Shown: piece by piece, positions 1 to 27,993 of the stretch
How positions within the stretch are numbered: the stretch's first letter is position 1
Layout: the number at the start of each line of letters is the position of its first letter
Virus record (IMG/VR): IMGVR_UViG_3300025309_000043
Location: 1-27,993 of that record
Direction: 5' to 3' (one strand)
DNA length: 27,993 nucleotides
DNA from: a virus
Notes under the pieces: model-generated
Databases searched by the model: none
What the model saw: only the letters and a program-made list of their open reading frames with translations
What the model was told of the DNA's origin: nothing
Program-made: the position numbers and the translations under genes

Positions 1-135
1 GAAGGTTATCTGGAGCAGTTCGCTCACCGTCATGCCTTTCGGCATTTCCAGACCGGGGCCGCCGGCGTATGCCGCCAGCGAGAAAACCGCGAGAATAATA
101 AAAGCCAGGGCGATGCTGATTTTGTAATTTTTCAT
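1..135 (-). CDS. Exported protein of unknown function, 3' end cut by window edge
   Basis: The first 45 codons of a leftward gene are visible. They encode a short charged start (MKNYK), a hydrophobic segment of about 18 residues and an AYA-GG cleavage site, which together form a Sec signal peptide. The mature part begins GGPGLEMPKGMTVSELLQ. The start is set by AAGGAG seven bases upstream of the ATG. It is the last visible gene of the leftward late arm. A structured RNA leader (170-330) lies directly upstream, so expression may be controlled by that RNA. The family is not recognised and the gene continues beyond position 1. Signal peptides are uncommon among phage structural genes, so a role in the cell envelope (lysis, exclusion) or a cargo gene is possible, but that is inference. 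Confidence 0.75.
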   Translation of the reverse strand, partial: MKNYKISIALAFIILAVFSLAAYAGGPGLEMPKGMTVSELLQITF

Positions 136-169
136 AAAACGCTCCTTATAATTTGATTTTTGGGTTATC

Positions 170-244
170 GGATGCGAGAGGAATTGCACCCCCATTCCGG
201 GCGGTTAGGTGGACCCGGCGTCCTTCTGGTTAGACGACGCACCC
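170..244 (-). ncRNA. tRNA-like cloverleaf with a 12-nt anticodon loop
   Basis: Read on the - strand from 244 down to 170, the sequence forms a tRNA shape. The acceptor stem has 7 bp (244-238 with 176-170, one G-U). A two-base joint follows, then a 4-bp D stem (235-232 with 223-220) with loop AACCAGAA. After one base comes a 5-bp anticodon stem, CCGGG/CCCGG (218-214 with 201-197). A 3-base variable region leads to a 5-bp T stem (193-189 with 181-177, two G-U) with 7-base loop TGCAATT, which keeps T54, C56 and A58. The anticodon loop is 12 bases (TCCACCTAACCG) instead of 7, so it should not decode normally. No CCA is encoded: the bases after the acceptor are GATA. The D, T and anticodon stems recall a Glu/Gln-type tRNA. 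It lies between two late genes. Whether it is a tRNA mimic, a decayed phage tRNA or a leader element is not settled. Confidence 0.62.
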
Positions 245-250
245 ATATAG

Positions 251-330
251 AGGGGCCAGATTTTTTAATTTAAAGTGCCTTCAGGGCTTTTGCTGACCCC
301 TTATTTTTTCAATTTAAGCCCCCGGCACTT
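251..330 (-). ncRNA. Probable pseudoknotted RNA hairpin upstream of the tRNA-like element
   Basis: On the - strand, AAGTGCC (330-324) pairs with GGCACTT (279-273), and inside it GGGCTT (321-316) pairs with AAGCCC (289-284), giving an interrupted stem of about 13 bp. Bases 301-293 of the apical loop (AGGGGTCAG) are complementary over 9 bp, with one G-U, to 259-251 (CTGGCCCCT) downstream of the hairpin, which would make a pseudoknot. It ends seven bases before the tRNA-like fold begins, so the two may form one RNA of about 160 nt in the 200-base gap between the small membrane protein gene and the exported protein gene. The pairing was found by eye; no folding energy was calculated. Confidence 0.45.
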
Positions 331-335
331 ATTTT

Positions 336-431
336 TTACATGCCATTCCTTAAGGATTTTATTATGAATGCATACACCAGAACTGCGCCGACTATGAGAC
401 CGACCGCAGCGCCGGCTACGAAATTTAACAC
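336..431 (-). CDS. Tiny single-pass membrane protein (31 aa)
   Basis: This short reading frame starts at GTG, seven bases after AAGGGAG, and lies 15 bases downstream of the lysozyme-like gene stop. The product (MLNFVAGAAVGLIVGAVLVY followed by AFIIKSLRNGM) is one glycine- and alanine-rich membrane helix with a short basic tail. Its position directly after the lysozyme-like gene suggests a part in lysis, for example a holin-like or spanin-like helper, but the sequence alone does not show that. The good ribosome site, the tight spacing and the clean membrane helix argue that it is real despite its size. It has no recognisable family. Confidence 0.55.
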   Translation of the reverse strand: MLNFVAGAAVGLIVGAVLVYAFIIKSLRNGM

Positions 432-446
432 GAAATCACTCCCTTA

Positions 447-1130
447 TTAATATGGATATTTTTCTATAAATATCTTTAATTCTTTGCATTTATCGAATAC
501 ACGTGCGTAAATGGCGGCGTGATTCGCAATGCCCTCGATGCGCGGATTATAGAGAAACGCCTTTCCTTCGGCCGCGTTGGACGCTACAATATATCTTTCG
601 TAACCGAAGCGGGCCAGCATGTCGTTGGAATCGTAAAGCCTGATGTTGTGTGTCGCGAAGCATTTGACTTCGAGAAATTCATCGTACCGGCGCCACTGGC
701 GTATGGCCGCGAAAAGTTCGGTTTCGAATCCGACATATTTATCCGGAACGCTTTTGTTTTCGGTATTTCCATATCCGACGATTTTGTCCTGGACAAATTC
801 CGACGGCGCCTGACTCTTGAATAATGCTGACTGCTCTTTCTGGATCAGCGAGAGAATCCAGATTGGTTCGATGTCGTATTCGCGGCAGAGTGCGTCGATG
901 AACGCGCTGAAAAGCACACTTTTTTTGCCGACGAAAATTTCCCTGGCTGCCTCGTCTTTAAAACTCTCCGCTTTTTTGAGCAGCCATTCCGGTATCTTCG
1001 CCGGATTGCACACCCGATCTTTCAGCCAGGAATCTATCGCGACGAGGTATTTCTGTATCCCATCAGCGTTAAGAAAACCGTAGTCGTGGACCATACCGTG
1101 ATCGATAAGCACTTCATGATTTTTGGGCAT
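447..1130 (-). CDS. Lysozyme-like endolysin / lytic glycosidase
   Basis: The 227-residue protein has no signal peptide. Residues about 85-105 read EPIWILSLIQKEQSAL, with the hydrophobic-QKEQ pattern typical of lysozyme-fold cell wall glycosidases in which the glutamate (here E99) is the catalytic acid. Further segments (VGYGNTE at about 118-124, the YVGFETELFAAIRQWRRY stretch, and tyrosine- and asparagine-rich substrate-cleft sequence towards the end) fit such a fold. It would cut peptidoglycan glycan strands at the end of the lytic cycle. It lies downstream of the capsid genes in the leftward arm and just upstream of a tiny membrane protein gene. Only a weak ribosome site (GGGGG) precedes the chosen ATG. 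The lysozyme-like assignment is fairly sure; the exact cleavage type is not. Confidence 0.65.
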   Translation of the reverse strand: MPKNHEVLIDHGMVHDYGFLNADGIQKYLVAIDSWLKDRVCNPAKIPEWLLKKAESFKDEAAREIFVGKKSVLFSAFIDALCREYDIEPIWILSLIQKEQSALFKSQAPSEFVQDKIVGYGNTENKSVPDKYVGFETELFAAIRQWRRYDEFLEVKCFATHNIRLYDSNDMLARFGYERYIVASNAAEGKAFLYNPRIEGIANHAAIYARVFDKCKELKIFIEKYPY

Positions 1131-1193
1131 AAGTTTTTAACCCCCGAATTTAAGTTTTTTATTTTAAGTTTTTTTTCGTGTTTAAAAATGAAA

Positions 1194-1276
1194 GATTTGC
1201 CGTTTAAACGCGTTCAAAACGCGTGGCCGTTTCGTTTGATGTGTCCCAACACCCCGAACGCGTTAAAAACGCTCTA
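1194..1276. repeat. Short CGC-TTnAAA-CGC motif repeats in the gap before the lysozyme-like gene
   Basis: The 143-base gap 1131-1273 contains CGCGTTCAAAACGCG (1210-1224) and GAACGCGTTAAAAACGC (about 1257-1273), preceded by CCGTTTAAACGCG. A related run, GCGCTTAAAACGCGCTTAAA, lies at 10807-10826 in the other late arm. The GC blocks recur about every 10-11 bases. They can form only small hairpins. A protein-binding or DNA-bending role is possible. Nothing else is seen in the gap except A/T tracts. Confidence 0.3.
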
Positions 1277-1702
1277 ATAGAGTTTTAGAAGGTCTTTATT
1301 AAAAATCCTGTCTTCTGACGTTTTATTGCTTCTGAATTCGCCCGGAGTACGGCCCGCCGTCTCCTCGACGCCTATGTGCAGCAACCCTTTTTGAATTTGT
1401 TCAAGTGTTTTAACCGAATTTTTATATGCGTCATCGATGGTTTTAGGCATTTCGCCAACACGGCGCTGGTAAAGGTAATAGATACTTACATCGACGGACA
1501 ATTTTAAAAGCAATTTCGGCGCGGTCGCAAACGGCAGCGCGTAACGGCTTCGCAAAAATCCGTCGATGAATTCGCAGGCGTCGGATATTGCACCGTTGAC
1601 GACGGTTTCGTTTATCTCCGCCTGGACGTCGGTATCGTCGCTTAACTGTATTAACGACGCCTCGGAATGATATTTCAAAATATCGTCAATGGTGCAATAC
1701 AT
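1274..1702 (-). CDS. DUF1320-family phage protein (Mu gp36-like)
   Basis: The 142-residue protein begins MYCTIDDILKYHSEASLIQL and contains SDACEFIDGFLRSRYALPF, followed by a helical stretch with YYLYQRR. This is the usual layout of DUF1320, the Mu gp36 family found just after the major capsid gene in Mu-like phages, thought to act at the head-tail connection. Typical members are about 130-150 residues, so the length fits. The start is preceded by AAAGGCGG. The gene lies 15 bases after the DUF2190-like gene in the leftward late arm, in the expected order capsid - decoration - gp36. The assignment rests on motif and synteny; the molecular role is inferred from the family. Confidence 0.75.
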   Translation of the reverse strand: MYCTIDDILKYHSEASLIQLSDDTDVQAEINETVVNGAISDACEFIDGFLRSRYALPFATAPKLLLKLSVDVSIYYLYQRRVGEMPKTIDDAYKNSVKTLEQIQKGLLHIGVEETAGRTPGEFRSNKTSEDRIFNKDLLKLY

Positions 1703-1717
1703 AGGATTCCGCCTTTC

Positions 1718-2125
1718 TTAAACCAGTTTTACCAGGATGAATTCGCCGGCTTCGGCGGCCGCGGTGAGCGCGTATCCGTTTATAACTTCCGGCGTTACCG
1801 AGCCGGTCAGCGCAGGAGCGGCCGCATCGGCCGTCACCTGGACGGCGCCGGCGGCGAGCGCGAGATCGGAAGCCGCGACCGCTTTACCGTTGGCGTCGCT
1901 GGTAACAGCCGCGCCGGCCGTTACAATACCGCCCGCCTCGACGATCACAACGCCATAAGTATGCACGGGCATGTATCTGCCGGTATATCCGTCGAATTCC
2001 GAAACGCCGATCGCTTTTTTTCCGGCTGCGCAGTGATCGCCGTCAAAACCTATAAAGCGGCTTTTTACCGTTTCGGCTGCCGCCTGGACTGATATTGCCT
2101 GGACTGAATTTTGCGTTAATGTCAT
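1718..2125 (-). CDS. DUF2190-like capsid decoration protein
   Basis: The 135-residue protein is rich in alanine, glycine and valine with short beta segments (for example YGVVIVEAGGIVTAGAAVTS at about 57-76). This pattern and its place directly after the major capsid gene match DUF2190-type proteins, small beta-barrel proteins believed to cement or decorate the capsid. A ribosome site AGGAAA precedes the ATG. The gene is 33 bases downstream of the capsid gene and 15 bases upstream of the DUF1320-like gene, so all are probably on one transcript. The alanine-rich composition raises local GC compared with its neighbours, which is usual for this family. Confidence 0.7.
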   Translation of the reverse strand: MTLTQNSVQAISVQAAAETVKSRFIGFDGDHCAAGKKAIGVSEFDGYTGRYMPVHTYGVVIVEAGGIVTAGAAVTSDANGKAVAASDLALAAGAVQVTADAAAPALTGSVTPEVINGYALTAAAEAGEFILVKLV

Positions 2126-2158
2126 GGTGTTTTTCCTCCCGTCATTTAATTGATTTTT

Positions 2159-3091
2159 TTATGCGCAGGTGTCTTTTATGAGATATCCCGCGCTGGGCCA
2201 TACGACGGCTACGCCGAAGTTATCCGTATTTCTTACGTTTTCGACTTTTCCGCCTTCGGTGAAGAACGAATCCACGTACGGATTACCGGTTCTGCGCGGC
2301 GTATAACCGAAAGAAGGCTCTTCGGGCAATCTTAATTCGCCGGCGCCTTTATTCGGAACGTATGCCATAATGGCGTTATCTTCCCACAGGTCGAAGAACT
2401 GGCCGTTCGGCTTATCCGCGTATATTCCCAGGCCGACGACGATCTCGTCGAAACCCAGTATTGTTTTCAGGTCATCGACCGTTACAACGGCCTTGCCCGA
2501 ATATTTTATCCTTTCTATGATCGCCGGATGTTCCACCAGAGCTTCAAAAGCCGTGACGCCCAGGCCGAGGCGATTGGGATATTTGCCTATGGTCTTTCTT
2601 ATCTGGCTTTTGGCCGTTTTTATCTGATCGATCGGGTCTGACTTGGTTTTATTCGTCCATTTGTTATCGGCGGTAAGGGTGACTTTGTGATTCACCGGAT
2701 ATGTGCTCAGGTCCTGCAGCAGGTCGGCCGTCATTTTTTCGCGTCTCAGCTGTATGCCGTTAACGACGGTTTTTGTGCCCAGAATCTTGAGCGGATATAT
2801 CGATTCTTTGCCTTCCCTGTAGTCGATAGGATAGGCGAGATCGTGTTCGTCGGTAACGAGCGCGATCTTCCCTAAGTCGCTGGGTTTCATGAAGTTGGTT
2901 GCGCCGCGTGCGGCCCTTTCGGTTTTGTATATAAGAAACGCCGTTTTGTCGAATACCGGTATCTGCGATTCTTCTTTATCGACCGGAACTATAGGGCAGA
3001 ATTTTTCCGCTATAAATTCCGAATTCGAAAAGCCTATGGCTATAGTTGTCAGTACCGGCTCGATCATCCTTAAATTTTTTAACCTGTCCAT
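2159..3091 (-). CDS. Major capsid protein
   Basis: The 310-residue protein is the probable main shell subunit, of the HK97 fold by family. It opens with an N-terminal region used in assembly (RMIEPVLTTIAIGFSN, EFIAEKFCPIVPV), has a middle helix-rich part (PNRLGLGVTAFEALVEHP) and ends with beta segments (NAIMAYVPNKG, SFGYTPRRTGNPYVDSF). These stretches recur in capsid proteins of Mu-like and related phages. AGGAGG lies five bases before the ATG, a strong site suiting a highly made protein. It sits between the protease/scaffold gene and the decoration gene, exactly where the shell gene is expected. Confidence 0.82.
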   Translation of the reverse strand: MDRLKNLRMIEPVLTTIAIGFSNSEFIAEKFCPIVPVDKEESQIPVFDKTAFLIYKTERAARGATNFMKPSDLGKIALVTDEHDLAYPIDYREGKESIYPLKILGTKTVVNGIQLRREKMTADLLQDLSTYPVNHKVTLTADNKWTNKTKSDPIDQIKTAKSQIRKTIGKYPNRLGLGVTAFEALVEHPAIIERIKYSGKAVVTVDDLKTILGFDEIVVGLGIYADKPNGQFFDLWEDNAIMAYVPNKGAGELRLPEEPSFGYTPRRTGNPYVDSFFTEGGKVENVRNTDNFGVAVVWPSAGYLIKDTCA

Positions 3092-3154
3092 AATTACCTC
3101 CTGGTTATTTTTTTATCGCTCGTAAACTTTATGTAAAAGGATTTTAAAATGAAG

Positions 3155-3706
3155 TTAAATTGTCGCCATAACCGCGACTTCGTAACTTACTTTATTCTTC
3201 TCGGCATACTCTTTTGCTCTTTTGTGGTGTTCGATTTCGGCGGGATTGACGGCCGCGCCGGGCGGAATCGCGAAATCTGTTTTAGCCGCGGCCGCGCCGC
3301 CCTGCTGCTGGGCCGCCGAACTTCTGGTGGCGACTTCGCTGTATTCGGCGGCTTTCGGCAGCCGTTTTAAGAATTCCTGAAACCGCTCGATAGCGGGCCT
3401 TTCTCCGCCTTCGGCGAAGTTATATTTGCCGCGTTCATCGAGTATTTCCATAAAGTCCACGACCGTGGCATGCTGGTCAGCCGGCAGGCCGTCGATTTCC
3501 TTGCAGAACGAACCGAATTCCGTCCGGCGCTTCTCGCGCTCGATCTTCTGGAGTTTTTCTTTTAACGCTTTGTTTTCGTTCTCGACGGTTTTGTTTTTTT
3601 CGGAAAATTCGCTGATCGTTTTGTCCTTTTCGGCCAGGGTTTTGTCCTTAGCCAGATTCTCGCGTTCCTGCTCGTGAAGTTTCTTTTCCGTTTCTTTAGG
3701 GTCCAT
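3155..3706 (-). CDS. Nested scaffold protein (Mu Z-like) from an internal start
   Basis: Inside the protease gene, AGGAGG (3719-3714) lies seven bases before an in-frame ATG at 3706 (residue 145 of the long form, MDPKETEKKLHEQ). This is a better ribosome site than that of the full gene. It would give a 183-residue scaffold lacking the protease domain: a long charged coiled coil, then an alanine- and proline-rich tail. In phage Mu the scaffold Z is made in the same way from within gene I, so the arrangement has a known parallel. The shorter form would be the abundant core filler and the long form the minor protease subunit. Confidence 0.65.
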   Translation of the reverse strand: MDPKETEKKLHEQERENLAKDKTLAEKDKTISEFSEKNKTVENENKALKEKLQKIEREKRRTEFGSFCKEIDGLPADQHATVVDFMEILDERGKYNFAEGGERPAIERFQEFLKRLPKAAEYSEVATRSSAAQQQGGAAAAKTDFAIPPGAAVNPAEIEHHKRAKEYAEKNKVSYEVAVMATI

Positions 3707-4138
3707 TTCATTACCTCCTGTTAAATTTTGCGTGAATTCTATTACCCTTGATGTTTGATCTTCGCTGAACTGGATATCTCTCAATCCCTTGACAGCCGGT
3801 TTTTTAGCTCCCAGAAAGCCTATATGATTTACCGTGAGATCTTCGTTTATCGAAATCGATCTTTTTTTAAAATGTCCCTGCTCGACCAGGTCGGCGAATT
3901 CATCCGTCAGTTCCAGGTCGGCAAAAAGGTGCACGCCGTCGCTTTCAAATTTCTTGACCCAGCCATAAGCCGGAGCGTTTAACGCCGGATGACCGATCAC
4001 GACCGGCACTTCGTCTTTTTCCGGATTATACTTTCCAGCGGCTTCTTTTAATTCTTCGGGCGTCCAGTCTTTTTCAAAGCCGTTTTTGTCGGTATGCGTT
4101 CCTATTTTAAATACAGCCACTTTGTTGAACCTTTTCAT
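3155..4138 (-). CDS. Mu I-like prohead protease with C-terminal scaffold
   Basis: The protein has 327 residues from the ATG at 4138. An upstream in-frame start at 4171 exists, but its extra residues (MGYKKAETGCF) do not look like part of the domain. Residues 1-125 form the protease: FKIGTHTDKNG, PVVIGHPALNAPAYGWV with H50, KKRSISI with S94, and GFLGAKKPAVKGL, the pattern of Mu I-type head maturation proteases. Residues about 145-230 are a highly charged coiled coil (scaffold), and the C-terminal 100 residues are alanine-rich. The enzyme would cut the scaffold and itself during capsid maturation. It is the first gene of the leftward late arm, next to the operator array at 4200-4282. A nested start for the scaffold alone is listed separately. 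Confidence 0.8.
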   Translation of the reverse strand: MKRFNKVAVFKIGTHTDKNGFEKDWTPEELKEAAGKYNPEKDEVPVVIGHPALNAPAYGWVKKFESDGVHLFADLELTDEFADLVEQGHFKKRSISINEDLTVNHIGFLGAKKPAVKGLRDIQFSEDQTSRVIEFTQNLTGGNEMDPKETEKKLHEQERENLAKDKTLAEKDKTISEFSEKNKTVENENKALKEKLQKIEREKRRTEFGSFCKEIDGLPADQHATVVDFMEILDERGKYNFAEGGERPAIERFQEFLKRLPKAAEYSEVATRSSAAQQQGGAAAAKTDFAIPPGAAVNPAEIEHHKRAKEYAEKNKVSYEVAVMATI

Positions 4139-4199
4139 AAAACACCCCGTTTCCGCTTTCTTATAGCCCATGATAACAAAACAAGCCGGGCATTATTAC

Positions 4200-4282
4200 T
4201 GAACCCGTTCACTATTTTCGAAATCTATTTTTTTGAACCCGTTCGCTAAAACTCCCGCCGAAATTACTGAACCCGTTCACTA
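4200..4282. promoter_or_regulatory. Three dyad operators at exact 34-bp spacing between divergent late arms
   Basis: TGAACCCGTTCACTA occurs at 4200-4214 and 4268-4282, and TGAACCCGTTCGCTA at 4234-4248. Each has the dyad TGAAC-CC-GTTC(A/G). The interval is 34 bp in both cases, and the outer two copies share 20 bases. The first copy lies 61 bases before the leftward protease start and the last copy abuts the rightward -10 region. Operators centred about 41 bases before a start site, next to poor -35 boxes, are typical of activator-dependent promoters. The likely binder is the Mor-type activator encoded at 12655-12975 (inference). Confidence 0.7.
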
Positions 4283-4309
4283 ACTTTTTAATGTTGTTTG
4301 CTATATAAT
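4281..4309 (+). promoter_or_regulatory. Candidate activator-dependent rightward late promoter
   Basis: A consensus -10 box TATAAT lies at 4304-4309, but the -35 position 17 bases upstream reads TAACTT, a poor match that abuts the third operator dyad. The expected start of transcription is near 4316, which puts the dyad centre at about -41. It would drive the rightward arm from 4349. A weaker possible counterpart for the leftward arm is TATCAT on the - strand (4175-4170), similarly placed from the first dyad. Confidence 0.5.
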
Positions 4310-4348
4310 GGGTTTTGAATATTGATTTTAATTCGTGAAAGGAACTAT

Positions 4349-4714
4349 ATGGAAGAAATGAAATTTTATATGTCGATGATACAGACCGGAAGCGCAATCG
4401 CTATACTGGGAATCGTTTTATACGTTTTCTTCAACTTTTATCGAAACAAAGACGAAAAAAACGACACTGCCATAAAAGACCGGGAAAACAAATTATTGGA
4501 TAAGTATTATGAAAGCAATCTGCGTTTTTTTGAAGAATTGAAAGCACGGGATCTTCATAGCCAGGAATTTATTCTGGCCCTGCTTGAAAAGATGGATTTA
4601 TACAATGAACGGCTGTCAAAGTTAATTGAAAAAATTGAAACAAACCAATTTTGCCCGTTAATGAACATTAAAAATCAAAAAAAGAACCAGAAAGGCGGCG
4701 ATAATAATGAGTGA
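4349..4714 (+). CDS. Small membrane protein, first gene of the rightward late arm
   Basis: The 121-residue protein starts at ATG 4349 after GAAAGGA; an upstream in-frame TTG at 4322 lacks a good ribosome site. It has one membrane helix (residues about 8-28, with SAIAILGIVLYVFFNF) followed by a long charged helical region (KDRENKLLDKYYESNLRFF, ALLEKMDLYNERLSKLIEKI) that probably forms a coiled coil. Its C-terminus overlaps the next gene. A small membrane protein ahead of the terminase genes is common in Mu-like phages, where holins or lysis helpers occur, but one helix and a long cytoplasmic tail do not decide the function. No family is recognised. Confidence 0.65.
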   Translation: MEEMKFYMSMIQTGSAIAILGIVLYVFFNFYRNKDEKNDTAIKDRENKLLDKYYESNLRFFEELKARDLHSQEFILALLEKMDLYNERLSKLIEKIETNQFCPLMNIKNQKKNQKGGDNNE

Positions 4715-4952
4715 AGTTCTTGCTCTGAAAGGGCTTCTGGCCGAAACCAAAAAGAATATCAACGAATTGAGTCTCGATATGGTGGCGGATATGCGTGAAG
4801 TCCGCGGCTTATATAATCCGTACGAAGACGACCTGGCGATCATCGACGCCGAAACGGCACGCATCAAAGCAAATAAAATAAAGCAGACTCAAAGCGAGAT
4901 CATAAGGCTAACAAGCAAAAAAAAGCAACTGGAGCGCGAGATTAATGGCTAA
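4707..4952 (+). CDS. Small coiled-coil phage protein (81 aa)
   Basis: The gene starts in the sequence AATAATGAGTGA, so its ATG overlaps the stop of the preceding gene. It ends overlapping the start of the small terminase gene by eight bases. The product is mostly charged alpha helix: MREVRGLYNPYEDDLAIID in the middle and EIIRLTSKKKQLEREING at the end. It has no catalytic motif. The position, just before the small terminase gene, is where Mu encodes its short gp25/gp26 proteins, and this may be an equivalent. The overlaps on both sides imply translational coupling and support its reality. Confidence 0.65.
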   Translation: MSEVLALKGLLAETKKNINELSLDMVADMREVRGLYNPYEDDLAIIDAETARIKANKIKQTQSEIIRLTSKKKQLEREING

Positions 4953-5364
4953 AAAAGAAGCGTATCTGGAAACCGCCGAAAAAATGTATGTCAGCGGCTT
5001 TAAAAGCGTGGCCGATATAGCCGCGCAGCTTAATCTATCGGAAAAAACCCTCTTCAACTGGAAAAAAGAGGGCAACTGGGAAGCGAAACGCCTTCAGCGC
5101 ATGCAGCAGGAAACAAAGCTCGACGAGGATATTTACGTATTGACCAGGCTGCTCATTAAAGATTTAAAAGACCAGAGAGAAGCCGGCGGAGCTACAAACC
5201 TCGACCTGCTCGATAGAATCATCAAACTTGTTGATAAATCTAAAAAAGCCAAAGACTACGAAGACACTAAAAACATAGGTGAAGCGGCAAACGAAAACAA
5301 GCCGAAAGTAATAAGCCCCGAAACTATTAAAAATATTGAAAAGGAATTCCTCGGCCTTGAATGA
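4945..5364 (+). CDS. Terminase small subunit
   Basis: The 139-residue protein carries an N-terminal helix-turn-helix (VADIAAQLNLSEKTLFNWKK, residues about 22-41, then EGNWEAKRL), the DNA-recognition unit of phage small terminases of the Mu gp27/DUF1804 type. The middle and C-terminal helices would mediate oligomer formation and contact with the large subunit. It recognises phage DNA and presents it to the motor for packaging. The gene overlaps both neighbours and directly precedes the large terminase, the usual order. Confidence 0.8.
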   Translation: MAKKEAYLETAEKMYVSGFKSVADIAAQLNLSEKTLFNWKKEGNWEAKRLQRMQQETKLDEDIYVLTRLLIKDLKDQREAGGATNLDLLDRIIKLVDKSKKAKDYEDTKNIGEAANENKPKVISPETIKNIEKEFLGLE

Positions 5365-6706
5365 TAAAAAATATTTTCTGCCTTATCAAACAAGATGGCT
5401 TGCCGACGACGGCAAGATAAAAATCTGGGAAAAGTCGCGGCGCATTGGCGCGACTTATGTCCAGAGCTACGAGGATGTTCGCGACTGCGTAAAACGCAAA
5501 GTGCCCGCTGTATGGTTCTCATCGGCAGACGACTCGGCCGCCCGCGAATACATCGAATATTGCAGAAAATGGACTAAACTCTTCGACGTGGCCGCCCGCG
5601 ACATCGAGGAAGTAGTTTTAAAAGACCCCGATAAAGATATCAAAACCTATGTTATCGAATTCGCCAACGGCACGAAAATAACCGCCATGTCGTCGAATCC
5701 GAAACGCTTCAGGTCAAAGGGCGGAAAAGTCGTCCTGGACGAGTTTGCGCATCACGACAATCAGGACCTGTTGTGGAAAGCCGCGAAACCCTGTATCACC
5801 TGGGGTTACCCGCTGCGCATCCTTTCCACGCATAACGGCCAATCGACGCTATTTTATAAATTTATCGAACGCATCAAAAAAGAAAGTTTGCGCTGGAACC
5901 TTCATACCACGCCGATTCAAACCGCGGTTGATGAAGGGCTTGTCGATAAAATATACGGCCGCCCGACGACGAAAGCAGAGCGCGACGAATGGCTCGCACG
6001 CGAGCGCGAAGACTGCGGCGACGAAATGACATGGCTGCAAGAATATGAATGCGTGGCAATAGACGAAGCAACGGCGTTTTTAAGTTATGAAATGATTGAA
6101 AATTGCTCGATTGACAATGTCCTGCTCGACGATTTAAGCGAGATTAAAGGCGATTTATATATCGGAATGGACATTGCCCGCCGCCGGCATTTAAGCGTGA
6201 TATGGGGGCTTGAACGTCTCGGGCTCGGGCTCTATACAAGAATTTATCATGTAATTGAAAAAGCTCGATTCAAGACGCAAAGAGAAATTCTATACGAATA
6301 TTTAAGACATCCGAAATTCAGAAGAGCTTGCATCGACGCGACGGGAATAGGTATGAACTTAGCCGAAGACGCCGAGTATGATTTTGGCAAATCGCGTGTA
6401 GAAGCGGTAACGTTCACTAACAGATGCAAAGAAGAAATGGCTACGAACCTCAAAATAAAAATGGAAGACCGCACATTATTTTTACCTCGTGATGATAAAG
6501 TGCGCGACGATTTTCACTCCATCAGAAAAATTAATCTGGCCGGCAACAGCGTGCGCTTCGATGCCGAGGCGTCCGATAAACTAGGTCACGCCGACCGCTT
6601 CTGGTCCGGAGGGCTCGCGGTACGCGCGGCCGCCACCGCAAGCGAAATGACGTTTATTCATTCACGAAAACGTCGCAAAATGCGAATAGATACGGAAAAA
6701 TATTAA
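5357..6706 (+). CDS. Terminase large subunit (packaging ATPase-nuclease)
   Basis: The chosen start is TTG at 5357 (LNDKKYFLPYQTRW), overlapping the previous stop, with AAAGGAA about 11 bases upstream; a TTG at 5336 is an alternative. The 449-residue product has a P-loop variant WEKSRRIGATY (residues 26-33), a Walker B KVVLDEF (124-130) and a STHNGQS coupling motif. The RNase H-like nuclease follows, with acidic residues in LYIGMDIAR (D272), ACIDATGIG (D327) and LGHADRFW (D413). It belongs to the Mu gp28-like group, powers DNA translocation into the prohead and cuts the DNA when the head is full. All key residues are present, so it looks intact. Confidence 0.88.
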   Translation: MNDKKYFLPYQTRWLADDGKIKIWEKSRRIGATYVQSYEDVRDCVKRKVPAVWFSSADDSAAREYIEYCRKWTKLFDVAARDIEEVVLKDPDKDIKTYVIEFANGTKITAMSSNPKRFRSKGGKVVLDEFAHHDNQDLLWKAAKPCITWGYPLRILSTHNGQSTLFYKFIERIKKESLRWNLHTTPIQTAVDEGLVDKIYGRPTTKAERDEWLAREREDCGDEMTWLQEYECVAIDEATAFLSYEMIENCSIDNVLLDDLSEIKGDLYIGMDIARRRHLSVIWGLERLGLGLYTRIYHVIEKARFKTQREILYEYLRHPKFRRACIDATGIGMNLAEDAEYDFGKSRVEAVTFTNRCKEEMATNLKIKMEDRTLFLPRDDKVRDDFHSIRKINLAGNSVRFDAEASDKLGHADRFWSGGLAVRAAATASEMTFIHSRKRRKMRIDTEKY

Positions 6707-6718
6707 CGGGAGATAATT

Positions 6719-8281
6719 ATGAACAAGTTATGGATCGATAAGTACAATTTCGTTGAACTTAATGGGGGCGAAAAAAGAAGGCTTTCAGAGGAGATCGCCA
6801 CCAGACGTAACTCATATAACTTCATGGCTTTCCTGAGTTATCTGCCTGACCCCGATCCGATTTTGAAAAAACAGGGCCGGGATATCGAAGTATATCGCGA
6901 ACTGATGTATGATCCACATGTGTCGGCCTGCGTGCAGTCGCGTAAAAATGGCGTTTTATCCATGGAATGGTCTATCGACAGAAAGGAAAAGAAAAAATCG
7001 AAACAAGCCGGCTTAATTGAAGATATTTTCAAAAACCTCGACATTTATACGATCATATCCGAAATGCTCAACGCGCCGTATTACGGCTTTCAACCGCTCG
7101 AAGTTCTATGGAAAAAGGAAGGCAAATATATTGTCCCGTCGAACGTGATAGCGAAGCCGCCGGAATGGTTTTGCTTTAAGGAAGAAGACAATTCGCTGCT
7201 TTTCAAATCGAATAATAAAATTGACGGCGAAGAAGTTCCGGCAAAAAAGTTTCTGTTACCGAAGCATGACGCTACCTACGATAATCCATACGGCCGGCGT
7301 ATCATGTCGTCCGTTTTATGGCCGGGCACATTCAAGAAGGGCGGCCTGAAATTCTGGGTCGTTTTCGCCGAAAAATACGGAATGCCAACGATCTGGGGAA
7401 AAGTGCCGCGCGGAACCGACAAAACCGACATCGACAAATTGGAAATCAGCCTTGAAGACGCCGTACAGGACGCCATACTGGTAACGCCCGACGACACGAG
7501 CGTCGAATTCCTGAACGCCGACGGAAAAAGCGCCAACTCGCAAATATACGGCGAATTGATCCAGGCCTGCAACACCGAAATATCGAAAGCTATCCTCGGC
7601 CAGACGTTGACCACGGAACAAGGAAAAATCGGATCGCAAGCTTTGGGTAAAGTCCACGCAGACGTACGCGGAGATTTTCTGAATACCGACAAAAGGCTTG
7701 TTGAAAATACGTTTAAACAGTTCATAAAATGGATTTGCGAACTTAATTTCAACGACGGTATCGAGCCTATTTTTTCGCTCTGGAAAGAAGAAGACGTCGA
7801 TAAAGCGCTTGCGGAACGCGACAAAATTTTGAGCGAAACAGGAGTCAAATTCAGCAAGCAATACTATATTAAAAATTATGGTTTTGAAGAAACCGATTTC
7901 GAGATCACCGATTCGGCAGCGGCCGAAAAAAATATCAAAGGCATCGACAATAATACAGGCGGAATTTTAGCGGACGCGTTAAACCCTGAACTTGCACGGC
8001 AATTCGCCGAACAGGAAAAAGAAGCGCGATTCATAGACCAGCAAAAAATAGATAACCTGGGCGATTCGCTTGCGCCTGGATCGCTTCAAAAGCAAATGGA
8101 TGCCGTTATGGCACCGATTTTCGAGATGATCCGAAATGGGCGGGACTATGACGAAATTTTTAAAAGCCTGGCTGCTTTCTATCCAGATATGAGCAGCGAT
8201 CAGATACAGGAATCGCTGACAAAAATGATTTTCGTTTCTGACTTGATGGGCCGGGCGAGCGTTCAAAACGAAGGGAAATGA
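6719..8281 (+). CDS. Portal protein (DUF935, Mu gp29-like)
   Basis: The 520-residue protein matches the DUF935 family in length and in signature segments: YRELMYDPHVSACVQSRKN, NAPYYGFQPLEVLWKKEGKY, FVVFAEKYGMPTIWGKVPRG (here WVVFAEKYG), and SKAILGQTLTTEQGKIGSQA followed by the helical stem region. The portal is the twelve-subunit ring through which DNA enters and leaves the head. GGGAGA lies before the ATG, 13 bases after the terminase stop. The C-terminal 100 residues are charged and variable, as usual. The next gene begins one base after the stop. Confidence 0.88.
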   Translation: MNKLWIDKYNFVELNGGEKRRLSEEIATRRNSYNFMAFLSYLPDPDPILKKQGRDIEVYRELMYDPHVSACVQSRKNGVLSMEWSIDRKEKKKSKQAGLIEDIFKNLDIYTIISEMLNAPYYGFQPLEVLWKKEGKYIVPSNVIAKPPEWFCFKEEDNSLLFKSNNKIDGEEVPAKKFLLPKHDATYDNPYGRRIMSSVLWPGTFKKGGLKFWVVFAEKYGMPTIWGKVPRGTDKTDIDKLEISLEDAVQDAILVTPDDTSVEFLNADGKSANSQIYGELIQACNTEISKAILGQTLTTEQGKIGSQALGKVHADVRGDFLNTDKRLVENTFKQFIKWICELNFNDGIEPIFSLWKEEDVDKALAERDKILSETGVKFSKQYYIKNYGFEETDFEITDSAAAEKNIKGIDNNTGGILADALNPELARQFAEQEKEARFIDQQKIDNLGDSLAPGSLQKQMDAVMAPIFEMIRNGRDYDEIFKSLAAFYPDMSSDQIQESLTKMIFVSDLMGRASVQNEGK

Positions 8282-8282
8282 T

Positions 8283-9485
8283 ATGCCTGACGTAAAAAAC
8301 ATAGACCTGCTCTATGCATGCAATTTGCCGCCGGATAAAGTTATCGAATATTTCCGAGCGAAGGGGCTTAAAGTTTCGTCGGACTGGCACTCGTTATGGC
8401 AGGAAGCGCACGCGAGAGCGTTCACTGTGTCGCGCATTTTAAAGCTCGATATCATAAAAACCGTGCGTGATGAAGTTTTAAATGCCATTGAAAACGGCCT
8501 TACATTCAAAGAATTTCAAAAGAACTTGCAGCCGCGGTTAATAAAAAAAGGCTTTTGGGGACGGATCGTAAACGAAGAAGGCAAAGAAACCTTCGTAACG
8601 CCGCATCGATTGAAAACTTTATATCAAACGAACATTCAGAGCGCATATATGGCCGGGCGCTATCGCGAAATGATCGAAAATGCGGACGACCGGCCATACT
8701 GGCAATATCTCGCCGTAATGGACGGCCTGACGCGGCCGGCACACGCCGCGCTAAATGGAAAGGTATTCAGGTATGACGACGCTTTCTGGAAAACGCACTA
8801 TCCGCCAAATGGCTTTAACTGTCGCTGCCGAGTTCGCGCGCTGCGCGCCGAACAGCTTGGCGGCATGAATATTACGCCGGAATCCACGAACGAAGCGGAT
8901 TACGAAACCGTTATTCAGAACGCCGGCGGCCGGCCGGCCGAGATCACCCGGTACATCGATCCGAAGTCGGGCGTTCGAATGGCTCCGGATGCCGGCTGGA
9001 ATTATAATCCCGGCGAGGCCGCTTATATGCCGAATTTCGATAAATATGAGTATGCCGAGGCGAAGGCGTGCGTTAAAGAATTGCTTAACGGTCCGCCGTT
9101 TCAGGCATTTTATTCGGAAAAATTGAAAAACGATTTTCCGGTCGCGGTACTGAATAAAGATTACAGAAAACTCATAGGCGCCGAATCTCAGACGGTTTAT
9201 TTATCGAACGATACCCTGAGCAAAAATAAAGAGCATCACCCGGAGATGGATGAAGCCGCATACACGGCGTTGCCATACATCATAGAAAACGAAGGCAAAG
9301 GCGTAATCGTCCAGGACGGTGAACGCACCCTGATATTCATAAGAAAAGACGGCAAAATATATTATGCCGCCTTGAAAGCAACGAGTACCGGCGAGACGAT
9401 ATTTTTAACTTCCTTCAGGTATTCGAATGAAGCAGACGTTGAAAACGCCAGAAAGAAAGGCAAAGTCATTAAGGACGATCTTTAA
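8283..9485 (+). CDS. Mu F-like head morphogenesis protein fused to a probable nuclease domain
   Basis: Residues about 105-195 carry the Mu F / SPP1 gp7 minor head protein signature: LKTLYQTNIQSAYMAGRY, YWQYLAVMDGLTRPAHAALN, and the cysteine cluster YPPNGFNCRCRVRAL. The protein helps assemble the portal vertex and may be ejected with the DNA. Residues about 270-400 form a separate C-terminal domain (VYLSNDTLSKNKEHHPEMD, RTLIFIRKDGKIYYAALKAT, GETIFLTSFRYSN) resembling the phage Barnase-EndoU-colicin-RelE-like (PBECR) RNase families often fused to F proteins, with a conserved histidine near 318, lysine 365 and serine 377. The nuclease assignment is from recalled family pattern. AAGGGAA precedes the ATG. 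Confidence 0.82.
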   Translation: MPDVKNIDLLYACNLPPDKVIEYFRAKGLKVSSDWHSLWQEAHARAFTVSRILKLDIIKTVRDEVLNAIENGLTFKEFQKNLQPRLIKKGFWGRIVNEEGKETFVTPHRLKTLYQTNIQSAYMAGRYREMIENADDRPYWQYLAVMDGLTRPAHAALNGKVFRYDDAFWKTHYPPNGFNCRCRVRALRAEQLGGMNITPESTNEADYETVIQNAGGRPAEITRYIDPKSGVRMAPDAGWNYNPGEAAYMPNFDKYEYAEAKACVKELLNGPPFQAFYSEKLKNDFPVAVLNKDYRKLIGAESQTVYLSNDTLSKNKEHHPEMDEAAYTALPYIIENEGKGVIVQDGERTLIFIRKDGKIYYAALKATSTGETIFLTSFRYSNEADVENARKKGKVIKDDL

Positions 9486-9514
9486 AAATAAAAGGGGCGA
9501 CGCCTGATCGCCCC
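9481..9514 (-). terminator. Terminator of the - strand small RNA
   Basis: On the - strand, GGGGCGA (9514-9508) and TCGCCCC (9500-9494) form a 7-bp GC-rich stem with loop TCAGGCG, followed by TTTTATTTTT. On the + strand the hairpin is not followed by a T tract, so it favours leftward termination. Confidence 0.7.
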
Positions 9515-9623
9515 GTGTGGCCCGCGTAGAGGACTCCCGCCGTTTCCGGCTCCCTCTAAGAAACTCTTTTAAGAAGTCAGGCACTTCCGCAGCTAATTGC
9601 CGGGAGATTTTGCCGCGGGCCCT
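9486..9623 (-). ncRNA. Structured antisense-oriented small RNA between late genes
   Basis: The 183-base gap between two + strand genes reads, on the - strand, as a complete small-RNA unit: promoter (9658-9631), structured body, and hairpin terminator with a T tract. The closing stem is GGCCCGCG (9621-9614) with CGCGGGCC (9526-9519). Inside lie GAAGT-GCCTG-ACTTC (about 9588-9574), the tetraloop hairpin GCCG-GAAA-CGGC, and TAGAGG/CCTCTA; CTCCC/GGGAG offers an alternative or pseudoknot pairing. No reading frame with a ribosome site is seen. The transcript would be about 135 nt and would overlap the stop codon of the F-like gene at its 3' end. No known RNA family is recognised with confidence. 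Confidence 0.6.
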
Positions 9624-9630
9624 TAATTAA

Positions 9631-9658
9631 ATTATACCACAAACGCTATTAAAGTCAA
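9631..9658 (-). promoter_or_regulatory. Sigma70-type promoter for the - strand small RNA
   Basis: TTGACT (9658-9653) and TATAAT (9636-9631) are 16 bases apart on the - strand, with the first GC-rich base of the RNA about eight bases downstream. The -35 box abuts the ribosome site of the + strand gene at 9669, so the two could interfere. Confidence 0.7.
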
Positions 9659-9668
9659 GGAGGTTAAT

Positions 9669-10196
9669 ATGTCGTATATGCTGAAAAAATGGGTCAGAAA
9701 CGTTCAATATATCTGCAACAAGGCCATCGGCCATACCGTTGATGTAGGCAAGATATTTGAAAGTCCGACGCTCAAAGTAATAACTCCGCGTCAGTTTTTA
9801 GCGGTTCTGAACGATTACTGCCAGAAAAACTTCATGTATAAGTATGACGGCAAAATCGATTTCGCCATGCATCCCGAATATTTTGCATGGCGGAAGGCCG
9901 GCGATTGCGACGACTGGTCTTTATTCTGCCTGCATATTTGCCGCCTGGTCAGGCCGTATAACCTGGACTCGAATATCATGATGATCTATCACAATAAAGA
10001 AGATGGCAAGCAGGAAGGGCACGCAGTCTGCATCTGCTTAGACATCATGGCGGGCGAATACTACCATATCGGCAATTGGGGTCTTTTCGGACCTTATAAA
10101 AGCCATTCAGAATGCGCGGCCAGTATTTTCGAAAACTGGAAAAGGTATGTTCTGCTGAATTATAACTTCAACGTGATCAACGAAGTGAGCAAGTAA
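9669..10196 (+). CDS. Transglutaminase-like cysteine protease-fold protein
   Basis: The 175-residue protein starts after a strong AAGGAGG. It carries the pattern of the transglutaminase-like (papain-fold) superfamily: cysteine in KAGDCDDWSLF (C80), histidine in EGHAVCIC (H118) and a third polar residue in HIGNWGLFG (N136 in place of the more common aspartate). Such domains cut or join peptide bonds or act on cell wall peptides. It lies between the F-like and G-like head genes. It may process a virion protein or be carried in the particle and act on the cell envelope; neither can be decided from sequence. No signal peptide is present. Confidence 0.7.
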   Translation: MSYMLKKWVRNVQYICNKAIGHTVDVGKIFESPTLKVITPRQFLAVLNDYCQKNFMYKYDGKIDFAMHPEYFAWRKAGDCDDWSLFCLHICRLVRPYNLDSNIMMIYHNKEDGKQEGHAVCICLDIMAGEYYHIGNWGLFGPYKSHSECAASIFENWKRYVLLNYNFNVINEVSK

Positions 10197-10197
10197 T

Positions 10198-10803
10198 ATG
10201 CAGCCGATAGAAATTGAAACCAGGTATCTCGATAAAATTCAAAAGCTAATGAGCCTGATGATTGCCCAGGGCAACAACATGAGGCCGTTAATGCGGCAGG
10301 TCGCCGCCGATATGCACGACGCCGTCGAGGAAAATTTCGAACAACAGGGCCGGCCTAAATGGCAAGGATTAAGCTCGGCATACGCTAAATACAAGGCTAA
10401 GAACAAGAAAACGGCTAAATCTAAAATCCTTGAATTTAGCGGCAGATTGAGAAAATCGATAACTGAAAAGTCAGACTCTATGCAGGCCATAGTCGGAACC
10501 AACTTGAGATACGCCGCTATTCATCAATTTGGCGGTATGATCGACATAAAACCGCACACGCGCATCCTCGCGTTCAAAAAATATCAGCGAGGCCAGTTTA
10601 AGGGCAAAACCCTGTTCGCTAAAAACAATAAAAAGGCCAGTTATGGAATGAAATCGGCCATAGGAGCATATAAAGTGCAAATCTCGGCCAGGCCTTTTTT
10701 AAAATTGACCGACGATGACATGGATAACATAATGAGGCGTTTTACAGCTTACTATCTTTCGCCCCATCTTAATAGTTTTATTGATTTTTTAAACACCAAA
10801 TAA
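10198..10803 (+). CDS. Mu G-like virion morphogenesis protein
   Basis: The 201-residue protein contains AAADMHDAVEENFEQQGRPKW-type sequence (here AADMHDAVEENFEQQGRPKW), SGRLRKSITEKSD, VGTNLRYAAIHQFGG and SARPFLKLTDDDM, the usual signature of the phage virion morphogenesis (Mu gpG, tail S) family that takes part in tail completion and head-tail joining. The length is slightly above the family average because of a lysine-rich insertion around residues 120-150. The ATG starts two bases after the previous stop, so the two genes are coupled. It closes the run of recognised head genes in the rightward arm. Confidence 0.83.
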   Translation: MQPIEIETRYLDKIQKLMSLMIAQGNNMRPLMRQVAADMHDAVEENFEQQGRPKWQGLSSAYAKYKAKNKKTAKSKILEFSGRLRKSITEKSDSMQAIVGTNLRYAAIHQFGGMIDIKPHTRILAFKKYQRGQFKGKTLFAKNNKKASYGMKSAIGAYKVQISARPFLKLTDDDMDNIMRRFTAYYLSPHLNSFIDFLNTK

Positions 10804-10806
10804 ATA

Positions 10807-10836
10807 GCGCTTAAAACGCGCTTAAACGCATTTGAA
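10807..10836. repeat. Phased GCGCTTAAA-type repeats
   Basis: Three successive units at 10-11 base spacing, GCGCTTAAAAC, GCGCTTAAAC and GCATTTGAAT, lie between the G-like gene and the exported protein gene. They resemble the CGC-TTnAAA-CGC motifs at 1194-1276. The spacing near one helical turn may mean a binding array or a bend. The function is unknown. Confidence 0.3.
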
Positions 10837-10855
10837 TATGAAGGAGGTGAATATT

Positions 10856-11275
10856 ATGTCTAAATCATTAATCCCCGCGTTAATCGCGCTGGTTTTTATC
10901 ATAGCGTGCATGTTTCAGTTCGCGCCGGCAACGGCGTCCTCGTTTAAGACGACGGACCAGGTGCTGAACATAACTCTCGACGAAGACGCCGACTCGCTTA
11001 AAACCGTTTCTGGATGCGCAACTACGGAATTTGAGAAAGCCACTCTCGCGCCCGACACGGAATCCGTGCTAACTTTCAGTTCGAGCGCCCGCCGCTGGTC
11101 TTTCACGAATCTGGCCGGCACGTGCCCCGTATATATTAATTTTGACGCACCTGCCACGCTGGAGGTAAGTTACAAGGTTCCGGCCGGCGGCACGGTCGCC
11201 TTCGAAACGAAAGTAACCGCAATTCACGCTATCGCGGCCGACACCATAGAAACACAAGCGTTGGCCGGCTATTAA
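10856..11275 (+). CDS. Exported or anchored beta-rich protein, last gene of the rightward late arm
   Basis: The start is ATG 10856, placed after AAGGAGGTGA; upstream in-frame starts overlap that site. The 139-residue product has a basic start (MSKS), a hydrophobic segment (LIPALIALVFIIACMF) and a possible cleavage after PATA-SS, so it looks like a secreted protein. The mature part is beta-rich (WSFTNLAGTCPVYINFDA, KVPAGGTVAFETKVTAIHA) with two cysteines and an AGY end, resembling small phage structural proteins. It is followed by a clear terminator. Either it is a virion protein with an N-terminal anchor or it acts in the periplasm. No family is recognised. Confidence 0.65.
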   Translation: MSKSLIPALIALVFIIACMFQFAPATASSFKTTDQVLNITLDEDADSLKTVSGCATTEFEKATLAPDTESVLTFSSSARRWSFTNLAGTCPVYINFDAPATLEVSYKVPAGGTVAFETKVTAIHAIAADTIETQALAGY

Positions 11276-11288
11276 TGCTATATAAACA

Positions 11289-11330
11289 AAAAGCCCCTCT
11301 GCCGTTCCTGGTAGAGGGGTTTTGTTTTTT
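11289..11330 (+). terminator. Terminator of the rightward late arm
   Basis: CCCCTCTGCC (11294-11303) pairs with GGTAGAGGGG (11310-11319), a 10-bp stem with one G-U and loop GTTCCT, followed by TTTTGTTTTTT. Its first 18 bases (11289-11306) are repeated exactly in the terminator at 12599-12637. Confidence 0.88.
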
Positions 11331-11391
11331 AACCCGACTAATGCGCAAACTGTGGCTTTTTTATTAACATATTTAACTATTTTATTCATAA

Positions 11392-11439
11392 ATGTAATTT
11401 ACATGTTTACATTATAAATGTTTTGTGTTAAAATATAAT
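11392..11439 (+). promoter_or_regulatory. Promoter region with palindrome before the protease cassette
   Basis: The palindrome ATGTAA-T-TTACAT lies at 11392-11404, with a further half-site TTACAT at 11408-11413. TATAAT at 11434-11439 is a good -10 box, though no good -35 box stands 16-18 bases before it. The palindrome and half-site could be an operator for an activator or repressor of the cassette at 11492-12588. Confidence 0.45.
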
Positions 11440-11491
11440 TGTAATGCATTTAGGCTTGAATGCTATATATTTATTGAGGAAAGGAGTAAGG

Positions 11492-11674
11492 GTGATTATG
11501 AAAACGAAAAATGATGTGCTAAAAAATTTTAGCAAATTTAAAATACCTGCTAGTAAAATACCCGAATACTCAAATGCTGAAGTTTTTGCTCAAAATATTA
11601 AAACTTGTTCAATCCTAAAAAATACCAACATATCATATTCCGATTCGGCGTCTTCTATTAAAAATAATCAATAA
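11492..11674 (+). CDS. Small protein of unknown function upstream of a ClpP-class serine protease
   Basis: The start chosen is GTG 11492, five bases after AAAGGAG; ATG 11498 is also possible. The product of about 60 residues (MIMKTKNDVLKNFSKFKIPA and onwards) is lysine-, asparagine- and serine-rich, with no membrane helix or known motif. Its stop is only 11 bases before the start of the serine protease gene, so they form a two-gene operon. Codon use is more AT-rich than in the phage structural genes, which suggests a later insertion. It could be a partner or substrate of the protease; this is inference from linkage only. Confidence 0.6.
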   Translation: MIMKTKNDVLKNFSKFKIPASKIPEYSNAEVFAQNIKTCSILKNTNISYSDSASSIKNNQ

Positions 11675-11685
11675 GAGGTATCGTA

Positions 11686-12588
11686 ATGCCCAGCTGGAAA
11701 CAGGTATTAGATGAAATTAAAACATGTAAGCGCACTGACGCGCTTGATTTCGTCCGTCGTAAATATTTAGACGAGCTTTTCAAAATGACTAAACGTAACG
11801 TCATCGCTTATTATTCGGGCTGGTTACAGAAACCCGGCTTTAACGTTTCCAGCATTAATGATGATGATAAAAATGGTTTCATGGCTTCAATTTACCAGCT
11901 TGACAGAAAAAAAGGGCTTGATATTATTTTACATACGCCAGGTGGTAACCTTGCGGCTACTGAATCTTTAATCGATTATTTACGAAAAATGTTTGGCACT
12001 GATATTCGCGCTATAATACCTCAACTAGCCATGTCCGCCGGTACAATGATTTCATGCGCTTGCAAAGAAATCATTATGGGAAAACAATCGAGCATCGGCC
12101 CTATTGATCCTCAAATTGGCGGTATTGCCGCGCATGCTGTAATAATGGAATTTGAAAAGGCTTTGGCCGAAATTCAAAAAAACCCGAAAACAATACCTAT
12201 ATGGCAAGTAATTGTCGGCAAATATCATCCTACGTTTATCGGTGAATGTCAGAATGCAATCGATCTTTCGAAACAACTAGTTAAAGACTGGTTGACGTCG
12301 GGAATGCTTAAAGGCGTTAAAAATAACGCCAAATTAATTGAAAACATTGTAGATAAGCTAAGTGACCACGATGACACCAAAACTCATGCCCGGCATATTC
12401 CTATCAACGAAGCTAAAAAAATAGGGCTAAAAGTCAAATCACTGGAAACTGATTTTCCCCAAGAATTTCAGGATATCGTTTTAACGATTCACCATTCTTA
12501 TATGCATACCTTCGCTAACTCACCGGCAATTAAGATCGTGGAGAATCATCTGGGAAACGCCATCGTCACTAACAATTCGGCCACTTAG
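11686..12588 (+). CDS. Serine dehydrogenase proteinase-like (ClpP/SppA-class) serine protease
   Basis: The 300-residue protein has the crotonase/ClpP-fold motifs of the SDH proteinase family: oxyanion-loop glycines in DIILHTPGGNLAATE (residues 79-93), the nucleophile serine in QLAMSAGTMIS (S117), and QSSIGPIDPQIGG (134-146), which lines the active site. These soluble oligomeric proteases are widespread in bacteria and archaea, and also occur as cargo in mobile elements; their substrates are mostly unknown. AAGAGGT precedes the ATG. The gene lies downstream of a small gene with its own promoter region and ends at a bidirectional terminator. The motifs are complete, so the enzyme should be active. 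Confidence 0.82.
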   Translation: MPSWKQVLDEIKTCKRTDALDFVRRKYLDELFKMTKRNVIAYYSGWLQKPGFNVSSINDDDKNGFMASIYQLDRKKGLDIILHTPGGNLAATESLIDYLRKMFGTDIRAIIPQLAMSAGTMISCACKEIIMGKQSSIGPIDPQIGGIAAHAVIMEFEKALAEIQKNPKTIPIWQVIVGKYHPTFIGECQNAIDLSKQLVKDWLTSGMLKGVKNNAKLIENIVDKLSDHDDTKTHARHIPINEAKKIGLKVKSLETDFPQEFQDIVLTIHHSYMHTFANSPAIKIVENHLGNAIVTNNSAT

Positions 12589-12598
12589 ATATAAATTT

Positions 12599-12637
12599 AA
12601 AAGCCCCTCTGCCGTTTTCGACAGAGGGGCTTTTTGC
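12599..12637. terminator. Bidirectional terminator between protease cassette and mor
   Basis: AAGCCCCTCTG (12601-12611) pairs perfectly with CAGAGGGGCTT (12622-12632) over 11 bp, followed on + by TTTTT and on - by a T-rich tract. It lies 17 bases before the convergent mor stop, so it can end both the protease and the mor transcripts. Confidence 0.88.
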
Positions 12638-12654
12638 TTTTCGCTATTATTTAG

Positions 12655-12975
12655 TTATGCTCGTTTTTCGCCGAATAAATCCATTGTCTGTGTCGCGTTT
12701 TCGTCTTCGAGTTCTTCGCCGGCCGCGACTTTATAAATAAACCTTTCTGAAACGTTAAGCTCTCGGGCGATCTCGCGGGCGTTTACACCGTTAAAGAATT
12801 TTCTGACATATTGCCGCTGCGCTTTTTTAATGGAGCCGGTCGAAATATAAAGGCTCATTTTAGGAAAGTTTTCCCATAACGAGATCAGAACTTCGACTCC
12901 GCAGCATTCGGCGATATCTTTAGGATCACCGTCAAGTATGTCTTTAAGATTATCTATTTTTCTAATCCAATCCAT
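12655..12975 (-). CDS. mor: Mor-type middle/late transcription activator
   Basis: The 106-residue protein has the layout of the Mor/C family: an N-terminal dimerising part with LISLWENFPKMSLYIS and a C-terminal helix-turn-helix (VRKFFNGVNAREIARELN, then VSERFIYKVA). In Mu, Mor binds an imperfect dyad upstream of the middle promoter and recruits RNA polymerase, leading to late expression. Mu Mor is about 129 residues, so this one is slightly short. It is the last leftward early gene, and no second (C-like) activator is seen in the window, so this protein may control the late arms directly through the dyads at 4200-4282 (inference). Confidence 0.82.
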   Translation of the reverse strand: MDWIRKIDNLKDILDGDPKDIAECCGVEVLISLWENFPKMSLYISTGSIKKAQRQYVRKFFNGVNAREIARELNVSERFIYKVAAGEELEDENATQTMDLFGEKRA

Positions 12976-13013
12976 AAACGTGCGCCCGCCCTTTCGCTTT
13001 TAGCCTTTCTTTA

Positions 13014-13042
13014 ATTATACCCGATTATTTATTATTTTTCAA
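13014..13042 (-). promoter_or_regulatory. Promoter directly upstream of mor
   Basis: On the - strand, TTGAAA (13042-13037) and TATAAT (13019-13014) are separated by 17 bases and lie about 40 bases before the mor start. It would let mor be transcribed apart from the long early transcript. Confidence 0.65.
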
Positions 13043-13051
13043 CCTTTTCAA

Positions 13052-13609
13052 TTAAGCCGCCTCCTGGTCGCTTTCTTCGTGATCTACCGGCGCTGTCAGT
13101 TTATCTGTGTTTTCCTTGATCATCGCGTCGATGAACTTTTCGACTTCGTCACGGTTAGATTTTATGAGAACCATTTCAACGCCCGGCGACTTCTGGCAGT
13201 TTATTTTAACAAGTTCCTCGTCAGACAGCAGTTTTAACGTATCTTTAATTATCGTTTCCGAGGTTTTTATCATGTTTTCGGCCGAATCGCGCAGATTTTT
13301 TTTGATGAGTTCGATCGTTTTCGTTTCGTCGATAACCTTTATAATGCTTTTCGAACTCTGTAAGCCGACCTTTACGCCGTGAAAAACGTATGTTTTCGGT
13401 CTGACGAAAATAAGCCGGCTTTCGTCGATCGCTTCTTTTAAAAGCGCTTTTTCGATGCTTACGGCGTCCGCAAGCGGCTGAAGTTTTTTAAGATAGTTCT
13501 TTTTAATTTGATTGATCTCGGTTTCCATTTCATCGATAACGCTTGCCAACTGATTATTGGCTTCCGCAAATTTCTTCGTCTGGACTTCGATTTCCGATAA
13601 TGTTTTCAT
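13052..13609 (-). CDS. gam: Gam-like host-nuclease inhibitor (DNA end protector)
   Basis: The 185-residue protein is mostly alpha helix at both ends with a beta core, as in Mu Gam: an N-terminal coiled coil (NNQLASVIDEMETEINQIK), the core FHGVKVGLQSSKSIIKVI, and a second helix pair after it. Mu Gam (174 residues) is a Ku-like dimer that coats double-stranded DNA ends and blocks exonucleases such as RecBCD. AGGAGG precedes the ATG. The gene ends 33 bases before the mor promoter, at the end of the early cluster, in Mu order (gam before gemA/mor region is shuffled relative to Mu). Confidence 0.82.
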   Translation of the reverse strand: MKTLSEIEVQTKKFAEANNQLASVIDEMETEINQIKKNYLKKLQPLADAVSIEKALLKEAIDESRLIFVRPKTYVFHGVKVGLQSSKSIIKVIDETKTIELIKKNLRDSAENMIKTSETIIKDTLKLLSDEELVKINCQKSPGVEMVLIKSNRDEVEKFIDAMIKENTDKLTAPVDHEESDQEAA

Positions 13610-13632
13610 CTTTATTCCTCCTGAATTAAGCC

Positions 13633-13863
13633 TTAACGGCGATTTTTTAATATCTGTTTAAGGATGTCGATTGACAGCTCGACGAGCTGCTCATGTACCT
13701 GGCTGCCTTCGCCGGCGTCATAAACGCCCGGAGCAAAAGGAAGGACTCTGGTTATAAATGCGTATTGCTCTTCGCTGACTTCAATCGTAATTTTCAATGT
13801 TTTCACATTTTTTACGCTATCGCAGCAGCTATCCGGGATAGGTATTTTAGGCAGTCCCTTCAT
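13633..13863 (-). CDS. Small early protein of unknown function (76 aa)
   Basis: The chosen ATG at 13863 follows GAGAGGAA by seven bases; the longer form from 13899 overlaps the previous gene and lacks a comparable site. The product begins MKGLPKIPIPDSCCDS, has a beta strand TLKITIEVSEEQYAFI and a helical end (EQLVELSIDILKQIL). It carries a CC pair but no metal-binding cluster. It sits between a coiled-coil gene and gam in the leftward early cluster. No family is recognised; small genes here in Mu (the semi-essential early region) influence host physiology and replication. Confidence 0.6.
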   Translation of the reverse strand: MKGLPKIPIPDSCCDSVKNVKTLKITIEVSEEQYAFITRVLPFAPGVYDAGEGSQVHEQLVELSIDILKQILKNRR

Positions 13864-13891
13864 GGCATTTCCTCTCTTTTTCGATAGATTT

Positions 13892-14275
13892 TTACTCATT
13901 TTTTATTACCTTTGCAATGATAACCCGCAGATTCGACGACAGTTGGATTTGCTCTATAAACTCCGCTTGCCATCCTTTTTTATACTTTTCAATTGCCTGT
14001 TCACATTCTCTAAGTTTTCCTTTAATGCTGTCAGCCGCATAAGCGAGCGTTTTTAAATCGCTTTCGAGCGCCGAAATATAGGCGGCCTGTTTGCCGGTTT
14101 CGGCGGCCAGGCGTTTTATCAGACCGTCTTTTATTTCCGCGCTTCTTTCGAGTTCTTCGATCCTGACGGCAAGAGCCTGTGACGCGTCTTTTATTTCGTC
14201 ATAGGCTTCCATGCGCAGAGGCACCATAGATGATAATGCATTGCGTATTGCCTTTACATGATGATTCTCTTTCAT
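13892..14275 (-). CDS. Coiled-coil early protein of unknown function
   Basis: The 127-residue protein is nearly all alpha helix with heptad-like spacing: DASQALAVRIEELERSAEI, LIKRLAAETGKQAAYIS, ALESDLKTLAYAADSIK and CEQAIEKYKKGW. A good AAGGAG lies five bases before the ATG. It has no membrane segment or signal peptide. It lies in the semi-essential early region between two small genes. It probably forms a dimer or bundle; the partner is unknown. Confidence 0.65.
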   Translation of the reverse strand: MKENHHVKAIRNALSSMVPLRMEAYDEIKDASQALAVRIEELERSAEIKDGLIKRLAAETGKQAAYISALESDLKTLAYAADSIKGKLRECEQAIEKYKKGWQAEFIEQIQLSSNLRVIIAKVIKNE

Positions 14276-14355
14276 TTTTACTCCTTGTTTACGTTTTTTT
14301 TAAAAACTTCCTTTTTAGTTTACATCGATCTTTGACAATTGCTTTTTCGCTCTTT

Positions 14356-14586
14356 TTATGCCGCCTTTATTCTTATACTTTCGCTGATCTGGCGGTTGGT
14401 CTGGTCGTAGGTTTCGGCCTGCCGCGCGATCTGCCCGACGATATTGCGCATCATTTCGTAAAAGCCTTTTACTTCATCGGACAAGATCGGATTCGTGGCT
14501 ACCCACTTTTCGGCATTGACGATGCTCATATTCATCGCCTTGATTTTTTCTTTCTCTTCGTGTTTTAATGATACCGTAAACGTCAT
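14356..14586 (-). CDS. Small early protein of unknown function (76 aa)
   Basis: The product starts MTFTVSLKHEEKEKIKAMNM and is charged and helical throughout, ending in a possible coiled coil (FYEMMRNIVGQIARQAETYD). A GAGGAG site lies about ten bases before the ATG. The gene follows the OB-like small gene by seven bases, in the same leftward run, and precedes an 80-base gap. No motif permits a functional call. The shared direction, ribosome site and operon position support a real gene. Confidence 0.6.
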   Translation of the reverse strand: MTFTVSLKHEEKEKIKAMNMSIVNAEKWVATNPILSDEVKGFYEMMRNIVGQIARQAETYDQTNRQISESIRIKAA

Positions 14587-14593
14587 AAAATGC

Positions 14594-14836
14594 TCACTCC
14601 TCGCCTTTAATGCTGCTTATTTCGTATTTAACCTCGTTTCCGTTGATCTCATACTCGCCTTCGATCCGGACTTTCTGGCCGAGCTTCAGGCTGGTAAGTT
14701 GATGCATGAGAAACCGCGACATCCTTATGCGGTGCGTTTGCGGCTTGTGTCCAAAATCACGCACCGTCACATAGCACGCTTCGCGATCCGCATTGATTCC
14801 TTTGAGCGTCATTAACTCGTTTAATTTTATAGCCAA
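14594..14836 (-). CDS. Small beta-rich early protein, possible OB-like fold
   Basis: The start is TTG at 14836, preceded by AAGGAGG and directly following the gemA stop. The 80-residue product has alternating strands (CYVTVRDFGHKPQTHRIRMS, LKLGQKVRIEGEYEINGNEV, KYEISSIKG), with the GQKVRIEGEYE segment typical of small beta barrels that bind nucleic acid. An OB-type single-strand binding role in phage replication is plausible but unproven. The end of gemA and the start of this gene are adjacent, so they are probably translated in a coupled way. Confidence 0.6.
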   Translation of the reverse strand: MAIKLNELMTLKGINADREACYVTVRDFGHKPQTHRIRMSRFLMHQLTSLKLGQKVRIEGEYEINGNEVKYEISSIKGEE

Positions 14837-15304
14837 TTAAGCCGCCTCCTTATAGCTTTTCATCGCTTGTAGCGTTTTTATTATCTTATGAACCATTTCC
14901 TGTGTTATGAAACGTATATCCGACACGTGAAAGCGCTTTTCAATAAACTTGCGAAATGCGGCTTCGCGGTCTTCGTCGGTAGTCATATACGAAACGTCCT
15001 TCCACATCGCCTCTATTTTCCGCATTTGCAGCGGCGTCGCGCGATCGTCGCGCCCGGCGAAGTCATTGTATTTTTTGCGCCCCTGCCAGTTCGTCCAGCG
15101 GATGCCGCGGCCGTTTGCCATCGAAGAAAGCCGCCATAAAAGATTTTGCGCCTCGCCGTGCGTCATATCCTTACTCGATCTGACGCCGCGCTGGTTGCAC
15201 TGCGCGACATGCTCGCGGTATTCTTCGTCGCTCAGAGCAAGTTTCGATTTTAAAATATGGATCATCTTTATTTGCTGCTTATCAGCCATTGTTTTGTTGC
15301 TCAT
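14837..15304 (-). CDS. gemA: GemA-like regulator (Mu gp16, DUF1018)
   Basis: The protein contains QIKMIHILKSKLALSDEEYR, SSKDMTHGEAQNLLWRLSSM and RDDRATPLQMRKIEAMWKDV, which are the conserved blocks of the GemA/DUF1018 family. In Mu, gene 16 (gemA) affects host gene expression and DNA supercoiling. ATG 15304 is preferred, with GGAG eight bases upstream; a GTG at 15322 gives six extra residues. The length (155 residues) is normal for the family. It lies just downstream of the MuB-type gene in the leftward early transcript. Confidence 0.82.
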   Translation of the reverse strand: MSNKTMADKQQIKMIHILKSKLALSDEEYREHVAQCNQRGVRSSKDMTHGEAQNLLWRLSSMANGRGIRWTNWQGRKKYNDFAGRDDRATPLQMRKIEAMWKDVSYMTTDEDREAAFRKFIEKRFHVSDIRFITQEMVHKIIKTLQAMKSYKEAA

Positions 15305-15369
15305 CCTAACCACTCCATTCACGCCTTCGTTAATTTTTCTTTTTAACCTAGTTACCGCCGGCCGACAGC

Positions 15370-16257
15370 CTATACCATTAACATCATTCTGTGCGCGACG
15401 GTTTTTATGATCGTCGAATCGATATTGCGTTCGTTAATCTGCGCGGTGTCGTAGCATCTGTCGTAAAGTTTCGAGAATATTCTCGTGTTCGCTCCGCTGG
15501 CCTCGTGATAATGTTTCGCCAGCTCTTTCGATTCGCCGTTCGCTTCGAGCAGCGCTTCGAAATCGCTTATTTTAGGCTGCTCGATCTGCGCGACATTGCC
15601 CACGGCTCTGTTGAAAATCTGCTCGAAAGTCCCGCGAAGCCCCTGAAATTTATGCATGAGGCGCGGCATTCCGACGAACAGTACGCCTATGTGCGCGAAA
15701 TCGTTAAGCCGGCGCAGCTGTTCGAGCGCCCGGATGGACAAATGCTCCGCTTCGTCTATTATTACAAGCCTGTCCGAATCTTTCAGTTTTTCGACGCACT
15801 CCATAAAAAGCGAATTCGTCGAACCTGCTCCGCTAAAGCCGAGTTTGCGGTTAAGCGTACTCAGTATGGTTTTAAGCGTGCATGTCTGATCGCTTTCGAT
15901 TAAGACCGTGGCGGGATATTTGCGTACGTATTCCATAACCGCCGTAGTCTTGCCTATTCCTGACTGCCCGTATGCAACGCCGGGTTCGCATTTGATATGG
16001 CAGAGCCTGGCGACTTCAAAGAGACGCTTCGCCGGCATCGTCATGACGAACTTGAAGCGGCGCTTTTTAACGCTCAACTTCTCGCGTTCGTGCTCTAAAA
16101 AGCTCTTTACCGCCGTTTCGATTTTGTTCACGTTGCCGCTGTAAGTATCATTGATCCACTGGCTCAATGCCGATGTCGAAATGCCTAACGACGAACTTAA
16201 CTTTGTCAGAGAGATTCCGCGCCCTTCCATTACGTCTTTTACTGCCTGTTTTAACAT
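15370..16257 (-). CDS. MuB-type transposition ATPase / target-DNA activator
   Basis: ATG 16257 follows AAAGGAG by eight bases; an upstream in-frame GTG overlaps that site. The 295-residue product has an N-terminal helix-turn-helix (GISLTKLSSSLGISTSALSQ), as in MuB, then an AAA+ domain with Walker A GQSGIGKTT (residues 97-105), Walker B LVIIDEAEH (164-172) and a sensor region VLFVGMPRLMHKF. MuB binds target DNA in an ATP-dependent way, delivers it to the transposase and protects phage DNA from self-insertion. It is slightly shorter than Mu B (312). It follows the transposase gene by about 120 bases. Confidence 0.88.
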   Translation of the reverse strand: MLKQAVKDVMEGRGISLTKLSSSLGISTSALSQWINDTYSGNVNKIETAVKSFLEHEREKLSVKKRRFKFVMTMPAKRLFEVARLCHIKCEPGVAYGQSGIGKTTAVMEYVRKYPATVLIESDQTCTLKTILSTLNRKLGFSGAGSTNSLFMECVEKLKDSDRLVIIDEAEHLSIRALEQLRRLNDFAHIGVLFVGMPRLMHKFQGLRGTFEQIFNRAVGNVAQIEQPKISDFEALLEANGESKELAKHYHEASGANTRIFSKLYDRCYDTAQINERNIDSTIIKTVAHRMMLMV

Positions 16258-16375
16258 GTACTCCACTCCTTTATATTAATGGCCGTTTAAGGCCTGTTTA
16301 TTCATTCGATAAATGGCTTTTAAAATGACTTTTCCGCTATTAAATTGTCAATCATCACATTGGTCCGGTTGAGTT

Positions 16376-18469
16376 CTAACTAACTTTTCTTTTTAAGCGC
16401 TGTTCGTATTCCCATTCTTCTTTTTCGCTATATGAAGTAAACAACGGTGGGTCTTCCGGCGTTTCCGGCGGCAGCACTATTTCATCGGTATGCGCTTTTT
16501 CGGTTACCGCTACCACGCGTTTTTCTTCCGCCGCTATCTGCTTGCTCCACTCGATGTCTGAGCCGGCTTTACGGAAGGTTTCGACTTCGGCAGCCGCGTG
16601 CTTGCGCGTGTCTTTTAACTGCCGTTTTTGCCGCTTTATTGACTCTTTGAGGGTTTCGACATCCTGAACGGTGCCGCTGATCGCCGCGAGCGGATGCACT
16701 TTTTCAATGCGTTTAGCCAGGCATAAAAAGCGGCCGTCGGTAAGATATACTTTGATGTATGAAAGGTCGAAAAGGCTGTATTTTATTATGGCGTCACCTT
16801 TGTAACCGTATAGTATTTCGTCGTAATAATATTCTCCGAGAAATCTTATACCGTTGCGGTAGATCGTCGCCGTCTTTTCTACCATCATAAGATCGTCTAA
16901 ACGCGCCGCATCCACTCCGGGGCCCCGGCCGGCGTCGTAAACTTCGCCTATGGTGTGCCCTTCTACATGCGGGCACGGCTGCGCGTAATGAAACGCACGC
17001 CATTTTTCGATATACTTGATTGCTTGTTCGATAGTAGGGGTAAAATCAATCCTATTGGCTTTATGAAACTTCTCGTTACGCATACGCCATGCCGGTTTGT
17101 CGTTGATGTTAGCGCCGGTAAAGCTCGGCAGCAGCCTTTCGAACGTTTCCTGAAATTCCAAAAACCATCTTTCGATTATTTTCGCCCTGGCGTTATACGC
17201 TTCGGCATATACCGCTTTAATGCCCAATCTATTGAATAAACCCGTGAATCCGCATTCGCGAAAGTCCGCCGTTTGATTGAAAAACTTCGACCTGAAAGCT
17301 TTCCCGTTATCCTGATAAGCCGCTTTAGGCACTTTGCCGAGGTGTATTATCGAATTTCTGAGCGCCGAAGCTATGCACTGCGTGTTTTCTTCGAGCATGA
17401 TTTCGTATCCGCAGAGCGCGTAGCTTTTCCAGTCGATGTATGCGACCAGCATAGCGCGGCATGGTTTGCCCGTGAATGGGTTTATGACCTCGAATGACAG
17501 CCTGTGGCCGTCGGCTACAAGGCACTCGCCGACTTCGAGCAGCGAAGGATCGCGCGTTATGTATGAAGCAACCTTATCTTTAAGCGCTTTTTCGCCTTCG
17601 CGCTTCAGTATCCAGGTGTCGTAATGCCACCTCTGGTACCAGTCAAAATAGCGCCTGATAGTAGCTTCCGACACATCGAGCTCGACGCCTTTCGACTGAC
17701 ATTCGTATTTAGTGAGACGGTATGCGGTTCCAATGCTCATTTTATTAGCGTTTAAAACGAGAGGTTCGATTATTTTAAGTATTTCTTCGGGTATTTTCGG
17801 GCGGCCGGCCGGGTTAAACCAGCCTGGTATAAGCGCAGTATAATCATTTTTATTTTCTTTGAGTTTTCTCATCCATCCATAAATCGTTTGCATAGACACC
17901 TCCCCGATTATTCCGTATATCGTTGTATATACCGCCGCCGAGTTATAAGCGGCAATAAATTTGGAGTCGCAATCGCCTTTTTTCATCAATGGATGCGCTT
18001 CGCGATAACCCAGCAGCAGCTTTACAAGCTCATATTTCGCCAGCGCTATTCTTTTCGCCCGCTCGGGCGCTTCTACTATGTCTTTGCCGCTTGCGGCCAG
18101 GACCGGCGGCGCAGAGTCCGCCTTAATGAGTTCAGTTGTCGGTTCGTCCACCATAAATTTTGGTTTTTTGGGCGCTGCGGCCGGAGGCTTGCTCGCGGCC
18201 GCAACGCCTTTAAGGGTGGAGTGAGTTTTTCCCGCCGGCTGGGCTGACTTCCCGGTGTACGCTTCGGCGCCGGCAACCGAAAGTTTCGTTAACAACTTTT
18301 CACGAAGGTCCTGACTGATTGCAAACAAGCTGTATTCCGGAGTTTTCTGGCCTTTCTCGATGCGTTCGCCACATGGCTGCCAGGACTCGCGCTGCTTGCG
18401 TTTATTTATGCTATCTTTTGATATTTGCAGCTTATCGGCTATTTCTTTGACCGTAAATTTTGTTTGCAT
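16376..18469 (-). CDS. MuA-type DDE transposase
   Basis: The 697-residue protein has an N-terminal winged helix (FTVKEIADKLQISKDSINKR) of the type that binds the internal enhancer in MuA, a proline/alanine-rich linker (residues about 70-125), end-binding helical domains, and an RNase H-like catalytic core. The DDE residues are D320 (CLVADGHRL), D387 (AAYQDNGKAF) and E433 (KIIERWF). The first two are 67 residues apart, the same spacing as in MuA (D269, D336). A beta barrel and a lysine/arginine-rich C-terminal tail, which in MuA contacts MuB, follow. It catalyses strand transfer for integration and replicative transposition. Only a weak ribosome site (AAGGTGA) precedes the ATG. Confidence 0.92.
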   Translation of the reverse strand: MQTKFTVKEIADKLQISKDSINKRKQRESWQPCGERIEKGQKTPEYSLFAISQDLREKLLTKLSVAGAEAYTGKSAQPAGKTHSTLKGVAAASKPPAAAPKKPKFMVDEPTTELIKADSAPPVLAASGKDIVEAPERAKRIALAKYELVKLLLGYREAHPLMKKGDCDSKFIAAYNSAAVYTTIYGIIGEVSMQTIYGWMRKLKENKNDYTALIPGWFNPAGRPKIPEEILKIIEPLVLNANKMSIGTAYRLTKYECQSKGVELDVSEATIRRYFDWYQRWHYDTWILKREGEKALKDKVASYITRDPSLLEVGECLVADGHRLSFEVINPFTGKPCRAMLVAYIDWKSYALCGYEIMLEENTQCIASALRNSIIHLGKVPKAAYQDNGKAFRSKFFNQTADFRECGFTGLFNRLGIKAVYAEAYNARAKIIERWFLEFQETFERLLPSFTGANINDKPAWRMRNEKFHKANRIDFTPTIEQAIKYIEKWRAFHYAQPCPHVEGHTIGEVYDAGRGPGVDAARLDDLMMVEKTATIYRNGIRFLGEYYYDEILYGYKGDAIIKYSLFDLSYIKVYLTDGRFLCLAKRIEKVHPLAAISGTVQDVETLKESIKRQKRQLKDTRKHAAAEVETFRKAGSDIEWSKQIAAEEKRVVAVTEKAHTDEIVLPPETPEDPPLFTSYSEKEEWEYEQRLKRKVS

Positions 18470-18508
18470 TAACGTTCACCTTCAAACATTGCCATCCTGG
18501 TTAACTGT

Positions 18509-19198
18509 TTATTTTATTCCTTTTATAAGCGCATAAGCCCAGAGGAAAAGCCTTGTGTCGATTTCTTCGCATTTTTTTATGCTGATTTTAACGTTACCAG
18601 AGCAGGCTATTTTGATTGTGCGGATTCCGAACGGCGTATTTAAAATACCTTTGATGCTTGTCATATTGGAAACGTAGTTGTGATAAGGTGAAATATCTGA
18701 AAGGGTTTCGATGCGTCCGTCAATTCGAAGATTTTTAACGGTTGGATGCTCGATGCGATCCAGGGCGAGCGTTTTGATAAACGCCATACGATCGGATATT
18801 TTGAGCAGTTTTTCAGGCGAGATAAACAAAGGCCGCGGCTCGATCTTGCTGAACCTGAATATTTGCATGATCGCCGATTTTACGGCCGCCGGTTTTCCGA
18901 ACGTTACTATTAAATCGCGAAAAATAACCAGAAATCCTTCCGCTACAGCGTGATGTTTTAGTATTTTGACTTCGCCGGCTTCGAGAACTTCCGTTTCGCG
19001 CAGAAGTATTTCTTTAAAACCGGTCACTATATTTTCTTCTTCGCCTTTACCATCATGCAATATGTCGAAAAATCCGGGCCTGTGATTTCCGAGGTCGCAT
19101 ACGTTTTCTTTGGCGCACAGTTGATCCAAAAGGTTCTGAAGCCCGTTAACGCCGAATTCATAATATTGAAAACTGGTTTTTTTAGTTTCTATGTTCAC
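18509..19198 (-). CDS. Unknown 229-aa early protein upstream of the transposase
   Basis: The gene starts at GTG 19198 after GGAGGGAAA and ends 39 bases before the transposase start. The sequence begins MNIETKKTSFQYYEFGVNGL and has mixed alpha/beta character with six cysteines (for example ENVCDLGNHRPGFFDIL, IACSGNVKISIKKCEEID). It has no membrane helix and no motif that can be named. In Mu the ner gene is followed directly by A, so this is an extra gene at the head of the transposition operon. It may be a DNA-binding or accessory replication factor, but nothing in the sequence proves that. Confidence 0.65.
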   Translation of the reverse strand: MNIETKKTSFQYYEFGVNGLQNLLDQLCAKENVCDLGNHRPGFFDILHDGKGEEENIVTGFKEILLRETEVLEAGEVKILKHHAVAEGFLVIFRDLIVTFGKPAAVKSAIMQIFRFSKIEPRPLFISPEKLLKISDRMAFIKTLALDRIEHPTVKNLRIDGRIETLSDISPYHNYVSNMTSIKGILNTPFGIRTIKIACSGNVKISIKKCEEIDTRLFLWAYALIKGIK

Positions 19199-19211
19199 TC
19201 TTTCCCTCCAA

Positions 19212-19559
19212 TTATGGCCTTAAACCGTAGTTATTCATAAGTATGTTTTTCGCGCCGTCCTGGCCGAACAGCAAAACGTATGAATTGATAAGCTCGGGCG
19301 TCAGGTTGTCTGCTGCGCTTCCGTCATTTTGAACCTCGATAAAATTCATCTGAGCCGCGTCTTCTTGATTCTGGAACATGTCATTCAGCAGTTTGGCATA
19401 TCTCGGCAGTTTATCTACGTCGTAAAGCGCGATTTTATTATTGCCTTCAGTAATAAATTCCGCGGGTTTAACGCCGTTCTTGTTTATATGCTGATAAATT
19501 GCCTGGCAGCTGATCCTCAATTTATTCGCTATTTCGTTGACGCTTAATCTTTTTTCCAC
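19212..19559 (-). CDS. Helix-turn-helix early regulator
   Basis: The start is set at GTG 19559, seven bases after AAAGGAG; a longer frame begins at 19592 but overlaps the upstream gene. The 115-residue product has an N-terminal helix-turn-helix (RLSVNEIANKLRISCQAIYQ, then HINKNG) like excisionase/MerR-type or phage DNA-binding proteins, and a polar C-terminal half ending NILMNNYGLRP. It lies between a Ner-like gene and the unknown gene before the transposase. It probably binds early-region DNA. Which target is not shown. Confidence 0.68.
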   Translation of the reverse strand: MEKRLSVNEIANKLRISCQAIYQHINKNGVKPAEFITEGNNKIALYDVDKLPRYAKLLNDMFQNQEDAAQMNFIEVQNDGSAADNLTPELINSYVLLFGQDGAKNILMNNYGLRP

Positions 19560-19573
19560 TCTGTAACTCCTTT

Positions 19574-19774
19574 CTATGCCGCTTCCGGCCATAATTCATT
19601 GTAAGGTATTTCCAGGCAGTCCGCGATCGCTTTCTTGATCCTGGGTGATTTCGAATGCCCATGAATAACCATGGAAACCCACTGATACGTGACGCCGGTT
19701 TGTTTGGCGATCTGCGCATTCGTTATTTTTCTGGCCTTCATTTCCGCTTTAATGCGGTTTAAATTAACGTTCAT
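19574..19774 (-). CDS. Ner-like HTH regulator
   Basis: ATG 19774 follows GAGGTGA by five bases; the longer frame from 19861 crosses the opposing promoter and is unlikely. The 66-residue product is essentially one helix-turn-helix (ITNAQIAKQTGVTYQWVSMV) and ends ADCLEIPYNELWPEAA, the LG(I/V)PxxELWP ending typical of the Ner/Nlp family. Mu Ner (75 residues) represses early transcription after the first burst of transposase synthesis. A paralogue lies at 20405-20635. The same GAGGTGA ribosome site precedes both. Confidence 0.75.
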   Translation of the reverse strand: MNVNLNRIKAEMKARKITNAQIAKQTGVTYQWVSMVIHGHSKSPRIKKAIADCLEIPYNELWPEAA

Positions 19775-19794
19775 TACGTTCACCTCAAAAAAAT

Positions 19795-19823
19795 TTGCTT
19801 TTATCTTTTTTTTGTTGTATAAT
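19795..19823 (+). promoter_or_regulatory. Rightward promoter inside the leftward early region
   Basis: TTGCTT (19795-19800) and TATAAT (19818-19823) are spaced by 17 bases on the + strand. The transcript would start near 19830, cross two copies of AAGTTTTTC and reach a ribosome site GGGAGG before the ATG at 19874. It opposes the leftward early transcript. Confidence 0.68.
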
Positions 19824-19873
19824 ATTTCAAGTTTTTCAAGTTTTTCAACTAACCGATTCAAGGGAGGTCATAT

Positions 19874-20059
19874 ATGAATGAAAAAGTTTTAAAATCTATG
19901 TTTTCTGCATTAATGACTAACGCTCACGTAAATTTAGTAAATGCTAATATTAAGAGCGGAAGCCGGAAATCCGATAAAACAATTCAAGAAGATGTTATTA
20001 AAATTTATGACTCATATTTTCACAAGTTTGATTTTTCACAAAAGAACAGTCAGGATTAA
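19874..20059 (+). CDS. Small + strand protein inside the leftward early region
   Basis: The 61-residue product (MNEKVLKSMFSALMTNAHVN and onwards) has its own promoter (19795-19823) and an excellent GGGAGG seven bases before the ATG. It is helical and lysine/serine-rich, without a membrane helix or known motif. Its last 62 bases overlap, tail to tail, the 3' end of the leftward gene 19998-20192, so the two messages are complementary there. Being transcribed like the repressor, it may be expressed in the lysogen. It could be an antirepressor, a cargo peptide or an immunity factor; this is inference. Confidence 0.6.
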   Translation: MNEKVLKSMFSALMTNAHVNLVNANIKSGSRKSDKTIQEDVIKIYDSYFHKFDFSQKNSQD

Positions 20060-20192
20060 GTTTTGTAGTTCTGATGATTTTTTTTAATTCATCCAATAAT
20101 GAAAGTGCCGTGCTAAAAGTTAGATCATTTACTATATATTTATTGAATATTTGATTGGCACGAGGTTTTATGCTTAAACTGTTATTTTTCAC
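19998..20192 (-). CDS. Small early protein of unknown function (64 aa)
   Basis: Its ATG overlaps the stop of the upstream gene (ATGA-type overlap, 20189-20192), which supports coupled translation. The product (MKNNSLSIKPRANQIFNKYI and onwards) is basic with a middle helix (STALSLLDELKKIIRTTKL). Its 3' part overlaps the opposing gene 19874-20059. No motif is recognised. The overlap with a convergent gene makes it less certain than its neighbours. Confidence 0.5.
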   Translation of the reverse strand: MKNNSLSIKPRANQIFNKYIVNDLTFSTALSLLDELKKIIRTTKLNPDCSFVKNQTCENMSHKF

Positions 20193-20386
20193 TGGTGCTC
20201 CTTTATGGCTGTAAAATTGCGCTCAATTTTATCAAACTCAAAAGCGGCCTCTTCGGCCGTTTTAAAGTTCACATAAAACGGCTTGGTCTTATCGATGAAA
20301 TAGAAAAGAATTTTATTGCCCTTGAGTTCAATTTGATTTACCTGCTGGAGGTTGATTAAAAATTGTTTGAATTTTAAAAACTTCAT
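20189..20386 (-). CDS. Small early protein, beta-rich (65 aa)
   Basis: The 65-residue product has a pattern of five short strands and a C-terminal helix (INLQQVNQIELKGNKILFYF, VNFKTAEEAAFEFDKIE), like the small PH-like proteins found in many phages and bacteria. GAGGACC precedes the ATG. It is the second gene of the leftward early transcript, 19 bases after the HTH gene. No role can be assigned; a regulator of the switch or a replication helper would fit its place. Confidence 0.6.
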   Translation of the reverse strand: MKFLKFKQFLINLQQVNQIELKGNKILFYFIDKTKPFYVNFKTAEEAAFEFDKIERNFTAIKEHQ

Positions 20387-20404
20387 TGGTCCTCGCTTTC
20401 GTTA

Positions 20405-20635
20405 TTATGCCGCCAGACGATCATCGGGATGGCGCCATAAGGATTCATAAGACACATTCAGCGCGAACGCTATTTTCTCGCGCAGCGGGTATGAGATCAT
20501 ACGTCCGTTGATGACTGCGCAAAGATGCACGGGCGTGACCCCGGTCATTTTTGCAAGCATCGAAAGAGTAAGATCACGGTCGATCATGATTTTTTTGATG
20601 GTCTTGTTGACGGATGTTTTTTTAGTGGTATTCAT
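20405..20635 (-). CDS. Ner-like HTH regulator, first gene of the early transcript
   Basis: The 76-residue product has a helix-turn-helix (LTLSMLAKMTGVTPVHLCAV) and a C-terminal NVSYESLWRHPDDRLAA resembling the (L)NV(P/S)xxxLW ending of Ner-type proteins. It is the first gene after the consensus early promoter, facing the repressor, which is exactly where Mu has ner. It probably turns down both the early and repressor promoters. GAGGTGA lies before the ATG. A shorter paralogue follows at 19574-19774. Confidence 0.75.
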   Translation of the reverse strand: MNTTKKTSVNKTIKKIMIDRDLTLSMLAKMTGVTPVHLCAVINGRMISYPLREKIAFALNVSYESLWRHPDDRLAA

Positions 20636-20721
20636 TTTTCACCTCGGATTCGTTTAATTTAAGTTATGGTTTATTTTTAATTAGAGTTGCTTTAGTTCTT
20701 CGCTCGGTTGCTTACAATTTA

Positions 20722-20750
20722 ATTATAGTCGATTTACAAACAAATGTCAA
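20722..20750 (-). promoter_or_regulatory. Early lytic promoter (near-perfect sigma70 consensus)
   Basis: On the - strand, TTGACA (20750-20745) and TATAAT (20727-20722) are separated by 17 bases, a full consensus promoter 90-115 bases ahead of the first early gene. The -35 box lies only 12 bases before the repressor start on the other strand. GTTGCTT is repeated at 20687-20693 and 20707-20713, 20 bases apart, and may be part of an operator. A weak + strand -10 (TACAAT, 20713-20718) may serve the repressor. Confidence 0.85.
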
Positions 20751-20762
20751 GGAAAAGTTTGC

Positions 20763-21569
20763 ATGTCAACGGAAAAAATATCAATTAGATTATTAGAATT
20801 AAGGAATATCAAGGGTTTTAGCCAGCAAAAATTTTCTGAAATTTTAGGTATTGGCAGGAGTTTTTTGTCAGAAATCGAAAGCCAAAAAACTTTGCCTGGC
20901 CAAAAACTATTTTCGTCGCTTTGCAAACTAATGGACATAAATATTAATTGGGTTTTGACGGGCGAAGGCTCAATGTATATTGAAAATAAGCCTCAAAAAA
21001 TCGAAGACGGCTTAACGACTGGAGAAAGACTTAAAAAAATAAGAAAAACTTTAAAATTGACACAAGATGAATTTGCCAAAAAAATTTATTCTACTCACGG
21101 GTTTGTATCATCAGTAGAAAACAGTCGTTTTACAATGGGAGCTGAGTTTTTATATGAACTTAACCGGCAATTTAATGTGAATATTAACTGGCTTTTAGCA
21201 GGAGTTGGGACTATGTTTCTAATGCCTGATAAATTATTAAATAAAGATCGTAATAATAATGATGACGTTCAATCAGAGACTGATCTTTTAAGTGAAATAA
21301 ACAATAGTTTTTCCCCTAAACAACTCGATATTCTTAAAAAAATTATTAATGCTGAAATTTCAAAAAATAACCGTCAGGTTACCGATGAAGAATTAAAACT
21401 TCTTGATGAACTTAAAACAGAAGCGTATTTAAAACCAATGTTAGATATGATAAGAGATTTATCAATAGAAGAAAGAAAGTTATTCTATGATATTATTTTG
21501 GAACAGAAACGGCAGAGCGCTCTGGGATCGAATAGGGCTAAAGATGAAATAGATAAAAAATCTGCTTAA
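20763..21569 (+). CDS. Prophage repressor with two helix-turn-helix domains
   Basis: The 268-residue protein has two tandem XRE-type domains. The first has SQQKFSEILGIGRSFLSEIE (residues about 20-40) followed by NINWVLTGEGSMY; the second has TQDEFAKKIYSTHGFVSSVE (about 100-120) followed by NINWLLAGVGTMF. The N-I-N-W-x-L-x-G-x-G-x-M ending is typical of phage CI-like repressors. The C-terminal third is helical and charged, with no LexA/S24 protease domain, so RecA-triggered self-cleavage is not expected. AAGGA precedes the ATG. It diverges from the early promoter and should keep the prophage silent. Confidence 0.82.
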   Translation: MSTEKISIRLLELRNIKGFSQQKFSEILGIGRSFLSEIESQKTLPGQKLFSSLCKLMDININWVLTGEGSMYIENKPQKIEDGLTTGERLKKIRKTLKLTQDEFAKKIYSTHGFVSSVENSRFTMGAEFLYELNRQFNVNINWLLAGVGTMFLMPDKLLNKDRNNNDDVQSETDLLSEINNSFSPKQLDILKKIINAEISKNNRQVTDEELKLLDELKTEAYLKPMLDMIRDLSIEERKLFYDIILEQKRQSALGSNRAKDEIDKKSA

Positions 21570-21617
21570 ACTATAACTAAAAAGGTAAATTAGTTTATCT
21601 TGACAAAGGGTTTAATT

Positions 21618-21809
21618 ATGAAACAATGCTCTAAATGTGGTCAAAACAATCAAGACTATGTCGATAATTGTGTAACTTGTGGTTGTAATGTTTTTAGCGT
21701 CTCACCTCAAGTTATATATGTCGAAACTCAAAAAGGATGTTCATGTGGACTACTATTAACAATTGCTGGCGGAATAGTGTTGGCCGTGATTATTTGTTCA
21801 TTGCTTTAA
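21618..21809 (+). CDS. Zinc-ribbon single-pass membrane protein
   Basis: ATG 21618 is chosen because the protein then begins MKQCSKCGQNNQDYVDNCVT directly with the zinc ribbon (CSKCG, then CVTCGC); an upstream TTG at 21600 gives six more residues. After a short linker comes a C-terminal membrane helix (LLLTIAGGIVLAVIICSLL). The 63-residue product resembles small zinc-ribbon membrane proteins of bacteria. It lies 48 bases after the repressor in the same direction, so it may be expressed in the lysogen. It could be a superinfection-exclusion or regulatory protein, or a host gene beyond the prophage end. Confidence 0.6.
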   Translation: MKQCSKCGQNNQDYVDNCVTCGCNVFSVSPQVIYVETQKGCSCGLLLTIAGGIVLAVIICSLL

Positions 21810-22159
21810 ATATAGGCTCTGTTTTTTTATCATTGACGGCATATGTAATAAATCAATATTATTTAAAAATAAATTACCAAAATATTATTTTTTCCTCGTT
21901 TTGGAACGACTTTTGTGCTGGAGTTTTTATATTATCGTATTCAAACATTTTGCTTTCGTTTTATAAATACCGTAATATAAAATTAGATACTTTAACTAAA
22001 ATTATTGGTTTTTCTTTAATCGTTGCCTCGTATTGGGAATATATTACCCCATTATATAATAAAAGCAGTATATCAGATCCTTTAGATATTCTCATGTATA
22101 CACTTGGAGCGTTGTTTTATTATTTTACAGTTATTGCTTGTTTTTATGCGGTTTTATAG
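21737..22159 (+). CDS. Multi-pass membrane protein of unknown function
   Basis: The frame overlaps the zinc-ribbon gene by 73 bases if started at 21737; an in-frame TTG at 21794 would shorten the overlap and still give about 120 residues. The product has about four membrane helices (IALNIGSVFLSLTAYVINQ, FCAGVFILSYSNILLSF, IIGFSLIVASYWEYI, LMYTLGALFYYFTVIACF). The segment YWEYITPLYN-SDPLDILMY, with acidic residues between helices, recalls VanZ-like membrane proteins, but this is weak. It is AT-rich like its neighbours. Lysogenic cargo or host gene cannot be told apart here. Confidence 0.55.
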   Translation: MFMWTTINNCWRNSVGRDYLFIALNIGSVFLSLTAYVINQYYLKINYQNIIFSSFWNDFCAGVFILSYSNILLSFYKYRNIKLDTLTKIIGFSLIVASYWEYITPLYNKSSISDPLDILMYTLGALFYYFTVIACFYAVL

Positions 22160-22182
22160 ATTTTGTCCCTACCTTTTTCGGT

Positions 22183-22308
22183 TGTCCCCACTTTTGAAAA
22201 AAAAGGGGGGACAGAAGTTAAGATTTATTTTGGGCTAAACTCAATGTTAAATGCTATTATAATTTTTTTGTAGTATTTTTTCTTGTCCCCACCAAAGGAG
22301 GGGACAAG
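22183..22308. repeat. Pair of GTCCCC/GGGGAC palindromes (REP-like)
   Basis: TGTCCCC (22183-22189) pairs with GGGGACA (22207-22213), and CTTGTCCCC (22282-22290) pairs with GGGGACAAG (22300-22308) around loop ACCAAAGGA, whose CC and GG can also pair. A third GTCCC occurs at 22165. Such elements are typical of repeated intergenic palindromes. The gap 22160-22440 holds otherwise only a 17-codon frame (22319-22372) that looks non-coding. Confidence 0.6.
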
Positions 22309-22379
22309 AGTTTTATAAATGTATATTGAAAAACTTGAACAAATAGACAAAACTTTAAAACAAACAAGATAATTTAAAA

Positions 22380-22408
22380 CCGCCCGGCCTTTTTATGGGC
22401 ACGGGCGG
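22380..22408. terminator. GC-rich hairpin, possible leftward terminator
   Basis: CCGCCCG (22380-22386) pairs with CGGGCGG (22402-22408). On the - strand it is followed by TTTTAAATT, so it could stop leftward transcription. On the + strand no T tract follows; it would be part of the leader of the gene at 22441. Confidence 0.4.
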
Positions 22409-22440
22409 CGGGGTAAAAATCATTATAGTGAGGAGTTAAT

Positions 22441-23034
22441 TTGTTTAAAAAAATTGTATTATGCTTAATTGCTATTGGCTTTTTTATGACGCTAAGTACC
22501 GAAAGTATTGCCGGCCCTACAAAAAAAATAATAATTTTGCCCTTGGTTAACAAAATTAACTCTGATGTAGCCGCTGTCGCTTTTATTTATAGGCGGGCAA
22601 ATTATAGAGAATATATCGGAGCCGTTCAAAGCTCCTTCGATTCGGTGATCAAGCAAAAATTTCCAGCTACGGAATTCAAAATAGTTGATAATTTAGAAAT
22701 AGCCGACCTTATTAAAGCCCAGGGCTACGACTTAAGCGCTTTCGATATGCCTGATAAAGAAACTCTTAAAGCCATAGCTGAAGCCTCACAAGCAAACTTG
22801 GTTATAGCGGTCGAGGCGTCTAATTTAGGAACCTGTTTTGTTCCTTATCACACTGGCCGCTCTCCATGGTTTTTATCCTGCCTTATAAGAAGTTATGATT
22901 CGTCAACCAAAAAGTATTTAACTCGATATTTTAATCATACCGATACTTTTGGCTCTGGTGAACGTGGCGGTGATATCAATGGAGCTATTACCAAGATCGC
23001 AACTCAAACGTTCGAACTGGCTCTCCAAAAATAA
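22441..23034 (+). CDS. Exported protein with CsgG/TolB-N-like fold
   Basis: The start is TTG 22441, six bases after GAGGAG. The 197-residue product has a signal peptide (basic MFKKI, hydrophobic VLCLIAIGFFMTLSTESIAG) and a mature part starting TKKIIILPLVNKINSD, the beta strand that opens TolB-N, LpoB and CsgG-like domains. It continues with FKIVDNLEIADLIKAQGYDL and IAEASQANLVIAVEAS, which are typical of that alpha/beta fold, where an operon partner or periplasmic ligand is bound. The absence of a lipobox cysteine means it is soluble rather than a lipoprotein. It is likely a host gene outside the prophage. Confidence 0.62.
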   Translation: MFKKIVLCLIAIGFFMTLSTESIAGPTKKIIILPLVNKINSDVAAVAFIYRRANYREYIGAVQSSFDSVIKQKFPATEFKIVDNLEIADLIKAQGYDLSAFDMPDKETLKAIAEASQANLVIAVEASNLGTCFVPYHTGRSPWFLSCLIRSYDSSTKKYLTRYFNHTDTFGSGERGGDINGAITKIATQTFELALQK

Positions 23035-23434
23035 GGGTTTGAGCATATCTTAAATGCATTTTAAACGGGATTTGTTTAGCCTGGATAATCATTCGTATTG
23101 AAAAGCCTTGAAAATATTAGCTTTTATTATAAGATGTTCTGGAATTGCCGTTTGTCTTCAGTCGGCTATAAATCGTTCAAACCCCGTTTAATCAAGAACT
23201 TTGACCGTATTGATAGGCCAGCTAAAACAAAATTTCTGAAATTAATGAAAGAAATTCGTCAAAAACCAGAAAAACCAGCAAGATTTTTTTTGCAGCAATT
23301 TCAGAGAAAAAACGAAACAAACTCAATTTCTATGCGGCTTAACGTCGAAAAACACATTTTCTGGAATTACATATCATTGCATACCAATCCAGTTATTATG
23401 ATGCCTGCTATTTTCTTTTTAATGTTTTTAATCA
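23035..23434. other. Intergenic stretch without a convincing gene
   Basis: The 400 bases between the exported protein gene and the convergent ankyrin gene are AT-rich. A + strand frame from TTG 23098 runs into the antisense of the ankyrin gene, with no ribosome site. A 22-codon - strand frame (23367-23435) starts in the TGATG overlap with the ankyrin stop but has no ribosome site of its own. It may hold remnants of a decayed gene; nothing certain is seen. Confidence 0.5.
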
Positions 23435-26400
23435 TCAGTCTACCTTTAATTTGTAAATTTTATTATTACGTTTCAAACCAGATTTTTTCAAAAGCCTTAT
23501 TATTTTATCCATCTCGCTCTTGCTTACATTATTTCTATCATAATAATCATAAGCGATGTCCAGTGCGTTCTTATTATCGTCGTTCACCGCGTCCACCGGG
23601 CAGTCGCGCTGAATCAGTATATCGGCCGCGCCAAAATTCGAGGCCATGGCAGCCATCATCAACGGCGTCCAGTTAAATAAGGCTCCATGGTTGACATCGG
23701 CGCCGCGGTCGATAAGCATTTCAGTTATATCCGGATTATTTTTATTTAACGCGGCGGTAAACAGTATATTGAATTTCAACTCATCGGTGCTGACGGTTTT
23801 GATATCGGCGCCTTTATCAAGCATATGCGAGATAATGTCGTGATCTTCAGAAAGAGCCGCCAGCATGATCGGCGTGTAACCGATATAATTTTTCTGGTTT
23901 ATATCGCAGCCGTTATCGAGCAATAAATCGAGCTTTTCGATTTTAAAGGCTGTTTGTTTTTCAATAATATCTGAAATAAAAGCGAGCGCATTGCTGCCGT
24001 AGAATTTTAAATTTTTCAAGTTGTCTACATTCCAGTAATTTTCGATGACGTTGTTCATTTCTTTTAATGCTTGTTTAGATGCCCTCGACCTGACATTCAC
24101 ATCCGGTCTGTATTTTAATATTTTTTTAAGATATTCTATCGAATAATCTCTTACGATTTCTATAAAAATAGGGATTTCGTGACCCTCATCATAATTATAA
24201 CGGGTATCTGAATAAGTACCATTCAGACCCACTCCATTTTCAAGTAAAACCTCGAACATCCCGATTTCATTTAATCGAAGCGTCGAACTCAACGCTCTTC
24301 CAAAATTAGCCGACTTCAATTGCGGCGGAATATTTTTAAGAAACTTATTCAGGAAAAATTTGCTTGTCAAAGCCGTTCCGATTATGAGATGTTCAAACAT
24401 TTCCGCGTCGTTTTTATAATAAGGATCCGCGCCTTTGTCGAGCAGCAATTTAATCAAATTGATCGAACCGAATTTCCTGTCATATCGAAACGCCGCGATG
24501 CCAAGCGTCGTGATGTGTTCCGCCGACAAAGGATTATTTGAAAACCTGGTCGGCTGATTGATTTCAACATTCACTTCGGCGCCGTTATCTATAAGATATT
24601 TAGACTTGACAAAATCGCCGCTGAAAAGTATCCGCATAAGCGCGCTCACGCCATAGCGATCCGTATAGTTAATATCGGTACCTTTTGAACGGATTCTTTT
24701 TATAATGCTTTGCGCTTCGGCCATATTTGCGCCTTTTGCCTTGAGCAGCTCGACGGTTTCAGTTCTGCAGCTCGTGATTGCCTCGACCAGAGCATTGATG
24801 CCGTTTGTGTTTTTAGCTTCGATATTCGCGCCATGTTCAATCAACAGGCTCACTGACTCGGTGTTACCGGCCATTGCCGCATACATAAGCGCCGTCGTTC
24901 CCTCGTCGGTATTGTCGTTAACCGAAAAACCTTTATCTATAAGCATTTTTAAAATTCTGGTCCTTCCGTACCAGGCAGCGTATATCAATGGGCTGAACCA
25001 ATTATGATATTTCGTTTTTAAATAAATGCCTTTTTCTATAAAAAGCTGAGATATGTCGTCATATCCATTAAGTATGGAGCATATCAATGGACTCATTTTT
25101 ATATAATATTTAATTTGTTCGACCGGAGGATTTTTGTTTACCTGTATGTCAGGAATTGAATCTAAAATATATTTAACCGTCGAATATTTGTTCAAGTATG
25201 TTGCCGCAAGCAATGGCTCGTCAAATGAAATATAATCATTCGTAATTTTCTTGACAGTTTCTGAAACAAGATATTTTAAAGCGATTTCATGGTTCGAATT
25301 GACTGCCGTGACAATATAGGAATCAGACGACGGATCAATTGTTCTGAGCATTAAACATATAATTTTTTCATCACATTTCAAATTGACTGCCGTCGTAATA
25401 TCGTTATCTTTTAATTTGTAACCGCTCAATAGAATAGACTCTATTGAATTTACATCATTATTTTTAAGTGCGTTTAAAAAGCCTGAATCGTCCTTTTTTG
25501 TATTATTTGAATTATCTGAAAACCAATTCAAAAAATTTTTGCTTTCAGGCATAAATTTTATTTCGGCTTCGTTCTCAATTATGCATCCGGCTTTCTGCAG
25601 CGTTTTTAACGACGCCGCCCTTTTATATTTCAAAGCGTTTTGCAAGTATTGCGATAGATCGATGCCGTTATTTTTTAAATACCTGAGCCCTAGATAATTG
25701 TCCTCAATGATCCATTCGTAAATGTTTATACTATTTATGCCGAACCCGTTTCTGGTAAAAATGTCGACATACTCATGGCGGCCCATCACTATGGCTCTTG
25801 TAAGTGCCTCGGTTATACTTGTTTTATCCGCGCCTTTTAAAATCAGGTATTTCAGTATCTCTTCGTTGCCCGGATTCTCCGCTGCAATACAGATAGGGCA
25901 TTCACCGAAAATGTTTTTATAGTTCACTGCCGCACCGCGCTCGACAAGCAATTTGATTATGTCGAGCAAAGGATTATCGCGAAGAGCAATTATCAGCATC
26001 GAATCGTCATCAGAATATTTGCAATTGACATCAGCGCCTTTTTCTATAAACAGTTTAACTAATTCTAAATTTCGGGATATTAACGCCGCCGCAAGCGGAG
26101 TCAGGTTATTTGATGTTTTAGAATTTATATTTACTTTCAGGTCAATTAACAATTTTACCAGTTCTATTTTACCCTCTATCGTTTTCTGTACCAGAGGGTA
26201 AGTCAAATTTACTTCTTTTTGAGCCAAAAATCTAAAAACATCCGGATCTTCAACTTTAATCAACGCGTCGTTAACATAATTAAAAGAATCAAGATTTTGA
26301 TATTTTGAGATCAATTTGATTACCGGCAGGTTATTTTGTTTTAACGCGCTCAGGTATGAGTTGGAAACGCCCGGCGAATTATTGTCGTTAAAAAGAAGAG

Positions 26401-26635
26401 TTTCCGCTATATCGAGATCGTCAAAAATAATATTTTGAAAAGCGTATTGCCTGTCGTCGAAGAGGACATTAGTATCTGCATTAAAATGAATGGACAGCGA
26501 GACGAGCCAGTGTATTTTATAGTTAATTCCAAAAACGAATGCCTGAGTGGCGTTGGTTAAAAGGTAATAATAAGCTGCCGATGCCAGAAGCACCAGAACT
26601 ATCACAACTTTAATTTTACCGAGTTTAACGCTCAT
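23435..26635 (-). CDS. Large membrane-anchored ankyrin-repeat protein (1066 aa)
   Basis: The protein starts with a membrane helix (VVIVLVLLASAAYYYLLT, residues about 10-27) as its only anchor, then ankyrin repeats along nearly its whole length. At least eleven clear units are seen, with motifs such as LTPLAAALISRNLELVKLFI, TTALMYAAMAGNTESVSLLI and WTPLMMAAMASNFGAADILI, each with the ankyrin hairpin GADVN-type loop. The first 100 residues and the stretch at about 360-520 are more diverged. Ankyrin proteins bind other proteins; most of this one probably lies outside the cytoplasmic membrane. It converges on the preceding gene and follows a smaller membrane protein. Likely host-encoded. Confidence 0.85.
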   Translation of the reverse strand: MSVKLGKIKVVIVLVLLASAAYYYLLTNATQAFVFGINYKIHWLVSLSIHFNADTNVLFDDRQYAFQNIIFDDLDIAETLLFNDNNSPGVSNSYLSALKQNNLPVIKLISKYQNLDSFNYVNDALIKVEDPDVFRFLAQKEVNLTYPLVQKTIEGKIELVKLLIDLKVNINSKTSNNLTPLAAALISRNLELVKLFIEKGADVNCKYSDDDSMLIIALRDNPLLDIIKLLVERGAAVNYKNIFGECPICIAAENPGNEEILKYLILKGADKTSITEALTRAIVMGRHEYVDIFTRNGFGINSINIYEWIIEDNYLGLRYLKNNGIDLSQYLQNALKYKRAASLKTLQKAGCIIENEAEIKFMPESKNFLNWFSDNSNNTKKDDSGFLNALKNNDVNSIESILLSGYKLKDNDITTAVNLKCDEKIICLMLRTIDPSSDSYIVTAVNSNHEIALKYLVSETVKKITNDYISFDEPLLAATYLNKYSTVKYILDSIPDIQVNKNPPVEQIKYYIKMSPLICSILNGYDDISQLFIEKGIYLKTKYHNWFSPLIYAAWYGRTRILKMLIDKGFSVNDNTDEGTTALMYAAMAGNTESVSLLIEHGANIEAKNTNGINALVEAITSCRTETVELLKAKGANMAEAQSIIKRIRSKGTDINYTDRYGVSALMRILFSGDFVKSKYLIDNGAEVNVEINQPTRFSNNPLSAEHITTLGIAAFRYDRKFGSINLIKLLLDKGADPYYKNDAEMFEHLIIGTALTSKFFLNKFLKNIPPQLKSANFGRALSSTLRLNEIGMFEVLLENGVGLNGTYSDTRYNYDEGHEIPIFIEIVRDYSIEYLKKILKYRPDVNVRSRASKQALKEMNNVIENYWNVDNLKNLKFYGSNALAFISDIIEKQTAFKIEKLDLLLDNGCDINQKNYIGYTPIMLAALSEDHDIISHMLDKGADIKTVSTDELKFNILFTAALNKNNPDITEMLIDRGADVNHGALFNWTPLMMAAMASNFGAADILIQRDCPVDAVNDDNKNALDIAYDYYDRNNVSKSEMDKIIRLLKKSGLKRNNKIYKLKVD

Positions 26636-26776
26636 AAAAAATCCGCTGTTATTTGCTATAAATTAGTAAAACACCTGTCAGGAATTGCCGGTCAAATTTT
26701 AACAAAAATTCCAGTAGATGTAAAGTTATATTTAAAATTTATAACATTACATTTCAAATTTAAATGCCAATTATCA

Positions 26777-27217
26777 CTACAGTAAAATTTCCGTGGAGGC
26801 TTCCTGCACTTCAATAGTTTTATGCCTGCTTATTTTGTCAAATTTGATGTCAAATGATTTCGTGCCGAAATAAGGAATAGTTCCGGGTATTTCAACCTTG
26901 AGTTCTTTCTCTTCGGGATTATAAATTTCAAACATGAAATCGCCATTATTATTCGTGACGGTTTCGAGGCCTTTGGCATTGAGCATGATTTTTAAATCTT
27001 TTAAGGGCGAATTATCCGATTTAGAGCGAACTTTCCCTTTAATTCTGAAGCACTTCAATAGTTTTCTGTTGAATGGAGTGGGTGCAGGTCCGTATTTTTC
27101 GGTATGGCTCATTAAAAAAAATAATGGTATTGAAAAAAATGAAATCAACCCAACGAAAAATGCCGTTATTATACTGACTAGTTTAAAGTTACTTTTTTTA
27201 TTTTTATTTTCCGGCAT
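26777..27217 (-). CDS. Membrane protein with carboxypeptidase-regulatory-like domain
   Basis: The 146-residue product has a membrane helix near the N-terminus (SIITAFFVGLISFFSIPLFF, residues about 15-34) and then a beta-sandwich domain. IKGKVRSKSDNSPLKDLKIM, then TVTNNNGDFMFEIYNPEE is the signature of carboxypeptidase-regulatory-like/CnaB-type domains (gly-Lys-V, D-S-PL-x-G-like, T-D-x-G-x-F). Its ATG overlaps the stop of the upstream ankyrin gene by 14 bases, implying coupled translation. It lies 141 bases before the large ankyrin gene. A cell-surface structural or binding role is likely. Confidence 0.72.
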   Translation of the reverse strand: MPENKNKKSNFKLVSIITAFFVGLISFFSIPLFFLMSHTEKYGPAPTPFNRKLLKCFRIKGKVRSKSDNSPLKDLKIMLNAKGLETVTNNNGDFMFEIYNPEEKELKVEIPGTIPYFGTKSFDIKFDKISRHKTIEVQEASTEILL

Positions 27218-27993
27218 TCTCTTTCACTTCCCCGATTTTTCGATTGCCGATATTATTTCTGGCACCTGATTTCATTAGAATATCTAAAATTTCAGGCTTG
27301 ACATAGTTTATGTTCTCAGCGATGTCCAGAACGCTCATCGCTTCATCGTTAATAGCGTTGACATCGGCGCCGTTCTTTATGAGCGCGTCAACTATTTCGA
27401 CGTTTGGGCTCCGAATCGCGAACATTAACGGAGTCCAATCTTTAATGCTTCTTTGATTGACGTTAGCTCCCTTACTTACCAGAAAATTGATAATTTCAGG
27501 ATTTTTACACGTCACGGCGGCTTCCAGAATAGCCGTCCATTTCAGGCCTTCTTTACTGACTAAATTCACGTCACCGCCGTTATCAATCAAAAAGCGCAAA
27601 ACTTCAAGGTTGTTATTTCTGATCGAAAGCATAAGCGGCGTCCAACCCCATACATTTCTGTCATTGAGGTCTGCTCCGCTTTTAATCAATATTTTCATAG
27701 CTTCAATGTTGCACGAATCGACAGCTTCATGCAGAGCGTTCCGGCCGCCGGTAAATGTTATTTTTTGAGAACATGACTTTAAAGAAGTAAGACTGTCTAT
27801 GGTGCATTTGATTGGGTTTGAAGGAAAATCGATATATGAATATACCTTGCAGTCATAATTAATAGCGACTTCATTACTCACGGCTTTGCGATTTACATCC
27901 GCTCCGCGTTTAACAAGCAGCTCGACCGCCGATAAATTGTTATTCCTGACCGCCACCATAAGCGGCGTCCTGCAGATATAATCTCCGCATTCT
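27204..27993 (-). CDS. Ankyrin-repeat protein, 5' end cut by window edge
   Basis: The frame is open to the window edge: upstream of the first in-frame ATG (27959) it continues as ECGDYICRTPLMVAVRNNNL, the start of a standard ankyrin unit, so 27959 is not the real start. Repeats follow about every 33 residues (GRNALHEAVDSCNIEAMKIL, WTPLMLSIRNNNLEVLRFLI, WTPLMFAIRSPNVEIVDALI), each ending GADVN or similar. One insert with cysteines (NYDCKVYSYIDFPS) interrupts the array. It probably forms an operon with the two genes downstream. The visible part carries no membrane segment. Confidence 0.82.
   Translation of the reverse strand, partial: ECGDYICRTPLMVAVRNNNLSAVELLVKRGADVNRKAVSNEVAINYDCKVYSYIDFPSNPIKCTIDSLTSLKSCSQKITFTGGRNALHEAVDSCNIEAMKILIKSGADLNDRNVWGWTPLMLSIRNNNLEVLRFLIDNGGDVNLVSKEGLKWTAILEAAVTCKNPEIINFLVSKGANVNQRSIKDWTPLMFAIRSPNVEIVDALIKNGADVNAINDEAMSVLDIAENINYVKPEILDILMKSGARNNIGNRKIGEVKENAGK

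Follow-up and report, generated by a model that had tools for sequence, protein, structure and literature searches.

A tRNA-like element with a 12-nucleotide anticodon loop in the leader of a predicted late membrane-protein gene of Mu-like phages

The yjdF riboswitch is a tRNA-like leader that regulates translation; it forms a tRNA-shaped four-way junction with a D-loop/T-loop elbow, is tRNA-like by sequence and lies directly upstream of the Shine–Dalgarno (SD) sequence (PMC9142559). Authentic tRNAs grafted into mRNA leaders raise translation 2–6.3 fold, independently of ACCA (PMC9142559). Bacterial Y RNAs, among them YrlA and the cyanobacterial Y RNAs encoded near TROVE/Ro60 genes, contain a non-decoding tRNA-like module, and competitive inhibition of an anticodon nuclease has been suggested for YrlA (PMC7790460). 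RNase P of the host also cuts structured phage transcripts, namely the C4 RNA of P1/P7 and the M3 RNA, together with some mRNAs, and accepts acceptor–T-arm substrates without an anticodon arm (reviewed in PMC11143913).

The phage element described here resembles each of these systems in part. It shares the overall shape and the placement of yjdF but has canonical joints, a 12-nt anticodon loop and a predicted upstream pseudoknot, whereas yjdF has a purine-rich J1/2 ligand pocket; the yjdF Rfam model finds no match at E ≤ 10, the joint here being a 2-nt UC with no purine-rich J1/2. As in Y RNAs there is a tRNA-like module, several Y RNAs also carrying the A18/G55 elbow discussed below. Cyanobacterial Y RNAs, however, have a 57–88-nt Ro60 domain at the anticodon position and an adjoining Ro60 gene, whereas the phage element has a 22-nt hairpin only in its anticodon region, no Ro60-binding stem, and no linked Ro60/TROVE gene in any of the three fragment records that carry it. 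C4 is an antisense RNA, whereas the phage element forms a complete cloverleaf within a late leader and is a candidate substrate only. Beside TROVE genes (L186:7427–7677 and L226–L245), we also observed tRNA-shaped Y RNAs of about 106–136 nt in tandem sets of one to four with linear tRNA order; at the cyanobacterial Ro60 loci the domain that replaces the anticodon arm often contains GGGTTATCG.

The window, by which we mean the whole 27,993-nt stretch that was analysed, is a 28-kb viral record of a Mu-like phage, with matches to Portal_Mu, Mu F, Gp36 and capsid E, and it also encodes Gam and transposition proteins of the MuA and MuB types. The cloverleaf occupies positions 244 to 170 of its minus strand and reads GGGUGCG UC GUCU AACCAGAA GGAC G CCGGG UCCACCUAACCG CCCGG AAU GGGGG UGCAAUU CCUCU CGCAUCC. 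A first-pass annotation had described a tRNA shape here without naming the strand; on the minus strand every feature it listed is present: an acceptor stem of 7 bp, a D arm of 4 bp, an anticodon stem and a T arm of 5 bp each, joints of 2 nt (UC) and 1 nt, a 7-nt T loop, an anticodon loop of 12 nt (UCCACCUAACCG, 202–213) and no encoded CCA, the next bases being GAUAACCC. The variable loop is short, at 3 nt in the window and 4 nt in both relatives.

ARAGORN calls no tRNA at the cloverleaf, and a whole-window Rfam scan with default filters misses it. With lax filters on a 161-bp segment, the Rfam tRNA model RF00005 scores 32.0 bits at minus 244–169 (gathering score 29 bits), and no other Rfam family matches. 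A descriptor specifying perfect 7/4/5/5 stems, U8, A14, a purine-G in the D loop, the T-loop signature and an anticodon loop of 3–20 nt matches once in the window and in none of 150 dinucleotide-shuffled windows. The folding energy is ordinary (z −1.1), and the argument for the cloverleaf is therefore not based on energy.

Although the stems are those of an elongator tRNA, all three members of the family lack a 7-nt anticodon loop with U33 and a readable anticodon, and at 12 nt the predicted loop excludes codon reading. The G18G19/T-Ψ-C elbow is absent as well: the D loop carries A18 G19 and the T loop U54 G55 C56. The G18–U55 elbow pair is usually called near-universal. In a set of 48 tRNA-shaped Y RNAs next to TROVE genes of cyanobacteria, however, all six with G55 lack the D-loop GG (most have AG), whereas 41 of the 42 with U55 retain it (Fisher P = 6e-7). 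The same link holds in tRNA-array loci of viral contigs retrieved by an A18/G55 pattern, where 67 of 75 G55 tRNAs lack the D-loop GG (again mostly AG) against 0 of 35 with U55; several of the eight remaining G55 tRNAs are AGG by eye. Each array locus was drawn in by one seed tRNA, so that the seeds are biased and their neighbours are not. Because the swap is linked in both Y RNAs and phage arrays, the D and T loops of the phage element read as a matched pair seen elsewhere, a coherent predicted elbow rather than damage or two independent losses.

The arrays on viral contigs L297 (199–8092), L255 and L304 (9193–12838), together with L295, consist almost entirely of A18/G55 tRNAs with a GUGC T loop and D-loop AG. 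They share with the leader element the D loop AACCAGNA and the T loop UGCAAUU, but their tRNAs stand in arrays and have 7-nt loops with anticodons, whereas the leader element is single and has a 12-nt loop. The tRNA-Met copies of L297 keep GG/UUC despite their A18/G55 surroundings, and the L304 contig also encodes a TROVE/Ro60-like protein (2857–4599; weak family match). Staphylococcal cell-wall tRNA-Gly provides a further lead: GUGC replaces GTΨC in its T loop, its D-loop GG is altered and EF-Tu uses it poorly, but its anticodon loop is normal and it is aminoacylated.

The whole leader recurs at the same locus in two more viral contigs, G001 (L003/L092) and G002 (L004/L094), which with the window make up a family of three. 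Both relatives have the conserved stems and the long loop anticipated for a functional element. A normal 7-nt loop in relatives had been named as the sign of a decayed tRNA; none is seen, the loop being 12 nt in both and differing from that of the window by one base in G001 (11/12 to 12/12 identity across the two). Between the window and G001, 74 of 76 bases of the tRNA-like element and 79 of the 84 in the 5′ part of the leader are identical; the SD leader is more weakly conserved (29/34), with conservation extending up to the SD and the ATG. Fourfold-degenerate sites of seven genes agree at only 349 of 648 positions (54%) in this pair. Because the element keeps 74/76 bases against that neutral identity (P about 1e-17), the comparison rejects neutral decay of the present-day element. 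Both flanks have diverged between the same two phages (82% in the upstream block by blastn, 60% of amino acids at the downstream N-terminus), which makes a recent short transfer of exactly the leader unlikely. The window and G002 are 96% identical over the leader and gene start and diverge in the flanks; as near-identity extends into the first part of the downstream gene, this pair by itself would not prove selection. The two contigs stop inside the same gene, at points no more than 15 nt apart (window 1–135, L004:1–120), probably at an assembly break in sequence common to co-occurring phages.

Beyond these three phages, neither the element nor its flanking proteins have a relative among 50,697 annotated phages. 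At 80 loci with relatives of the portal protein, other genes and no tRNA-like element occupy the corresponding place, and 80 loci with MuA relatives in Gastranaerophilales contain no such element either. Matches to the R1 model in genomes of the cyanobacterial phylum (31–46 bits) turned out to be ordinary tRNAs for the most part, with Y RNAs as well, and a candidate in L007 is a chance match within coding sequence. A protein-coding reading was also considered, the element lying in G001 within an open frame that enters the downstream gene; it was rejected because the variable loop differs by a 1-nt indel (AAU in the window, AAAU in the relatives), which breaks the frame.

Upstream of the cloverleaf, two stems can form a pseudoknot in all three sequences. 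The 5′ strand of S1 (AGUGCC..GGGCUU, minus strand 316–329) would pair, from 329 to 316, with AAGCCC and GGCACU at 274–289, its pairs being kept in all three members, including one C–G/U–G change. The 9-bp stem S2 would join AGGGGUCAG (minus 293–301) to CUGGCCCCU (minus 251–259, pairing from 259 to 251), 6 nt before the tRNA-like element; it is invariant in the three sequences, and its hairpin has a z of about −2.6 to −3.4. Nested folding draws S2 or S1, never both. Together, S1, S2 and the cloverleaf comprise 42 proposed pairs, and 126 of 126 cells in the three sequences are standard pairs, against 35–59% when the partners are slid by one to three columns. Variation is confined to three pairs, in each of which one side changes and pairing is kept, and the changes in the acceptor stem are solely of this kind (G–U/A–U and C–G/U–G). 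With three one-sided changes and no both-sided covariation in the family, the covariation that the first-pass annotation had proposed as a check is too sparse within three members to be counted. Distant tRNAs were left out of any such count, because MAFFT puts their anticodon stem in the wrong place.

The element sits between two late genes on its own strand. The upstream gene (minus 447–1130) encodes a 227-aa soluble protein that is 78–80% identical in the two relatives and has no Pfam, PHROG or PDB match; it is possibly a lysis enzyme, but an endolysin-like reading was dropped with a structure model of pLDDT 46 only. The downstream gene begins with an ATG at 135 and is cut by the contig end (minus 1–135). 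It encodes a putative exported or membrane protein, with a hydrophobic segment at the N-terminus in the window and, at its full length of 195 aa in G001, two hydrophobic segments; no family matches it, and by topology alone it is possibly holin-like. Its SD (AAGGAG, minus 142–147) is invariant in the three sequences, and the 3′ end of the tRNA-like element lies 22 nt from the SD and 34 nt from the start codon. Neither the window nor G001 shows a sigma-70-type promoter or intrinsic terminator for the element on its strand. Elsewhere in the window (21737–27959), ankyrin-repeat and exported proteins lie past a repressor-like gene and may represent flanking host DNA.

Our preferred reading, held tentatively and at a little under even confidence, is that the element is a tRNA-derived, cis-acting part of a late-operon leader, present in a small set of Mu-like phages, and that RNase P and RNase Z most probably cut it; we favour cis action because the same locus and 12-nt loop recur in three phages and because, in the window and G001, the element shows neither a promoter nor a terminator of its own. 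This agrees with one suggestion of the first-pass annotation, a regulatory leader for the downstream exported-protein gene, which conservation through the SD and ATG also favours. In the model we propose, decoding has been lost and the features that processing enzymes would recognize have been kept, namely the 7-bp acceptor stem, the T arm, G19–C56 and the A18/G55 elbow. A coaxial acceptor–T stem with the G19–C56 elbow is the platform for RNase P and for the ribosomal L1 stalk, and the predicted fold fits such a stem. The 5′ cut would most likely be made by host RNase P just ahead of G244, with trimming near G169 by RNase Z or through exonucleases. The late transcript would thereby be split into an upstream messenger ending in a stable pseudoknot or hairpin and a membrane-protein messenger beginning with a short 5′ leader that bears its SD; the layout of stable fold, tRNA-like element and short SD leader fits such punctuation. 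We infer both the cut itself and that it sets expression of the downstream gene. Against cutting, the 12-nt loop shows no less conservation than the other parts of the element, which simple RNase P punctuation would not call for; there is also neither CCA nor an RCC motif with which RNase P could pair. Cleavage could moreover be slowed in the window by pairing of U245 with G169 and by UAU/AUA, which can lengthen the acceptor stem.

The main rival to the cutting model is an uncut, yjdF-like translation element, an account we consider unlikely but deserving of real weight. Here the fold near the SD would raise or gate translation of the membrane protein, possibly touching the ribosome, and in the off state CCCCUCUAUA, or UUCCU of the T arm, would pair with the SD. 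The short distance from fold to SD is a yjdF-like arrangement, and the stimulation obtained with leader-grafted tRNAs (PMC9142559) is in keeping with it. Pairing of CCCCUCUAUA with the SD is also near in energy to the alternative in the window (−51.6 versus −50.6 kcal/mol; RNAalifold, constrained folds), but the SD-free-hairpin state is clearly better in both relatives, so that a balanced switch is not conserved, and no ligand pocket is evident. Cutting and translational control alike place the element in control of the downstream gene. We think it improbable that the RNA acts in trans as a stable, excised tRNA mimic that binds or distracts a tRNA-binding host factor (an anticodon nuclease, PNPase or a modification enzyme), a role that has been suggested for YrlA or for phage tRNAs. 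An elbow common to Ro60-linked Y RNAs and whole phage tRNA arrays, a conserved non-decoding loop that could serve as bait and the nuclease inhibition suggested for YrlA (PMC7790460) would suit such a mimic, but its position is fixed in one leader, it has no promoter or terminator of its own, and both a Ro60-binding domain and a nearby Ro60/TROVE gene are missing from the three fragment records.

Phage-tRNA ancestry and present function are separate matters. The best match to the R1 model outside the family is a tRNA-Phe(GAA) with a 7-nt loop in phage contig L297 (64 bits), which suggests that the element derived from an L297-type phage tRNA lineage. Of the earlier proposal of a decayed phage tRNA, the ancestry is supported and the present neutral decay is rejected; of the proposed Glu/Gln resemblance, the D arm and the D/anticodon stem are indeed Glu-like, but the best-scoring real tRNA is Phe. 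That match and the existence of other odd-loop phage tRNA-like genes would be expected of a functionless pseudogene, a reading made very improbable by the excess of conservation over fourfold sites and by a loop length identical in three diverged phages. Least probable of all is a DNA-level element, a recombination or exchange hotspot joining modules in which the RNA fold is incidental. The identity of window and G002 over the leader and gene start between diverging flanks, and their shared contig ends, could be so explained, but in the comparison with G001 divergence reaches the edge of the leader on either side, and base changes respect the RNA pairs. Nor does the locus resemble a tRNA remnant at the attP of a tyrosine integrase: the cloverleaf is full, the transposition genes are of MuA/MuB type and no integrase is seen among the ORFs examined.

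Two of these odd-loop genes were found in other viral sequences. A lone tRNA-like gene at L005:2686–2758, on a viral contig whose other products include a chaperonin and a DNA polymerase of family B, has a 6-nt anticodon loop, is called 'tRNA-???' by ARAGORN and scores 57.8 bits to the window model. The other, at L178:7045–7110 (minus) in a phage tRNA cluster, is a cloverleaf flanked by normal tRNA-Thr and tRNA-Glu; its anticodon loop has 4 nt (GGCA), ARAGORN does not call it, and Rfam does not list it at E ≤ 0.1. Separately, short MuA/MuB elements lie just downstream of host tRNA genes in Gastranaerophilales-type genomes (28 loci within L022–L086, for example L023:9605–9965). The tRNAs are of many isotypes, always on the same strand, with their 3′ ends 349–573 nt before the MuA ORF, and the elements have an end motif near TATAGGTTTTCAGGACAGTTGTGATGG; this looks like tRNA-directed insertion.

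The tRNA-like element is thus probably not a dead tRNA gene but a site of control or cutting in a messenger RNA. It belongs to no known family, and with three members its own family of tRNA-like cis RNAs is thin. It may represent a new class of phage cis-regulatory RNA, in which a tRNA of the A18/G55 lineage and a pseudoknot were domesticated together as a leader that controls a late gene for a membrane protein, possibly a holin, and in which the enlarged loop is functional; we regard this as possible, with rather less than even confidence. The predicted cut sites and the distance to the start codon make the element directly testable. The wider pattern, a coordinated swap from G18–U55 to A18/G55, runs through entire tRNA sets of phages and also occurs in some Y RNAs. 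If our reading is true, the leader would be a natural case of a phage tRNA reused to control an mRNA, which has so far been argued mainly from the yjdF riboswitch and from grafted tRNAs.
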